Origin: Microbacteriaceae bacterium PS02344
GTDB taxonomy: Bacteria > Actinomycetota > Actinomycetes > Actinomycetales > Microbacteriaceae
Direction of reading: 5' to 3'
NCBI GenBank assembly: GCA_029959905.1
Contig: JASCNZ010000002.1
Span: forward strand, 124,001-188,000
DNA: 64,000 nt
Part shown: piece after piece, positions 1 to 64,000 of the stretch
Position numbering within the stretch: position 1 is the first letter of the stretch
How the letters are laid out: every line of letters begins with the position of its first letter
Translations under genes and position numbers: made by a program
The notes under the pieces: model-generated
Seen by the model: only the letters and a program-made list of their open reading frames with translations
Told to the model about the DNA's origin: nothing
The model's database searches: none

Positions 1-1468
1 TGGAGAGCTGGCCGCCGGCGAGAGGCGCATCCTCGCCCTGCGAGACGTACGCCCAGACATCCGCGGCGCGGGTGCCATAGCGGGCCAGCAGCTTCTCGGC
101 CCGGTCGCCGGCGCCGGCGAGGTTCTCCTCGAACCAGATGCGCTTCGCCTTCTCGGTGCGCGGGAAGTCGCGTCCACCGCCGATCGCCCGCCCTGCCGTC
201 GAGACGGTGCGGGTGCGCTTCAGCAGGTCGAGGACGACGTCCGAGAGCGACTCGCCGAGGGCGCGGAACGTGGTCCACTTGCCTCCGACGAGGCTGACGA
301 GCGGCACAGCGCCCTTCCGATCGACCTCGATACGGTAATCGCGGGAGACGAAGCCGGGGGCGGTGTCCTCGTGACGCGGCAGAGGCCGGATCCCCGAGAA
401 ACGGTAGACGATCTGCGAGCGGTCGACCGCGATCTTCGGGAACACGTGGTGGATGAGGTCGAAGAAGTAGTCGACCTCTTCCTCGGTGCACACGGCGATC
501 TGTGCGGGGTCGGCATCGATGTCGGTGGTGCCGACCAGCACGCGGCCCTTCAGCGGGTAGATCAGGACGATGCGTCCGTCGGAGTGCTCGAAGAAGATCT
601 CGCGGCCTCGCGTCGCGGCGAGGAGCTCGGGGTGGTCGAGCACGATGTGCGAACCCTTGGTACCGCCCATGTAGCGGGTCTCGGTGCCCAGCGCATCGTT
701 CGTGAGGTCGGTCCACGGCCCGGAGGTGTTCACCACGACGTCGGCCGTCACGGTGAACTCGGTGCCGCTCTCGCGGTCGCGGAGGACGACCTTCTCACCA
801 TCGCGCGCGATCGCCTCGACATAGTTGATCGCACGTGCGCCCGGGTGGGCGGCGCGGCCGTCCTGCAGCACGTCGAGGGCCAGACGCTCGGGGTCGTGCA
901 TCGAGGCGTCGTAGTACGTGGCGGTGTACTTGATATCGGGGTCGAGCGAGGGCAGCTCGGCGAGCGAACGCTTGCGCCCGAGGAAGCGGTGCCGGGGCAC
1001 GCTGCCACCGTCGCGGGAGAAGGTGTCGTAGATCGTGAGGCCGACCTTGATGAGGAACGCACCGCGCTCCTTCGGCTTGCCGCTCTTGTGCGTGAGGAAG
1101 CGCAGGGGTGCGGAGAGGATGCCCGAGAACGTCGAGTAGATCGGGATCGTCGTCTGCAGCGGCTTGACGTAGTGGGGCGCGATGCGCAGCAGCCCGTTGC
1201 GCTCCTCGACCGATTCGCGGACCAGTCGGAACTCGCCGTTCTCGAGGTAGCGGATGCCGCCGTGGATCATGTGGCTCGACGCCGCCGAAGCACCGGAGGC
1301 GAAGTCGCCTCGCTCGACGAGCACCACGTCCACACCCTGCAGGGCGAGGTCGCGGAACGTCGAGATGCCGTTGATGCCACCGCCGATCACCAGCACCGTG
1401 GTGCGGCCCGATTCGCGGATGGAGCGCACGTCGTCGCGCTCCGGAGATGAGTGTGTCGATTCGATCAT
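1..1468 (-). CDS. glpD: Aerobic glycerol-3-phosphate dehydrogenase (3' end outside window)
   Basis: Membrane-associated flavoenzyme that oxidises sn-glycerol-3-phosphate to dihydroxyacetone phosphate and passes electrons to quinone. The N-terminus carries the FAD-binding Rossmann motif VIGGGINGIST, followed by VVLVERGDFASGASAASS and HGGIRYLE, all typical of GlpD. Later TSGPWTD and VGTTDIDADP also fit the family. About 489 codons are visible and the C-terminus runs off the left edge. The ATG is preceded by a purine-rich AAGGAAGAG ribosome site. It is divergent from a SorC-type regulator across 99 bp containing a perfect palindrome, so glycerol- or sugar-phosphate-responsive control is likely. 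The glycerol kinase and facilitator genes are not in view. Confidence 0.93.
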   Translation of the reverse strand, partial: MIESTHSSPERDDVRSIRESGRTTVLVIGGGINGISTFRDLALQGVDVVLVERGDFASGASAASSHMIHGGIRYLENGEFRLVRESVEERNGLLRIAPHYVKPLQTTIPIYSTFSGILSAPLRFLTHKSGKPKERGAFLIKVGLTIYDTFSRDGGSVPRHRFLGRKRSLAELPSLDPDIKYTATYYDASMHDPERLALDVLQDGRAAHPGARAINYVEAIARDGEKVVLRDRESGTEFTVTADVVVNTSGPWTDLTNDALGTETRYMGGTKGSHIVLDHPELLAATRGREIFFEHSDGRIVLIYPLKGRVLVGTTDIDADPAQIAVCTEEEVDYFFDLIHHVFPKIAVDRSQIVYRFSGIRPLPRHEDTAPGFVSRDYRIEVDRKGAVPLVSLVGGKWTTFRALGESLSDVVLDLLKRTRTVSTAGRAIGGGRDFPRTEKAKRIWFEENLAGAGDRAEKLLARYGTRAADVWAYVSQGEDAPLAGGQLS

Positions 1469-1531
1469 GCCGAACTCTCTTCCTTGCTTGCCACCCAGCG
1501 TGGCCCTCTCGTGGCGCGCGCGCAAGCCCAC

Positions 1532-1545
1532 TGCACATATGTGCA
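1532..1545. promoter_or_regulatory. Perfect 14-bp palindrome, probable operator
   Basis: TGCACATATGTGCA is an exact inverted repeat in the 99-bp divergent region between glpD and the SorC-type regulator. It lies 22 bp before the regulator start codon and about 64 bp upstream of the glpD start. TGnnCA half-sites are common for sugar-phosphate regulators of the SorC/DeoR kind. That this regulator binds here is inferred from position and symmetry. Confidence 0.6.
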
Positions 1546-1567
1546 AGGATCGGGGGAGGAGGCGATC

Positions 1568-2539
1568 ATGGCGGATCACAGCTCGCATTCGCGAGACGGA
1601 CGGATGGTCGCTGCGCTCACGGCGGCGCAGCTGTACTACATGCAGGACAAGACCATGGAGGTCATCGCCCGTGAGCTCGGGACGTCGCGGTCGTCGGTCT
1701 CGCGTCTGCTGAGTTACGCGCGGGAGACCGGCCTCGTCGACATCCGCATCAACTCGCCACTCGAGCGGCTCGGAATGCTGGAGCAGCGCATCCGGGACCG
1801 CCACCATATCGCCGCCCACGTGGTGCCGATGCCGGAGATCGTCAGCGAGGTCGAGCGCCTGGAGCGCGTCGCGCTCACCGCCGGTCGCCTGCTGTCGCAG
1901 TTCGTGGACTCGAACATGATCATCGGCGTGGCCTGGGGGTCGACGATCAGCGCGGTGAGTCGCGAGCTCACGCAGAAGGAGACGCACAACACGACGTTCG
2001 TGCAGCTCAACGGCGCGGGGAACACCCAGACGAGCGGCGTCGAGTACTCCAGCGACATCCTCCAGCGGTTCGGCAGCGCGTTCGGCGCGCAGGTGCAGCA
2101 GTTCCCCGTGCCTGCATTCTTCGACGACCCGGCGACCCGCGAGGCGATGTGGCGTGAACGGAGCACGCGCCGGGTGCTCGACCTGCAGTCGAAGATGGAC
2201 ATCGCCGTGTTCAGTCTCGGCTCGCCGTCCGCAGAAGTGCCGAGTCGCGTCTACGTGGGCGGCTACCTCGGTCGCGACGACTACCGCAGCCTCCGCGAGG
2301 ACCACGCGATCGGCGACGTCGCGACGGTGTTCTTCCGCTCCGACGGCTCGTGGCGGGACATCCGGCTCAACGCGCGGGCAACGGGGCCCGGGCTCGATCG
2401 CCTCCGCCGCGTGCCGCGCCGGGTGTGCGTCGTGGCGGGCATCCCCAAGCTCGCAAGCCTGCGCGCAGCGATCACCGCTGAGCTCGTCACCGACGTGGTC
2501 CTCGACGAAGGGCTGGCGCGTCGGCTCGCGGACGCCTGA
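1568..2539 (+). CDS. SorC/DeoR-type sugar-binding transcriptional regulator
   Basis: 323-aa regulator with an N-terminal helix-turn-helix (roughly residues 15-55; TMEVIARELGTSRSSVSRLL) and a C-terminal sugar-phosphate sensing domain with the family pattern GVAWGSTISAVSREL and GSPSAEVPSRVYVGGYL. Proteins of this family bind phosphorylated sugars or polyols and regulate neighbouring catabolic genes. The ATG was chosen because a strong GGGGGAGGAGG precedes it. An in-frame upstream extension is possible but would run through the palindrome at 1532-1545. The divergent glpD and the palindrome suggest control of glycerol metabolism and autoregulation. The effector is unknown. Confidence 0.82.
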   Translation: MADHSSHSRDGRMVAALTAAQLYYMQDKTMEVIARELGTSRSSVSRLLSYARETGLVDIRINSPLERLGMLEQRIRDRHHIAAHVVPMPEIVSEVERLERVALTAGRLLSQFVDSNMIIGVAWGSTISAVSRELTQKETHNTTFVQLNGAGNTQTSGVEYSSDILQRFGSAFGAQVQQFPVPAFFDDPATREAMWRERSTRRVLDLQSKMDIAVFSLGSPSAEVPSRVYVGGYLGRDDYRSLREDHAIGDVATVFFRSDGSWRDIRLNARATGPGLDRLRRVPRRVCVVAGIPKLASLRAAITAELVTDVVLDEGLARRLADA

Positions 2540-2541
2540 TC

Positions 2542-3693
2542 TCAGTCCTCGGGCGTCGAACCCCGGGGCCCGGTGCGGAACTCCCGGATGAGGTGCTGGA
2601 CCACGGCCGTGAGGTCGCCTCCCGCGGCATCCGCCACGGCGACCTGGCGCTCGTAGCTCGCCCCGCCCGCCAGGATGCCGGCGATGCTGGCGAACTCCGG
2701 TGCGCATCCGAGATCGACGGCGACCGGGGAGAGTGCGGCGATCGTCTCGGTGAGGTGTTCACGCACCGGTCGCTGCGTTCCGTCTGCGTCGACGATCAAG
2801 CGGGCATCGAGACCGTAGCGCGCAGCCCGCCACTTGTTCTCGCGGTGGAACCATGAGGGAAGCGTCGGCAGACGTCCGTCCTCGTCGAGGATCCGGGAGA
2901 AGTGCTCCACGAGAACCTGCACCAGGGCGGCGATGGCGGCGAGCTCCGGCAGTGTCGACATCCCGTCGCATGCACGCACCTCGATCGTGCCCCACTTCGG
3001 GGCCGGACGGATGTCCCAACGCACCTCCGACGCGTCGTGCATCACCCCGGTGCGGATCATGTCGTCCAGATAGGCCTCGAACTGAGGCCAGTCCTCGAGA
3101 GCCCAGGGGAGCCCCGCCGTCGGCAACTGCTGGAACACCAGTGCACGGTTCGAGGCGTACCCGGTTCGTTCGCCGGCCCAGAAAGGGCTCGACGCCGCGA
3201 GCGCCTGCAGATGCGGGAGGTACGCGGTGAGCGCGTTGATGATCGGGAAGACCTTGCGCCGATCCTCGACGCCCACGTGGACATGAATGCCCCAGATCAT
3301 CATGTTGCGCCCCCACCACTGGGTGCGTTCGATGAGCGAGTGATAGCGCGTCTTGTCGGTGACCTTCTGGTCGAACCACTGGGCGAAGGGATGGCTGCCG
3401 GCCGACAGCAGCTCGATGCCGCGCGAATCGGTCGCCGACCTGACGGCGCCGATCGCCCTGGCGATGTCGTCGACGGCGTGAGCGACCGAATCCCCGACTC
3501 CGCTCGTCACCTCGATCGTGTTCGTGAGGAGTTCTCCGGTGACCGTGTGCCGTTCGCTCGCGCTCTGCTCTTCGAGGTCGGCGAGCAACTCGGGCGCGCG
3601 GCCGACGAGATCGCCGGATTCCGGATCGGCGAGCATGATCTCCCACTCCAGTCCGACAGTGGAGCGGGCTGAGGGTGCGAACTCGAGCTTCAC
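2542..3693 (-). CDS. YbdK-type carboxylate-amine ligase (glutamate-cysteine ligase 2 family)
   Basis: 383-aa ATP-dependent carboxylate-amine ligase of the YbdK/GCS2 family, which makes gamma-glutamyl-type amide bonds. In vitro YbdK has weak glutamate-cysteine ligase activity, but the physiological substrate is usually unknown. The N-terminus has the GLEWEIML motif (usually VGVEEEF). Further on come GIHVHVGVEDR, WDIRPAPKWGTIEVRACDG and WRAARYGLDA, all characteristic. The GTG start is 6 nt downstream of a CAGACT -10-like hexamer, consistent with a leaderless transcript; longer in-frame starts have no such signal. The gene converges on the SorC regulator with only 2 bp between stops. Confidence 0.85.
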   Translation of the reverse strand: MKLEFAPSARSTVGLEWEIMLADPESGDLVGRAPELLADLEEQSASERHTVTGELLTNTIEVTSGVGDSVAHAVDDIARAIGAVRSATDSRGIELLSAGSHPFAQWFDQKVTDKTRYHSLIERTQWWGRNMMIWGIHVHVGVEDRRKVFPIINALTAYLPHLQALAASSPFWAGERTGYASNRALVFQQLPTAGLPWALEDWPQFEAYLDDMIRTGVMHDASEVRWDIRPAPKWGTIEVRACDGMSTLPELAAIAALVQVLVEHFSRILDEDGRLPTLPSWFHRENKWRAARYGLDARLIVDADGTQRPVREHLTETIAALSPVAVDLGCAPEFASIAGILAGGASYERQVAVADAAGGDLTAVVQHLIREFRTGPRGSTPED

Positions 3694-3699
3694 GTGCTC

Positions 3700-3705
3700 A
3701 GTCTG
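3700..3705 (-). promoter_or_regulatory. -10-like box for YbdK-type ligase, leaderless spacing
   Basis: CAGACT reads toward the GTG at 3693 with a 6-nt gap, so transcription would begin at or next to the start codon. No clear -35 element is visible. Confidence 0.45.
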
Positions 3706-3770
3706 GCATGGGGGTGCAGGGAGGTGGCGACGCGCGGGTGCGTCGGTTCGCTCCCGGCCGCGGCATCTGG

Positions 3771-3776
3771 CAGAAT
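3771..3776 (+). promoter_or_regulatory. Probable -10 box of the rpsP operon
   Basis: CAGAAT within GCATCTGGCAGAAT. Nearly the same string (GCATCCGTGGCAGAAT) precedes rplS at 8539-8544. It leaves a leader of about 120 nt before rpsP. The hexamer abuts a perfect inverted repeat at 3776-3806. Confidence 0.5.
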
Positions 3777-3806
3777 AGAGGGTCGGACGATGTGCTCGAC
3801 CCTCTA
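3776..3806 (+). other. Inverted repeat at the rpsP transcription start region
   Basis: TAGAGGGTCG and CGACCCTCTA form a perfect 10-bp inverted repeat around an 11-nt spacer. It begins at the last base of the probable -10 box, so it spans the expected transcription start. It could be a DNA operator or, if transcription starts farther upstream, a leader hairpin. Confidence 0.5.
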
Positions 3807-3901
3807 TCCAGCATCCGTCCACACCTTTTGAGCTTCCGCCGGGTGTGCACCCCACGCTCCAGGCGACCGGTTCGTTTCCTTCCACACCATTCAGGAGAAT
3901 C

Positions 3902-4333
3902 GTGGCTGTCAAGATTCGTCTCAAGCGCATGGGCAAGATCCGTGCACCGTACTACCGCATCGTCGTCGCCGACTCGCGCACCAAGCGCGACGGTCGCGTG
4001 ATCGAGGAGATCGGGAAGTACCACCCCACCGAGGAGCCCTCGTTCATCGAGGTGGACTCCGAGCGGGCGCAGTACTGGCTGTCCGTCGGCGCCCAGCCGA
4101 CCGAGCAGGTCGCCGCCATCCTCAAGATCACGGGCGACTGGGGCACCTTCAAGGGCGACAAGGACGCGAAGTCCACGCTCAAGGTCGCCGAGCCGAAGGC
4201 CGGCTTCGAGGTCGACTCCTCCAAGAAGTCGGTCATCAAGCCCAAGGCGGAGAAGAAGACCGAGGCTCCGGCCGAGGACGCTCCCGCCGCTGACGCGGAG
4301 GCCGCTGAGGCCCCCGCTGCCGACGCAGAGTAA
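3902..4333 (+). CDS. rpsP: 30S ribosomal protein S16 with acidic Ala/Glu tail
   Basis: 143-aa S16. The conserved start [22 protein letters not shown] and the [11 protein letters not shown] motif are clear. S16 is usually 80-100 aa. Here a tail of roughly 40 residues follows residue 100: first Lys-rich, then Ala/Glu/Asp-rich ([16 protein letters not shown]). The GTG start lies 7 nt after AGGAGA. First gene of the rpsP-khpA-rimM-trmD run, whose genes are separated by 1-12 bp, so co-transcription is likely. S2 (16037) carries a similar tail. Confidence 0.97.
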
Positions 4334-4339
4334 TCCGTC

Positions 4340-4570
4340 GTGCTCGCCGCCGCGCTCGAACACATCGTCAAGGGGATCGTCGACCATCCTGACGAAGTGC
4401 GCATCACTGCGTCCACCTCGCCGCGAGGCGATCTGCTCGAGGTGCGTGTGCACCCCGACGACCGTGGACGTGTGATCGGGCGCGGCGGCCGCACCGCGAA
4501 GGCATTGCGCACCCTCGTGGCCGCTCTGGCCGACGGACGCCGCGTGCGCGTCGACGTCGCGGACGACTGA
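4340..4570 (+). CDS. khpA: KH-domain RNA-binding protein KhpA
   Basis: 76-aa single KH-domain protein. The GxxG RNA-binding loop is visible as VIGRGGRTAKALR. Such small KH proteins sit between rpsP and rimM in many Gram-positive bacteria and act as RNA chaperones linked to cell division and ribosome function. It starts with GTG 6 bp after the rpsP stop and ends 1 bp before the rimM start, so translation is probably coupled. Confidence 0.93.
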   Translation: MLAAALEHIVKGIVDHPDEVRITASTSPRGDLLEVRVHPDDRGRVIGRGGRTAKALRTLVAALADGRRVRVDVADD

Positions 4571-4571
4571 C

Positions 4572-5177
4572 GTGGCAGCGCAGCCCGCACAGAGCAAGAA
4601 CCAGCTTCGCGTCGGCCGACTCGTCAAGCCGCACGGCCTCAAGGGCGCGTTGAAGCTGGAGCTGTACACCGATGCCCCCGAGCGACGCTTCGTCACCGGC
4701 GCCGAGTTCACGTTGCAGGTGCCGGAGGCATCTCCGTGGCACGGCAAGACCGTGGTCGTCCGCGAGTATCGCGTGATGAACGGCAACCCGGTCGTGTTCT
4801 TCCAGGACGTCGACGACCGCACGGCCGCCGAGTCCCTCGTCCGGGCGATCCTGTGGCTCGACCACGAGGGTGACGACGCCGAGGACAACGCGTGGTTCGA
4901 CCACCAGCTCGTCGGTCTCGACGTCGTGCGAGACGACGCCGTCATCGGCCGGGTCGTCCGCGTCGACCACCTCCCCGCGCAGGATCTGCTGATCGTGAAG
5001 GCCGGGGAGAACGAGGTCATGGTCCCGTTCGTGCAGGCCATCGTGCCCACCGTCGACCTCGCCGCCGGACGGGTCATCGTGACGCCTCCCGCCGGTCTGT
5101 TCGAGGAACTGCCGGAGGATCCGGAGACGCCGCAGAGCGACGAGATCGATCCCGCGTCGTCGTCCTCGGTCGACTGA
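4572..5177 (+). CDS. rimM: 16S rRNA processing protein RimM
   Basis: 201-aa ribosome maturation factor that helps assemble the head of the 30S subunit. The N-terminal beta-barrel begins RVGRLVKPHGLKGALKLEL, the family hallmark. The PRC-barrel part includes AWFDHQLVGLDV and DLLIVKAGENEVMVPFV. It ends with an acidic Ser/Glu/Asp tail. The GTG start is one base after the khpA stop. Confidence 0.95.
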   Translation: MAAQPAQSKNQLRVGRLVKPHGLKGALKLELYTDAPERRFVTGAEFTLQVPEASPWHGKTVVVREYRVMNGNPVVFFQDVDDRTAAESLVRAILWLDHEGDDAEDNAWFDHQLVGLDVVRDDAVIGRVVRVDHLPAQDLLIVKAGENEVMVPFVQAIVPTVDLAAGRVIVTPPAGLFEELPEDPETPQSDEIDPASSSSVD

Positions 5178-5189
5178 GGGTCTCGCCCC

Positions 5190-5885
5190 GTGCGGATCGA
5201 CGTCCTCTCCATCTTCCCGTCGTACTTCGACGGTCTGACGCTGTCGCTGCTCGGACGCGCGCGAGGTGCGGGCATCCTGCAGCTGCAGGTGCACGACCTG
5301 CGGGACTGGACGTCCGACCGGCACCGCACCGTCGATGACACGCCCTACGGCGGTGGCGCGGGAATGGTCATGAAGCCCGAGCCGTGGGCGCTCGCGCTCG
5401 ACGACGTGACGCGCGACAGCGCCCGCCCGACCATCGTCTTCCCGTCGCCGGCGGGGGAGCGGTTCACGCAGGCCACGGCACGCGACCTCTCCACGCGCGA
5501 ACACCTCGTCTTCGGCTGCGGCCGCTACGAGGGGATCGACGAACGCGTCTTCGACTACGCCGCCGAACTGGGCGAGGTGCGCCTCATCAGCCTCGGCGAC
5601 TATGTGCTCAACGGGGGCGAGGTCGCCACGATGGCGATGATCGAGGCGATCGGACGACTCGTCCCCGGTGTGGTCGGGAATCCCGAGAGCCTGGTCGAGG
5701 AGTCCCACGAGGACGGACTGCTGGAGTACCCGTCCTACACCAAACCGTCCATCTGGCGGGACCGCGCCGTACCCGAGGTGCTCCTGAGTGGCAATCACGC
5801 CCGCATCGCCCAGTGGCGTCGCGACCAGCAGATCGAGCGCACCCGCCTCCGTCGGCCCGATCTGTTGCCGGACGGCGACGCCTGA
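5190..5885 (+). CDS. trmD: tRNA (guanine-N1-)-methyltransferase TrmD
   Basis: 231-aa SPOUT-class enzyme that methylates G37 of tRNAs with a G36, preventing +1 frameshifting. The motifs [31 protein letters not shown] and [11 protein letters not shown] (knot and SAM site) are intact. The GTG start follows the rimM stop by 12 bp. It is last in the rpsP-khpA-rimM-trmD run. In many bacteria rplS follows directly; here it lies about 2.8 kb further on. Confidence 0.97.
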
Positions 5886-5912
5886 CCCCGGCGTCGTCGC
5901 GGGCTCGGCTGA

Positions 5913-5918
5913 TAGCGT
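5913..5918 (+). promoter_or_regulatory. -10-like box, leaderless spacing (methyltransferase)
   Basis: TAGCGT followed by 7 nt and the ATG at 5926. No ribosome-binding site is present between them. Confidence 0.45.
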
Positions 5919-5925
5919 CGACGAC

Positions 5926-6663
5926 ATGGTGGATCATGCGGCTCTGGCCCGCTCGTTCGAGAGCACAGGAGCGGCCTACGACCGCTACCGCCCGGGTTTC
6001 CCCGATGCGGCAGTCGACATCATCCTCCCGTCCCGCGTGGGACGTGCACTCGATCTCGGAGCCGGCACCGGGAAGCTGACCGGACTCCTGCTGCCGCGGG
6101 CCGACGAGGTACTCGCCGTCGAACCGGCGGAGTCGATGCTCGACATCCTGCGATCCCGGTTCCCCGACGTCGGCGCGCTGGCGGGGACGGCAGAACGCAT
6201 CCCGGTCGGAGACGCATCGGTCGACGCGGTCACGGTGGCGCAGGCGTTCCACTGGTTCGATCGTGAGCGCGCCTGCGCCGAGGTCGCGCGGGTGCTGAGG
6301 CCGGGCGGCACGCTCGGGTTGCTGTGGAACCGGTTCGATCCTCGGTGCGAATGGGACAGGGCGAGCCACGCGATCGCGCATCCGGCTGTCGATGAGCACG
6401 ATCGTACGACGGCCGCTGCGGCCGAGCTCCCCGGGTTCGCGTTCATGGACCACCGGCAGGTCGCCTGGGAGGAGAGGATCGCCCGTGCCGACTACCTCGC
6501 GCGCTGGGGCACCGTGAGTAGTCTGCTCGTGGCCGACGACGAGACGCGATCCGCGATGCTGCGAGGGATCGCCGAGGTGCTCGACGCGCATCCCGACACT
6601 CGGGGACGCGAGACCCTCGACCTCCCGCATGTCACCGACGTATTCGTGTACCGGCGCGCATGA
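5926..6663 (+). CDS. Class I SAM-dependent methyltransferase
   Basis: 245-aa methyltransferase of the UbiE/Methyltransf_11 type. Motif I is ALDLGAGTGKLTGLLL (SAM binding), with the acidic residue in VLAVEPAESML and motif III in VLRPGGTLGLLWN. The substrate cannot be deduced. The stop codon overlaps the next start (ATGA), linking it to a DNA-repair glycosylase. The chosen ATG has no ribosome site but sits 7 nt after TAGCGT, as in many leaderless genes here. Confidence 0.85.
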   Translation: MVDHAALARSFESTGAAYDRYRPGFPDAAVDIILPSRVGRALDLGAGTGKLTGLLLPRADEVLAVEPAESMLDILRSRFPDVGALAGTAERIPVGDASVDAVTVAQAFHWFDRERACAEVARVLRPGGTLGLLWNRFDPRCEWDRASHAIAHPAVDEHDRTTAAAAELPGFAFMDHRQVAWEERIARADYLARWGTVSSLLVADDETRSAMLRGIAEVLDAHPDTRGRETLDLPHVTDVFVYRRA

Positions 6664-7115
6664 GGATCTGGTCGCTGCATCCGGTCCATCTCGATCGGCA
6701 GGGCCTCGTGGCGGGATGGCGCGAAGCGCTGCTGGCCCAGGCGGTCCTCGCCGGCCGCACCAAGGGCTACCGGGCGCATCCGCAGCTCGAACGGTTCCGC
6801 GCTCTCGCCGATCCGGAGGCCACCATCGGGCTGTACCTCGCCGCGATCGCGGACGAGGCCGACCTCCGCGGGTACCGCTTCGACAGATCGCGGATCGAGC
6901 ATCCCGGCGCAATCGTCGCGCCCGGCGCCGAGGTGACCACCGGCCAGCTCGCGCACGAATGGGCGCACCTGCGCGCCAAACTGGCGGCGCGCAGTCCCGA
7001 GACGTGGGAGCGCTGGCGGGGCGTCAGCGCACCGACGCCGCATCCGCTGTTCCGGGTGGTCGAGGGTCCGGTCGCTTCGTGGGAGCGGGAGGGCGACCTC
7101 CGCGGCGACGGCTGA
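6660..7115 (+). CDS. Pyrimidine dimer DNA glycosylase family protein
   Basis: 151-aa protein whose N-terminus, MRIWSLHPVHLDRQGLVAGW, followed by AVLAGRTKGYRAHPQLERFR, matches the Pyr_excise (T4 endonuclease V-like) family. Members of this family bind cyclobutane dimers and cleave the glycosylic bond with AP-lyase activity. Bacterial homologues are mostly uncharacterised. A further motif, GQLAHEWAHLRAKL, is also typical of the bacterial group. It overlaps the upstream methyltransferase by 4 bp, so it is probably translated by termination-reinitiation. Confidence 0.78.
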   Translation: MRIWSLHPVHLDRQGLVAGWREALLAQAVLAGRTKGYRAHPQLERFRALADPEATIGLYLAAIADEADLRGYRFDRSRIEHPGAIVAPGAEVTTGQLAHEWAHLRAKLAARSPETWERWRGVSAPTPHPLFRVVEGPVASWEREGDLRGDG

Positions 7116-7120
7116 GGTCG

Positions 7121-7903
7121 TCAGTCCACGCCGAGGAACGAGCGGTCGGTGAGGACGATCGGCCCGTCCGCCGTGATCGCGACCGTGTGCTCGGAGTGCG
7201 CGCCCCGCGAACCGTCGACGCTGCGCAGCGTCCACCCGTCGGGGTCGGTGACCAGTTCGTCGGTGGTCGCGAGGAACCAGGGCTCCAGGGCGAGAACCAG
7301 GCCCTCGCGCAGCGGAAAGCCACGGCCGGCGCGACCGTCGTTCGCGACGTGTGGGTCGCCGTGCATCGTGCGTCCCACGCCGTGCCCGCCGAAGTCGGTG
7401 TTGATCGAGTAGCCCTCGCCGTGGGCGACCTCGGCCACGGCCGCGGAGATGTCACCGATGCGGTTGCCGACGATGGCCGCACCGATCGCTGCGTCGAGCG
7501 CGCGCTCGGTCGTGTCGATGAGGCGCAGATCCTCTTCGCGCGGGCTGCCGACGACGAAGGACACCGCCGAGTCGGCGACCCAACCGTCGACCGAGACCGC
7601 GAAGTCGAGCGAGACGAGGTCACCGTCGCGCAGCGCGTAGTCGTGGGGGAGTCCGTGCAGGACGGCGTCGTTCACCGAGGTGCAGATGACCTTGCCGAAG
7701 GGGCTGGCGCCGAACGACGGGTGGTAGTCGATGTAGCACGACTCGGCACCGCGTGCGCGGATGAGGTCGTGCGCGCGCCGGTCGATCGTCAGGAGGTTCG
7801 TCCCGACCTTCGTGTCGTCGCGCAGGGTCGCGAGGGTCTCGGCGACGAAGCGGCCCGCGGCGCGCATCTCGTCGATCTCGGCAGGGGTGCGCAGTTCGAT
7901 CAT
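7121..7903 (-). CDS. map: Methionine aminopeptidase, type I
   Basis: 260-aa metallo-aminopeptidase that removes N-terminal Met from nascent proteins. Metal ligands are visible in LDFAVSVDGWVADSAV (two Asp), GGHGVGRTMH (His), VLALEPWF (Glu) and HSEHTVAIT (Glu). The substrate-contact His is in NDAVLHGLPHDY. The length fits a type I enzyme without an N-terminal extension. It converges on the dimer glycosylase with 5 bp between stops. Confidence 0.96.
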   Translation of the reverse strand: MIELRTPAEIDEMRAAGRFVAETLATLRDDTKVGTNLLTIDRRAHDLIRARGAESCYIDYHPSFGASPFGKVICTSVNDAVLHGLPHDYALRDGDLVSLDFAVSVDGWVADSAVSFVVGSPREEDLRLIDTTERALDAAIGAAIVGNRIGDISAAVAEVAHGEGYSINTDFGGHGVGRTMHGDPHVANDGRAGRGFPLREGLVLALEPWFLATTDELVTDPDGWTLRSVDGSRGAHSEHTVAITADGPIVLTDRSFLGVD

Positions 7904-8006
7904 TCGGGGGAGTCCTCTCGTCCGTCCTCCATTCTCCCCGAAGTCGCGCCGGTGATCGCCGCCGCCGCTGTCAGCGAACACGCGGGTGTGCCCGGGCTGA
8001 TCGGCA

Positions 8007-8012
8007 TACGAT
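8007..8012 (+). promoter_or_regulatory. -10-like box, leaderless spacing (membrane protein at 8019)
   Basis: TACGAT then 6 nt to the ATG at 8019. Confidence 0.45.
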
Positions 8013-8018
8013 CGGGGC

Positions 8019-8507
8019 ATGTGGTTGCGACGTGCTGTCTTCCGCTGGCTCCTTCCGGCGGCGTTCCTGCTGCCGCTCTGGCTGATCGTCGGATGGGCCG
8101 TTTTCCAGGGCGGCTGGGCGATCCTCTGGGTGCTCTTCATCGCCGTCCCCTCGGTGCTCGTCGGCCAACTCGCTCTGACCCTGCTCACCCGTTCACGGCC
8201 GTCCGTTCGCGCGGAGCGCGCGGTGTCGTGGCTGGACGTGGCGGGCTTCGCCACCTGGCACGCATTGACCGTGGCCGTCGGATGCTTCGTCGACGGCGCC
8301 TTCGGGTGGCTGCTCATCGCCGCGATCCTCGTCGGCCTCGGTCTTGTCTGGCTGCAGGTCTGGCAGCTGTGGACCGAACTGCGGGGGAGCGGTGTCGGCA
8401 TACGCGAGACCGTCGCTTGGTCGCAGGTGCGGCCCAGCGGCCAGCGAGCGGCGACGTCGCCGCAGCCGGAGGTCATCATCGTCGAGGAGACCGACTCCCG
8501 AGGCTGA
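8019..8507 (+). CDS. Small integral membrane protein, unknown function
   Basis: 162 aa. Four hydrophobic segments are visible: about residues 9-28, 33-52, 70-87 and 95-113. A polar C-terminal tail of about 45 residues follows. No recognisable motif. Basic residues (MWLRRAVFR) precede the first segment, suggesting a cytoplasmic N-terminus. It stands alone between map and rplS and is probably leaderless. Confidence 0.7.
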
Positions 8508-8538
8508 GGCCCGTTTTGGCGGCCCGCCGCATCCGTGG

Positions 8539-8544
8539 CAGAAT
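8539..8544 (+). promoter_or_regulatory. Probable -10 box of rplS
   Basis: CAGAAT in GCATCCGTGGCAGAAT, matching the string before rpsP. A TTTGGC hexamer 18 nt upstream (8515-8520) could serve as the -35. The resulting leader is about 120 nt and contains the 9-mer TTCCTTCCA, also present in the rpsP leader. Confidence 0.5.
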
Positions 8545-8673
8545 GGATCGTTGTGCCGCAACCGGCTCTGCCTCAGGGGAGCCCGCGGACGCGTCAGCAC
8601 CGTACGGCACGCATCCCTTCTTGTTCCTTCCATCATGCATCCCGACCTGGGGCGAGTGCAGAGAGAGACGATC

Positions 8674-9021
8674 ATGCAGATCCTCGACGCCGTTGACGCG
8701 GCTTCCCTCCGTTCGGACATCCCCGACTTCTTCCCCGGTGACACCGTCAAGGTGCACGTGAACATCACCGAGGGCAACCGCTCCCGTATCCAGGTCTTCC
8801 AGGGCGTCGTCATCGGCCGCTCGGGAGACGGTGTGCGCGAGACCTTCACGGTCCGCAAGATCAGCTTCCAGGTGGGCGTCGAGCGCACCTTCCCGGTGCA
8901 CTCGCCGGTGATCGACCACATCGAGGTCGTCACCCGCGGTGACGTGCGCCGCGCGAAGCTCTACTACCTGCGCCAGCTGCGCGGCAAGAAGGCGAAGATC
9001 AAGGAGAAGCGCGACCGCTGA
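8674..9021 (+). CDS. rplS: 50S ribosomal protein L19
   Basis: 115-aa L19. The motifs [30 protein letters not shown] and [11 protein letters not shown] are intact, and the basic tail [14 protein letters not shown] is typical. The ATG follows an AGAGAGACG purine tract. It is transcribed alone: a perfect terminator follows within 15 bp of the stop. Confidence 0.97.
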
Positions 9022-9035
9022 GTCGCAGCATCTCC

Positions 9036-9075
9036 ACAGCACCCCAGGACACGATGTCCTGGGGTGCTGTGTTTT
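9036..9075 (+). terminator. Strong intrinsic terminator after rplS
   Basis: A perfect 16-bp stem (ACAGCACCCCAGGACA, 3-nt loop CGA, TGTCCTGGGGTGCTGT) followed by GTTTT. It is the clearest rho-independent terminator in the window. Confidence 0.9.
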
Positions 9076-9136
9076 CTCCTCCGTGTGCGACCCTGTATAC
9101 GGTCTTCCAGGACCCGCACGATCTCGAAGGAACCCG

Positions 9137-9865
9137 ATGACGTCTGACACCACCGCCGCCCCCCGGACCAAGCGCCGCCGCGGCCTCCTCGTCTTCCTGC
9201 GCGACGTGCTCGTCATCATCGTCATCGCCGCGCTGGTGTCCTTCGTGGTCAAGACGTTCATCGTGCGGTCCTTCTACATCCCGTCGGCGTCGATGGAGCG
9301 CACGCTCATCGTGAACGACCGCATCCTCGTCGACGAGCTCACCCCGCGATGGACCGACTACCATCGCGGCGATGTCGTGGTGTTCAAGGACCCCGGAGGG
9401 TGGCTCGACGCGCAGCCGCAGACACCGGCTGCGCCCCCGCTCGTGCAGGCCGTAGACGGCGTGCTCACCTTCATCGGTCTGTCGGCCTCCGACTCGCAAG
9501 ACCATCTGGTCAAGCGGATCATCGGCCTTCCCGGCGACCACGTGGTGTGCTGCAATGCGCTCGGCCAGATCACCATAAATGGGGCGCCGGTCGACGAGCT
9601 CGACTACCTGAACCTGCCCGAGGGCGACACCTCCGCCTCGAACATGCCCTTCGACGTCGAGGTGCCGGACGACTCGTTGTGGTTGCTCGGCGACAATCGC
9701 GACCGCTCGCGTGACTCGCGGGAGCACCAGGATCTGCCAAGCGGTGGATTCGTCCCCGTCTCGAACGTCGTGGGCAAAGCCTTCCTGACCACCTGGCCTC
9801 TCGATCGCATCGGGGCGATCGACGGGCACTACGACATCTTCAACGGCGTACCGGACGCGGAATGA
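9137..9865 (+). CDS. lepB: Signal peptidase I
   Basis: 242-aa membrane-bound serine protease that removes signal peptides. One transmembrane segment (about residues 21-42) is followed by the catalytic Ser in YIPSASMERTL and the catalytic Lys in LVKRIIGLPGDHV. The box LLGDNRDRSRDSREH is conserved. Four-base overlap (ATGA) with rnhB, the usual actinobacterial arrangement. Confidence 0.96.
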   Translation: MTSDTTAAPRTKRRRGLLVFLRDVLVIIVIAALVSFVVKTFIVRSFYIPSASMERTLIVNDRILVDELTPRWTDYHRGDVVVFKDPGGWLDAQPQTPAAPPLVQAVDGVLTFIGLSASDSQDHLVKRIIGLPGDHVVCCNALGQITINGAPVDELDYLNLPEGDTSASNMPFDVEVPDDSLWLLGDNRDRSRDSREHQDLPSGGFVPVSNVVGKAFLTTWPLDRIGAIDGHYDIFNGVPDAE

Positions 9866-10521
9866 GCGTGGTGGCACCGAAACTGACGCTCGAGCGGCGC
9901 ATCCTCACCGAGCGCTCGCTGGTCATCGCGTTGGACGAGGTCGGGCGCGGCGCATTGGCAGGTCCCGTCGCCGTCGGCGCAGCCGTGATGGATGCCGCCG
10001 GCGCACGTCGTCGTGTTCCCGAAGGCCTGCGCGACTCGAAGCTCGTCACCGAGCGCCGCCGACCGGACGTCGCCGCGCGCGCATCGGCGTGGGTGCAGGC
10101 ATCCGCCGTCGGGTGGGCCAGCGCCGCCGAGGTGGACGAGATCGGTATCATCCGGGCGCTGGGGTTGGCGGCTTCACGCGCCGTCGACGCGGTCGTCGCT
10201 CTGGGCGCCTCGCTCGAAGGTGCTGTCGTGCTGCTCGACGGCAATCACGACTACCTCTCGGCAGTGCACCCCGTCGCTCTCGACGTGCGCCCTGTGATCA
10301 AAGCCGACCGTGACTGCGCCTCGGTGTCGGCCGCGTCGGTGATCGCGAAGGTCGCGCGCGACGAGCACATGACCCAGTTGCACGGCGATCATCCGGACTA
10401 TCAGTGGGAGCGGAACAAGGGGTATGCGAGCGCCGAGCACCGCGCGGCGATCCGCACCCTCGGGCTGTCGCCCTTCCACCGGTCGTCGTGGGCCATCACC
10501 GACGCGCCGACCCTGTTCTGA
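9862..10521 (+). CDS. rnhB: Ribonuclease HII
   Basis: 219-aa enzyme that cleaves RNA in RNA-DNA hybrids and at single ribonucleotides. The catalytic Asp/Glu are in ALDEVGRGALAGPV. Further acidic residues are in VLLDGNHDYL and VIKADRDCASVSAASVIAK. Start overlaps the lepB stop. Confidence 0.95.
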   Translation: MSVVAPKLTLERRILTERSLVIALDEVGRGALAGPVAVGAAVMDAAGARRRVPEGLRDSKLVTERRRPDVAARASAWVQASAVGWASAAEVDEIGIIRALGLAASRAVDAVVALGASLEGAVVLLDGNHDYLSAVHPVALDVRPVIKADRDCASVSAASVIAKVARDEHMTQLHGDHPDYQWERNKGYASAEHRAAIRTLGLSPFHRSSWAITDAPTLF

Positions 10522-10567
10522 GCGCACGACGGCGGCGTCTTCCGTCCAGGCCTAGGATGGAGGGACC

Positions 10568-10894
10568 ATGGATGAGGAAGCCTTCGACGACTACGACCGT
10601 GAGCTCGAGCTCGCCCTGTTCCGCGAGTACCGCGACGTCGTGTCGCAGTTCCAGTACGTGGTCGAGACCGAGCGTCGGTTCTACCTCGCCAACGAGGTGA
10701 ACGTCGTCCGTCGCGACACCGAGCACGACTTCTACTTCGAGATCTCGATGAGCGACGTCTGGGTGTGGGACATCTACCGCGCCGACCGGTTCGTGAAGGC
10801 CGTGCGCGTGCTGACCTTCAAGGACGTCAACGTCGAGGAGCTTCAGCGCCGCGAATTCGAGATCCCCCAGGAGCTCTCCCTCGACGGCGAGTGA
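10568..10894 (+). CDS. DUF2469 family protein
   Basis: 108-aa acidic protein conserved next to rnhB in actinobacteria. Typical strings are YRDVVSQFQYVVETERRFYLAN and FEISMSDVWVWDIYR. Function unknown. The ATG is preceded by GGAGGG and also by TAGGAT 9 nt upstream, so the leader would be only a few nucleotides long. Confidence 0.9.
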   Translation: MDEEAFDDYDRELELALFREYRDVVSQFQYVVETERRFYLANEVNVVRRDTEHDFYFEISMSDVWVWDIYRADRFVKAVRVLTFKDVNVEELQRREFEIPQELSLDGE

Positions 10895-11004
10895 CCGGAC
10901 GCACTCCTCCTCCACCCCTTCTTCCGATTCGCGGCTTTCTCTGAACACGCGCGCCGGGGGCGGGAGGCGCCGCGCGAGCTCCACGACAACGGCACGCTGT
11001 CGTC

Positions 11005-11367
11005 ATGGCAGCGAAGGACGAACTCGGTAGAGCCGGAGAAGAACGAGCGGCGTCGCATCTGCGCGACCTCGGGTACACCGTGGTGGATCGCAACTGGCGA
11101 ACGCCCCAGGGCGAGATCGATATCGTGGCGGTGCGGGGCGATGAGCTCTGCGTCATCGAGGTGAAGACACGGAGCAGCGTGCGCTTCGGCCACCCGCTCG
11201 AGGCGATCGACGTCCGCAAGAGGCGTCGGCTGTGGGCGCTGGCGTTCGCCTGGGCGGTTGCGCATCCGGACCGCGCGCGGGGCCGATCGATCCACGTGCA
11301 CGCGATCGGGATCGTCGGTGCGTCGCCGGCGACCGGATCACTCGAGCATCTGACGGATCTCGTATGA
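11005..11367 (+). CDS. YraN family (UPF0102) endonuclease-like protein
   Basis: 120-aa protein with the restriction-endonuclease-like fold signature GEERAASHLRDLGY and GEIDIVAVRGDELCVIEVKTR, where the D-ExK nuclease residues sit. Function is not established, but the gene nearly always lies beside yifB and dprA, suggesting a DNA-processing role. The stop overlaps the start of yifB (ATGA). A CACGCT hexamer 6 nt before the ATG fits leaderless transcription. Confidence 0.9.
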   Translation: MAAKDELGRAGEERAASHLRDLGYTVVDRNWRTPQGEIDIVAVRGDELCVIEVKTRSSVRFGHPLEAIDVRKRRRLWALAFAWAVAHPDRARGRSIHVHAIGIVGASPATGSLEHLTDLV

Positions 11368-12893
11368 GTACCGCGCGCACGTGGGCGGTCGCGCTCACCG
11401 GTGTCGACGGCCACCTGATCGAAGTCGAGGCCGATCTGTCGAACCAGACGCCGGGGTTCCGGATCATCGGGCTCCCCGATAAGGCGCTGGGGGAGGCCGC
11501 GCAGCGCGTGCACAACGCCGGTCGCAACTCCGGTCTCGAGTTGCCCCGGCGGCTCATCACCGTCAATCTGTCACCCGCGAGCTTGCCCAAGCACGGTTCC
11601 GGTTTCGACCTGGCGATCGCCGTGGCGGCGCTCGCGAGCGGCGACGCGATCCCGCGACGAGCGATCCGGCAGACCGTGCATATCGGCGAACTCGGCCTGG
11701 ACGGTCGTCTGCGCCCCGTCCCCGGCGTGCTCCCAGCCGTCTTCGCGGCTGCGCGCGCCGGGTTCGAGCGCGTGGTCGTGCCCTGTGCGAACGAGGCCGA
11801 GGCGTGCCTGGTGCCCGGGTTGGAGGTGTGGGGAGCCGCATCGCTCGCCGAGGTCGCGGCCTGGCACGGAGCGGACGTCGAGGTTCCCGACGTCGTCGCG
11901 GTCGGCGGCGACGAGATGCCGCGTGCGGCGGAACCCGTTCCCGACCTGCGGGATGTCGTCGGGCAGGAGGAGGCCGTGGACGCTCTGCTCGTCGCGGCAT
12001 CCGGAGGGCACAACCTGCTGCTGAGCGGTCCGCCTGGTGCGGGGAAGACGATGCTCGCGCGCCGCCTCCCCGGCATCCTCCCCCCGCTCTCCGATGAGGA
12101 GGCGCTCGAGGTCGCGGCGATCCGCTCGCTCGCCGGAGAGCAGATCGCGGGACTGGACCGGCTCCCTCCGCTCGAGGCTCCGCATCACGGTGCATCCGTC
12201 GCCGCACTCGTCGGGGGCGGCTCGCGCGTGGCGCGGCCCGGGGCGATCGTCCGGGCGCACCGCGGCATCCTGTTCCTCGACGAAGCCGCCGAGTTCTCCC
12301 GCAGTGCGCTCGACGCGCTGCGTCAACCGCTCGAGTCGGGAGCGATCGAGATCACGAGAGCGGGGTTCGTGGCTCGCTTTCCTGCGCGGTTCCAGCTCGT
12401 GCTTGCTATGAACCCCTGCCCCTGCGGCAATTACGGGGTACGCGGGGCGGAGTGTTGCTGCCCGTCGGTGGCGATCCGCCGTTATGCCTCGCGCCTGTCC
12501 GGTCCGCTGCGCGACCGTGTCGACATCGAACTCCGGGTGTCTCGTGTCGGCGCATCCCGCGCGACCGCGGCCGTCGCGGACGGGATGGACACCGCGACCG
12601 CTCGGGAGCGCGTCCGGCAGGCTCGGGCGCGAGCGGCGGAGCGCTGGGCGGGTACGGCATGGCGGCGTAACGTTGATGTGCCGGGCACGTGGTTGCGACA
12701 GGGAAGCATGCGGCTCGATTCCGCGGTGCGCAGACCGCTCGACCGTGCTCTCGAACGCGGTGTGCTGACGCTTCGGGGGTACGACCGCGTTCTCCGGCTG
12801 GCGTGGACCATGGCCGACCTCGCCGGCGCGGAACGGCCACGTCAGGACGATGTGGGCCGAGCGCTCCTCCTCAAACAGGGAGCAGCGCGATGA
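11364..12893 (+). CDS. YifB/ComM-type Mg-chelatase-like AAA+ ATPase
   Basis: 509 aa. An N-terminal Lon-like/ChlI domain (LSPASLPKHGSGFDLAIAVA) precedes the AAA+ domain with Walker A GPPGAGKTML and Walker B ILFLDEAAEF, then the Cys-containing MNPCPCGNYG string and a ChlI C-terminal domain. ComM homologues act as helicases promoting branch migration in natural transformation. In this organism the role is inferred only from its place upstream of dprA. Overlaps both neighbours by 4 bp. Confidence 0.93.
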   Translation: MSTARTWAVALTGVDGHLIEVEADLSNQTPGFRIIGLPDKALGEAAQRVHNAGRNSGLELPRRLITVNLSPASLPKHGSGFDLAIAVAALASGDAIPRRAIRQTVHIGELGLDGRLRPVPGVLPAVFAAARAGFERVVVPCANEAEACLVPGLEVWGAASLAEVAAWHGADVEVPDVVAVGGDEMPRAAEPVPDLRDVVGQEEAVDALLVAASGGHNLLLSGPPGAGKTMLARRLPGILPPLSDEEALEVAAIRSLAGEQIAGLDRLPPLEAPHHGASVAALVGGGSRVARPGAIVRAHRGILFLDEAAEFSRSALDALRQPLESGAIEITRAGFVARFPARFQLVLAMNPCPCGNYGVRGAECCCPSVAIRRYASRLSGPLRDRVDIELRVSRVGASRATAAVADGMDTATARERVRQARARAAERWAGTAWRRNVDVPGTWLRQGSMRLDSAVRRPLDRALERGVLTLRGYDRVLRLAWTMADLAGAERPRQDDVGRALLLKQGAAR

Positions 12894-14077
12894 ACGGCGC
12901 GCGGGTGTTCTCGGCAGAGGCGCGTTCGGCGGCCCGCGCGCTGCGCCCCGACGTGCAAGCGGTCGACACCGTCATCGCGCGCGCGGCGTGGTCGGTGATC
13001 GCGGAACCCGGCGACGGAACGGCGGGAGCGCTGATCCGTGACCTCGGTCCGGTGGAAGCGCTCCTCTGGGCGCTCGATCGGCGCGCGGGCGCGCCGAATT
13101 CCCCCGAGCGGGAGAACTCGACGGACGCGGAGCGCGTCGCTCAGGCCCGGGCGAGATGGCTACCCCGCGCCGATCCGCACGCGGTCGTCCATGCGCTGGA
13201 GGGGGCGCGGCACGTGCACGCCCGACTCGTACTCCCGGAAGATCCCGGGTGGCCGACGATGCTCGACGACCTCGACGTCCATGCGCCCACCGCCTTGTGG
13301 GTGCGTGGCCACCAGGCGCTCCTCGCGATGGGGAGGCGGGTCTCGATCGTCGGCGCGCGAGCGTCCACGCCCTACGGGGAACACCTCGCCGCAGAGCTGG
13401 CAGGAGATCTGGCGCACACCGGCACGGTGATCGTCTCGGGAGGAGCGTACGGCATCGACGGTGCCGCGCATCGCGCCGCCCTCCGCGTCGGCGGACCCAC
13501 CGTCGCGCTCCTCGCCGGGGGAGTGGATCGCGCGTACCCGGCCGGGCACCAGAGGCTGCTCGCCGAGATCGCCGCCTGCGGGGCCGTGGTCAGTGAGGTC
13601 CCGTGCGGAGTGGCGCCGACCAAGTGGCGATTCCTTGCGCGCAACAGATTGATCGCCGCGCTGGGCGATGCGACGGTGGTGGTCGAGGCGGGCTGGCGCA
13701 GCGGGTCGCTCAACACGGCCGGCCACGCGGCGTCTCTGGGCAGACCGCTCGGAGCCGTGCCAGGACCGGTGACCTCCGCGGCGTCCGCAGGGTGCCATCG
13801 ACTGTTGCGCGAATACGACGCCCGGTGCGTGACGACGGCCCAGGAGGTGCGCGAGTTGTGGGGCGAGACCCCGGCGCGCGAACCGCGATCCGCGTCTGCG
13901 GATCCCGAGCGTACGCGTCTGCTCGACGCGCTGAGCTCGCGCTCCCCGCTTCCGGTGCATGAGCTCGCGCGTCGTTCCGGGCTCGCTGTCGAGCGCGTCC
14001 AGGCGCTCCTCGGGATGCTCGATCTGGAAGGGGCGGTGCAACGGACGGACGACGGGTGGCGGCGAGCGGCGCGTTGA
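12890..14077 (+). CDS. dprA: DNA processing protein DprA
   Basis: 395-aa protein that loads RecA on incoming single-stranded DNA during transformation. The Rossmann-like core is clear: VSIVGARASTPYGEH, VIVSGGAYGIDGAAHRAAL and FLARNRLIAALGDATVVVEA. A C-terminal winged-helix (DML1-like) region follows after residue 330. The N-terminal stretch up to about residue 105 is variable. Overlaps yifB by 4 bp. Confidence 0.94.
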   Translation: MNGARVFSAEARSAARALRPDVQAVDTVIARAAWSVIAEPGDGTAGALIRDLGPVEALLWALDRRAGAPNSPERENSTDAERVAQARARWLPRADPHAVVHALEGARHVHARLVLPEDPGWPTMLDDLDVHAPTALWVRGHQALLAMGRRVSIVGARASTPYGEHLAAELAGDLAHTGTVIVSGGAYGIDGAAHRAALRVGGPTVALLAGGVDRAYPAGHQRLLAEIAACGAVVSEVPCGVAPTKWRFLARNRLIAALGDATVVVEAGWRSGSLNTAGHAASLGRPLGAVPGPVTSAASAGCHRLLREYDARCVTTAQEVRELWGETPAREPRSASADPERTRLLDALSSRSPLPVHELARRSGLAVERVQALLGMLDLEGAVQRTDDGWRRAAR

Positions 14078-14113
14078 GACTCGGGCGGACGTGCGGCGCG
14101 GCATCATGGTCGA

Positions 14114-15016
14114 GTGGAACTGACGGAGGCTGCCGAGGCGTTCGCGACGCACCTGGCTCGAGTGCGCCGGCTGTCGCCCGCGACCGTGCGGGCCTACGGT
14201 TCCGACCTGCGCGATCTGGCCGAATGCGTCGCGGAACGTGATCTCGAGGCCATCGACCTCGACGCGCTGCGCGACTGGCTGTGGCATGCCACGCAGCGTG
14301 GAGACGCGCGGTCGACTTTGGCGCGTCGTGCTGCCGCAGTGCGCTCGTTCTTCGCGTGGGCTCGTGAGCAGGAGCTCGTGAGCGCCGATCCAAGCCTCCG
14401 GCTGGTGGCGCCGAAGAGAGGCCGCAGTCTGCCGACGGTCGCCTCCCGCGAGGCGATGGAGGTACTCCTCGAGGAACACCGCCGACGCGCCGTCGACGGT
14501 GACGCCGTGGCGCTGCGGGACCACGCGATCCTCGAGATCCTCTATGCCGCGGGCATTCGCGTCTCCGAGCTCTGCGGGCTCGACGTCGACGACGTCGACT
14601 TCGATCGGCGCACGGCTCGAGTGCTCGGCAAGGGTGAGGAGGAACGCGTCGTGCCGTTCGGGGGACCGGCGGCCGAGGCACTCGGTGCGTACCTGCGCCG
14701 CGGGAGGACCGTGCTCACGGCGAGGGCACCCTCCCCGTCGCCCGCCGTCTTCCTCGGTGTGCGGGGAGCTCGCCTGGGGCCGCGCGCGGTGTACGAACTC
14801 GTGGCCGGTGCGCTCGGTCCCGTCGTCGGATCGGAGCACGTCGGCCCTCACGCCCTTCGCCACACGGCGGCGACGCATCTGCTCGACGGAGGCGCCGACC
14901 TGCGAGCCGTGCAGGAGATCCTCGGCCACGCCAGCCTCGGTACGACGCAGATCTACACGCACGTCTCCTCGGAGCGCCTGACCGCCACGTACCGTCTCGC
15001 GCACCCGCGCGCCTGA
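14114..15016 (+). CDS. xerC: Tyrosine recombinase XerC-like
   Basis: 300-aa tyrosine recombinase for chromosome dimer resolution. The N-terminal SAM-like DNA-binding domain (residues 1-90) is followed by the catalytic domain with Arg in AAGIRVSELCGL, HALRHTAATHLL (His-x-x-Arg), ILGHASLGTTQIYTH (His and the nucleophilic Tyr). The GTG start has a CATCAT hexamer 6 nt upstream. It lies beside yifB/dprA, the normal chromosomal place for XerC in this phylum, so it is not a mobile-element integrase. Confidence 0.92.
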   Translation: MELTEAAEAFATHLARVRRLSPATVRAYGSDLRDLAECVAERDLEAIDLDALRDWLWHATQRGDARSTLARRAAAVRSFFAWAREQELVSADPSLRLVAPKRGRSLPTVASREAMEVLLEEHRRRAVDGDAVALRDHAILEILYAAGIRVSELCGLDVDDVDFDRRTARVLGKGEEERVVPFGGPAAEALGAYLRRGRTVLTARAPSPSPAVFLGVRGARLGPRAVYELVAGALGPVVGSEHVGPHALRHTAATHLLDGGADLRAVQEILGHASLGTTQIYTHVSSERLTATYRLAHPRA

Positions 15017-15027
15017 CCGCTGGCCCC

Positions 15028-15738
15028 TCAGAGGGGCGCGCAACAGGGGAGGAGCACCGCGCGCCGCGCCCCGCCGAACAGCAGCATCGGATCGATGTAG
15101 GCGCCGTCCCGCCGCACGCCGAGGTGAAGAGCGCCCACCGGGGTGTGGCCTCCCCCCTCGACGAGCGTGCCGACCGCCTGCCCCGTCCGCACCTCGTCGC
15201 CCGGCAGCAGGCTCGACTCCACCGGCTCCAGAGTCGACACGAACCCGTCCGCGTGTTCGATCGTCAGGAGCGGCCGGTCGACCACCCTGCCCCGAAAGGC
15301 GACGACGCCGTCGGCCGGAGCGACGACCGGGCCACCAGCGTCGGCGAGGATGTCTATTCCCCGATGCCCCGCGCCGAAGGCATGAGCGGGAGCCCGGAAG
15401 GGGGCGACGACGGTGCGCGTGCCCGAGACCGGCCAGGTCCACCGCGGTGAGGACGAGTCCGTCGGGCTGGAGGACCACGCCACCGAGGGCGAGAACGGCA
15501 GCTCCATCGGCACCGAGAGCTGCAGGACGGCGTCGAGTGTGCGGGGCGCGCCGGAGTCGATCGCGGCGGCAGCGGGCGTCACGGCGGTCGCTTGCCACAC
15601 CGGCGACGGCCACCCGAGGGCGACGATGAGGAGCAGCAGAACGAGGGCACGGCGACGGAACGAGCAGGATGCCCGTCGCACGTCGCCCGCCGGAGCTTCT
15701 CGGAGACCCGGGACCGATCGCTGCGCGGAAGGTGTCAT
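15028..15738 (-). CDS. Exported LytM/M23-like protein with degenerate catalytic site
   Basis: 236 aa. Arg-rich N-terminus and one hydrophobic segment (about residues 31-50) form a signal peptide or anchor. The LytM domain covers about residues 105-225. Zinc-ligand positions are kept: His125 and Asp129 (GHRGIDI) and His205. The first His of the usual HLHFE motif is Ala203, and the catalytic His of the usual YAHL motif is replaced in FVSTLEP (about residues 169-170). It may therefore bind rather than cut peptidoglycan. CAGGAT 6 nt before the ATG suggests a leaderless mRNA. It converges on xerC. Confidence 0.8.
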   Translation of the reverse strand: MTPSAQRSVPGLREAPAGDVRRASCSFRRRALVLLLLIVALGWPSPVWQATAVTPAAAAIDSGAPRTLDAVLQLSVPMELPFSPSVAWSSSPTDSSSPRWTWPVSGTRTVVAPFRAPAHAFGAGHRGIDILADAGGPVVAPADGVVAFRGRVVDRPLLTIEHADGFVSTLEPVESSLLPGDEVRTGQAVGTLVEGGGHTPVGALHLGVRRDGAYIDPMLLFGGARRAVLLPCCAPL

Positions 15739-15744
15739 GGGAGG

Positions 15745-15750
15745 ATCCTG
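15745..15750 (-). promoter_or_regulatory. -10-like box for the LytM-like gene
   Basis: CAGGAT on the minus strand, 6 nt before the ATG at 15738. Confidence 0.4.
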
Positions 15751-15860
15751 CCCGGGGGCGCGGTCGGGATGGGCCGATTCGCGCCCGACCGCCTGAACGA
15801 GGGGACAAAGGCACGGAGTGCGCTCCTTGTGGAGGGCGGGCCCGGGCCATCCGCATCCTG

Positions 15861-15866
15861 TATGCT
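15861..15866 (+). promoter_or_regulatory. Probable -10 box of rpsB
   Basis: TATGCT in GCATCCTGTATGCT, reminiscent of the GCATC...TGGCAGAAT strings before rpsP and rplS. No good -35 is visible. It predicts a leader of about 160 nt before rpsB. Confidence 0.4.
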
Positions 15867-16036
15867 GGTCGAGCACCTCGAATCCGGGGTGACTACGCGT
15901 GCCCACAGCGACTGCGGTCGCGGCATCCACTCCCACAGGTCCCCTCGCGGGCGGGTGTGCGCCGGGCACCAGGAAGTCCGATCGCATGATCGGCGACAAC
16001 CTCAACGGCGCTCGACGCCAGAACAAGGAGACGACC

Positions 16037-16921
16037 ATGGCTGTGGTCACCATCCGCCAGCTGCTCGACAGCGGCGTGCACTTCGGACACCAGACCCGCC
16101 GGTGGAACCCGAAGGTGAAGCGCTTCATCCTCACCGAGCGCAGCGGCATCCACATCATCGACCTGCAGCAGTCGCTGGGCTACATCGACAAGGCCTACGA
16201 CTTCGTCAAGGAGACCGTGGCGCACGGTGGCACGATCCTCTTCGTCGGCACCAAGAAGCAGGCGCAGGAGATCCTCGCCGAGCAGGCGACCCGTGTGGGC
16301 CAGCCCTTCGTGAACCAGCGCTGGCTCGGTGGACTGCTCACGAACTTCTCGACGATCTCGAAGCGTCTCGCGCGCATGAAGGAGCTCGAGGAGCTCGACT
16401 ACGAGACCCCGGCGAACAGCGGCTTCACCAAGAAGGAGCTCCTGCTCAAGAAGCGCGAGCTCGACAAGCTGCACAAGTCGCTCGGCGGAATCCGCAACCT
16501 CACCAAGACGCCGTCCGCTCTGTGGGTCGTCGACGCGAAGCGCGAGCACCTCGCGATCGACGAGGCCAAGAAGCTCGGCATCCCGGTGATCGGCATCCTC
16601 GACACCAACGCGGACCCGGACGACTTCCAGTACCCGATCCCCGGCAACGACGACGCGATTCGCTCGGTGTCGCTGCTGACCCGCATCATCGCCGACGCTG
16701 CGGCCGAGGGCCTGCAGCAGAAGCACAACCCCGAGGCCGGCAACGTCGAGCCCCTGGCGGAGTGGGAGCGCGAGCTCCTCGAGACCCCCGCGGGCGAGAC
16801 CACCGAGGCTGCGGCCGACGCCGAGACGCCCGCCGCTGAGGCCGAGGCTGCTGACGCCGAGGCACCGGCCGCCGAGGCCGCTGACGCCGAGGCTCCCGCC
16901 GCCGAGGCCGACGCCAAGTAA
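16037..16921 (+). CDS. rpsB: 30S ribosomal protein S2 with Ala/Glu-rich tail
   Basis: 294-aa S2. Conserved segments include [19 protein letters not shown]-like start, [10 protein letters not shown] and [15 protein letters not shown]. After about residue 250 a tail of nearly 40 residues consists almost only of Ala, Glu, Asp, Pro and Thr, with an imperfect [12 protein letters not shown] repeat. Such tails are seen in other actinobacterial S2 proteins. The ATG follows AAGGAG. tsf follows after 43 bp, the usual pair. Confidence 0.97.
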
Positions 16922-16964
16922 TTCCGCGACCACCAACACATCACGAAGCAAGGAGCCACCACAC

Positions 16965-17792
16965 ATGGCCAACTTCACCATCGCCGACCTCAAGGCGCTG
17001 CGTGAGCAGCTCGGAACGGGAATGGTCGACACCAAGAAGGCGCTCGAGGAGGCCGACGGCGACGTCGAGAAGGCCACCGAGATCCTGCGCCTCAAGGGTG
17101 CGAAGGGCAACGCCAAGCGCGCTGACCGCTCGACCAGCGAGGGACTCGTCGTCGCTCGCGAGCAGGACGGCGCCGTGACGCTCGTCGAGCTCGCCTGCGA
17201 GACCGACTTCGTCGCGAAGAACGACCGCTTCATCGCGCTGGCCGACAAGGTCGCCGACGCGGTCGCGGCCGTCAAGGCCGACTCGGTCGAGGCCGCTCTG
17301 GCCGCTGATGTCTCGGGTCAGACCGTCGAGCAGCTGATCTCGGAGGAGGCGGCGATCATCGGCGAGAAGGTCGAGCTGCGTCGCGTCCGCACCGTGACCG
17401 GTGACGGCGTCGAGGTCTACCTGCACCGCACGAGCAAGGACCTGCCCCCGCAGATCGGCGTCGTCGTCGCCTACACCGGTGACGACGCGGCGACCGCTCG
17501 CAGCATCGCCCAGCACATCTCGTTCGCGAACCCGTCGTACCTGTCCCGCGAGGACGTCCCGGCGGCCGCGGTCGAGAAGGAGCGCGAGATCGTCACCGAG
17601 ATCTCGCGCAACGAGGGCAAGCCGGAGGCGGCTCTGCCGAAGATCGTCGAGGGCCGTGTCGCCGCGTTCATCAAGCAGGTCGCCCTGCTCGAGCAGGACT
17701 ACGCGAAGGACAACAAGCTCTCCGTCGCCCAGGTCGCGAAGGACGCCGGCATCTCGGTGACCGACTTCGCGCGCTTCAAGGTCGGCGCGTAA
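16965..17792 (+). CDS. tsf: Elongation factor Ts
   Basis: 275-aa guanine nucleotide exchange factor for EF-Tu. The N-terminal UBA-like domain ([25 protein letters not shown]) and the TDFVAKND motif in [12 protein letters not shown] are intact. AAGGAG precedes the ATG. A strong hairpin follows the stop. Confidence 0.97.
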
Positions 17793-17799
17793 CACCGTC

Positions 17800-17833
17800 G
17801 AAGGGGTTCGGATCGCGAGATCCGAACCCCTTC
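17800..17833 (+). terminator. Intrinsic terminator after tsf
   Basis: GAAGGGGTTCGGATC, loop GCGA, and its exact complement form a 15-bp stem starting 8 bp after the tsf stop, followed by TTC. The T-tract is weak. It separates rpsB-tsf from pyrH. Confidence 0.8.
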
Positions 17834-17882
17834 TTCATGCCCACGAGGCACTATCTTGAATCGGGATGAGAGGACACCACCC

Positions 17883-18599
17883 ATGACCGAACGCACCGGA
17901 CGCCGACGCGTCCTGCTCAAGCTCTCCGGCGAGGCATTCGGCGCTGGCCAGCTCGGCGTCAACCCCGACGTCGTCAGCCAGATCGCTCGGGACATCGCCG
18001 CGGCGGTCGACGAGGTGGAGGTCGCCATCGTCGTCGGCGGCGGCAACTTCTTCCGCGGAGCCGAGCTCAGCCAGCGCGGCATGGACCGCGGTCGCGCCGA
18101 CTACATGGGCATGCTCGGCACGGTCATGAACGCCCTCGCCCTGCAGGACTTCCTCGAGCAGGCGGGCGCCGCTACGCGCGTGCAGTCGGCGATCTCGATG
18201 ACGCAGGTCGCCGAGCCGTACATCCCCCGCCGTGCGGAGCGTCACCTGGAGAAGGGGCGCGTCGTCATCTTCGGCGCCGGCGCGGGCCTGCCGTACTTCT
18301 CGACGGACACCGTCGCGGCGCAGCGCGCGCTCGAGATCGGCGCCCAGGAGGTCTTGGTGGCCAAGAACGGTGTGGACGCCATCTACACCGCCGACCCCAA
18401 CAAGCACGCCGATGCGGAGCGCATCGAGCGCGTCACCTACAGCGACGCGCTCCAGCGCGGGCTCAAGGTCGTCGACTCGACCGCGTTCAGCCTCTGCATG
18501 GACAACGACATGCACATGCGCGTGTTCGGCATGGAGCCTGCGGGAAACGTCACCCGTGCCCTCCGCGGCGAGCCCATCGGCACGCTCGTCACGACCTGA
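17883..18599 (+). CDS. pyrH: UMP kinase
   Basis: 238-aa amino-acid-kinase-fold enzyme making UDP from UMP. Key strings are [34 protein letters not shown] and [13 protein letters not shown]. The ATG was chosen because AGAGGA precedes it; an in-frame TTG 27 nt upstream is less likely. A TATCTT hexamer about 30 nt upstream may be its -10. Confidence 0.96.
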
Positions 18600-18667
18600 G
18601 CGCGGTGCGCGGCTCATCGCCTGTCGCCCGATAGAATTCACAGAACACCCCGACGATAGGAGTCACC

Positions 18668-19222
18668 GTGATCGCGGACGTCCTCGCTGAAACCACCACC
18701 CGCATGAACCGGGCGGTCGAAGCTGCCAAGGAGGACTTCTCCACGGTGCGCACGGGTCGCGCCAACCCGCAGATGTTCCAGAAGGTGCTCGTGGACTACT
18801 ACGGCACGCCGACGCCGATCGCGCAGCTCGCATCGCTCGCCAACCAGGAGGCGCGTACGCTCATCATCACGCCGTACGACAAGTCGGCGCTGAAGGCGAT
18901 CGAGCAGGCCATCCGCGACATGCCGAACCTGGGGGCCAATCCCACCAACGACGGCAACCTCGTGCGCGTGACGATGCCGGAGCTGACGGCCGACCGGCGC
19001 AAGGAGTACGTGAAGCTCGTCAAGACCAAGGCGGAAGACGCGAAGGTGCACGTGCGCGGCATCCGTCGCAAGGCGAAGGACGACCTCGACGCGTTGAAGA
19101 GCGAGATCGGCGAGGACGAGATCGCCCGCGGAGAGAAGGAGCTCGATGCGCTGACCCGTCAGCACGTCGACCTCATCGACGACGCGCTCAAGCGCAAAGA
19201 GGCAGAGCTCCTCGAGGTGTGA
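18668..19222 (+). CDS. frr: Ribosome recycling factor
   Basis: 184-aa factor that splits post-termination ribosomes with EF-G. It begins [33 protein letters not shown]-like sequence (residues 1-33) and has the typical PPLTxERRxxL equivalent in [20 protein letters not shown] start after GATAGGAGTCACC. TAGAAT about 30 nt upstream is a likely -10. Confidence 0.97.
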
Positions 19223-19228
19223 GGACGG

Positions 19229-20365
19229 ATGTCTGACTCCCGGGATGCTGAGGACGGCGCGTCGATGACGCGTCGCGAGGCACGGGTGAACCCTGCGGCC
19301 GACGCCGCCGTGCCCCTCGCTGATGCGGCGTTCCCGGGGTTCGACGCGACGTCGGTCCCCCCGCGCCCTCCACTGCCGTCGGAGGCGGCAGCGGGCACGG
19401 CTCCGGAGCTGTCCACAGCTGATCACAACGCCATCCGCGAGCAGTGGCGGGCGGCGCGCGACGAATTCGGCACGCACGTCTCCCATGCCCGGGACCAACT
19501 CGACCAGGCGAACGAGCGCATCAAGCAGCGCACGGGACGCGACCTCATCCTGGCGATCGTCATCGGACTCGCGTTCGGCGGTGCGCTGCTCGCCTCGCTG
19601 CTCTTCGTCAAGATCCTGTTCGTGCCGTTCGCTCTCGCCGCCGCCCTCCTCGGCGTCTGGGAGTTGACGCGCGCCCTGCGGTCCTCCGGCCGACGGGTGG
19701 ACGTCGCGCCCCAGTTGGCCGCGGCGAGCCTGCTCGTGCTCGCGGCGTACTTCGCCGAGCTGTGGCTGTACTGGGTCGCTCTGTTCCTCGCGGTCGCGTT
19801 CGTGATCGTCTGGCGCCTGATCGCCCAGATGGCCGCGCGGGACGGGCGCACGTACGGCGACGTTCTCGCGGATGCCGTCATCGGCGGCTTCGTGCAGGTC
19901 TACGTGCCCTTCCTGGCGGGCATCGCTCTCATCCTGCTCGACCAGGAGGGTGGACAGTGGTGGGTGCTCTCCTTCATCGCCATCGCGGTCGCTGCGGACA
20001 CGGGCGCCTACGCCGCCGGCCTCGCGTTCGGGCGGCATCCGATGGCCCCTCGGATCAGCCCGAAGAAGACCTGGGAGGGCTTCGGGGGTGCGGTCGTCGC
20101 CTCGATCGGAGCCGGGGTGCTCCTCGCCCTCTATCTGCTCGAACTGCCGTGGTGGGGCGGAGTGATCCTCGGCGCCGCGGTTCTCGTGTCGGCGACACTG
20201 GGCGACCTCGGCGAGTCGATGCTCAAGCGCGACATCGGCATCAAGGACATGAGCTCCTGGCTGCCGGGCCACGGAGGCCTTCTCGATCGCCTCGACAGCA
20301 TCCTGCTTTCGACGGTCCCGGCCCTCGGCCTCTACTTCCTCCTCTCTCCCTGGGTGGTGCTGTGA
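19229..20365 (+). CDS. cdsA: Phosphatidate cytidylyltransferase (CDP-diglyceride synthase)
   Basis: 378-aa membrane enzyme making CDP-diacylglycerol from phosphatidic acid and CTP. The family signature is complete near the end: SATLGDLGESMLKRDIGIKD followed by LPGHGGLLDRLDS. About eight hydrophobic segments start at residue 108. The first 100 residues form a polar, partly helical cytoplasmic extension not found in the E. coli enzyme but common in actinobacteria. The stop overlaps the next ATG by one base. Confidence 0.95.
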   Translation: MSDSRDAEDGASMTRREARVNPAADAAVPLADAAFPGFDATSVPPRPPLPSEAAAGTAPELSTADHNAIREQWRAARDEFGTHVSHARDQLDQANERIKQRTGRDLILAIVIGLAFGGALLASLLFVKILFVPFALAAALLGVWELTRALRSSGRRVDVAPQLAAASLLVLAAYFAELWLYWVALFLAVAFVIVWRLIAQMAARDGRTYGDVLADAVIGGFVQVYVPFLAGIALILLDQEGGQWWVLSFIAIAVAADTGAYAAGLAFGRHPMAPRISPKKTWEGFGGAVVASIGAGVLLALYLLELPWWGGVILGAAVLVSATLGDLGESMLKRDIGIKDMSSWLPGHGGLLDRLDSILLSTVPALGLYFLLSPWVVL

Positions 20366-20940
20366 TGACAGAGACGACGACCGACGCCCCTGCTGCGGAA
20401 GCCGCCCCCGCCTTCCCCGTGACGACCGGCCGCACGTTGGGGTATCACCGCGGAGCCGTCGACGCGTTCCTCGCATCGGCGCGCGAGACCTTCGAGCACG
20501 GCGGTGAGCTCGCTGCGGACGACATCCGAATCGCATCGTTCCCGCTCACCAAGGGCGGGTATGTCGTACGCGACGTCGATGCCGCACTCGCGCGGGTGGA
20601 AGACGCCTTCGCGGCTCGGGAGCGCGACCGCGCGGTCCGCGCCGGCGGCGCCGCGGCGTGGGTGGAGCGCGCACGTGACGAGGCGCAGGTCATCCTCGAT
20701 CACCTGGCGCGTGCCCGTCGACGCAAGTTCGCGCGCACCGGCATCCTCACTTTCGGCTACCGCGTCGACGAGGTCGACCACGTCGCATCCCGTATCGTGC
20801 GCTACCTGCGTGATGGCGAGCAGCTCTCGGCGGAGCAGCTGCGGTCCGCCGCGTTCCGCATGCAGCGCGGTGGCTACCGCGAGGAGCAGGTGGATGCCCT
20901 GCTGGATGCCACCGTCGACGTGATCCTCGCGGTGCGATGA
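20365..20940 (+). CDS. DivIVA-domain protein with internal duplication
   Basis: 191 aa. Two copies of a DivIVA-like N-terminal motif are visible: GYHRGAVDAFLASARETFE with FPLTKGGYVVRDVDAAL (about residues 24-75), and GYRVDEVDHVASRIVRYL with FRMQRGGYREEQVDALLD (about residues 125-187). Classical DivIVA has one such motif and a long C-terminal coiled coil, which is missing here. A role in membrane-curvature or division-site targeting is possible but unproven. Translationally coupled to cdsA (TGATG). Confidence 0.8.
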   Translation: MTETTTDAPAAEAAPAFPVTTGRTLGYHRGAVDAFLASARETFEHGGELAADDIRIASFPLTKGGYVVRDVDAALARVEDAFAARERDRAVRAGGAAAWVERARDEAQVILDHLARARRRKFARTGILTFGYRVDEVDHVASRIVRYLRDGEQLSAEQLRSAAFRMQRGGYREEQVDALLDATVDVILAVR

Positions 20941-20989
20941 CGTATTCCCACCCGGATCTCAGCCACGCCCGCGTAAAGTGGAGGGCATC

Positions 20990-21691
20990 GTGAACACCCG
21001 TAACGACATCGACTCCGCACGCCCCGACGCTTCGCCGGTCCCCGCAGCGACGGCGACGTCTGCGCGCCGCGGCGCGCCGCGCTGGTCTCGTCGTCGGGGC
21101 GTCGCGTCGATCTTCGCGTCGGTGGCCGTCGTGGGTCTGGCCGCTGCCATCCTCGCGCCGGCGGGGATCGCGTTGGCCGATCCGCCTGACGAGGAAGTAC
21201 CGGACTCGCTCTACTCGGTGGCGCTCTCCGACACGCAGAACATCACGGTGAGTGGCGAGGGTGCCGAGATCGCGGCGACCACTCGGGGCTCGTTCGAGGT
21301 CTACGTGACTCCGAAGCCGACGCCCACCCCGACCCCCGAGCCGGCGGCAGAGACTTCCGAGCCGAAGTCCAACGGTGCCCGTCCCGCCCCGTCGCCGCTG
21401 TACTACACCGGCGGCGGCGCTCCGGCCGAGTGGATGGCAGCGGCCGGCATCGCCGAGTCCGACTGGGGATACGTCGACTACATCGTCTCTCGTGAGAGCG
21501 GCTGGAACCCGAACGCGACGAACAAATCCTCCGGAGCGTGCGGTCTGGTCCAGGCGCTTCCCTGCAGCAAAGTCCCGGGGAACGGTTACGACCCGGTCGA
21601 CAACCTGCGGTGGGCGACCGGATACGCCGTCGGACGTTACGGAAGCTGGGCGGGAGCGCACAGCTTCTGGGTGAACAACCACTGGTGGTGA
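20990..21691 (+). CDS. Exported transglycosylase-like protein
   Basis: 233 aa. A signal peptide is evident: Arg-rich region then a hydrophobic stretch near residues 38-62 ending AGIALADPP. A Pro/Thr-rich linker (KPTPTPTPEP) follows. The C-terminal domain (EWMAAAGIAESDWGYVDYIVSRESGWNP, then GLVQALPCSK) resembles the lysozyme-like aggregation-promoting-factor/SLT group, with Glu of SRESGWNP as the likely catalytic acid. GGAGGG precedes the GTG start. Confidence 0.8.
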   Translation: MNTRNDIDSARPDASPVPAATATSARRGAPRWSRRRGVASIFASVAVVGLAAAILAPAGIALADPPDEEVPDSLYSVALSDTQNITVSGEGAEIAATTRGSFEVYVTPKPTPTPTPEPAAETSEPKSNGARPAPSPLYYTGGGAPAEWMAAAGIAESDWGYVDYIVSRESGWNPNATNKSSGACGLVQALPCSKVPGNGYDPVDNLRWATGYAVGRYGSWAGAHSFWVNNHWW

Positions 21692-21700
21692 GCGAGCACG

Positions 21701-21988
21701 ATGCCGCGCTCCCGCAGGCGTCCTCCGGCACGCCCTGACGCTGACGACTCGTTCGAACGCCTTCTGGCGGGGTGGAAGCGCACCGAGACGAGGCGTGGAT
21801 CCGACTGGACCGTGCAGCCGGTCTCTGCGCCACAGGCGCAGAAGGAGTACGTCTGCCCCGGATGCGGACGGAGCATCGCGGTCGGCACCGCGCATCTCGT
21901 CGCGTGGCGAGCCGACGGGGTACTCGGCGATGCGGCGGATCTCGCGGCGCGACGACATTGGCACACGCACTGCTGGAGGATGGCATGA
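21701..21988 (+). CDS. Small conserved protein with Cys/His cluster
   Basis: 95 aa, very basic N-terminus (MPRSRRRPPARP). The C-terminal half holds CPGCGRSI and HWHTHCW, spaced like a small zinc-binding site. Function not known. It starts 9 bp after the transglycosylase-like gene and overlaps the following hydrolase by 4 bp (ATGA), so the three are probably one transcript. Confidence 0.72.
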   Translation: MPRSRRRPPARPDADDSFERLLAGWKRTETRRGSDWTVQPVSAPQAQKEYVCPGCGRSIAVGTAHLVAWRADGVLGDAADLAARRHWHTHCWRMA

Positions 21989-22710
21989 CGACGCTCGAGA
22001 TTCGCGGACCACTGGAACTCCCGGCCCGGCGGGAGGACATCGAACTGCGCACGGCGGACGATCTGACGCTCGTGGGGGAGTTGGCGCTCCCGGAATCGGG
22101 GGATCCGGTCGCCACCCTGGTGACGTTGCACCCGCTTCCGACGGCTGGCGGATTCATGGATTCGCACATTCTGCGGAAGGCGGCGGCGCGGCTCCCCGCG
22201 CTCGCGAACCTCGCCGTGCTGCGGTTCAATACTCGGGGAACGACCTCGCCGCGCGGCACGAGCGAGGGGGCGTTCGACGGAGGAGCCGCCGAGCAGTTCG
22301 ACGTGGCCGCCGCGATGGCGCTCGTGCAGGAACGCCGGCTCCCGCGTCCCTGGCTGGTGGGCTGGTCGTTCGGCACGGAGCTCGCCCTCAAGTACGGGCG
22401 CGACCACGCGATCGAGGGGATCATCCTGCTCTCGCCGCCGCTGCATCGGGCGACCGACGACGAGGTCGCGGCCTGGGCGTCGACCGACCGTGAAGTCGTC
22501 GTGCTGGTACCCGAACTCGACGACTACCTGCGCCCGGACGAGGCGCGAGAGCGGTTCGCATCCATCCCGCACGCCCACCTCATCGCCGTCGAGGGGGGCA
22601 AGCACCTCTGGGTGGGGGAGTCGCAGACCCGGCGGGTGCTGACCGAGATCGTCGCCGCCGTGAATCCCGACGCCCTGCCGCTCCCGACGGAGTGGTCCGA
22701 GCCCGTCTGA
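21985..22710 (+). CDS. Alpha/beta hydrolase
   Basis: 241 aa. The nucleophile elbow is GWSFGTELAL (Ser in G-x-S-x-G), with the oxyanion-side motif TLHPLPTAGG and the catalytic His in EGGKHLWVGE. The acid is probably Asp in ELDDYLRPDEA. Similar to the YcgC/CocE-like alpha/beta hydrolases used on small esters. The substrate is unknown. Confidence 0.83.
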   Translation: MTTLEIRGPLELPARREDIELRTADDLTLVGELALPESGDPVATLVTLHPLPTAGGFMDSHILRKAAARLPALANLAVLRFNTRGTTSPRGTSEGAFDGGAAEQFDVAAAMALVQERRLPRPWLVGWSFGTELALKYGRDHAIEGIILLSPPLHRATDDEVAAWASTDREVVVLVPELDDYLRPDEARERFASIPHAHLIAVEGGKHLWVGESQTRRVLTEIVAAVNPDALPLPTEWSEPV

Positions 22711-22714
22711 CCGC

Positions 22715-23776
22715 CTACAGCTCGTTCATGCGGGGGATGAGCACCTGCCGGTAGAGGATCAGGATGCTCGCGGCGACCGGGATCGCGATGAGGGCGCCGA
22801 GGAGTCCGAGCAGGCTTCCTCCGGCCAGAGCGGCGACGACCACCACCGCGCCGGGCACGGACACGGCGCGGCTCATGATGCGCGGGGAGATCACGTAGGC
22901 CTCGATCTGCATGTAGATGAGGTACCAGATGCCGGCGGCGATCGCGGTCTGGGGCGAGCCGAGTCCGGGGATCAGGCAGATGAGCACGATGATCGTCGAT
23001 CCCGTCAGGGTGCCCACCAGAGGAATGAGGGAGAAGAAGAAGGCGATGACCGCCAGGACGGCCGGGAAAGGCGCCTGGATGATGGAGAGGTAGATCGCGC
23101 TGAGGACGCCGTTGATGACGCCCAGCGAGACCTGGCCCATGACGTAGTAGCCCACCGAGTCGGTGATCTGGTCGGCGAGGTCGACGAAGCGGTCGCGCTT
23201 GGATGCGGGCGCGAGCTGGTAGACCGCGCGCTTGAGGGAGGGCGTCGAGGCGGTGAGATAGATGGTCAGGATGAGCACGATGAAAGCGCCGAAGAGGCCG
23301 GACAGCAGCGCACCGCTCGCGGTGATGACTCCTTGGCCGATGGTGCCGCCGATCTCGGCGAGGTTGGTGTCGAGCCAGTCGGCGATGTAGTCGAAGACGA
23401 GATCGACGCGGAGGTTGGGGAATGCGTCCTCCATCCACGCCATGGTGTCTTCGAGCAGCGTGCCTCGCTGCACGATCGCCGTGATCTCCGAGACCAGCTG
23501 CGAGATCTGGTTGACCAGGACGGGGATGACGATCAGCACGATCCCGCCGAAGATCGCCAGGACGCCGAGGATCGTCACGAGCACTGCGAGCCAGCGGGGG
23601 AGACGACGGCGCTCGAGGAAGGAGACCAGCGGATCGAGGCCGAGGCTCAGGAACAGTGCCGTTCCGACGTACAGCAGAACGGTGGAGAGACTCTCGAGAC
23701 TGCTGATGAGCAGGATGCCGAGGCCGACGCCGAGCGTCGCCACGAGGGCGGTGCGGAAGGGGTTGTGGATCTTCAT
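22715..23776 (-). CDS. AI-2E family transporter-like membrane protein
   Basis: 353-aa integral membrane protein of the AI-2E/TqsA/YdiK (UPF0118) family. About eight hydrophobic segments are visible, with the family strings FFFSLIPLVGTLTGS and IAIPVAASILILYRQVL near the C-terminus. The large loop after residue 80 is typical. Members export autoinducer-2 or act as ion antiporters; which applies here is unclear. AGGAG precedes the ATG. It converges on the hydrolase. Confidence 0.88.
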   Translation of the reverse strand: MKIHNPFRTALVATLGVGLGILLISSLESLSTVLLYVGTALFLSLGLDPLVSFLERRRLPRWLAVLVTILGVLAIFGGIVLIVIPVLVNQISQLVSEITAIVQRGTLLEDTMAWMEDAFPNLRVDLVFDYIADWLDTNLAEIGGTIGQGVITASGALLSGLFGAFIVLILTIYLTASTPSLKRAVYQLAPASKRDRFVDLADQITDSVGYYVMGQVSLGVINGVLSAIYLSIIQAPFPAVLAVIAFFFSLIPLVGTLTGSTIIVLICLIPGLGSPQTAIAAGIWYLIYMQIEAYVISPRIMSRAVSVPGAVVVVAALAGGSLLGLLGALIAIPVAASILILYRQVLIPRMNEL

Positions 23777-23952
23777 CGCTGCTCCTGCTCGGTGGACCAC
23801 GTCGACTCCGATGCTCCCACGGAGTGCGGTCCACGGCCGGTCGCCTCTCCGGTTCCCGGCGCTATGTGGGCAACACACAGGAGGTTTCGCTAACCTGGAA
23901 TGTCGAGTGTTGCGTCGCCGGCCGTCGTCTGCGATGCGTGAGGAGACTATTC

Positions 23953-25911
23953 GTGCGTTTCGTATGGGCCGTCGTGGCCTTCGTCCTGGCCGCGGTCCTG
24001 ATCGGTGCGGGCATCGCCCAGCGCACGATCTTCCTGGGCCCCTCGTCCGTGACGGAGCAGGTGCAGATCGAGGAACCCGCCCCCTACGTCATGATCGACG
24101 GCGACGTTCTGCGGGCTCACCCCGGTGCGCAGAAGCTGCTGATCGATGGAGACGGCGAGATCTTCGCCGCCTACGGTCGAGCCGCCGACATCGAGGCATG
24201 GCTCGGCGGCGCGGAGTACAACCGCGTCGGTGTCGACGACCAGGGTGACTTCGACGTCGAGCACGTGGCGGCGACCGACGAGGCGTCCGGCGACGAGGCG
24301 TCCGGGGACGAGGCATCCGGCGACGACGCCTCTCCCGGGGCCGGTCGCAACCCCGCCGGTTCCGACCTCTGGCTCGAGTCCTTCACCGACGCCGACGAGC
24401 TCGAGCTGAAGAACATGCAGCTGCCCGACGGGGTGAGCGTACTCGTGTCGTACGACGGCGCGAAGGACGCGCCGGACCAGATCGTCGCCTCGTGGCCGAT
24501 CGACAACTCCACTCCGTGGGCCGGACCGCTGCTCGTTGCAGGCGGGGCCGCCCTCCTCGCGGGACTCGTGCTCTACGTCCTGGCCATCCGGCACCAGCGT
24601 CGTGGGCGTGGACCACGCCGCAAGGGCCCCGGCCCGCTCCCCGTCACGCAGCCGATCGATGTGGCCGCTCTGCCGCCCGCCGAGCGCGAGGCCATCGAAC
24701 AGGCGCCCGCGAAGGGGCCCGACGGTGACCGAGGAGACGAGGGCGACAGCCGTGCCGACCGTCCGTCCGCCTCCGGCGAGTCCACCGGCTCCCCGGAGCG
24801 CCCCGATCAGGAGGGGAAGACCTCGATGCATGCACGTACTCCGCGACGTCGCCTCCGTTGGCTCGCCATCCCTGCCGTCGGACTGACCGCGATCCTCGCG
24901 ACAGGCTGCTCACCGGAGTCCTGGCCGCAGCTCGACGATCCGTCGGCGACGCCGTCCCCTACTCCGACGGTCATCGCTCCGGAGAATCAGAAGCCGCCGG
25001 CCGTGACCGAGTCGCAGGCCGAGCGCATCCTCGGAGAGGTCTCCAGCACGCTGTCCACAGCGGACACGGCGATGGACCTCGATCTCGCCAAGACCCGCCT
25101 CGACGGCCCGGCACTCGCAGCGCGCACCACCGAGTACGCGCTGCGCACCGCGCTTCCCGATACGCCGGCACCCGCTGCCATCCCGACCGATGACGTCGAG
25201 GTAGTGCTGCCCGAGGCGACAGACCGCTGGCCGCGCACGGCGTTGCTCCTGTCGAAGAGCGCCGACGACGACACGGTACCGCCCGTCATCCTCACGATGA
25301 CGCAGCAGGACCCGTGGTCGAACTACAAGGTGACGAACATCGCCGACATGTCGGCCGACGCGGTGTTCCCCGATGTCGCGGCTGCCTGGCTCGGAACCGC
25401 ATTGGTTCCGCAGGACTCGGCGTTCCTGAGCATCGCCCCGGCCGATCTCGCGGCAGCCTTCTCCGACGTGGTCGACACGGGAGAGCAGAGCGAGTCGTAT
25501 GGCATGTTCGACGATCTCTCCCATCGGCTCGCGAGCTCGATCGCGGAGAGCCGTCAGACCGTGGTCCAGACTCTGAGCGACAACGGGGCGGCCGAGACGT
25601 CGGAGGTGACATTCGACATGGCGCCGACCGATGATGCGCCCGTCTCGATGACCACCCTCGACAGCGGTGCGATCGTCGCGGTCACGGTGACCGACGCCGA
25701 GACGGTCAAGCCCACATCGAGCGACGCGGTCATCCGCTTCGGAGACAACGCACAGGCGAAGGCGCTGACCGGAGCCTCCGAATCCGCGAAGGGCGTCGTC
25801 ACGACGTACGAATTCCAGTTGTTCTTCGCCGTCCCCGCCCAGGGGTCGTCCGAGCAGATCAAGCTCCTGGCATCCCGTCAGGACCTCGTCTCCGTAGAGG
25901 TGATCCCGTGA
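23953..25911 (+). CDS. Large three-segment membrane protein, lipoprotein-like C-terminal part
   Basis: 652 aa; family not recognised. Residues 1-20 are a hydrophobic anchor, followed by an outside domain with an acidic DEASG repeat (about 109-127). A second membrane segment lies near 192-215, with the basic cytoplasmic string RHQRRGRGPRRKGPG after it. A third hydrophobic segment (about 302-318) ends in a lipobox-like ILATGC. The rest (about 330 residues) would be extracytoplasmic. AGGAG 7 nt upstream supports this GTG. An internal ATG at 24826 has its own excellent ribosome site. The next gene overlaps its stop by 4 bp. Confidence 0.75.
   Translation: MRFVWAVVAFVLAAVLIGAGIAQRTIFLGPSSVTEQVQIEEPAPYVMIDGDVLRAHPGAQKLLIDGDGEIFAAYGRAADIEAWLGGAEYNRVGVDDQGDFDVEHVAATDEASGDEASGDEASGDDASPGAGRNPAGSDLWLESFTDADELELKNMQLPDGVSVLVSYDGAKDAPDQIVASWPIDNSTPWAGPLLVAGGAALLAGLVLYVLAIRHQRRGRGPRRKGPGPLPVTQPIDVAALPPAEREAIEQAPAKGPDGDRGDEGDSRADRPSASGESTGSPERPDQEGKTSMHARTPRRRLRWLAIPAVGLTAILATGCSPESWPQLDDPSATPSPTPTVIAPENQKPPAVTESQAERILGEVSSTLSTADTAMDLDLAKTRLDGPALAARTTEYALRTALPDTPAPAAIPTDDVEVVLPEATDRWPRTALLLSKSADDDTVPPVILTMTQQDPWSNYKVTNIADMSADAVFPDVAAAWLGTALVPQDSAFLSIAPADLAAAFSDVVDTGEQSESYGMFDDLSHRLASSIAESRQTVVQTLSDNGAAETSEVTFDMAPTDDAPVSMTTLDSGAIVAVTVTDAETVKPTSSDAVIRFGDNAQAKALTGASESAKGVVTTYEFQLFFAVPAQGSSEQIKLLASRQDLVSVEVIP
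24277..24333 (+). repeat. 15-bp tandem repeat, 3.8 copies, coding
   Basis: Units GACGAGGCGTCCGGC, ...GGG, GACGAGGCATCCGGC and a partial GACGACGCCTCT encode DEASG DEASG DEASG DDAS. In-frame repeats of this kind vary in number by slippage. The encoded segment is an acidic flexible linker outside the membrane. Confidence 0.85.
24809..24816 (+). promoter_or_regulatory. Internal Shine-Dalgarno before in-frame ATG 24826
   Basis: AGGAGGGG lies 9 nt before an in-frame ATG that begins a complete lipoprotein-type signal (Arg-rich, hydrophobic, ILATGC). Translation from here would yield a 361-aa protein made only of the C-terminal part of the large membrane protein. Confidence 0.6.
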
Positions 25912-26843
25912 CCGAACTCTCTCCCGCCGCCCTGCGGGGCGCTGTCGACCTGTCGAGCCTGCGCAATCGGCCCAGCGCATCGGCCGGCTCCACGCCGCCG
26001 CAAACCGGGGGATCCGGCATCGCCGATGTGGTCGTCGACGCGACCGACGAATCCTTCGGGCAGGTACTCGAAGCGTCGCGGACCGTTCCCGTCGTCGTCG
26101 ATCTCTGGGCGGCATGGAGCGCCCCGAGTACCGAGCTCAGCCCGGTCCTCGAGCGCATCGTGCGCGAACTGGACGGTCGGGTGCTGCTCGCCCGGGTCGA
26201 CGTCGACGCCAACCCGCAGCTCGTGCAGAGCTTCCGCGCGCAGGCGATCCCGATGGTCGTCGCCGTCATCGCGGGGCAGCCCGTACCCATGTTCAACGGT
26301 CCCGTACCCGAAGAGCAGATGCGCCAGGTGTTCGCGCAGCTGCTGCAGCTCGCCGCCCAGAACGGTGTCACCGGCACGCTTGACGTCGTACCGGCGGCCG
26401 AGAACGGCGAGGGGCCGTCAGAGCCCCCGCTGCCCCCGCTGCACGCCGAGGCCTTCGCCGCGATCGAGGCAGGAGACTACGCCGCCGCTGTCGTTGCCTA
26501 CGAGAAGGCGTTGGCGGAGAACCCGCGCGATGAAGATGCGCTCGCAGGACTCGGGCAGGTTCGCCTGCTCGACCGCGTGCAGGGACTCGACCTGCAGCAG
26601 GCGCGCGCTGCGGCCGCGGCCGCGCCCCTCGACGTGCAGGCGCAGTTCGACGTGGCGGATCTCGACCTCGCGGGTGGTCACGTGGACGATGCGTTCGACC
26701 GGTTGCTCGACCTGTTCGCCGCCCTGCCGACGGACGCTCGCGGTCCGGTCCGTGAGCGGCTGGTGGAGCTCTTCGGCCTCATCGGTGCGGGCGACCCTCG
26801 CGTGGCTGCCGCGCGCAACAGACTCACCTCGCTGTTGTTCTGA
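25908..26843 (+). CDS. CnoX/YbbN-like thioredoxin-fold TPR protein lacking active-site Cys
   Basis: 311 aa. Thioredoxin domain about residues 40-150 (VVVDLWAAWSAPSTELSPVLERIV, AQAIPMVVAVIAGQPV), followed by a TPR region (about 175-300: AFAAIEAGDYAAAVVAYEKAL and NPRDEDALAGLGQV). The redox CxxC is replaced by SAPS (Ser71, Ser74), so it cannot do disulfide exchange. E. coli CnoX is a holdase chaperone that also lacks thioredoxin activity. Starts with GTG overlapping the upstream stop. Confidence 0.88.
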   Translation: MTELSPAALRGAVDLSSLRNRPSASAGSTPPQTGGSGIADVVVDATDESFGQVLEASRTVPVVVDLWAAWSAPSTELSPVLERIVRELDGRVLLARVDVDANPQLVQSFRAQAIPMVVAVIAGQPVPMFNGPVPEEQMRQVFAQLLQLAAQNGVTGTLDVVPAAENGEGPSEPPLPPLHAEAFAAIEAGDYAAAVVAYEKALAENPRDEDALAGLGQVRLLDRVQGLDLQQARAAAAAAPLDVQAQFDVADLDLAGGHVDDAFDRLLDLFAALPTDARGPVRERLVELFGLIGAGDPRVAAARNRLTSLLF

Positions 26844-26847
26844 TGTC

Positions 26848-26877
26848 GAATGGCCCGGGTTTCCACCCGGGCCATTC
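26848..26877. terminator. Bidirectional terminator between CnoX-like gene and glgB
   Basis: GAATGGCCCGGGT, loop TTCC, and its complement give a 13-bp perfect stem in the 45-bp gap between two convergent genes. T-tracts are weak on both sides. Confidence 0.75.
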
Positions 26878-26888
26878 TCGTCTCGCTC

Positions 26889-29090
26889 CTAGCCGTGCGT
26901 GACCGTGGGCACGTGCGGATCGGGCTGATGACGCAGCCACAGCGTCGACAGCGCCGGCAATGTCATGGTCGCCACGGCACCGTCGTGTTCGCCCTCGGCG
27001 ACGACCATCCCGAGGTTGCCCGCCCCTCGGCCTCCGTATGCCGCTGCGTCCGTGTTGAGGATCTCCTCCCAGACGCCGTCCGTCGGCAGCGCGAGCCGGT
27101 AGCCGGTGCGCTCGACGCCCGAGAAGTTGCTCACCACCACGACTCGCCCGCCGTGCGAGTCCCGCCGTTCGAACGCGATGATGGAGGGGTCCCACGTGGG
27201 ACCGCCGAGCCGGTCGAAGGCGCCGCCGTCGTTGTCGCGCTCCCACAGCGGCGCTTGGAACCGGTAGGTGGCGTTGAGTGCCCCGACGAAGTCCTGCAGC
27301 TGCCGGTGCGAGGGCTGGTCGAGCAGCCACCAGTCGAGTTCCCGCGCTTCGGACCATTCGCCCAGCTGCCCGAACTCCTGCCCCATGAACAGCAGGTTCT
27401 TCCCGGGGTGACCCCACATGTAGGCGAGGTAGGCGCGCACGTTCGCGAGCTTGTGCCAATGGTCGCCCGGCATCTTGTTCACCAGGCTGCCCTTGCCGTG
27501 CACGACCTCGTCGTGGCTGATGGGGAGCAGATAGTTCTCTCCGAACGCGTACACGAACGAGAACGTCATCTCGCCCTCGTGATGCGCGCGGTACATCGGG
27601 TCGCGGGCGATGTACCGCAGCGAGTCGTTCATCCAGCCCATGTTCCACTTGAACCCGAAGCCGAGGCCGGCGTGGTCGGTCGGCGCGGTCACGCCGGGGA
27701 AGCTCGTCGACTCTTCGGCGATCATCATGACGCCGGGGTGCAGCCGGTAGGCCGTGGCGTTGACCTCCTGCAGGAACCGGATCGCCTCGAGATTCTCGCG
27801 GCCCCCGTGGATGTTCGGCTCCCACTCGCCAGCGTTGCGGGAGTAGTCGAGGTAGAGCATCGAGGCGACGGCATCCACGCGCAGACCGTCGACGTGGAAC
27901 TCCTCGAGCCAGTAGAGCGCGTTCGCGACCAGGAAACCGCGTACCTCGGGCCGCCCGTAGTCGAAGATGAGCGTGCCCCAGTCCTGGTGCTCGCCGCGGC
28001 GGGGGTCCGGGTGCTCGTAGAGCGGCTGGCCGTCGAAACGCGCGAGGGCGAACGCATCCTTGGGGAAGTGCCCCGGGACCCAGTCCATGATCACGCCGAT
28101 GCCGGCCTGGTGGAGGCGGTCGATGAGGTAGCGCAGGTCATCGGGGGTGCCGAAACGGCTGGTCGGTGCGTAGTACCCGCTGATCTGGTAACCCCAGGAA
28201 CCGCCGAACGGATGCTCGGCGAGAGGCATGAACTCCACGTGCGTGAAGCCCGTCTCGGTCACGTGCTGGATGAGCGGGTCGGCGAGTTCGCGGTAGCCGA
28301 GGCCGCCGCGCCACGAACCGACGTGCACCTCGTACACCGAGAGGGGCTGAGCGACGGCGTGCGTCGCGGCACGTCGCGTCATCCAGGCGCCATCCGACCA
28401 CGTGTGCGACGACGCCGTCACGACGGACGCGGTGTCGGGCGGGACCTCCGACCACCCGGCCACCGGATCCGCCTTCATGATCCACTCGCCCGAGCGGGTG
28501 CGGATCTGGTACTTGTACCGGGTGCCGACCGCCGCGTCCGGGACGAAGAGCTCCCAGACGCCGCTGCCGCCCATGGAGCGCATCGCGTTGCCCTCGCCGC
28601 TCCAGCCGTTGTGATCGCCGACGACGCGCACGGCGGTGGCGTTCGGCGCCCAGACGGCGAAGGACACACCGCTGTCGCCGTCGATCTCGCGCGGGTGGGC
28701 GCCGAGCGCCTCCCACAGCTGTTCGTGACGTCCCTCGGCCAGCAGATGGATGTCGAGGTCGCCGAGCGCGGGGCCGTGCCGGTACGGGTCACCCGACACG
28801 GTCTCGGGATCGTCGCCGTAGGCCGTGGCGATCCGGTACCGGACGGCCGGTCCGGCGTGGCGCCCCTCCCAGATGCCGTGGGCGGCGTGCGAGAGCTCGA
28901 GACGAGAACCGTCGTCGAAGACCGCTGCCACGCGGGCGGCCAGCGGACGACGCACCCGGATGACCGTCTGCGTGCGGCCGGTCGCGTCTGGCGAAGGGTG
29001 CGCGCCGAGAACGGCGTGCGGGTCGTGATGGGTGCCGTCGGCGACGGCCTGCCAGTCCGCGGTCGCGGGGGAGTCCTCGACGTGGGTCAT
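26889..29090 (-). CDS. glgB: 1,4-alpha-glucan branching enzyme GlgB
   Basis: 733-aa GH13 enzyme introducing alpha-1,6 branches. Two CBM48-like N-terminal modules precede the TIM barrel (DPHAVLGAHP near residue 25; VSFAVWAPNATAVRVVGDHNGW). The catalytic triad is visible in GLRVDAVASMLYLDYS (Asp), MMIAEESTSFPG (Glu) and PISHDEVVHGKGS (Asp). Starts inside the glgE stop (ATGA overlap), so the two are translationally coupled; this pairing is typical of the GlgE glucan pathway. Confidence 0.96.
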   Translation of the reverse strand: MTHVEDSPATADWQAVADGTHHDPHAVLGAHPSPDATGRTQTVIRVRRPLAARVAAVFDDGSRLELSHAAHGIWEGRHAGPAVRYRIATAYGDDPETVSGDPYRHGPALGDLDIHLLAEGRHEQLWEALGAHPREIDGDSGVSFAVWAPNATAVRVVGDHNGWSGEGNAMRSMGGSGVWELFVPDAAVGTRYKYQIRTRSGEWIMKADPVAGWSEVPPDTASVVTASSHTWSDGAWMTRRAATHAVAQPLSVYEVHVGSWRGGLGYRELADPLIQHVTETGFTHVEFMPLAEHPFGGSWGYQISGYYAPTSRFGTPDDLRYLIDRLHQAGIGVIMDWVPGHFPKDAFALARFDGQPLYEHPDPRRGEHQDWGTLIFDYGRPEVRGFLVANALYWLEEFHVDGLRVDAVASMLYLDYSRNAGEWEPNIHGGRENLEAIRFLQEVNATAYRLHPGVMMIAEESTSFPGVTAPTDHAGLGFGFKWNMGWMNDSLRYIARDPMYRAHHEGEMTFSFVYAFGENYLLPISHDEVVHGKGSLVNKMPGDHWHKLANVRAYLAYMWGHPGKNLLFMGQEFGQLGEWSEARELDWWLLDQPSHRQLQDFVGALNATYRFQAPLWERDNDGGAFDRLGGPTWDPSIIAFERRDSHGGRVVVVSNFSGVERTGYRLALPTDGVWEEILNTDAAAYGGRGAGNLGMVVAEGEHDGAVATMTLPALSTLWLRHQPDPHVPTVTHG

Positions 29091-31162
29091 GCTCGCTTCC
29101 TCACCTTCAGGATGTGCACGGGCTCGACGAAGGCGTCGAGGCGTACGTAGTTGTGGTCGGCCCAGGTCCAGACGGCGCCGGTCAGGAGGTCCTCGACCTC
29201 GAACTCCTCGCCCGCGGGCACGCCCCACACCGTCGTGTCGAGATGCACCGTCGTCTCGCGGACGGAGTGGGGGTCGACGTTGGCGACGACGATGATCGTG
29301 TCATCGGCATCCGTGCCGGTGAACGCGGCGTCGAGGTGCTTGCTGTAGACGAGGATCTGATCGTCGTCGCTCCAGTGCACCGACAGGTTGCGCAGCTGGC
29401 GCAGCGCCGGGTGCTCGCGGCGGAGCGCGTTCAGGCGCCGGAGCAGTGGTGCGAGCGACTCGCCCCGCTCCTCGGCTCCGTCCCAGTCGCGGAACTTGAA
29501 CTCGTACTTCTCGTTGTCGATGTTCTCTTCCGAGCCGGGACGCGCGACGTTCTCGAACAGCTCGTACCCCGCGTAGACGCCCCAGAGGGGGGCGGCGGTG
29601 GCGGCGATGCAGGCGCGGATGCGGTACGCGGCGCGCCCGCCGAACTGCAGGTACTCGGTGAGGATGTCGTGGGTGTTCACGAACAGGTTCGGCCGCATGT
29701 AGTCGCTCGTCTCGTGCGAGACGGAGGACAGGAACTCCTCGAGCTCGGCCTTGGTGTTGCGCCAGGTGAAGTAGCTGTAGCTCTGCTGGAACCCGACGGC
29801 GGCGAGGGCACGCATCACGGCGGGACGCGTGAAGGCCTCGGCGAGGAAGATCACATCGGGGTCGGCGGCGTTCACGGTCGCGATCAGCCACTCCCAGAAC
29901 TGCAGCGGCTTGGTGTGGGGGTTGTCGACCCGGAAGATCTTCACGCCCTGCGCCACCCAGTGCTGCACCAGCCGCAGCATCTCGGCGTAGATGCCGGCGG
30001 GGTCGTTGTCGAAGTTCAGCGGATAGATGTCCTGATACTTCTTCGGCGGGTTCTCGGCGTAGGCGATGGAGCCGTCGGGGAGGGTCGTGAACCACTCGGG
30101 ATGCTCCCGCACCCACGGGTGGTCGGGCGACGCCTGGAGGGCGAGGTCCATCGCGACCTCGAGACCCTCCTTCTTCGCCGCGCGGACGAACGAGCGGAAG
30201 TCGGCCAGCGTTCCGAGACTCGGGTCGATCGCATCGTGACCACCGTCGGCCGACCCGATCGCGTAGGGCGAGCCGGGGTCGCCGGGCTCGGTGGTCAGGG
30301 TGTTGTTGCGACCCTTGCGGTTCGTCTCGCCGATCGGATGCACGGGCACGATGTAGATCACGTCGAAGCCCATGGCCGCGACGCCCGGCAGACGCTTCGC
30401 CGCCGTGCGGAACGTGCCGCTCTTCACCGTGCCGTCCTTGAGCCGCTTCGCACCCTCCGAACGCGGGAAGAACTCGTACCACGCGGCGGCGCCCGCAGCG
30501 GTGCGGTCGACCACGAGTCGCTGCTCGGCTGAGACGGAATGCAGCGACGAGAGGGGACGCTCGGCGAAGATGCGGGCGAGGTCACGATCGGTCGACAGTG
30601 CCGTCGTCACCGCCGCCTCTCCCGAGGCGAGCGACTTCGCATGGGCGCGGAGCAGCGTGCGCTGCGCCGCCGGCCGATCCTTCTCCGCCGCGGCACGGGT
30701 GAGCAGCTGTGCACCCGCGGCCGCCATCACCGGCACATCCACACCCGCAGCGACCTTCACCTCGGCGGCATGCGCCCAGGTGGCGAAGTCGTCGGCGAAG
30801 GCCTCGAACCGGTAGGTCCACGGACCCTGGGCATCGAGCGCGATGTCGACCGACCAGGTGTCCGTGCCGTCGTTCAACGGGGTGAGACGGTGCAGGCTCA
30901 CGTCCCCGCGGGGATCGGTGAGGCGCACGTGCACGCCGACGATGTCGTGACCCTCCCGGAAGGCGACGACGCGGAAGGGGACGACCTCCCCGGCGAACGC
31001 TTTGGCGGGAAAACCTCCGGGCACCGCAGGGCGGCCGTCGAGCAGCGGGATGCGCGGGGTGCGCACGCTCGTCTCGATCGTCGGCGCGGGGCCGGGGCGC
31101 ACAGGGATCTGGGAGGGACTCCGCAGAGTCGGGGGCAGGGTGATTCCAGCAGCGGCAGGCAC
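29087..31162 (-). CDS. glgE: Alpha-1,4-glucan:maltose-1-phosphate maltosyltransferase GlgE
   Basis: 691-aa GH13_3 enzyme that extends alpha-glucan using maltose-1-phosphate. An N-terminal domain (FPAKAFAGEVVPFRVVAFREGHD) matches other GlgE proteins. The catalytic Asp is in IFRVDNPHTKP, the acid Glu in FLAEAFTRP, and the third Asp in NTHDILTEY. GTG at 31162 was chosen because TACATT lies 6 nt upstream, the leaderless spacing; a TTG 48 nt upstream is an alternative. TreS and Pep2, which make maltose-1-phosphate, are not in the window. Confidence 0.94.
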   Translation of the reverse strand: MPAAAGITLPPTLRSPSQIPVRPGPAPTIETSVRTPRIPLLDGRPAVPGGFPAKAFAGEVVPFRVVAFREGHDIVGVHVRLTDPRGDVSLHRLTPLNDGTDTWSVDIALDAQGPWTYRFEAFADDFATWAHAAEVKVAAGVDVPVMAAAGAQLLTRAAAEKDRPAAQRTLLRAHAKSLASGEAAVTTALSTDRDLARIFAERPLSSLHSVSAEQRLVVDRTAAGAAAWYEFFPRSEGAKRLKDGTVKSGTFRTAAKRLPGVAAMGFDVIYIVPVHPIGETNRKGRNNTLTTEPGDPGSPYAIGSADGGHDAIDPSLGTLADFRSFVRAAKKEGLEVAMDLALQASPDHPWVREHPEWFTTLPDGSIAYAENPPKKYQDIYPLNFDNDPAGIYAEMLRLVQHWVAQGVKIFRVDNPHTKPLQFWEWLIATVNAADPDVIFLAEAFTRPAVMRALAAVGFQQSYSYFTWRNTKAELEEFLSSVSHETSDYMRPNLFVNTHDILTEYLQFGGRAAYRIRACIAATAAPLWGVYAGYELFENVARPGSEENIDNEKYEFKFRDWDGAEERGESLAPLLRRLNALRREHPALRQLRNLSVHWSDDDQILVYSKHLDAAFTGTDADDTIIVVANVDPHSVRETTVHLDTTVWGVPAGEEFEVEDLLTGAVWTWADHNYVRLDAFVEPVHILKVRKRA

Positions 31163-31168
31163 AACCCG

Positions 31169-31174
31169 AATGTA
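31169..31174 (-). promoter_or_regulatory. -10-like box for glgE, leaderless spacing
   Basis: TACATT on the minus strand, 6 nt before the GTG at 31162. It would drive glgE-glgB separately from glgX. Confidence 0.4.
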
Positions 31175-31228
31175 CCGCTCCGGGTCAGATCCGCCGCAGT
31201 GGGTGGACAAGAGCGCCCGGGACCGACA

Positions 31229-33301
31229 TCATTCGACCCGGAACAGCCGCATGGACGTCCCGGGGGTGGGGAGGATGTCGCCGGGAGCGAAGGTCTCATG
31301 CTCTTCGGTGGGGCGCTCGTCGGCACTCGACCAGAGCGAGACGAACCGCGTCGCGTTCTCGAGGACCTCCGGGAGGCGGATGTCGATCGGCGCCTCGGTT
31401 CCATGCACGACGAGCAGGATGCGGTTGGCGGGTTCGCGATCCGGGGTGGATGCCGCGACGTACTGCAAGGTCCTCTTGCCCGGGTCGGTCCACTGCTCGC
31501 TCTGGATGGTCTCGCCGTCGTGGTCGTACCAGTCCATGACCGAGGCGTTGGGGATGTGTTCTCCCAAGCGCGCATAACGGCTCGGGCGGAGAGCCGGGTT
31601 CTCGGCGCGCAGGGCGATGAGGCGCGACACGTGCGCCTGGAGGTCGAGCTGCCAGGGTTCGTAGTCCCAGGCGAGCCAGGTGAGCGGGGAGTCCTGCGCA
31701 TACGCGTTGTTGTTCCCGCGCTGCGAGCGCCCGACTTCGTCTCCGGCGGTCAGCATCGGGATGCCGGCCGAGAGCAGGAGTGTGCCGAGGAGATTGCGCA
31801 TCGCCTTCCGGCGGGCGGCGAGGATCGAGAGGTCGTCGGTCGGTCCCTCCACACCGTGGTTGAAGGCGCGGTTGGTGTCTGCGCCGTCTCGGTTGTTCTC
31901 GCCGTTGGCCTCGTTGTGCTTGACGTCGTAGGAGACGAGGTCGTGGAGCGTGAAGCCGTCGTGCGCCGTGACGAAGTTCACACTCGCCAAGGGACCGCGC
32001 TCCTCGGCGAACGTGTTCGACGAGCCCGCGAGGCGCGTGGCGAAACCGCCGATCCCGACGGGAGCGGAGGCGCGTCGCGCGTAGTCGATGTCGCTCAGCC
32101 AGAAGTTGCGCACACGGTCGCGGTAGCGGTCGTTCCACTCGTGCCAACCGCTCGGGAAGTTCCCGGTCTGCCAGCCGCCGAGGCCCACGTCCCACGGCTC
32201 CGCGATGAGTTTCGATTCGCTGAGCACCGGGTCGGCCGCGATCGCGGACAGGAGGGGGTGGTCGGGTGTATAGGTGTGCGAGGCGTCGCGGGCGAGCGCC
32301 GTCGCGAGATCGAAGCGGAATCCGTCGATCTGCATCTCCTCGGCCCAGTACCGCAGCGAGTCGAGGACGAGTCTCGCACCGGCATCGGTCGAGGTGTCGA
32401 GCGTGTTGCCGCAGCCGGTCGTGTCGATGTACGCGCCGGAGGGCTCCTGGCGGTAGTAGCTCGCATTGTCGATGCCCCGCAGACTCGAGCGTGGTCCGCC
32501 GAGCCCCTCCTCTGAGGTGTGGTTGTAGACCACGTCGAGGATGACCTCCAGCCCGGCCTCGTGCAGCAGGCGCACCATTCCTTTGAACTCCGCGAGCACG
32601 GCCTCGGGTCCGCCGCGACGGGCCGACTCCGTGGCGTAGGCGGTGTGCGGCGTGAAGAAGTTCAGGGTGTTGTAGCCCCAGTAGTTGGTGAGTCCGCGCT
32701 CGAGCAGACGGGGTTCCGGCACGAACGCCTGCACCGGGAGCAGCTCGACCGACGTGACGCCGAGGGAGTGCAGGTGCGCGATCATCGCGGGATGCGCCAG
32801 CCCGGCGTACGTGCCGTGCAGTGCCGGCGGAACGTCTGGGTGCCGTTTCGTGAGGCCCTTGAGGTGCCCCTCGTAGATCACCGTGCGATCGAGGGGCACC
32901 CGCGGCTTGCGCGAGTCTCCCCAGTCGAACCCGTCGACGACGACGACCGAGCGCCACTCCTCGTAGCCCCCGCCCTGTGCGAGGCCTCGCGCGTACGGGT
33001 CGAGCAGCAGCGCTTCGGGATTGAAGGTGTTGCCGGGGCCGTGCGGTCCGCCGACGCGGATGGCGTAACGGACACCGGGCTGCAGCAGCGGCGTGGTGAC
33101 CTGCCACACGCCTCCGGGGAGACGATCGAGCGACGCCTGGTCGACAACCCAGTCCAGGTCGGTGGAGTCGAAGACGACGAGCTCGACCGACGAGGCGTTC
33201 TTCGACCACACCCGCAGGGTGCCGACGCCGTCGTGCAGACGGACGCCGAGATCGTCGAGGATCGAGCCACCGGGAATGGCGGTATCACGGGACACGGGCA
33301 T
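31229..33301 (-). CDS. glgX: Glycogen debranching enzyme GlgX
   Basis: 690-aa GH13_11 isoamylase-type enzyme that removes alpha-1,6 branches. CBM48-like N-terminus (VRLHDGVGTLRVWSKNASSVELVVFD), then VIYEGHLKGLTKRHPDVP, NYWGYNTLNFFTPH and catalytic residues in GFRFDLATAL (Asp), LIAEPWDVG (Glu) and FVTAHDGFTLHDLVSY (Asp). It lies 66 bp upstream of glgE on the same strand with its own leaderless-type promoter, so synthesis and breakdown genes are clustered. Confidence 0.96.
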   Translation of the reverse strand: MPVSRDTAIPGGSILDDLGVRLHDGVGTLRVWSKNASSVELVVFDSTDLDWVVDQASLDRLPGGVWQVTTPLLQPGVRYAIRVGGPHGPGNTFNPEALLLDPYARGLAQGGGYEEWRSVVVVDGFDWGDSRKPRVPLDRTVIYEGHLKGLTKRHPDVPPALHGTYAGLAHPAMIAHLHSLGVTSVELLPVQAFVPEPRLLERGLTNYWGYNTLNFFTPHTAYATESARRGGPEAVLAEFKGMVRLLHEAGLEVILDVVYNHTSEEGLGGPRSSLRGIDNASYYRQEPSGAYIDTTGCGNTLDTSTDAGARLVLDSLRYWAEEMQIDGFRFDLATALARDASHTYTPDHPLLSAIAADPVLSESKLIAEPWDVGLGGWQTGNFPSGWHEWNDRYRDRVRNFWLSDIDYARRASAPVGIGGFATRLAGSSNTFAEERGPLASVNFVTAHDGFTLHDLVSYDVKHNEANGENNRDGADTNRAFNHGVEGPTDDLSILAARRKAMRNLLGTLLLSAGIPMLTAGDEVGRSQRGNNNAYAQDSPLTWLAWDYEPWQLDLQAHVSRLIALRAENPALRPSRYARLGEHIPNASVMDWYDHDGETIQSEQWTDPGKRTLQYVAASTPDREPANRILLVVHGTEAPIDIRLPEVLENATRFVSLWSSADERPTEEHETFAPGDILPTPGTSMRLFRVE

Positions 33302-33307
33302 GAATAC

Positions 33308-33313
33308 ACCCTA
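33308..33313 (-). promoter_or_regulatory. -10-like box for glgX, leaderless spacing
   Basis: TAGGGT on the minus strand, then 6 nt to the ATG at 33301. Confidence 0.5.
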
Positions 33314-33381
33314 GAGCGCTGCGCATGAGTTCCAGCCCGGAGCGGACCGGGTCCCACGACCCGAGCGACCCCGCGATGCGT

Positions 33382-33387
33382 CAGAGT
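33382..33387 (+). promoter_or_regulatory. -10-like box for cysteine desulfurase
   Basis: CAGAGT, then GGAGAG and the ATG at 33394. The purine hexamer is too close to act as a normal ribosome site, so a leaderless start is favoured. Confidence 0.35.
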
Positions 33388-33393
33388 GGAGAG

Positions 33394-34566
33394 ATGCACT
33401 ATCTCGACCATGCCGCCACCACCCCGCTCCGTGCGGAGGCTCGGGAGGCGTGGCTCGCGGCGACCGAGGTCGTGGGTAACGCCTCATCGACCCATGGCGC
33501 CGGACAGGATGCCCGCCGCTCGCTGGAGGAGTCGCGCGAGCGGATCGCCGCCGTGCTGCAGGCCGACCCGATCGAGGTCGTGCTCACCTCGGGAGGGACC
33601 GAGGCCATCAACCTCGCTCTGCAGGGCCTGTGGCGCCGGCGCGTGGAGGGCACGCGCGCGATCGTGCTGCCGGACGCGGAGCACCATGCGACCATGGACA
33701 CCGCCCAGGCGCTGGTCGACGACGGTGCGGAGCTGCGCGAGGTCGGCGTGGATGCGCAGGCGCGGATCCCCGTGGGTGCGTTCGCCGCGGCGCTCCCGGG
33801 TGCGGCTCTCGCGACCGCGCTGGTCGCGAACAACGAGGTCGGCACCCTCAATGACGCGATCGCCCTGTCGGCCTGCGCCGCGGAGGCCCGCGTGCCGCTC
33901 CACCTGGACGCCGTGGCGGCGCTGGGGCACGTTCCGATGTCGTTCCGTGTGTGGCGCGGCGACGCGCCCGACGGCGCGGGTCTGGTCGCCCTCAGTGTGG
34001 CGGGCCACAAGATCGGTGCTCCCGTGGGCGTGGGTGCGCTGATCGTCGCGCGCACCGCGCGCATGTCCGGGCTTCTGCGCGGCGGGGCGCAGCAGCGGGG
34101 ACTGCGGGCCGGTACGCAGGATGTCCCGGGGGCGGCCGCGTTCGCCCGCGCCCTCGAACTCGCCGAAGCGGAGCGCGCGTCGGAGTCCGGGCGTCTGCAC
34201 GCGCTGCGCGATCGGCTCGTCGACGGCATCCGCACCCGCGTTCCGCAGGCTGAGCTGCTCGGCGACCCCGAAGACCGCCTGCCCGGCAACGCGCATTTCC
34301 TGTTCCCTGGCGCGGTGGGGGAGAGCCTGCTCTTCCTGCTCGACGTCGCGGGCATCGCGTCGTCGACGGGGTCGGCCTGTCAGGCGGGGGTCGCCGAGCC
34401 CTCCCACGTCGTCCGCGCAATGGGGCGCAGCGAGGCCGACGCCCGCAGCGTGCTGCGGTTCAGCCTGGGGCGCACGTCGACCCAGGGCGACGTCGATGCC
34501 GTGGTCGAGGTCATCGCAGACGTCTACGCGCGCGCATCGGGCGCCCGTACAGCCCCGCGCTCGTAG
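33394..34566 (+). CDS. Cysteine desulfurase (NifS/IscS family)
   Basis: 390-aa PLP enzyme that takes sulfur from cysteine as persulfide. The start MHYLDHAATTP is the family's usual N-terminus. PLP Lys is in VAGHKIGAPVG and the persulfide Cys in SSTGSACQAGVAEPSH. The gene ends only 9 bp before mnmA, so this enzyme probably supplies sulfur for tRNA 2-thiouridine, as YrvO does for MnmA in Bacillus. No Fe-S assembly genes are adjacent. Confidence 0.93.
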   Translation: MHYLDHAATTPLRAEAREAWLAATEVVGNASSTHGAGQDARRSLEESRERIAAVLQADPIEVVLTSGGTEAINLALQGLWRRRVEGTRAIVLPDAEHHATMDTAQALVDDGAELREVGVDAQARIPVGAFAAALPGAALATALVANNEVGTLNDAIALSACAAEARVPLHLDAVAALGHVPMSFRVWRGDAPDGAGLVALSVAGHKIGAPVGVGALIVARTARMSGLLRGGAQQRGLRAGTQDVPGAAAFARALELAEAERASESGRLHALRDRLVDGIRTRVPQAELLGDPEDRLPGNAHFLFPGAVGESLLFLLDVAGIASSTGSACQAGVAEPSHVVRAMGRSEADARSVLRFSLGRTSTQGDVDAVVEVIADVYARASGARTAPRS

Positions 34567-34569
34567 ACT
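34564..34569 (+). promoter_or_regulatory. -10-like box for mnmA, leaderless spacing
   Basis: TAGACT in GCTCGTAGACTG, 6 nt before the ATG at 34576. The 12-mer GCTCGTAGACTG recurs before ligA. Confidence 0.55.
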
Positions 34570-34575
34570 GGACCC

Positions 34576-35673
34576 ATGCGCATCCTGGCAGCCATGAGCG
34601 GTGGAGTCGACTCCGCGGTGGCGGCCGCGCGCGCGGTGGACGCCGGGCATGATGTGGTGGGCGTGCACCTCGCCCTGTCCCGGGCGGGAGGCACGCTGCG
34701 CACCGGGAGCCGCGGCTGCTGCACCATCGAGGACGCGATGGACGCCCGACGCGCGGCCGACCGGCTCGGCATCCCGTTCTACGTCTGGGACTTCTCGGAG
34801 CGGTTCCGCGACGATGTGATCGACGACTTCATCGCCGAGTACCGCGCGGGTCGCACCCCGAACCCGTGCATGCGCTGCAACGAGAAGATCAAGTTCGCAG
34901 CGCTGCTCGAGCGCGCCATCGAACTCGGCTTCGACGCCGTGTGCACCGGCCACTACGCCACGCTGGTCGGCGGCCCCGGCGGGCTCGAACTGCACCGCGC
35001 GTCGGACAACGCGAAGGACCAGTCGTACGTGCTCGGAGTGCTCACGGCCGAGCAACTCGCGCACACCTACTTCCCGCTCGGGTCGACGCCGTCGAAGGCA
35101 CTGGTGCGCGTCGAGGCGGAGGAGCGCGGTCTGAGCGTGGCGCAGAAGCCCGACAGCCACGACATCTGCTTCATCCCCGACGGCGACACCCGGGGCTGGC
35201 TGGCCGAGAAGGTCGGCAGCGAGACGGGCGAGATCGTCGACCGCACCGGCACCGTCGTCGGCTCCCACGAGGGCGCGCACGCCTACACGGTGGGCCAGCG
35301 TCGCGGACTCAAGCTGGGGGTCCCCGCCGCCGACGGCAAGCCCCGCTTCGTGCTGGAGGTGCGTCCGGTCTCGAACACGGTCGTAGTGGGACCCAAGGAG
35401 GCGCTGGCGACGCGCGAGATCTCGGGGGAGCATTTCAGTTGGGCGGGTGCCGCCCCGACCGAGACGACCTTCGACTGCGACGTGCAGATCCGCGCGCACG
35501 CGGAGCCGGTGCAGGCGGTGGCGTCCGTCGACGACTCCGGCGTGCGGGTGGTGCCCTCGGTGCCGCTCGATGGCGTCGCGCCGGGGCAGACGGCGGTGCT
35601 GTACGTCGGCACGCGCGTGCTTGGCCAGTTCACGATCGACCGCACGGTGTCTGCCGTTCCTGTCGACGCCTGA
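34576..35673 (+). CDS. mnmA: tRNA-specific 2-thiouridylase MnmA
   Basis: 365-aa enzyme that thiolates U34 of Lys/Glu/Gln tRNAs. The PP-loop is [16 protein letters not shown]. The two catalytic Cys are in [12 protein letters not shown] and [20 protein letters not shown] marks the central domain. The start follows a -10-like TAGACT by 6 nt with no ribosome site. It can be read both from this promoter and from the cysteine desulfurase upstream. Confidence 0.95.
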
Positions 35674-35705
35674 GCGGCAGCCATCCCGATGTCGGTGGGC
35701 GCTCG

Positions 35706-38045
<2,340 letters not shown>

Positions 38046-38052
38046 CGGAAAA

Positions 38053-38079
38053 GGCCTTCCCGGTCTGGGAAGGCCCTTT
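38053..38079. terminator. Terminator between ligA and the DEAD-box gene
   Basis: GGCCTTCCC, loop GGTCT, GGGAAGGCC, followed by CTTTC on the plus strand and preceded by GGAAAA (TTTTCC on the minus strand). Lies in the 39-bp gap between convergent genes and could serve both. Confidence 0.75.
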
Positions 38080-38084
38080 CTCCG

Positions 38085-39950
38085 TCAGGATCCGCTCTTG
38101 TGGCGCGGCTTGCGGAACGGCTTGTCGCTGCGGTCGTCGCGCGTCGGCCGGTCGTCACGATCGCGACGCGGTCGGTCGTCGCGATCGCGACGTTCGAAGC
38201 GATCACCTCGACCGGCGCCGTCGCGCGGACCGGCCGATCGGCGCGCCCCCGGGCCGCGGTCGGGCCGGATCTCGATCAGGCGCCCGGAGATGCGCGTGCC
38301 GCTGAGCTTGTCGAGCACCGCCGGGTCCAGGTTGGCGGGCAGCTCGACGATCGAGAAGTCGGGACGGATGTTGATCGCGCCGAAATCGTCGCGACCCAGA
38401 CCGCCTTCATTGGCGAGCGCGCCGACGATCTGACGGGGTTCGACCCGGTGGCGACGCCCCACCTCGATGCGGTACGGCGAGTAATCTCCTCGTCCGCGAC
38501 GCTCCGTGCGCGGCTCGCGCGGCTCGCGCGTCGTCCGCTCGCGCGGCGGGCGGTTGTCGGCGGCGACGGCCTTCGCGAGCTGGTCGTCGGCCGGGTCGAG
38601 CAGCAGCGGTGTGTCGCCCTGTGCAACGATCGCCAGCGCTGCCGCGACATCGGCCTCGGGCACGTCGTGGTTGCGTACGTAGTGCGCGATGACGTCGCGG
38701 AACGATTCGATCCGCGCGGCGTCGCCGAGTGCCGTGGTGATGGCGTCGTCGAAGCGCGAGAGACGCGTCGAGTTCACGTCCTCCGTTGTCGGGAGCTGCA
38801 TCTGCGTGGGCTCCTGGCGGGTGGCCTTCTCGATGTGCTTGAGGAGGTACCGCTCGCGCGGGGTGATGAAGCTGATCGCATCGCCGGTGCGGCCGGCCCG
38901 CCCCGTGCGGCCGATCCGGTGCACGTACGACTCGGTGTCGGTGGGGATGTCGAAGTTCACGACGTGGCTGATGCGCTCGACGTCGAGTCCGCGCGCCGCG
39001 ACATCGGTGGCGACGAGGATGTCGAGCTTGCCGTCCTTGAGCTGGTTGACACTGCGCTCGCGCTGCACCTGCGGCACGTCGCCGTTGATCGCCGCGGCGG
39101 AGTATCCGCGAGCCCGCAGCTTCTCGGCGAGGGTTTCGGTCTCGTTCTTCGTACGGACGAAGACGATCATGCCGTCGAAGTTCTCGACCTCGAGGATGCG
39201 GGTGAGGGCATCCACCTTCTGGGAGTACGAGACGACCAGGTAGCGCTGGGTGATGTTCTTGTTGGTGGCCGTCTTCGAGGTGATCGTGATCTCCTCGGGG
39301 TCGCGCAGGTACTTCTGCGCCAGGCGACGGATCTGCGGGGGCATGGTCGCCGAGAAGAGGGCGACCTGCTTCTCTTCGGGGGTCTGCGCGAGGATCTGCT
39401 CCACGTCCTCGGCGAAGCCCATCTTGAGCATCTCGTCGGCCTCGTCGAGCACCAGGTACTGCAATTCGGAGAGGTCGAGCGTTCCCTTGGCGAGGTGGTC
39501 CATGATGCGACCCGGGGTGCCGACGACGACGTGCACGCCGCGTCGCAGCGCGGAGAGCTGCACGCCGTAACCCTGCCCGCCGTACACGGGGAGCACGTGC
39601 ACGCCCTTCATGCGCGACGCGTACGACTCGAACGCCTCGCACACCTGCAAAGCGAGCTCGCGGGTCGGTGCGAGCACGAGGGCCTGCGGGGTCTTCTGAG
39701 AGACGTCGAGCCGCTCGAGCACCGGGAGCGCGAAGGCGGCGGTCTTGCCCGTTCCCGTCTGCGCCATGCCCACGACATCGCGGCCCGACAGCAGGGTCGG
39801 AATGGTGGCGGCCTGGATGGGGGAGGGCGTCTCGTACCCGAGATCGCGGATGGCTTTGAGGACCGGCCCGGTGATGCCGAGCTCCTCGAATCCGGGCGTG
39901 GCGGGGAGTTCTTCGGGGGCGTCGGTCAGCGCTGCGTCGTCAGGGGTCAC
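38085..39950 (-). CDS. deaD: DEAD-box RNA helicase (DeaD/CsdA-like)
   Basis: 621 aa. Q motif FEELGITGPVLKAIRDLGYETPSPIQ-like region, motif I MAQTGTGKT, Ia PTRELALQV, II VLDEADEML, III FSATMPP, VI HRIGRTGRAGRTG. A DbpA-type RNA-binding domain follows (about 475-560: VEPRQIVGALANEGGLG), then an Arg/Asp-rich tail with RDRDDRPRRDRDDRP-type repeats. Such proteins help ribosome assembly and cold adaptation. GTG start. Confidence 0.93.
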   Translation of the reverse strand: MTPDDAALTDAPEELPATPGFEELGITGPVLKAIRDLGYETPSPIQAATIPTLLSGRDVVGMAQTGTGKTAAFALPVLERLDVSQKTPQALVLAPTRELALQVCEAFESYASRMKGVHVLPVYGGQGYGVQLSALRRGVHVVVGTPGRIMDHLAKGTLDLSELQYLVLDEADEMLKMGFAEDVEQILAQTPEEKQVALFSATMPPQIRRLAQKYLRDPEEITITSKTATNKNITQRYLVVSYSQKVDALTRILEVENFDGMIVFVRTKNETETLAEKLRARGYSAAAINGDVPQVQRERSVNQLKDGKLDILVATDVAARGLDVERISHVVNFDIPTDTESYVHRIGRTGRAGRTGDAISFITPRERYLLKHIEKATRQEPTQMQLPTTEDVNSTRLSRFDDAITTALGDAARIESFRDVIAHYVRNHDVPEADVAAALAIVAQGDTPLLLDPADDQLAKAVAADNRPPRERTTREPREPRTERRGRGDYSPYRIEVGRRHRVEPRQIVGALANEGGLGRDDFGAINIRPDFSIVELPANLDPAVLDKLSGTRISGRLIEIRPDRGPGARRSAGPRDGAGRGDRFERRDRDDRPRRDRDDRPTRDDRSDKPFRKPRHKSGS

Positions 39951-39993
39951 TTCCCAAGGGTAGCGCTCCCGTCCTCTCGGTGCGCACCGAGGC

Positions 39994-41691
39994 TCAGGAA
40001 CCCGTGGTCAGGGCGACCAGACGCTCCTTCACCTGACGCCGCAGCACCTTCCCGATGAGGGACTTCGGGAGCTCGTCGACGACGAACAGGCGACGGGGCA
40101 CCTTGTACGGCGTGAGGATGCCGCGGACGAACTCGCGGATCGCCTCGACGTCGATCTCGTCGCCCTCGACGACGATCGCCGCCGCCACCTCCTCGCCGGA
40201 GTGCGCGCTCTGCAGACCCACGACCGCCGCGTCGACGACCTTCGGATGCTGTCGCAGGGCGTTCTCCACCTCGGTCGGCGCGACGTTGAAGCCGCCGGTG
40301 ATGATGAGTTCCTTGATGCGATCGACGATCCGCACGAAGCCGGCCTCGTCGATCGTGACGATGTCGCCGGTACGGAACCAGCCGTCGACGAACACCGCCT
40401 CGGTCTCCTCCGGCTTGCCGTAGTACCCCGAGAACACCTGCGGCCCCCGCACCAGGAGTTCCCCGGCGGACCCCGCAGCCACGTCTTCGGTCGGGTTCTC
40501 CGGATCGACCACGCGGCATTCCGTCCCCGGGAGAGGAAGGCCGACGGTGCCGGGCACGCGGTTGCCGGCCACCGGGTTCGCCATGAGGACCGGCGAGCAC
40601 TCGCTCAGCCCGTAGCCCTCGACGAGGTAGCCGCCCGTCGCCTTCTCGAAGGGCACGACGAGTTCGTGCGGCAGCGCCATCGCCCCGGAGATGGCGACCT
40701 CGATGCCCGCGAGCGGGACGCCCTTTGCGTTCGCGGCGCTCAGCAGTCTGTCGGCGATGGGTGGAACGAGGGGGAGGAAGGTCGCCGCATGCTTCTTCAT
40801 CGCGGCGAGGACGAGATCCGGGTCGAATTTGGGGAACAGCACGAGACGAGCCCCCATCGACATGGCGAACGTCAGGCACAGGGTGAGTCCGTACGCGTGG
40901 AACATCGGAAGCACGGCGTACACCACGCATCCGTCTCCGCGCCGGATCGACGGAACCCACGCCTTCGCCTGCGCGGCGTTGGCGAGCAGGTTGCGATGCG
41001 TGAGCGCCGCACCCTTGGGAGTACCGGTGGTGCCGGACGTGTACTGGATGATCGCCAGGTCATCGGTGGAAGGCAGCGGGTGGGACGCGGGCAGCGGCGG
41101 ATGCCCGACCAGGGAGTCCCACGTGACCGTGCCACGGACCTTGGCGGTCAGCGCATCGCGCGACTCGCGCGCCTTCGCCACCGGCAATCGCAACGCCATC
41201 CGGGTGAGCAGGGGCATCGCGCTCGTGACGTCGACCGACACGAGCGTCGACACCGCGAGATCGTCGGGGAACGCCTGCACGGTGGCCACGACCTTGTTCC
41301 AGACGATCGCGTGCTTCGCGCCGTGGTCCTCGAACTGTTTGCGCAGTTCGCGCGCGGTGTAGAGCGGATTGTGTTCGACGACCACTGCGCCCAGGCGCAG
41401 CACGGCATAGAAGGCGACGATGTGCTGGGGGCAGTTCGGCAGCACAATCGCGACCGGATCGCCGGCGCGTATCCCGCGCTCTCGCAGACCGTTCGCGACC
41501 CGGTCGATCTGATCCTGCAGCTCGGCGTAGGTCGTCTCGCGCCCGAAGAACTGCAGCGCGGGTGCATCCGGGTAGTCCCGCACCGAATCGGCGACGATGT
41601 CGACGAGAGAACCGGAGACGGGGGAGAGGTCGGACGGGACATCCTGCGCGTAGCTGGCGACCCACGGGCGAGGAGGCTGGAACGTGCTCAC
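39994..41691 (-). CDS. Long-chain fatty-acid-CoA ligase / AMP-binding enzyme
   Basis: 565-aa acyl-adenylate-forming enzyme. A3 motif IQYTSGTTGTPKGAALTH, A5 VEGYGLSECSPV, A7 WFRTGDIVTIDEAGFVRIVDR, A10 PKSLIGKVLRR. Likely activates fatty acids to CoA esters; chain length unknown. GTG at 41691 was preferred over the in-frame ATG at 41703, because that ATG lies inside TATGCT, a -10-like box exactly 7 nt upstream of the GTG. Confidence 0.9.
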   Translation of the reverse strand: MSTFQPPRPWVASYAQDVPSDLSPVSGSLVDIVADSVRDYPDAPALQFFGRETTYAELQDQIDRVANGLRERGIRAGDPVAIVLPNCPQHIVAFYAVLRLGAVVVEHNPLYTARELRKQFEDHGAKHAIVWNKVVATVQAFPDDLAVSTLVSVDVTSAMPLLTRMALRLPVAKARESRDALTAKVRGTVTWDSLVGHPPLPASHPLPSTDDLAIIQYTSGTTGTPKGAALTHRNLLANAAQAKAWVPSIRRGDGCVVYAVLPMFHAYGLTLCLTFAMSMGARLVLFPKFDPDLVLAAMKKHAATFLPLVPPIADRLLSAANAKGVPLAGIEVAISGAMALPHELVVPFEKATGGYLVEGYGLSECSPVLMANPVAGNRVPGTVGLPLPGTECRVVDPENPTEDVAAGSAGELLVRGPQVFSGYYGKPEETEAVFVDGWFRTGDIVTIDEAGFVRIVDRIKELIITGGFNVAPTEVENALRQHPKVVDAAVVGLQSAHSGEEVAAAIVVEGDEIDVEAIREFVRGILTPYKVPRRLFVVDELPKSLIGKVLRRQVKERLVALTTGS

Positions 41692-41698
41692 GTGCCCC

Positions 41699-41704
41699 AG
41701 CATA
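41699..41704 (-). promoter_or_regulatory. -10-like box for acyl-CoA ligase, leaderless spacing
   Basis: TATGCT on the minus strand, 7 nt before the GTG at 41691. It decides the start-codon choice. Confidence 0.5.
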
Positions 41705-41751
41705 GGCGGGAGCGCCCGGTCGACCCGGCGGGTGGTGCGGGAGCCGCTGAG

Positions 41752-41757
41752 TAGACT
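41752..41757 (+). promoter_or_regulatory. -10-like box for gatC, leaderless spacing
   Basis: TAGACT then GGAAGGC and the GTG at 41765. Drives the gatCAB run. Confidence 0.5.
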
Positions 41758-41764
41758 GGAAGGC

Positions 41765-42064
41765 GTGTCTGAAATCACCCCCGAACTCGTGCGCCATCTC
41801 GGTGTGCTCGCACGCATCCAGTTGAACGACGACGAGGTGTCGCGGCTCACCGGCCAGCTCGACGCGATCGTCGACAACATCGCGAAGGTCTCGGAGGTGG
41901 CCACCGCCGACGTGGCGGCCACGAGCCACCCGATCCCGCTGAGCAACGTCTTCCGCGCCGACACGGTCGGCGAGACGCTGACCCACGAGCAGGTGCTGCA
42001 GAATGCCCCGGACGCCGCCGACGGCCGCTTCCGCGTGACCGCGATCCTGGGGGAAGAGCAGTGA
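41765..42064 (+). CDS. gatC: Asp-tRNA(Asn)/Glu-tRNA(Gln) amidotransferase subunit C
   Basis: 99-aa small subunit that stabilises GatA-GatB. Typical strings are [31 protein letters not shown] and [11 protein letters not shown]. First of gatC-gatA-gatB, overlapping gatA by 4 bp (GTGA). Confidence 0.95.
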
Positions 42065-43578
42065 GCGACATCATCCGCCTCGACGCCGCCGACCTCGCCG
42101 CCAAGCTCACCGCCCGGGAGATCTCGAGCGTCGAAGCGACGCAGGCGCACCTCGACCGCATCGTCGCCGTCGACGGCGACGTGCACGCGTTCCTCCACGT
42201 CAACGATGGGGCGATCGCGGCGGCTGCCGAGATCGACGCGCGTCGCGCCTCCGGCGACGACCTGGGTCCGCTCGCCGGCGTCCCTCTCGCCATCAAGGAC
42301 GTGCTGGTCACGACCGATCAGCCCACGACGAGCGGTTCGCGCATCCTCGAGGGCTACCGCTCGCCGTACGACGCGACGGTGGTCGCGCGCTCTCGCGCCG
42401 CGGGCATGGTTCCGCTCGGCAAGACGAACATGGACGAGTTCGCGATGGGCTCCTCCACGGAGCACTCGGCCTACGGTCCGACGCGCAACCCCTGGGACCT
42501 CGAGCGCATCCCCGGCGGCTCGGGTGGCGGATCCGCCGCAGCCGTCGCCGCCTTCGAGGCGCCGCTCGCGCTGGGATCCGACACCGGCGGGTCGATCCGC
42601 CAGCCGGCCCACGTCACCGGCACGGTGGGTGTGAAGCCGACCTACGGCGGTGTGAGCCGCTACGGGGCGATCGCTCTCGCGTCGAGCCTCGACCAGGTCG
42701 GCCCGGTCTCGCGCACGGTGCTGGACTCCGGTCTGCTCCACGACGCGATCGGCGGGCACGACCCGAAGGACTCCACGTCCCTCACCGACGCATGGCCGTC
42801 ATTCGCCGACGCCGCTCGCGAAGGCGCGCGTGGTGACGTGCTGAAGGGGCTGCGCGTCGGCGTCATCCGCGAACTCCCCGACAGCGGCTTCCAGCCGGGT
42901 GTCGCCGCCTCGTTCCGCAGCGCCCTCGCGCTCATGGAAGCGCAGGGCGCAGAACTCGTCGAGATCGGCGCGCCGCACTTCGAGTACGGCGTCGCCGCCT
43001 ACTACCTGATCCTCCCCGCCGAGGCCTCCAGCAACCTCGCGAAGTTCGACTCCGTGCGATTCGGGCTGCGGGTCACCCCCGACGGCAACCCGACGGTCGA
43101 GGACGTGATGTCGGCGACCCGCGACGCCGGCTTCGGCGACGAGGTGAAGCGCCGCATCATCCTGGGCACGTACGCGCTCTCGGCGGGCTACTACGACGCT
43201 TACTACGGCAGTGCGCAGAAGGTGCGCACGCTGATCCAGCAGGACTTCGCCGCCGCGTTCGCCGACGTCGACGTGATCGCGACCCCGTCCGCGCCGACGA
43301 CCGCGTTCAAGCTGGGTGAGAAGGTCGACGACCCGCTGCAGATGTATCTGAACGACTTCACCACCATCCCCGCGAACCTCGCGGGTGTGCCGGGGATCTC
43401 GATCCCCAGCGGCCTCTCCCACGAGGACGGTCTGCCCGTCGGCATCCAGTTCCTCGCTCCCGCCCGTGAGGACGCGCGTCTGTACCGCGTCGGCGCGGCG
43501 CTCGAGACGCTGCTCGTCGACTCGTGGGGTGCGCCGCTGCTCGACCGCGCACCGCAGCTCGCAGGAGGGAACCGCTGA
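42061..43578 (+). CDS. gatA: Asp-tRNA(Asn)/Glu-tRNA(Gln) amidotransferase subunit A
   Basis: 505-aa amidase that releases ammonia from glutamine. The amidase signature is complete: catalytic Lys in PLAIKDVL, cis-Ser in [12 protein letters not shown], nucleophile Ser in the same GGS string, and [14 protein letters not shown]. Overlaps gatC by 4 bp and gatB by 1 bp (TGATG). Confidence 0.97.
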
Positions 43579-45092
43579 TGGCCGCCGCCAAGCTCATGGA
43601 TTTCGACAAGGCCCTGGAACTGTTCGAGCCGGTGCTCGGGTTCGAGGTGCACGTCGAGCTCAACACGAACACGAAGATGTTCTCCGACGCGCCCAACCCG
43701 GCCAACGAGGCTTTCCACGCCGCCGAGCCAAACACCCTCATCGCGCCAGTCGATCTCGGACTCCCCGGTTCGCTGCCGGTGGTGAACGAGACCGCCGTGC
43801 GCTCGTCGATCAGCCTGGGTCTCGCGCTGGGCTGCTCGATCGCCGAATCCAGCCGGTTCGCGCGGAAGAACTACTTCTACCCCGACCTGGGTAAGAACTA
43901 TCAGATCTCCCAGTACGACGAGCCGATCGCGTTCGAGGGGTCGGTCGAGGTGGAGCTCGAGGACGGCACGCTCGTCACCATCCCGATCGAGCGCGCGCAC
44001 ATGGAGGAGGACGCCGGCAAGCTCACGCACATGGGTGGGGCGACCGGACGCATCCAGGGCGCCGAGTACTCGCTGGTCGATTACAACCGCGCCGGCGTGC
44101 CGCTCGTCGAGATCGTCACCAAGACGATCTTCGGCACCGAGCACCGCGCTCCCGAGGTCGCCAAGGCGTACGTGGCGGCGATCCGCGACATCGTTCGTGG
44201 GCTGGGCATCTCCGAGGCGCGCCTGGAGCGCGGCAACCTGCGGTGCGACGCGAACGTCTCCCTTCGTCCGCGCGGCGTCGAGAAGCTCGGAACGCGCACC
44301 GAGACCAAGAACGTCAACTCGATGCGCTCGGTGGAGCGGGCGGTGCGCTACGAGATCCAGCGTCAGGCGCAGATCCTCGCCGACGGCGGGACGATCGTGC
44401 AGGAGACGCGTCACTGGCACGAGGACACCGGTACGACGTCCCCCGGCCGTCCGAAGTCGGATGCCGACGACTACCGCTACTTCCCCGAGCCGGACCTGCT
44501 GCCCGTGCAGCCCGCACGCGAGCTGATCGAGGAGCTGCGTGCCGCTCTTCCCGAGCAGCCCGTCGCCCGTCGCCGCCGGCTGATGGACGAGTGGGGCTTC
44601 ACCGATCTGGAGTTCCAGGACGTTCGCAACGGCGGCATCCTCGACCAGGTCGAGGCGACGATCGCCGCCGGTGCAGCGCCGGCTGCGGCGCGCAAGTGGT
44701 GGACGGGTGAGATCGCGCGCCTCGCGAACGCGCAGGAGAAGGACGCCGCCGACCTGATCAGCCCCGAGAACGTCGCCGGACTGCAGAAGCTCGTCGACGA
44801 GGGGATGCTCACCGACAAGCTCGCGCGTCAGGTGCTCGAGGGGGTCATCGCCGGCGAGGGGACCCCGCAGGAGGTCGTCGACGCACGCGGCCTCGCCGTC
44901 GTCTCGGACGACGGCGCGCTCATCGCCGCGATCGACGACGCGTTCGCGGCTCAGCCCGACGTGCTCGCAAAGATCAAGGACGGCAAGGTGCAGGCGGCGG
45001 GTGCCGTGATCGGGGCCGTGATGAAGGCGATGAAGGGCCAGGCGGATGCTGCGCGCGTGCGCGAGCTGATCCTGGAGCGCGCCGCGCAGTAA
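43578..45092 (+). CDS. gatB: Asp-tRNA(Asn)/Glu-tRNA(Gln) amidotransferase subunit B
   Basis: 504-aa subunit that phosphorylates and amidates mischarged t[55 protein letters not shown] and [10 protein letters not shown]-type strings identify the catalytic cradle. The C-terminal YqeY-like tail domain (about 350-500) is present. A GC-rich hairpin follows the stop. Confidence 0.97.
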
Positions 45093-45102
45093 GACGCGAA
45101 AG

Positions 45103-45139
45103 CTCCCTCGGGCCCCGCTCTGTCGGTGGCCCGAGGGAG
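45103..45139 (+). terminator. gatB terminator hairpin overlapping the dinB promoter
   Basis: CTCCCTCGGGCC pairs exactly with GGCCCGAGGGAG over a 13-nt loop that can add CCG/CGG. No T-tract follows. The right arm overlaps a GAGAAT hexamer (45137-45142) that sits 6 nt before the dinB ATG, and also contains the only purine tract near that start. Confidence 0.6.
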
Positions 45140-45148
45140 AATGGATCC

Positions 45149-46405
45149 ATGGGGCACGGAGACGGCAGCGGACGCATCGTGTCGGCGGCGGGTGCCGACG
45201 ACACGGGCACGCGCATCCTCCATGTCGACATGGACGCCTTCTACGCCTCGGTCGAGGTGCTCGACGATCCGAGCCTTTCGGGTCTGCCGATCATCATCGG
45301 GTCTCCCGACGGGAGGTCGGTGGTCTCGAGCGCGTCGTACGAGGCGCGTCGGTACGGGGTACGGTCCGCAATGCCCGTCGCGCATGCGATGCGCCTGTGC
45401 CCCACGGCGCGCATCGTCATGCCGCACTTCCACCGCTACCAAGAGGTGTCGCGCCAGGTCATGACGATCTTCGAGTCGATCACGCCGCTGGTCGAGCCGC
45501 TGTCGGTCGACGAGGCGTTCCTCGACGTGCAGGGTGTGCGTCGGCTCTGGGGGAGCCCGGGCCAGGTCGCGCAGCTCATCCGCGAGCGCGTGCAGGACGA
45601 GGTGGGCATCAGTTGCAGCGTCGGCGTCGCTGCCACCAAGCACGTCGCCAAGATGGCGTCGACCATCGCGAAGCCCGACGGCATGCTGGTCGTCCCGGCC
45701 GCCCGCACCCTCGAGTTCCTCTCGCCGCGCCCGGTGCGGGCGATGTGGGGGGTCGGTCCGAAGGCGGCGGAAGCGCTCGAAGCGCGGGGCATCCGCACGA
45801 TCCGTGACATCCGCGAATCGTCGAAGGAGATGCTCGACCGCGCCGTCGGTCCGGCCCTGAGCTCCCGACTCGCTCAGCTCGCCCGGGGCGAAGACGCGCG
45901 CTCTGTAGAGACCGAGCGTGTGGAGAAGAGCGTCGGTCATGAGGAGACCTTCGACCACGACGTCCTCGACCGCACCTTCCTTCGGTCGGAACTGCTCCGC
46001 CTCGCTGATCGGGTGGCGGCGCGGCTCCGGCGTGCCGAGTGGGAGACGGCGACGATCTCGATCAAGATCCGCTTCGACGACTTCCGCACGCTCACCCGGT
46101 CGCAGACGCTCGCGGAGCCCACGGCGGTCGGCCAGCGGATCGGCGAGGCGGCGCAGGCGCTCTTCGAGCAGATCGAGCGACGCGATCCGGTGCGTCTGGT
46201 GGGCGTCAGGGCCGAGAAGCTGCGTCCGGTCGGCGGGGGAGGGATCGCCCTCTGGGACGACGATGAGGACTGGCGGCGGGTGGAGGGCGCCGTCGATGAT
46301 GCGGTGGCGAGATTCGGCAACGCCACGATCACTCGGGCCCGGCACCTGGGACGCGGACCAGGGCGAGGCGCTCCGCAGCATCCGAAGGCCCACGGTCTCG
46401 ATTGA
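45149..46405 (+). CDS. dinB: DNA polymerase IV
   Basis: 418-aa Y-family lesion-bypass polymerase. Catalytic carboxylates are in HVDMDAFYASVE (Asp) and SVDEAFLDV (Asp-Glu). The motif CSVGVAATKHVAKMAS and the helix-hairpin-helix MWGVGPKAAEALEARGI follow. A little-finger domain covers about 245-350. The C-terminus lacks a clear QLxLF clamp-binding motif by eye. A Gly-rich tail of 15 residues precedes HVD. GAGAAT 6 nt upstream suggests a leaderless mRNA. Confidence 0.95.
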   Translation: MGHGDGSGRIVSAAGADDTGTRILHVDMDAFYASVEVLDDPSLSGLPIIIGSPDGRSVVSSASYEARRYGVRSAMPVAHAMRLCPTARIVMPHFHRYQEVSRQVMTIFESITPLVEPLSVDEAFLDVQGVRRLWGSPGQVAQLIRERVQDEVGISCSVGVAATKHVAKMASTIAKPDGMLVVPAARTLEFLSPRPVRAMWGVGPKAAEALEARGIRTIRDIRESSKEMLDRAVGPALSSRLAQLARGEDARSVETERVEKSVGHEETFDHDVLDRTFLRSELLRLADRVAARLRRAEWETATISIKIRFDDFRTLTRSQTLAEPTAVGQRIGEAAQALFEQIERRDPVRLVGVRAEKLRPVGGGGIALWDDDEDWRRVEGAVDDAVARFGNATITRARHLGRGPGRGAPQHPKAHGLD

Positions 46406-46430
46406 ACGCCCGCGCGCCCGACGAGTCGGC

Positions 46431-46436
46431 TAGCGT
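46431..46436 (+). promoter_or_regulatory. -10-like box for the GerW-like gene
   Basis: TAGCGT then 7 nt to the ATG at 46444. Confidence 0.45.
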
Positions 46437-46443
46437 GGTCCCC

Positions 46444-46764
46444 ATGCCCAACATCGCAGTGGAACTCGGTCAGCAGGTCGTCTCGCTCGGCGTGAAGAGC
46501 GCGTACGGAGAGCCGCAGGACGTCGACGGCGTCAGCATCACCCCCGTCGCGCTCACCTATGCCGGTTTCGGCGGGGCGAGCGGCAGCGACGGTGCCGAGG
46601 GTGGCGGCGGGGGCGGCGTCTCCATCCCGGTCGGCGTGTACGTGCGTCGCGAAGAGGGGTTGCGCTTCGAGCCCAACATCGTCACCCTTCTCGCCGTCGG
46701 CGTGCCCTTCGTGTGGGTGGCAGGACGAGCGCTGTCGCGCATCATCCGTGCGCTCAAGAAGTGA
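46444..46764 (+). CDS. GerW/YtfJ-like small protein with Gly-rich segment
   Basis: 106 aa. The pattern AYGEPQDVDGVSITPVALTYAGFG, a Gly-rich stretch and GGGGGGVSIPVGVYVRR resembles the Spore_YtfJ (GerW) family. A C-terminal hydrophobic segment (NIVTLLAVGVPFVWVAGRAL) could anchor it to the membrane. GerW is a spore protein in Bacillus, but related proteins occur in non-sporulating actinobacteria with unknown roles. It overlaps the next gene by 17 bp. Confidence 0.68.
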   Translation: MPNIAVELGQQVVSLGVKSAYGEPQDVDGVSITPVALTYAGFGGASGSDGAEGGGGGGVSIPVGVYVRREEGLRFEPNIVTLLAVGVPFVWVAGRALSRIIRALKK

Positions 46765-47329
46765 CGATCCTGTCGCCGCGGCACTGAACGTCGCGGCGAC
46801 GCGGGTGATCGACGACATCCGCGCGCTGTCGGTCGCCAACCCGGTCGTCCTCATCGACGGTCGTAGCGGCGCGGGCAAGTCCTCGCTCGCTGCCCGTCTC
46901 GCCGAACGGTGGCCGCTCGCGGGGCGCGTGCAGATCGTCGCCCTGGATTCGTTGTACCCGGGGTGGGACGGTCTCGACGATGGCGTCCGTCGCGCCGAGG
47001 AGTGGATCCTCCGCCCGCATGGGCGCGGGTTGATCGGCACCTGGCGCCGATGGGACTGGACGACGGGCGAAGAGGCCGAGAGTCATGCGGTCGACCCCGC
47101 GCTCGGCGTGATCATCGAGGGCAGCGGCGTTCTGACCCCCGCGACCGCGCGCCTCGCCGACGTGCGGGTGTGGGTCGAAGCGCCGGAACCGGTGCGCCGG
47201 CGTCGTGCGCTGGAGCGAGACGGCGAGACCTATCGCCCCCACTGGGAGCGCTGGGCGGCGCAGGAGGCCCGGCACGTGGAGCGGGACGACCCGCGGTCCA
47301 CCGCCACGCGCATCGTCGAGATCCCGTGA
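46748..47329 (+). CDS. P-loop ATP-binding protein, kinase-like
   Basis: 193 aa. Walker A is LIDGRSGAGKSSLAARLAE, with VQIVALDSLYPGWDGLD (uridine-kinase-like acidic loop) and GVIIEGSGVLTP later. The layout resembles uridine kinase/CoaE-type small-molecule kinases, but the substrate is unknown. The GTG start inside the upstream gene is the only in-frame start giving the full N-terminus, so the start is less certain than the rest. Confidence 0.75.
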   Translation: MRSRSDDPVAAALNVAATRVIDDIRALSVANPVVLIDGRSGAGKSSLAARLAERWPLAGRVQIVALDSLYPGWDGLDDGVRRAEEWILRPHGRGLIGTWRRWDWTTGEEAESHAVDPALGVIIEGSGVLTPATARLADVRVWVEAPEPVRRRRALERDGETYRPHWERWAAQEARHVERDDPRSTATRIVEIP

Positions 47330-47338
47330 CCCGACGGG

Positions 47339-47821
47339 TCAGGAAGCCTCGTCGGCCGCGACGATGATCGTCTCGAGGCGGTATCCCAGCCAGTCGTAGA
47401 CGCCGAACCGGGCGTCCTGCCCATCGTGCGAGTCGTCGTCCGAGATGCCGAGCCGCGAGGCGAGGACGAGCCTCAGAGCGTTGAGGGTACGCATCCATGC
47501 GTCGATGTGCGCGAGGGGGATGTCCACGACGGTGGAGGCCAGTCCCTCCTCCTCGCTCAGCTCGTCGAACGCGCGGAAGGGCAGCAGCGCGTCGATCACG
47601 ATCGCCGCGTCGCGGACGCGGGAATCGAGGAGGTCGTGCCGGGTGGTCTCGAGGAAGTCCCGGGCGGCGGTCTCGTCGTCGGGGTAGGGCGTCGGAGTCA
47701 GCCGGTCGAGGGCGGGATCGTCGCCCTCGGCGTCGCGCACGAGGGTCTGCAGCTGCTCGACCAGGTCCAGCAGCCGGGCGCCTTCCAGGCGCACCAGTTC
47801 GAGGTGGATGCCGTCACTCAT
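47339..47821 (-). CDS. DUF2017 family protein
   Basis: 160-aa acidic protein. ELVRLEGARLLDLVEQLQTLV at the N-terminus and LNALRLVLASRLGISDDD near the C-terminus match the actinobacterial DUF2017 family. It lies directly downstream of clpS, with its start 8 bp inside that gene, so the two are co-translated. A function in regulated proteolysis is a guess from context. Confidence 0.85.
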   Translation of the reverse strand: MSDGIHLELVRLEGARLLDLVEQLQTLVRDAEGDDPALDRLTPTPYPDDETAARDFLETTRHDLLDSRVRDAAIVIDALLPFRAFDELSEEEGLASTVVDIPLAHIDAWMRTLNALRLVLASRLGISDDDSHDGQDARFGVYDWLGYRLETIIVAADEAS

Positions 47822-48113
47822 CCGAACCCCTGCGCACGGTGGCCCACAGGCCGTAGTCGTGCATCGCGCGAGCGTGCACCTCCATCGTCTCGCGCGGGCC
47901 TGTCGCCACCACGGCGTGTCCGTCGTGGTGGACGGCCAGCATGAGGGCGGTGGCACGTTCCTGCGAGTAGCCGAAGTAGGTGCGGAACACCCGCACGACA
48001 TAGCTCATGAGGTTGACCGGATCGTTCCACACCACCACCTGCCACGGTTCCATCGGGGCGGCACGGAGGTCGAGCTCCTCGGCGATGTCGGGAGTGGCGA
48101 ACGGCGGGCTCAT
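47814..48113 (-). CDS. clpS: ATP-dependent Clp protease adaptor ClpS
   Basis: 99-aa N-degron adaptor that hands substrates with bulky hydrophobic N-termini to ClpC/ClpA. Core motif WQVVVWNDPVNLMSYVVRVF and TGPRETMEVHARAMHDYGL fit ClpS, including the His of ALMLAVHHDGHAVV. Overlaps both neighbours (4 and 8 bp). Confidence 0.94.
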   Translation of the reverse strand: MSPPFATPDIAEELDLRAAPMEPWQVVVWNDPVNLMSYVVRVFRTYFGYSQERATALMLAVHHDGHAVVATGPRETMEVHARAMHDYGLWATVRRGSDE

Positions 48114-48457
48114 GCCCACCCCAGCTCGTGCAGCTGTGCGTCGTCGAGGCCGTAGAAGTGCGCGATCTCGTGGACGAGAGTCGTGTGGATCTCGTCGCGT
48201 AGCTCGTCTTCGGTGTCGCATTGCGCCAGATGGGGCTCGCGATACACGATGATGCGGTCGGGCAGCTCGCCCATCCCGTACTGCGTGCGCTCGGTCAGCG
48301 CGAGTCCGTCGTAGAGGCCCAGCAGGTCGAGGCTTCCGTCCTCCGGGCGGTCCTCGACGACGAAGACGATGTTGTCGAGACGATCGACCATCTCATCGGG
48401 GAGCTGATCGAGCTCGTCGACGACGATCTCCTCGAACCGCGCGGCATCCATCTCCAT
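48110..48457 (-). CDS. Zincin-like metallopeptidase family protein
   Basis: 115 aa. The HExxH motif VHEIAHFYGLDD, with the third ligand Asp, identifies the small zincin-like family (PF06262 type). N-terminal MDAARFEEIVVDELDQLPDE is family-typical. First of three overlapping genes (zincin, clpS, DUF2017). TAGGCT 7 nt before the ATG suggests a leaderless operon mRNA. Confidence 0.88.
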   Translation of the reverse strand: MEMDAARFEEIVVDELDQLPDEMVDRLDNIVFVVEDRPEDGSLDLLGLYDGLALTERTQYGMGELPDRIIVYREPHLAQCDTEDELRDEIHTTLVHEIAHFYGLDDAQLHELGWA

Positions 48458-48464
48458 CCCTCAC

Positions 48465-48470
48465 AGCCTA
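48465..48470 (-). promoter_or_regulatory. -10-like box for the zincin-clpS-DUF2017 operon
   Basis: TAGGCT on the minus strand, 7 nt before the ATG at 48457. Confidence 0.45.
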
Positions 48471-48482
48471 GGCGCTCTCGGC

Positions 48483-49112
48483 TCAGTGCAGCAGGACGAG
48501 CAGCCCGGCGACCCCGATGAACAGCGTTCCGAAGATCGCATTCAGGGTGCGCTGCCCTCGCGAGGAGCGGGTCAACCGCCGGAACGGGCGCGCGGCGGTC
48601 GCGAAGAAGCCCCACATCACCACGACGTCGACCGCGACGACGGTGGCGACGAGCACGAGGTACTGCGGCACCTGCGGCTCGTCCAGCCGGATGAACTGGG
48701 GGATGAACGCGAGGAAGAAGACGATCGCCTTCGGGTTGAGCAGGTTGACCCAGAAGCCGCGACGAATCATCGACCAGTGCCCCTCGCGGGTGTCCGGCGC
48801 GATGGGTTGGTCGGATGCCGGGGCCACAGGTGTCGCGAGGATGAGGCGCACCCCGAGAAAGACGAGGTAGGCAGCGCCGGCATAACGTATGGCCGTGAAC
48901 AGGAACTCGGAGCGCGAGACCAGGAGTCCGACTCCGGCAGCGACGATCACCACGTGGACGATGAGCGCCGCCTGCTGCCCGACGATGCCCCAGATCGAGC
49001 GACGCCAGCCCTGATTGAGGGCGTTGGACATCGTGTTGATAGCGCCGGCACCCGGCGTGAAGCTGATCACCACGGAGGCCGTCAGAAGCGAGAACCAGAC
49101 CGCGAGTGACAC
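48483..49112 (-). CDS. LysE family exporter
   Basis: 209-aa amino-acid exporter-like protein with six hydrophobic segments. The family start SFTPGAGAINTMSNAL and the later NPKAIVFFLAFIPQF are diagnostic (LysE/RhtB). Substrate unknown. The GTG sits 6 nt after TAGACT in a string identical to that before ligA. Ends 26 bp upstream of the zincin gene on the same strand. Confidence 0.9.
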   Translation of the reverse strand: MSLAVWFSLLTASVVISFTPGAGAINTMSNALNQGWRRSIWGIVGQQAALIVHVVIVAAGVGLLVSRSEFLFTAIRYAGAAYLVFLGVRLILATPVAPASDQPIAPDTREGHWSMIRRGFWVNLLNPKAIVFFLAFIPQFIRLDEPQVPQYLVLVATVVAVDVVVMWGFFATAARPFRRLTRSSRGQRTLNAIFGTLFIGVAGLLVLLH

Positions 49113-49118
49113 CCCGTC

Positions 49119-49124
49119 AGTCTA
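49119..49124 (-). promoter_or_regulatory. -10-like box for LysE gene, leaderless spacing
   Basis: TAGACT on the minus strand followed by GACGGG and GTG. Confidence 0.55.
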
Positions 49125-49148
49125 GAGCGAGGCGGGTCCGGAGACGGA

Positions 49149-49183
49149 TCGAGGCCCGGATCGAAAAACGATCCGGGCCTCGA
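49149..49183 (-). terminator. Terminator downstream of tRNA-His
   Basis: Perfect 15-bp stem TCGAGGCCCGGATCG / CGATCCGGGCCTCGA with an A5 loop (T5 on the transcribed strand), 5 nt past the CCA end of tRNA-His. No T-tract follows the stem. Confidence 0.75.
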
Positions 49184-49190
49184 GGACTGG

Positions 49191-49264
49191 GGTGAGTAAC
49201 GGGGCTTGAACCCGCGACCTCCTGGACCACAACCAGGCGCTCTACCAACTGAGCTATACCCACC
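49191..49264 (-). tRNA. tRNA-His (GTG)
   Basis: Folds as a cloverleaf with anticodon loop TTGTGGT, anticodon GTG. The extra 5' G(-1) expected for tRNA-His is encoded and faces C73. The acceptor stem GTGGGTA pairs with TACTCAC, with one G-T wobble. The T arm GCGGG/CCCGT carries TTCAAGC. CCA is encoded just past the end (49188-49190). Confidence 0.96.
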
Positions 49265-49299
49265 ATGCACCCGCTGCAGCGGGCAACCCTACGATTCTA

Positions 49300-49926
49300 T
49301 TACACGTTGGAGGCGAACTCTGACACGGTGCGTGTCGCGATGTCCTTCGCGTCGTCGCTCGAGGGGCCGGGAAGGGCGACGAACACCGCGTCGCGGTAGT
49401 ACCGGAGTTCGCGGATCGACTCGAGGATGTCGGCCAGGGCACGGTGCCCCCCGTCTTTCGCCGGCGCCTGGAAGAACACTCGGGGGTACCAGCGACGTGA
49501 CAGCTCTTTGATGCTCGAGACGTCGACATTGCGGTAGTGCAGCCACTGATCGACCTGCGGCATGTACTTGGCGAGGAACATTCGGTCGGTGCCGATGGTG
49601 TTGCCGGCGAGGGGCGCCTTGCGCTCGAGGGGCACGAAGCGCTGTATGTAGGCGAGCGTCTGCTGCTCGGCCTCTTCGAGGGAGATGCCGTGCGCCAACT
49701 CGTCGATGAGTCCGGAGGTCTCGTGCATCTTCGTGACGAAGTCGTTCATGTGCTGTCGAGCCGTATCGCTCGGCCGGATCACCACCTGGAAGCCGGGGTC
49801 GACCGGCCGCAGTTCGAAATCGGTGACGACGACCGCGATCTCGACGAGCTCGTCGATCGATAGATCGAGTCCCGTCATCTCGCAGTCGATCCATACGAGA
49901 CGGTCGTTCTCCGACGCAGATACCAT
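49300..49926 (-). CDS. orn: Oligoribonuclease
   Basis: 208-aa DEDDh 3'-5' exonuclease degrading 2-5 nt RNAs, including pGpG. ExoI motif WIDCEMTGLDL, ExoII GNTIGTDRMFLAKY, ExoIII with HRALADI. SSIKELSRRWYP is diagnostic for Orn. TAGGAT 6 nt before the ATG fits a leaderless mRNA. Divergent from tRNA-Arg. Confidence 0.96.
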   Translation of the reverse strand: MVSASENDRLVWIDCEMTGLDLSIDELVEIAVVVTDFELRPVDPGFQVVIRPSDTARQHMNDFVTKMHETSGLIDELAHGISLEEAEQQTLAYIQRFVPLERKAPLAGNTIGTDRMFLAKYMPQVDQWLHYRNVDVSSIKELSRRWYPRVFFQAPAKDGGHRALADILESIRELRYYRDAVFVALPGPSSDDAKDIATRTVSEFASNV

Positions 49927-49932
49927 GCCGTC

Positions 49933-49938
49933 ATCCTA
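49933..49938 (-). promoter_or_regulatory. -10-like box for orn, leaderless spacing
   Basis: TAGGAT on the minus strand, then GACGGC and ATG. Confidence 0.5.
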
Positions 49939-49987
49939 TCGACGGCTCCGACATCGTCGCTCGGGCGCGGTACGGTAGACGTCGTAC

Positions 49988-50059
49988 GCCTCCGTAGCTC
50001 AGCGGAAGAGCAGCGGCCTTCTAATCCGCCGGTCGCAGGTTCGAATCCTGCCGGGGGCA
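49988..50059 (+). tRNA. tRNA-Arg (TCT)
   Basis: 72-nt cloverleaf. Acceptor GCCTCCG/CGGGGGC, anticodon loop CTTCTAA with anticodon TCT, T arm GCAGG-TTCGAAT-CCTGC, discriminator A. The last anticodon-stem pair (31-39) is C-T, a mismatch. No CCA is encoded (CCC follows). Decodes AGA/AGG codons, which are rare in this DNA. Confidence 0.94.
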
Positions 50060-50103
50060 CCCCAAAATCGTCCAGACGTGCGCCGCCTCGTCGCGACCGG
50101 TCG

Positions 50104-50403
50104 TCAGGAGTACCGAAGCGCCGAGACCGCGTCGTCGGCGCGCCAGAACTCGCCGATCAGGCGAAACGCCCCGGTAGAGAGCTGCAGGCGCTCCGCGCGG
50201 TAGCGGAGGCCCATCGGATCGGTCGCGGTGCGGAGATGTCCGAGCACCTTGCCGGAGGCGTTCTCCTGCACGCGCCAGAGCTGGTCGGCGGCGCGGACGA
50301 GGTGCTCTCGTGTCGACGCGATCGAGGGTGTGGTCCACGGCTGCGCCGACAGGGTGGTCGTGGTCTTGGCGGCGGTAGTCGCGGTAGTGGCGGTGGTGTT
50401 CAT
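50104..50403 (-). CDS. Hypothetical protein with Thr-rich N-terminus
   Basis: 99 aa. The first 20 residues are mostly Thr and Ala (MNTTATTATTAAKTTTT), then a folded-looking region REHLVRAADQLWRVQENASG and a C-terminal part rich in Arg and Leu. Not recognised. AGGAGAACC before the ATG is a good ribosome site. It is divergent from the SSB-like gene across 196 bp. Confidence 0.6.
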   Translation of the reverse strand: MNTTATTATTAAKTTTTLSAQPWTTPSIASTREHLVRAADQLWRVQENASGKVLGHLRTATDPMGLRYRAERLQLSTGAFRLIGEFWRADDAVSALRYS

Positions 50404-50599
50404 CGGTTCTCCTTCCACTTCGACCGTACGAGGGGCCACCGACATTCGCGGCGGGCGCCGGAGCCACTCTTCCTCCACCGTGACCGGGGATTATTCGCCG
50501 TCCACGAGTGCTGTGATGCTCGCGTTCGCGCCGGTGGCTCGCGGGTGATGCTGGAGCCATCCGAGCGCAGATGGACTCGGCGTCCCGAGGGGAACACAC

Positions 50600-51127
50600 A
50601 TGAGCGATACCGTCACGATCATCGGCAAGGTGGCCACCGACCCGGTGCTGGCGCAGACCGGCGGGGGAGTGCCCGTCACCAACTTCCGTCTGGCGAGCAC
50701 GCACCGTCGCTACGACCAGGCCACCGCGTCGTGGGTGGATGCGGGCACGAATTGGTATTCGGTCGCCGCGTACCGTCAGCTCGGAGAACACGCCAAAGCC
50801 TCGTTGCGTACCGGCGACAGCGTGATCGTCACCGGGCGGTTGCGCATCCGGACGTGGGAGAGCAACGGCAAGCAGGGGACGAGCGTCGACATCGATGCCG
50901 AGGCCGTCGGTCACGACCTCAGATGGGGCACGACTGCGTACCTGCGCAGCAGCAGGGCGGGTGCATCCGAGGCCGCTCGTGTCGAAGACCTCCGTGAATC
51001 GTCGACGCCCTCGAGCGCGATCACCGATGCCGAGAGCGACATCGCGGGGCGGGGACTCGACGATCTCGACACCCGATGGGCGCAGCGCGACGGCGAACCG
51101 CCCATGGTCTCCGCCGCGATCGCCTGA
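50600..51127 (+). CDS. Single-stranded DNA-binding protein paralogue (no acidic tip)
   Basis: 175-aa OB-fold protein. DTVTIIGKVATDPVLAQTGGGVPVTNFRLAS and DSVIVTGRLRIRTWESNGKQG are SSB signatures (residues 1-105). The C-terminus ends in PPMVSAAIA and lacks the conserved acidic DDDIPF-type tip that recruits repair partners. So this is probably an accessory SSB, like actinobacterial SsbB, not the essential one beside rpsF/rpsR. GAGGGGAAC precedes the ATG. Confidence 0.88.
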   Translation: MSDTVTIIGKVATDPVLAQTGGGVPVTNFRLASTHRRYDQATASWVDAGTNWYSVAAYRQLGEHAKASLRTGDSVIVTGRLRIRTWESNGKQGTSVDIDAEAVGHDLRWGTTAYLRSSRAGASEAARVEDLRESSTPSSAITDAESDIAGRGLDDLDTRWAQRDGEPPMVSAAIA

Positions 51128-51190
51128 ACCGTGTCGGACCCGTGTCGGGGCCGTGTCGTGGCGGGTGATCGGCGGTGGCGCGGACGTGCG

Positions 51191-51196
51191 TAGACT
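51191..51196 (+). promoter_or_regulatory. -10-like box for the lipoprotein at 51203
   Basis: TAGACT then CGGGGC and the GTG at 51203. Confidence 0.5.
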
Positions 51197-51202
51197 CGGG
51201 GC

Positions 51203-51694
51203 GTGCTTCGACGATCGGCGACCAGGGCCCCGCGCATGGCCGCGGGCCTCGCAGCCTCCGCCCTCGCGCTCGTTCTGCTCGTCGGCTGCGTGCCCGAGCC
51301 GTCGGGGCCGGCGACCCCGACCCCCGAGCCCACGGTCTCGACCGAGCCCGCGGCCCCGCCGCAGCTGCAGCCCGACGCCTCGGCAACCGATAACCTCGCG
51401 TTCTTCACGCAGACTGCTCAGGTGGTCTGGGAGTCGGAGCAGCGCGGCGAGGGCCGTGCGTACATCGACGCTCTCGTCGCCGCGGGCTTTGACCGCGGTG
51501 CGATGCAGGTCACGCCCGACCTCTCGACGGTCGGCAACCCGGCGGAGAGCATTCAGTTCTCGGTGCGGTGGGGCGACACGGAATGCCTCGTCGGTCAGGT
51601 GGGGCCGTCGACCGGGCAGCTCGTGACCAAGGTGCTGCCGCAACTCGCGGAAGGGCGCTGCCTGATCGGAGCCACCCGTCCGATCGACTGGTGA
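51203..51694 (+). CDS. Secreted lipoprotein, unknown function
   Basis: 163 aa. Signal with LALVLLVGCVPEPS, a clear lipobox (Leu-Val-Gly-Cys, Cys29). A Pro/Thr-rich linker follows, then a compact domain (about 62-160: NLAFFTQTAQVVWESEQRGEGRAYIDALVAAG). Family not recognised with confidence. Two later Cys (ECLVGQ, RCLIGA) could form a disulfide. Confidence 0.78.
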   Translation: MLRRSATRAPRMAAGLAASALALVLLVGCVPEPSGPATPTPEPTVSTEPAAPPQLQPDASATDNLAFFTQTAQVVWESEQRGEGRAYIDALVAAGFDRGAMQVTPDLSTVGNPAESIQFSVRWGDTECLVGQVGPSTGQLVTKVLPQLAEGRCLIGATRPIDW

Positions 51695-51756
51695 CCGCTC
51701 CGTAGCCGGTAGGCTGGGGTGTCGATCTTCGACGCCGACAGAAGGAGTGTTCCCCG

Positions 51757-53436
<1,680 letters not shown>

Positions 53437-53440
53437 CGCC

Positions 53441-53935
53441 GTGTCCGACGACAGCACGGTGAACGGGCGCCGCCTGCACATCCCGATCCAGCTGCGCTGG
53501 GGTGACCTCGACGCGTACAACCACGTCAACAACACCTCGATGCTCAAGCTGCTCGAGGAGGCGCGCGTGCGCGCGTTCTGGCGGGCTGGTCCCGGCGAGG
53601 AGGCGCCCGACACGGCCGTGCTCGACTCGGGCATCGAAGAGGGCGCGCTCACCCTCATCGCCCGCCAGGAGATCGAGTACCTGGCGCCGGTTCCGTACCA
53701 GCGGCGCCCGCTCGAGGTGCAGATGTGGTTCGGCAAGCTCGGGGGGTCGAGCGTCGAGGTCTGCTACGAGGTGCACAACGACCCCGCGGCCACCCCGAGG
53801 GTCGTCTACGCGCGATCGACGGCGGTGATCGTGCTCGTCGACGCGAAGACGGGCCGGCCGATGCGCCTCACCGCCGAGATGCGCGAGGCCTGGGAACCGC
53901 TGCTCGGGCCGTCGATCGTCTACGCGCACCGTTGA
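53441..53935 (+). CDS. Acyl-CoA thioesterase (hotdog fold, 4HBT type)
   Basis: 164 aa. IQLRWGDLDAYNHVNNTSMLKLLEEARVRAF is the 4-hydroxybenzoyl-CoA thioesterase/YbgC-type N-terminus with the catalytic Asp in the WGDLDAYNHV string. Probably hydrolyses acyl-CoAs. It follows ettA by 4 bp and converges with tesB. Confidence 0.87.
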   Translation: MSDDSTVNGRRLHIPIQLRWGDLDAYNHVNNTSMLKLLEEARVRAFWRAGPGEEAPDTAVLDSGIEEGALTLIARQEIEYLAPVPYQRRPLEVQMWFGKLGGSSVEVCYEVHNDPAATPRVVYARSTAVIVLVDAKTGRPMRLTAEMREAWEPLLGPSIVYAHR

Positions 53936-53990
53936 TCCGCACCGGCGACCTCCGCTTCGGACGGATCGCCGAGCGGCGCGCCGACGGTCG

Positions 53991-54878
53991 TCACCTCGCA
54001 GCGGGCACGCGGAGCATGATCTCCTGCGCGACATTTGCGACGAGTTCGCCCTCTCGCGTATAGATACGGCCGGTCGCGAGACCGCGGCCACCCCGCGCGT
54101 TGGGCGACTCCTGCAGGTAGAGCAGCCATTGGTCGACGCGCGCGGGTCGGTGCCACCACATCGCGTGGTCGAGGCTGGCCACCTTGAGGCCGGGCAGGGC
54201 CCAGTACAACCCGTGCGCCCGCAGGATCGACTCCTGGATGGTCATGTCGCTGAGGTACGCGAGCGCGGCACGATGCAGGCGCGGGTCGTCCGGTAGGGGT
54301 GCGCGCATCCGCATCCACACGCCCTGGCGCGGGGCGCGTGCCGAATCCCCGGGAAGGTAGAGCGGCCCCTCGACGTGACGCACGTCGGCGGCGCGGTCGC
54401 TGAGCATCCGCATGGTCCCGCCGGGGAGTCCCTGCACCGCGTCTTCGTCCGGTGCGATCGACTCCGGCTCGGGGATGCCGCTCGGCAACTCCATCGCGTG
54501 CTCGACGCCGTGGTCGTCGTCCTGCGCGGAGGCGATCATCGAGAAGATCGGCACGCCGTTCTGGTAGGCCTGCGAGCGGCGTGTGGAAAACGAACGGCCG
54601 TCATGGATGCGGTCGACGGCGATGGTCAGACCGTGCTCCGCGTCGCCCGGACGCAGGAAATAGCCGTGCATGGAATGCACCGGCCGGTTCTCGGGGAGCG
54701 TGCGCTCGGCGGCGATGAGACTCTGGGCGAGCACCTGGCCGCCATAGATGCGCCCCGTCGGCATGGGGTGGGACGATCCCGTGAAGATGTCTTCGGTCGT
54801 ACGCGCCCTCGTCGAGTCGAGATCGAGGACCTCCAACAGCTGCTCGACGGTGCGGACGGCGTGGTTCTCGGTGCTCAT
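53991..54878 (-). CDS. tesB: Acyl-CoA thioesterase II
   Basis: 295-aa double-hotdog enzyme. EDIFTGSSHPMPTGRIYGGQVLAQSL, HSMHGYFLRPGD and TRRSQAYQNGVPIFSM are TesB signatures. The catalytic region near the C-terminus includes LDHAMWWHRP. GAGGGAG precedes the ATG, and TAGACT (54918-54923) lies about 40 nt upstream, overlapping the -10 of the divergent gene. Confidence 0.93.
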   Translation of the reverse strand: MSTENHAVRTVEQLLEVLDLDSTRARTTEDIFTGSSHPMPTGRIYGGQVLAQSLIAAERTLPENRPVHSMHGYFLRPGDAEHGLTIAVDRIHDGRSFSTRRSQAYQNGVPIFSMIASAQDDDHGVEHAMELPSGIPEPESIAPDEDAVQGLPGGTMRMLSDRAADVRHVEGPLYLPGDSARAPRQGVWMRMRAPLPDDPRLHRAALAYLSDMTIQESILRAHGLYWALPGLKVASLDHAMWWHRPARVDQWLLYLQESPNARGGRGLATGRIYTREGELVANVAQEIMLRVPAAR

Positions 54879-54916
54879 CTCTCCCTCTCGCTGACCGTCT
54901 CGGACGGCCCTGTCGG

Positions 54917-54923
54917 TAGTCTA
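54917..54923. promoter_or_regulatory. Two overlapping divergent -10 boxes
   Basis: TAGTCTA reads TAGTCT on the plus strand (7 nt before the GTG at 54930) and TAGACT on the minus strand (toward tesB). Both polymerases cannot bind at the same time, so the two genes should compete. Confidence 0.5.
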
Positions 54924-54929
54924 GAACCC

Positions 54930-55598
54930 GTGCCCCACGACCTCCTGCTGACTGATCCGGAGACCGCGAAAGACGTCCTCACCTTCGTCGGGCGGGCGCG
55001 ACGGGTCAGTGACGAGGGGGTTCGGCTGCAGGCCGAACGTGGTGTCCTCGCGCTGACGACGGCGGCGCTCGCTCCGCACGGCCTGTTCGACCAGACCCCC
55101 ACGGTGCTGGCGATGCGCGTCGTGCGCGCCGACCCCGAGCTCGCGTGCGACCTGGTGGTCGACGCCCTCACCCCGACCGATGACCCGTGTGCCCTGCGGA
55201 TGCCGGAGACCGCTCTGTCACCCGCCTGGGCCGGCGTCGCACCACCCCGCGGAGGCTGGGAGTCCGTCGGTTCGCTGCCAGCATCCTCGATCGCCCAGCG
55301 GGCGCAGTGGGGGATCTCGGCGGTCGCGCACGGTGCGACACCGGGCTCGGGCGAGGAAGCGGTGCGGGCCCTGCGTGCGGCGATCTGGGGCGAGGTCGAC
55401 GAGGAACTGGCCGGACTCCCACGGGGGATCGCCTTCGCCGCCGACGCGCTCGGTTTCATCTCGGGCGAGGAGCAGGTGCCGCTGACGCGCTCGGGTCGCT
55501 GGACGCGCCTCGCGTTCCGGCGTGGCCACGTGCTCGCGCGCGGGCCGGTCGCCTCCGGACTCACCGCCGTTCGCGGCACCGGCGCCGGCGCGCTCTGA
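54930..55598 (+). CDS. Conserved hypothetical protein
   Basis: 222 aa, not recognised. No signal or membrane segment. The N-terminus DLLLTDPETAKDVLTFVGRARR is helical. The C-terminal half is rich in Arg and Gly (GRWTRLAFRRGHVLARG). Codon use and G+C match its neighbours, so it is a real resident gene. Leaderless-type start. The stop lies 4 bp from the stop of the flavoprotein gene. Confidence 0.68.
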   Translation: MPHDLLLTDPETAKDVLTFVGRARRVSDEGVRLQAERGVLALTTAALAPHGLFDQTPTVLAMRVVRADPELACDLVVDALTPTDDPCALRMPETALSPAWAGVAPPRGGWESVGSLPASSIAQRAQWGISAVAHGATPGSGEEAVRALRAAIWGEVDEELAGLPRGIAFAADALGFISGEEQVPLTRSGRWTRLAFRRGHVLARGPVASGLTAVRGTGAGAL

Positions 55599-55602
55599 CC
55601 GC

Positions 55603-57261
55603 TCAGCGCGCGGCGGCGCGTCCGGCCTGCCGACCGGAGTAGAGGCAGCCGCCCAGGAACGTTCCCTCCAGGGCGCGATAGCCGTGCACGCCACCCCCGC
55701 CGAAACCGCTGGCTTCGCCGGCCGCGAAGAGCCCGGGAACGGGTACCCCGTTCGCATCGAGCGCCCGACCGTCGAGGTCGGTCTGGATGCCACCGAGCGA
55801 CTTGCGGGTGAGCACGTGCAATTGAACGGCCACCAACGGTCCGGCAGCCGGGTCCTGCAGCCGGTGCGGCGCTGCGGTGCGGATGAGGCGGTCGCCGCGA
55901 TACCCCCGCATCGAGCGGAGCATCCCGATCTGCGCGTCCTTCGTGAAGTCGTTCTCGATCTCGCGGTCGCGGGCGACGATCTCGTGGCGGACGCGCTCGA
56001 TATCCAGGAGTTCACCGCCCGGATGCCGCGTCATCTGGTCGAGCAGGGTGTCGAGGTCGTTCTCGACGAGGAAGTCGGCCCCCTCGTCGAGGAACGATTG
56101 CACCGGTCCCGTCGGGCCCTTCGCCAGACGCGACTTCAACAGCAGCCGCACGTCCTTGCCGGTCAGATCCGGGTTCTGCTCGCTGCCGGAGAGGGCGAAC
56201 TCCTTCTCGACGATCTGCCGCGATGTCACGAACCAGGAGTGGTCGTGGCCCGTGCGACGCAGGTGCTCGAGCGTGCCGAGCGTGTCGAAACCGGGAAACA
56301 GCGGGACCGGCAGTCGCGCGCCGGTCGCATCGAACCAGAGCGACGATGGGCCCGGAAGGATACGGATGCCGTGGGAGGGCCACACCGGATCCCAGTTGCG
56401 GATGCCCTCGACGTAATGCCACATACGGTCACCGTTGATCAGGCTCGCCCCGGCCGCGGCGGTGATCGGCATCATCGAGCCGTCGACGTAGGCGGGGACC
56501 CCGCTGAGCATGTGCGACGGGGGAGCGCCGAGGCGGTCGGGCCACGCGGAACGGACGAGATCGTGGTTGCCGCCGATCCCCCCGGCGGCGACGATCACCG
56601 CGGAGGCGCGCACCTCGAAGTCGCCGACGACATCGCGGGACGAGACGACACCGCGTTCCTCGCCCGTCGAGGCGAGGATGTCACCACGCGCCCCGGTGAC
56701 CGCTCCGTCGGTCGTGGTGAGCTCGCGCACGCGGTGGCGCGCCAGCACGGTGAGCCTCCCATCGCGCTCGGCCTCCTCGACACGCGCCGCGAACGGGGCA
56801 ACGATCCCCGGGCCGGTGCCCCAGGTGATGTGGAATCGCGGCACCGAATTGCCGGGCCCTGTCGCTCCGTACCCGCCGCGCTCCGCCCACCCGACCACCG
56901 GGAAGAACCGCACGCCGCGTTCACGCAGCCATGCGCGCTTCTCGCCGGCGGCGAACTGCAGATACTCCTCGGCCCACCGGCGGGCCCACGCGTCTTCCGG
57001 GCGGTCGAAAGCGGCGGTGCCGAACCAGTCCTGCGTCGCGAGCTCCAGCGAGTCCCGGATGCCCATGCGCCGTTGTTCGGGGGAGTCGACGAGGAAGAGT
57101 CCCCCGAACGACCACCACGCCTGCCCTCCGAGGTTGGTGCGCGGCTCCTGGTCGAGCACGACGACCCGGCGCCCGGCGTCCACCGCCTCGGCGGCGGCCA
57201 CGAGGCCGGCCAGCCCCCAGCCGATGACGAGGACGTCTGCGGACAGGGGCGAGTGCGTCAT
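55603..57261 (-). CDS. FAD-binding dehydrogenase (fumarate reductase/KstD-like)
   Basis: 552-aa flavoprotein. N-terminal dinucleotide fold [22 protein letters not shown] with VVVLDQEP, a central FAD_binding_2 region ([16 protein letters not shown]), and [30 protein letters not shown] near the end. Related to 3-ketosteroid dehydrogenase-like enzymes; substrate not known. Its start overlaps the globin stop by 4 bp. Confidence 0.88.
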
Positions 57262-57707
57262 GGGGTCTCCGTCGAATCCTGACGAGTGCGGGTCTCGAAT
57301 GTCGGCCGTCCGTCGGCGCGTGCGCCGATGCCGGAGGGCTCGAACGTGTTCACCATGGCATAGGCGGCGCGTTCCAGGTAGTCCCAGAGCGTGGATTCAT
57401 GCAGCGGCGACAACTGCGCCTCGTCGACCGCGGTCCGCATGCAGCGAAGCCACCGATCCCGTGCGTCGGGGTCGACGTGGAAAGGCATGTGACGCATCCG
57501 CAGACGGGGATGCCCGCGGGTGTCGCCGTAGGTCGTCGGGCCGCCCCAGTACTGCTCGAGGAAGAGCAGAAGCCGTTCCTCGGCCGGTCCGAGGTCCTCC
57601 TCGGGGTACATGGGCTTCAGCACCGGATCGAGAGCCACCTCGCGATAGAAGACCGAGACGATCCGCGCGAACGTCTCCCTGCCACCCACCTCGTCGTAGA
57701 AGGTCAT
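57258..57707 (-). CDS. Truncated hemoglobin, group II (GlbO-like)
   Basis: 149 aa. [27 protein letters not shown] and [31 protein letters not shown] fit trHbO: Tyr of QYWGG (CD1/B10 area), proximal His in RHMPFHV, and Trp of RDRWLRCM (G8). Such globins bind O2 and protect against NO or deliver oxygen to respiratory flavoproteins. Overlaps mscS upstream and the flavoprotein gene downstream by 4 bp each. Confidence 0.92.
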
Positions 57708-58780
57708 GTGGTCGGGCTCCCTTCGCCCTGTGCGGGCTTCTTCTTACGCCAGATGCCGCGCTCGGGCGCGGGAGGGACGCCGGTGACCGCGTTCGGGCGC
57801 GTGCGCGGCGGGTTGGCACCACGGACGCGCCGAGCGCCGTCGAGTCCGACCGGCACGACGGCCTGCATGCTCGGGATGGCGATCTCCTTCTCCGAGAGGG
57901 CGGCCCGCAGACGCGTGCGGAGCTCTTGAGCGACGTCGTCCTTCGCGTTGGCGCGGGTCTTGATCACCAGCCGTACGACGAGTGCGTCGCCGTCGATCGA
58001 TTCCAGTCCCCACAGCTCCGGCTTCTCGATGATGCGCGTGCGCCATTTCGGATCCTTGGCGAGGCCCTGGGCGGTCTCGAGCATGATGTGCTCCACGGCC
58101 TCGAGGTCGGAGTCCGCGGGAATGCCGGTGTCGATGATCGCGCGAGCCCAGCCCTGAGACATGTTGCCGATGCGCGTGACCTCGCCGTTGCGCACATACC
58201 AGAGGGTGCCGTTCACGTCGCGCACCTGCGTGATGCGCACGCTGACGTATTCGACGACGCCGGTCGCGAGACCGAGGTCGACGACGTCGCCGATGCCGAT
58301 CTGGTCCTCGGCCACGAGGAAGATGCCGTTCAGCACGTCCTTCACGATGTTCTGCGCTCCGAAACCGAGCCCGGCTCCCACGGCGGCGGTCAGCAGGGTC
58401 AACGAGCCCAGCAGCGCGTTGTCGATCGCGTTGACGATCAGCACCAGGGCGATGATCACCAGCATCACGTTGACGATGTTCTGCAGGATGGTCCCGAGTG
58501 TGCGGGTGCGTTGCACGAGCCGCATGTCGGCGAGCGGCGACCGTTCGAGCGCCTGCGTGTCGTCGACGGAGGCCTTGTTCTTGGCGGTGTCGACGATCCG
58601 CGCGACGACCCGGCGGATGACGACGCGCAGCACCAAGGCGATCAGCACGCACGCGGCGATGATGATCGCGATCATCAGAGCCCTGCCGCCGACGACCTGC
58701 AGCACATCGAGGAAGCCGCTCCACATGGTGGGGACGTCGGTCTCGCCGGGCGGTGGGGTCGGAGTTTCGATCGGGGTCAT
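57704..58780 (-). CDS. mscS: Small-conductance mechanosensitive channel MscS
   Basis: 358 aa. Three hydrophobic segments (about 32-53, 98-120, 124-146). The pore helix [23 protein letters not shown] and the following [12 protein letters not shown] identify MscS. The beta and C-terminal domains continue to about 300; then a Pro/Arg-rich tail. TAGAAT lies 8 nt before the ATG. Confidence 0.93.
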
Positions 58781-58788
58781 CGTTGCCG

Positions 58789-58794
58789 ATTCTA
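58789..58794 (-). promoter_or_regulatory. -10-like box for the mscS-globin-flavoprotein operon
   Basis: TAGAAT on the minus strand, 8 nt before the ATG at 58780. Gives at most a 1-2 nt leader. Confidence 0.45.
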
Positions 58795-58824
58795 TCGAGG
58801 GGTGCTCGGTGCCCGCTGGGTGCG

Positions 58825-58871
58825 CGAAGGGCCCGGGAGCGCGTCCGTATGGACGGCTGCCGGGCCCTTCG
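58825..58871 (-). terminator. GC-rich terminator hairpin after pepN
   Basis: CGAAGGGCCCG pairs with CGGGCCCTTCG (11 bp), with an inner GTCC/GGAC stem. It starts 14 bp past the pepN stop. No T-tract on the minus strand, so moderate confidence. Confidence 0.6.
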
Positions 58872-58884
58872 ACCGGGGTGACGA

Positions 58885-61437
58885 TCAGTCGTCGGCGTCG
58901 CGCGACTGCGCCGCGAGCGCGCGCTCGACATCGGCGAGGTTCTCGAGCACCAGTCGACGGAGCGCCGGCGCGGCCTCCTGGTTATCGGCCAGCCAGGCGC
59001 GGGTCGCATCGCGCAGGGCGACGTCGGCCAGAGCCGTCGGGAACAGCCCCGTTACGAGGTACTGCGCGATCTGGTACGTGCGAGATTCCCAGATCGGGAG
59101 AAGCATGTCGAAGTACGCCGGCACGAACTCCCGCAGCGCCTCGACGCCCGCGGGGTGCACGAAGCCGAGCGCGGCCGAACGGACGATCGTGTTCGGGGCG
59201 TCGTCGCGCTCGATGAGTGAGGCCCATGCGGCCTTCTTCGAGGCGACGTCCGGCAGAGCGGCGCGTGCCTGCGCGGCGAACTCGCCGCCCTTCGCCGTGT
59301 TGTCGGCCGCGAGGGCGGCGTCGATGGCGGCGGCATCCGTCGCCCCGATCGTCGCAAGACCCACCAGCAGCTGCCAGTTCAGGTCGGCGTCGATCTCGAG
59401 TCCGGGCAGCGTCTCTTCGCCCGAACGCAGGCGTCCGATGATGCCGGCGTGCTCCGGCGTCACCAGGGAGTTCGCGAAGGCGGTCACGAACTGCAGCTGG
59501 CTGTCGCTGCCCGACTCGGCCGACTCGGCGAGCGCCCAGAGGCCGTCGGCGACCTTGAGTCGAGCAGCGTCGCGCTCCGCCGGGGCGACGTAGAGGTTCA
59601 CCGCGGTGCGGAGCTGCGCGAGCGTCGTGCGCACGGTGGTCGACTCGGTCTCGCGGCCGATGTTCCCGAGCACGAGGTCGATGTAGTCGGATGCCGCGGT
59701 CTCGGCGTCGCGCGTCTGGTCCCACGCGGCGCCCCACACGAGCGAGCGCGCGAGCGGGTCGTGGATGTCGGCCAGGTGCGCGATGGCCGTCGCGAGCGAC
59801 CGCTCGTCGAGGCGGATCTTCGCGTAGGCGAGGTCGTTGTCGTTCAGCAGCACGAGGTCGGGCTGGCGGCGTCCCTGCAGCTCCGGCACTTCGGTGCGGT
59901 CGCCGTCGACGTCGACCTCGACGTAGTGCGTGCGCGTGAGGGCGCCGTCGACCAGGTCGTAGAAGCCGATGCCGAGGCGGTGGGGACGGATGGTCGGATA
60001 GTCGGCCGGCGCGGTCTGGGTCACGGCGAAGCGCGAGATCACTCCCGATCCGTCCTCGGCGATGACGGGTTCGAGGGTGTTGACGCCCGCGGTCTCCAGC
60101 CACTTCCGCGACCACTCGCCGAGGTCGCGACCGCTGGTCGCCTCGAGCTCGGTGAGCAGATCGCTCAGCTCGGTGTTGCCCCACGCGTGCTTCTGGAAGT
60201 ACTGCGAGACCCCGCCGAAGAAGGCCTCGATGCCCACCCAGGCGGCGAGCTGCTTGAGCACCGAACCGCCCTTGGCGTAGGTGATGCCGTCGAAGTTCAC
60301 CTGCACATCTTCGAGATCGTTGATCTCGGCGACGATGGGGTGAGTCGAGGGCAGCTGATCCTGCCGGTACGCCCAGGTCTTCTCCATGGCGTTGAACGTC
60401 GTCCACGCCTCGGTCCATTCGGTGGCCTCGGCGGTGGCGATGGTCGACGCCCACTCGGCGAAGGACTCGTTCAACCAGAGGTCGTTCCACCACTTCATGG
60501 TGACCAGGTCGCCGAACCACATGTGCGCGAGCTCGTGCAGGATCGTCACGACGCGACGTTCCTTGACCGCATCCGTCACCTTGCTGCGGAAGACGTACGT
60601 CTCGGTGAAGGTGACGGCCCCGGCATTCTCCATCGCGCCCGCGTTGAACTCGGGCACGAAGAGCTGGTCGTACTTGGCGAACGGGTAGGGGACGCCGAAC
60701 TTCTGCTCGAAGTAGGCGAAGCCCTCACGCGTCTTGTCGAAGATGTAGTCGGCGTCGAGGTGCTGCCACAGGCTCTTACGGCTGTACACGCCCAGTGGGA
60801 TGACCCGTCCGGATGCGCTGGTCAGTTCGCTGAACGTCGACTCGTACGGGCCGGCGACCAGGGCCGTGATGTACGAGGAGATGCGCGGCGTCGGCTCGAA
60901 GCCCCAGGTCGCGGTCGCGCCGTCGTCGTGGACGATCGGCTCGGGGGTGGGGGAGTTCGAGACGACCTTCCACGACGCGGGGGCCGTCACAGTGAACTGG
61001 AACGTGGCTTTGAGGTCGGGCTGCTCGAAGACGGCGAACACCCGGCGGGAGTCCGGCACCTCGAACTGCGAGTAGAGGTAGACCTCGCCGTCGACCGGGT
61101 CGACGAAGCGGTGCAGGCCCTCGCCCGTGTTGGTGTACAGGCAGTCGGCGTCGACCACGAGCACGTTCTCGGCCTGCAGGCCCGTCAGGGCGATGCGCGA
61201 GTCGGCGAAGACCTCGCTCGGGTCGAGCTGCTCGCCGTTGAGCGAGATCTCGCGCACGTCGCGTGCGATGAGGTCGATGAAGGTGAAGCTCTCAGGCGTC
61301 GCGGTGAAGCGCACCACGCTGCGGGAACCGAAGACCTCGGCGCCCTTGGTCAGGTCGAGCGCCACTTCGTAGGACTCGGTGCCGATGACGTCGCGTCGCT
61401 CCTGCGCTTCGATACGGGTGAGATTCTCTCCAGGCAC
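58885..61437 (-). CDS. pepN: Aminopeptidase N (M1 family)
   Basis: 850-aa zinc aminopeptidase. GAMENAGAVTFTE is the substrate-recognition motif. Zinc site HELAHMWFGDLVTMKWWNDLWLNESFAEW holds HExxH and the distal Glu. An ERAP1-like C-terminal domain covers about 530-840. GTG start with GGGAG 10 nt upstream; TAGGCT about 75 nt upstream on the minus strand may be its -10. Confidence 0.96.
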   Translation of the reverse strand: MPGENLTRIEAQERRDVIGTESYEVALDLTKGAEVFGSRSVVRFTATPESFTFIDLIARDVREISLNGEQLDPSEVFADSRIALTGLQAENVLVVDADCLYTNTGEGLHRFVDPVDGEVYLYSQFEVPDSRRVFAVFEQPDLKATFQFTVTAPASWKVVSNSPTPEPIVHDDGATATWGFEPTPRISSYITALVAGPYESTFSELTSASGRVIPLGVYSRKSLWQHLDADYIFDKTREGFAYFEQKFGVPYPFAKYDQLFVPEFNAGAMENAGAVTFTETYVFRSKVTDAVKERRVVTILHELAHMWFGDLVTMKWWNDLWLNESFAEWASTIATAEATEWTEAWTTFNAMEKTWAYRQDQLPSTHPIVAEINDLEDVQVNFDGITYAKGGSVLKQLAAWVGIEAFFGGVSQYFQKHAWGNTELSDLLTELEATSGRDLGEWSRKWLETAGVNTLEPVIAEDGSGVISRFAVTQTAPADYPTIRPHRLGIGFYDLVDGALTRTHYVEVDVDGDRTEVPELQGRRQPDLVLLNDNDLAYAKIRLDERSLATAIAHLADIHDPLARSLVWGAAWDQTRDAETAASDYIDLVLGNIGRETESTTVRTTLAQLRTAVNLYVAPAERDAARLKVADGLWALAESAESGSDSQLQFVTAFANSLVTPEHAGIIGRLRSGEETLPGLEIDADLNWQLLVGLATIGATDAAAIDAALAADNTAKGGEFAAQARAALPDVASKKAAWASLIERDDAPNTIVRSAALGFVHPAGVEALREFVPAYFDMLLPIWESRTYQIAQYLVTGLFPTALADVALRDATRAWLADNQEAAPALRRLVLENLADVERALAAQSRDADD

Positions 61438-61562
61438 GGTGTGTAACTCCCAGGGGTGAGGGGCGTGGCCGGGGGGATGGCGCAGATGGCGCCGGCGGCA
61501 ACCCTGACAGCCTACGCCAGCGCGCGACCCGAGGAGGTCTCGAAGAGTGGAAGGATGGAGGG

Positions 61563-62747
61563 GTGAGCACGATCGAACCCGTCATCGTCCCGTTCGCCTC
61601 CGCCGCTGCCGCGGAGGGCCCCGCCTACGTCAACACGCCCACGGCGTACGACGGCATCCTCCTCGCCGGCTTCGGCGGGCCGGAAGGCCAGGAGGACGTC
61701 ATCCCGTTCCTGCGGAACGTGACCCGCGGCCGGGGGATCCCCGACGAGCGGCTGGAGGAGGTGGCGCACCACTACCGCCACTTCGGCGGCGTCAGCCCGA
61801 TCAACGGCCAGAATCGGGCACTCAAGGCGGCGCTCGAGTCCGAGCTCGCCGCACGCGGCATCGACCTGCCGGTGTACTGGGGCAACCGCAACTGGACGCC
61901 GTACCTCGACGAGGCAGTCCAGGAGGCCGCGGATGCGGGAGACAGGACGCTCCTGGCTTTCGCCACCAGTGCCTACAGCTCGTTCTCGAGCTGCCGCCAG
62001 TACCGCGAGGACTTCGCGCGCGTGCTGACCGATACGGGTCTCGGCGATCGAGTCACGATCGACAAGATCCGTCCGTTCTACGACCACCCCGGCTTCGTCG
62101 AGGCGTTCGAGCGCGGCGTCCGCGAGGCGATCGAGGGCTTCCTGGCACAGGGCGTCGACGCGGCCGACATCCAGATCCTCTTCTCCACCCACAGCATCCC
62201 CACCGCGGACGCGCAGCGCTCCGGCGCCCGCGACATCGACTGGGGAGAGGGCGGTGCCTACGCCGCTCAGCACGAGGCCGTCGCCGCGTGGGTGATGGAC
62301 CGGGTTCTGCAGGTGCTCCCGACCGCAGCCGGAGTGTCGTGGGAACTCGTCTACCAGTCCCGGTCCGGCCCTCCGTCGCAGCCGTGGCTCGAGCCCGACG
62401 TGTGCGACGTCATCGGCGAACTGCCGGCGCGTGGACGCCGGGCCGTCGCGGTGGTGCCCCTCGGGTTCATGAGCGACCACATGGAGGTGCTCTGGGACCT
62501 CGACACCGAGGCGAAGGAGGCTGCCGAAGAGGCGGGCCTGCTGTTCGTGCGCACCCCCACCCCGGGCGTGTCGCCCACGTTCGTCGCGGGCATCGTCGAC
62601 CTCATCCAGGAACGGCTCGAAGGGCGTCCGCGCGATCAGCGGCAGCACCTCACCGAGCTGCCCGGTGGTTTCGACGTCTGCCGCCCCGGCTGCTGCGAGA
62701 ACGTCCGCGCCGGCTTCAAGCCGGCGGCCTCGGGCATCGCTCCCTGA
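61563..62747 (+). CDS. hemH: Ferrochelatase (coproporphyrin-type)
   Basis: 394 aa. GILLAGFGGPEGQEDVIPFLRNV, HYRHFGGVSPINGQN and LFSTHSIPTADAQRSG (catalytic His) identify the enzyme. In actinobacteria it inserts iron into coproporphyrin III. Cys in SSFSSCRQYRED together with the C-terminal CRPGCC cluster are probable [2Fe-2S] ligands, as in mycobacterial ferrochelatase. The GTG has GGAGGG immediately before it and AAGGAT 6 nt upstream. Confidence 0.94.
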   Translation: MSTIEPVIVPFASAAAAEGPAYVNTPTAYDGILLAGFGGPEGQEDVIPFLRNVTRGRGIPDERLEEVAHHYRHFGGVSPINGQNRALKAALESELAARGIDLPVYWGNRNWTPYLDEAVQEAADAGDRTLLAFATSAYSSFSSCRQYREDFARVLTDTGLGDRVTIDKIRPFYDHPGFVEAFERGVREAIEGFLAQGVDAADIQILFSTHSIPTADAQRSGARDIDWGEGGAYAAQHEAVAAWVMDRVLQVLPTAAGVSWELVYQSRSGPPSQPWLEPDVCDVIGELPARGRRAVAVVPLGFMSDHMEVLWDLDTEAKEAAEEAGLLFVRTPTPGVSPTFVAGIVDLIQERLEGRPRDQRQHLTELPGGFDVCRPGCCENVRAGFKPAASGIAP

Positions 62748-62782
62748 CCTCCGGTTCGCGCGGCTCCGCTCCGCTCTCTCCC

Positions 62783-62788
62783 TAGGAT
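62783..62788 (+). promoter_or_regulatory. -10-like box for rpiB, leaderless spacing
   Basis: TAGGAT, 7 nt before the ATG at 62796. The in-frame ATG at 62787 lies inside this box, which argues for the later start. Confidence 0.5.
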
Positions 62789-62795
62789 GGTTCGC

Positions 62796-63281
62796 ATGCG
62801 CATCCACATCGCCACCGATCACGCCGGTCTGGACTTCTCGACGCGTCTGCAGGAGCACCTGCGCTCGGCCGGTCACGAGGTCGTCGACCACGGTCCGATC
62901 GAATACGACGCGCTCGACGACTACCCGGCGTTCTGCATCCGCGCGGCGCAGGCCGTCGTCGCCGACCAGGCGGACGGCGTCGAGGCGGCGGGCATCGTCT
63001 TCGGCGGGTCGGGCAACGGGGAGCAGATCGCCGCGAACAAGGTCGAGGGGGTTCGCGCCGCGCTGGTGTGGAACCTGTCGACGGCCGAACTGGCCCGCGA
63101 GCACAACGACGCCAACGTCATCTCGATCGGGGCGCGCCAGCACGAGTACGACGAGGTGACCGCGTTCATCGACCGGTTCCTCGACACCCCGTTCTCGCAC
63201 GAGGAGCGCCACGTGCGTCGTATCGCGCAGATCGCCGATTTCGAGCGCGACGGATCGCTGCTCCCGGACCCCCGGGCCTGA
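62796..63281 (+). CDS. rpiB: Ribose-5-phosphate isomerase B
   Basis: 161-aa isomerase of the pentose-phosphate pathway. ATDHAGLDF holds the ring-opening Asp/His region. The catalytic base is Glu76 in FGGSGNGEQIAANKVEG, as in the mycobacterial enzyme; E. coli RpiB uses a Cys there. The fpg/nei-like gene starts 2 bp after the stop. Confidence 0.94.
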   Translation: MRIHIATDHAGLDFSTRLQEHLRSAGHEVVDHGPIEYDALDDYPAFCIRAAQAVVADQADGVEAAGIVFGGSGNGEQIAANKVEGVRAALVWNLSTAELAREHNDANVISIGARQHEYDEVTAFIDRFLDTPFSHEERHVRRIAQIADFERDGSLLPDPRA

Positions 63282-63282
63282 G

Positions 63283-64000
63283 ATGCCCGAGGGTCACTCC
63301 GTCCACCGCATCGCCCGCCAGTTCGAGCGCAACTTCATCGGCAAGACGCTTCGTGCATCCAGCCCGCAAGGGCGCTTCGCCGAAGGCGCGGCGGTGCTCG
63401 ACGGTCGTGCGGCCGTGAGCGTCCAGGCGGTCGGCAAGCAGATGTTCCTCGAGACGGAGGGCGCGATCTGGTTGCGCGTGCACCTCGGCCTCTACGGGGC
63501 CTGGGACTTCGCCGGTGAGATCCTGGTCGACCCGACCATCGCGTCAGCGAACGGCCGAATGGGCCAGACGAATCAGCGCGGCACGGTGCTCGACGAGCCG
63601 ATCCTCGACGATGCGGGGGAGAACTCGCTCGCCTCCATCGGAGCGCCGCGTCGTACCCGTGTGCACGTGCGGATGTCGGAGCAGACCGAGGGCCTCGATG
63701 ACGCGCTGGGGGAGTGGCCGCCCCCGGTGGTGGGCCAGGTGCGGCTGCGGTTGATGACCGACATCACGGCCGCCGACCTGCGCGGGCCGACCGCGTGCGT
63801 GCTTCAGACGCCTGAGGAGATGCTCGCGACCGTGGCGAAGCTCGGGCCCGATCCGCTCGTGGGCGACCCGGTCGAGAACGAGGAGCGCTTCGTGCGCGCC
63901 GTGCGCAAGAAGTCCACGCCGATCGCACTGCTGCTGATGGACCAGTCGGTGGTGAGCGGCATCGGCAACGTCTATCGCGCCGAGATGCTGTACCGGCAGC
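63283..64000 (+). CDS. Fpg/Nei family DNA glycosylase (3' end outside window)
   Basis: About 239 codons visible. N-terminal Pro2-Glu3 (MPEGHSVHRIA) are the catalytic residues of the family. The H2TH domain is visible in TPIALLLMDQSVVSGIGNVYRAEMLYR. MPEGH and RGPTACVLQTPEE fit the endonuclease VIII branch more than Fpg. The C-terminal zinc finger lies beyond the right edge. Probably co-transcribed with rpiB. Confidence 0.9.
   Translation, partial: MPEGHSVHRIARQFERNFIGKTLRASSPQGRFAEGAAVLDGRAAVSVQAVGKQMFLETEGAIWLRVHLGLYGAWDFAGEILVDPTIASANGRMGQTNQRGTVLDEPILDDAGENSLASIGAPRRTRVHVRMSEQTEGLDDALGEWPPPVVGQVRLRLMTDITAADLRGPTACVLQTPEEMLATVAKLGPDPLVGDPVENEERFVRAVRKKSTPIALLLMDQSVVSGIGNVYRAEMLYRQ

Follow-up and report, generated by a model that had tools for sequence, protein, structure and literature searches.

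How is a lipoprotein produced when its signal peptide lies in the middle of a larger open reading frame? The question is raised by a gene in the window, a 64,000-nucleotide stretch of contig JASCNZ010000002.1 from Microbacteriaceae bacterium PS02344. On the plus strand, a single open frame of 652 aa extends from a GTG codon at 23953 to a TGA codon ending at 25911; a ribosome-binding site for the whole frame, gaggag, is found at 23940..23945 (+), 7 nt 5' of the GTG. The frame reads as a fused gene (23953..25911, +) comprising a membrane protein, a linker, an internal lipoprotein signal peptide and a lipoprotein. A sequence-only reading had drawn attention to AGGAGGGG at 24809-24816, located 9 nt 5' of an in-frame ATG (24826-24828), and to the 361 aa encoded from this ATG, which display an Arg-rich start, a hydrophobic core and the motif ILATGC. 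Both observations are borne out by the sequence. That reading had gone on to propose either that two products arise from the frame by internal initiation or that two ancestral genes were fused through loss of a stop codon while the second start was kept. The analysis described below points to a route absent from that proposal: two products remain likely, through cleavage of the protein at the internal signal peptide. In our view the product is likely a polyprotein; the lipoprotein signal inside it would be lipidated by Lgt and cut by LspA.

All parts of the gene are encoded on the plus strand. The first putative transmembrane span (aa 2-25; 23956..24027) coincides with an AlphaFold2 helix and was assigned by composition. 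It is followed by a mostly beta domain (aa 26-189; 24028..24519) that would lie outside the membrane. A 15-bp tandem repeat identified by TRF at 24276..24326 (3.4 copies), coding for GDEAS, falls within a low-confidence loop of this domain. A second helix (aa 190-218; 24520..24606) provides the second predicted span, followed by the motif PRR at aa 221-223, nearly invariant among relatives. The linker (aa 219-294; 24607..24834) is disordered in the model, with pLDDT below 50 over most of residues 236-303. With PRR behind the second span, the positive-inside rule predicts the linker to be cytoplasmic, which would place it on the correct side for an export signal. The internal signal peptide (aa 295-318), assigned together with the lipobox Cys319 (codon 24907-24909) on the basis of Cys conservation, charge and hydropathy, occupies 24835..24909 and includes a short modelled helix at residues 305-317. 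The predicted cut lies directly N-terminal to Cys319. The mature lipoprotein (aa 319-652; 24907..25908) forms a confident C-terminal domain in the AlphaFold2 model (mean pLDDT 86.8); modelled alone (aa 332-652), it reaches a pLDDT of 96.8 and folds into two alpha-beta repeats that are weakly NTF2-like.

The lipoprotein half was found in 346 of the 349 genomes of the window's family that were searched, the three others being drafts of 82-88% completeness. The 80 best of 424 named relatives are nearly all Microbacterium, the nearest having 69% identity over the best segment, and the window's genome is accordingly most likely a member of that genus. The organization of the locus was read at 249 loci, 208 from the window's family and 41 from other families in the order, with 7 overlapping re-fetches, and another 31 first-half or duplicate loci, left aside. 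Both halves share a single open frame at 209 of these, comprising 202 of the 208 family loci and 7 of the 41 from elsewhere; 20 loci added later (one of them a repeat of L258) were all fused as well. The six family loci not read as fused include two that run into contig ends (L070, L273) and one with a run of N at the junction (L247). In L237 the frame breaks within the linker, either genuinely or through a draft error. In L222 a lipoprotein gene with a lipobox begins at about position 2419 (+) and no first half lies upstream; the genome concerned carries a second match to the query. Finally, in L281 (1086-2652, minus strand) the halves are two genes overlapping at TGATG, with GGAGG before the start. 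The other five members read in this genus are all fused, so that L281 represents either a secondary split or a draft error. Provided that it is not a draft error, the two halves function as separate chains.

Outside the family the arrangement is different. Thirty-four loci of other families have a separate lipoprotein gene whose product carries an ordinary signal peptide and lipobox; in 33 of them the first half lies directly upstream, the exception (L160) being located on a short contig. With start codons picked by script, these 33 junctions comprise 25 with a 4-nt overlap, 3 with a 1-nt overlap and 5 in which the start falls anywhere from 17 nt inside the stop to 41 nt beyond it. In a class-wide sample, the lipoprotein profile matched 43 of 197 genomes; for 24 of the 29 matching genomes outside the order, the best match falls within a 326-458 aa frame. 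Searches with a single sequence give too low a count for the family, since two genomes of the order (G092 and G105) were missed by them and yet match the profile. From these comparisons separate genes look like the ancestral state, and the fusion of two ancestral genes is supported. The loss of a stop codon would account for part of the event: the halves are indeed neighbours in 33 of 34 split loci, but the 4-nt and 1-nt overlaps put them in different frames, so that a frame shift would also have been needed if the ancestor was organized alike. Judging from sequence comparison, the fusion is old. On a lipoprotein tree obtained with a short search, 3 changes separate the fused from the split state, with f6 and f7, two fused families, placed apart from f1; 37 of the 115 inner branches are weak and two loci of the window's family (L233, L236) are placed beside other families, which makes change counts approximate. 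The three f6 loci (L122, L126, L140) have a fused frame lacking the Cys, with AxA at the junction in two of the three. The f6 fusion looks like a separate event.

The internal start was then assessed over the 202 fused family loci. A start codon of any kind is present between codons -45 and -14 before the lipobox in 150 of them and missing from the remaining 52. SD>=5 was scored before the lipobox in 15 loci (7.4%), as against 8.0% of 3361 control windows taken from the mature lipoprotein; the corresponding figures are 68% for the N-terminal starts of the 209 fused relatives and 56% for 39 starts of split lipoproteins (five family loci included). Synonymous shuffles preserving amino acids and codon usage gave the same picture. 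Observed numbers and shuffle means over the 202 loci were 150 and 156.9 for a start codon, 55 and 57.0 for SD>=4, 15 and 17.8 for SD>=5, and 7 and 7.3 for SD>=6. An apparent enrichment of SD>=6 (7 of 202 loci, against 0.9% of the 3361 windows) is thus explained by the amino acids of the linker. The site in the window (24809..24828, +, including the ATG) behaves accordingly: SD>=6 is reached in 1789 of 2000 shuffles, because the Gln-Glu-Gly codons CAG GAG GGN themselves spell AGGAGGGG. In the named, mostly Microbacterium, set (80 loci picked, 2 of them not located, and 16 of the 78 identical over the last 300 aa to a locus outside the named set), a Met lies near the position of ATG 24826 in 25 of 78, and SD>=5 accompanies it in 3 of these 25. 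The comparison with relatives that the sequence-only reading had suggested revealed one frame within the family and poor keeping of both AGGAGGGG and the ATG, the outcome that this reading had itself named, as far as relatives are concerned, as refuting its proposal. Its notion of a retained second start did not survive at the level of the family, since start codon and SD before the lipobox stand at the level of synonymous shuffling; nor does the production of two products by internal initiation find family-wide support.

These data show no family-wide selection for an internal start, and on the mature-lipoprotein control windows together with the shuffles we reject internal initiation as a general mechanism. 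A separate lipoprotein made from ATG 24826 alongside the long protein is nonetheless suggested by the good spacing between AGGAGGGG and the ATG, by the start that split relatives possess at the corresponding place and by an excess of weak sites in the window's own clade. Among the window and its 15 nearest loci (L002-L017), 14 of 16 score SD>=4, where the shuffles average 10.0 and none of 200 attains this value; 8 score SD>=5 (shuffle mean 5.6, with 22 of 200 reaching 8) and 5 score SD>=6 (shuffle mean 2.8, with 18 of 200 reaching 5). These 16 loci are close kin, however, and the thresholds were not fixed in advance. A second start restricted to this clade is conceivable from such counts, but given the shuffle-level values of SD>=5 and SD>=6 in the family, the coding origin of the window's site and the 3 sites among 25 Met-bearing named loci, we regard internal initiation at ATG 24826 as very improbable.

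In contrast to the start site, the signal itself is conserved. A lipoprotein signal consists of a positively charged n-region, a hydrophobic core and a lipobox with Cys. All three elements are found here, with the difference that the signal peptide is not N-terminal: it begins around residue 295 of the 652-aa chain, with two predicted spans in front of it. The Cys corresponding to Cys319 is kept in 199 of 209 fused proteins (195 of 202 in the window's family, 4 of 4 in f7 and none of 3 in f6) and the lipobox exceeds chance, in agreement with the lipoprotein signal postulated from the sequence. The motif fits in 193 of the 195 family loci with Cys, in which the commonest lipoboxes are LSGC (50), LAGC (30), LTGC (23) and FTGC (20), followed by AAGC and FAGC (13 each) and ATGC (9). 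Thus the Ala at position -3 of the window's lipobox, singled out in the sequence-only reading as unusual, is real without being peculiar to this gene. In the same 195 loci, the 20 aa preceding the core contain a median of 6 Arg/Lys and 1 Asp/Glu, and the best 12-aa core has a Kyte-Doolittle value between 1.77 and 3.01. Exactly one Cys occurs in 150 of the 202 family proteins and none in 3. Genes for both LspA and Lgt are present in the window's genome.

An AxA motif lies within -3 to +12 in 9 of the 10 Cys-less fused proteins (the exception being L122), as compared with 45 of the 199 that bear the Cys; two loci added later, L368 and L370, have AxA too. Among 221 distinct fused family loci, 212 have the Cys and 9 have AxA. 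Both states occur within genus g92, where L221 and L368 carry AxA while L367 and L369 carry a lipobox. On the tree, in which L370 is labelled lipobox although it has AxA, the AxA state in the family requires 6 changes, at least 4 of them by well supported branches. As far as this approximate count can indicate, AxA arose several times in the family. One would expect such an interchange of Cys and AxA where cutting is required and can be done by either peptidase. The linker was compared by way of an anchor motif present in 227 of 264 distinct loci. Over 43 close pairs, its dN/dS was 0.246, the halves having values of 0.085 and 0.106; by this measure purifying selection acts on the linker, which fits its translation within one chain.

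These elements lead us to infer how the protein lies in the membrane, that it is lipidated and cut, and why the halves were fused. Translation would start at 23953; the two spans would insert with the first-half domain outside, leaving the C-terminal tail in the cytoplasm. After the flexible linker, the internal signal, with its Arg-rich stretch, hydrophobic core and lipobox, would insert as a third span. Lgt would then add diacylglycerol to Cys319 and LspA would cut before this residue; in species with AxA, signal peptidase I would do the cutting instead. The predicted products are a lipid-anchored lipoprotein and a membrane protein that either keeps or loses the old signal as third span, in 1:1 amounts. 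Overlapping stop and start codons usually couple translation, and the fusion may supply equal amounts in place of the overlap found in split genes. The polyprotein reading draws on the single frame of 202 of 208 family loci, the internal Cys in 199 of 209 fused proteins, the AxA substitution where the Cys is lost and the purifying selection on the linker. That this is a family-wide polyprotein cut by LspA at the internal lipobox, with signal peptidase I having taken over the cutting on several occasions in a frame that stayed fused, seems to us reasonably likely.

Several observations run against cleavage. A Cys that is lipidated yet never cut would be conserved as well, and the AxA found in 45 of 199 Cys-bearing proteins occurs by chance in Ala-rich cores. 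L122 has neither Cys nor AxA, L222 lacks a first half, L281 consists of two overlapping genes and L237 has a break in the linker. We know of no example in which LspA cleaves a membrane protein at its third span. The fusion might never be cut, the product then staying in the membrane by three spans, with both domains outside and possibly a lipid on Cys319; the frame kept at 202 of 208 family loci and the purifying selection measured for the linker would suit such a protein. This version leaves unexplained why a cut motif is kept, why AxA replaces the Cys upon its loss and why L281 has returned to two overlapping genes inside a fused genus, and we hold it to be improbable. Draft frames do break, as in the linker of L237, and the fused frame could for this reason be suspected of being a sequencing or assembly artefact. 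That 202 of 208 loci share this frame, each in a separate genome and across many genera, refutes this suspicion and leaves it practically no probability.

Precedents exist for a signal peptide inside a fused frame. The FbcH precursor of Bradyrhizobium cytochrome b/c1 joins a membrane protein and its anchored partner in one chain, which is cut behind an internal signal peptide. Unlike the window gene, FbcH has no lipobox and undergoes no lipidation, and its parts are partners in one known enzyme. A second instance is Saro_1194 of Novosphingobium aromaticivorans. In the published account, this one annotated frame corresponds to two neighbouring proteins in two related species, and top-down mass spectrometry places the beginning of the mature C-terminal part at residue 414, after an A-V-A that stands behind a signal-peptide-like stretch; the authors suggest that these are really two separate proteins (PMC3608174). 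Saro_1194 is a single protein, of the signal peptidase I type, whereas the family studied here has a lipobox, is fused family-wide and shows repeated change of site type. Two features of internal-signal polyproteins of the FbcH and Saro_1194 type are seen in the present family: the halves are neighbouring genes in relatives, and a cleavage motif is conserved between them. As far as the literature was searched, what is new here is the lipobox, the age of the fusion across the family and the recurrent change of cleavage type.

No Pfam family matched the 652-aa protein at E<=1. The NCBIfam model NF053531 (SCO2278 family lipoprotein) matched the lipoprotein half along residues 50-355 (E 1.1e-9), with 37.6 bits against a curated cut-off of 210, which by sequence would make this half a distant relative of the SCO2278 family at most. 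Where it appears in PMC5733086, in a figure legend, SCO2278 is named solely as a hypothetical protein. Foldseek returned no match at E<=0.001 for either the full-length or the lipoprotein model. The best VIA-align hit of the full model (Z 8.3 over 60 residues) involved paired helices, and the top structural match of the lipoprotein model was PARC6 (Z 7.2, rmsd 2.9, 111 aligned residues); entries named NTF2-like scored weakly (Z below 5) against the latter model. These searches found no convincing structural relative for the full or the lipoprotein model.

If the predicted cut takes place, LspA can act on a signal peptide far inside a membrane protein, and annotation that scans only N-termini for signal peptides would miss such cases. 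The repeated replacement of a lipobox by AxA in a frame that stays fused amounts to a natural test, which suggests that cutting is needed more than the lipid. Downstream of the fused gene lies a thioredoxin-TPR gene identified by Pfam (25908..26843, +), whose GTG overlaps the stop codon of the fused gene (GTGA). Among family loci, 204 of 208 have it on the same strand, as do 40 of 41 loci outside the family. Our searches found no function for the membrane protein, lipoprotein and thioredoxin/TPR set; the fusion points to joint action of two of its members. The thioredoxin-TPR protein carries CxxC at 84 of 89 Microbacterium loci, at 32 of 115 loci from other genera of the family (41 of the 115 being gapped at this place) and at 8 of 40 loci from other families. 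In the window, SAPS takes the place of CxxC and the protein contains no Cys.
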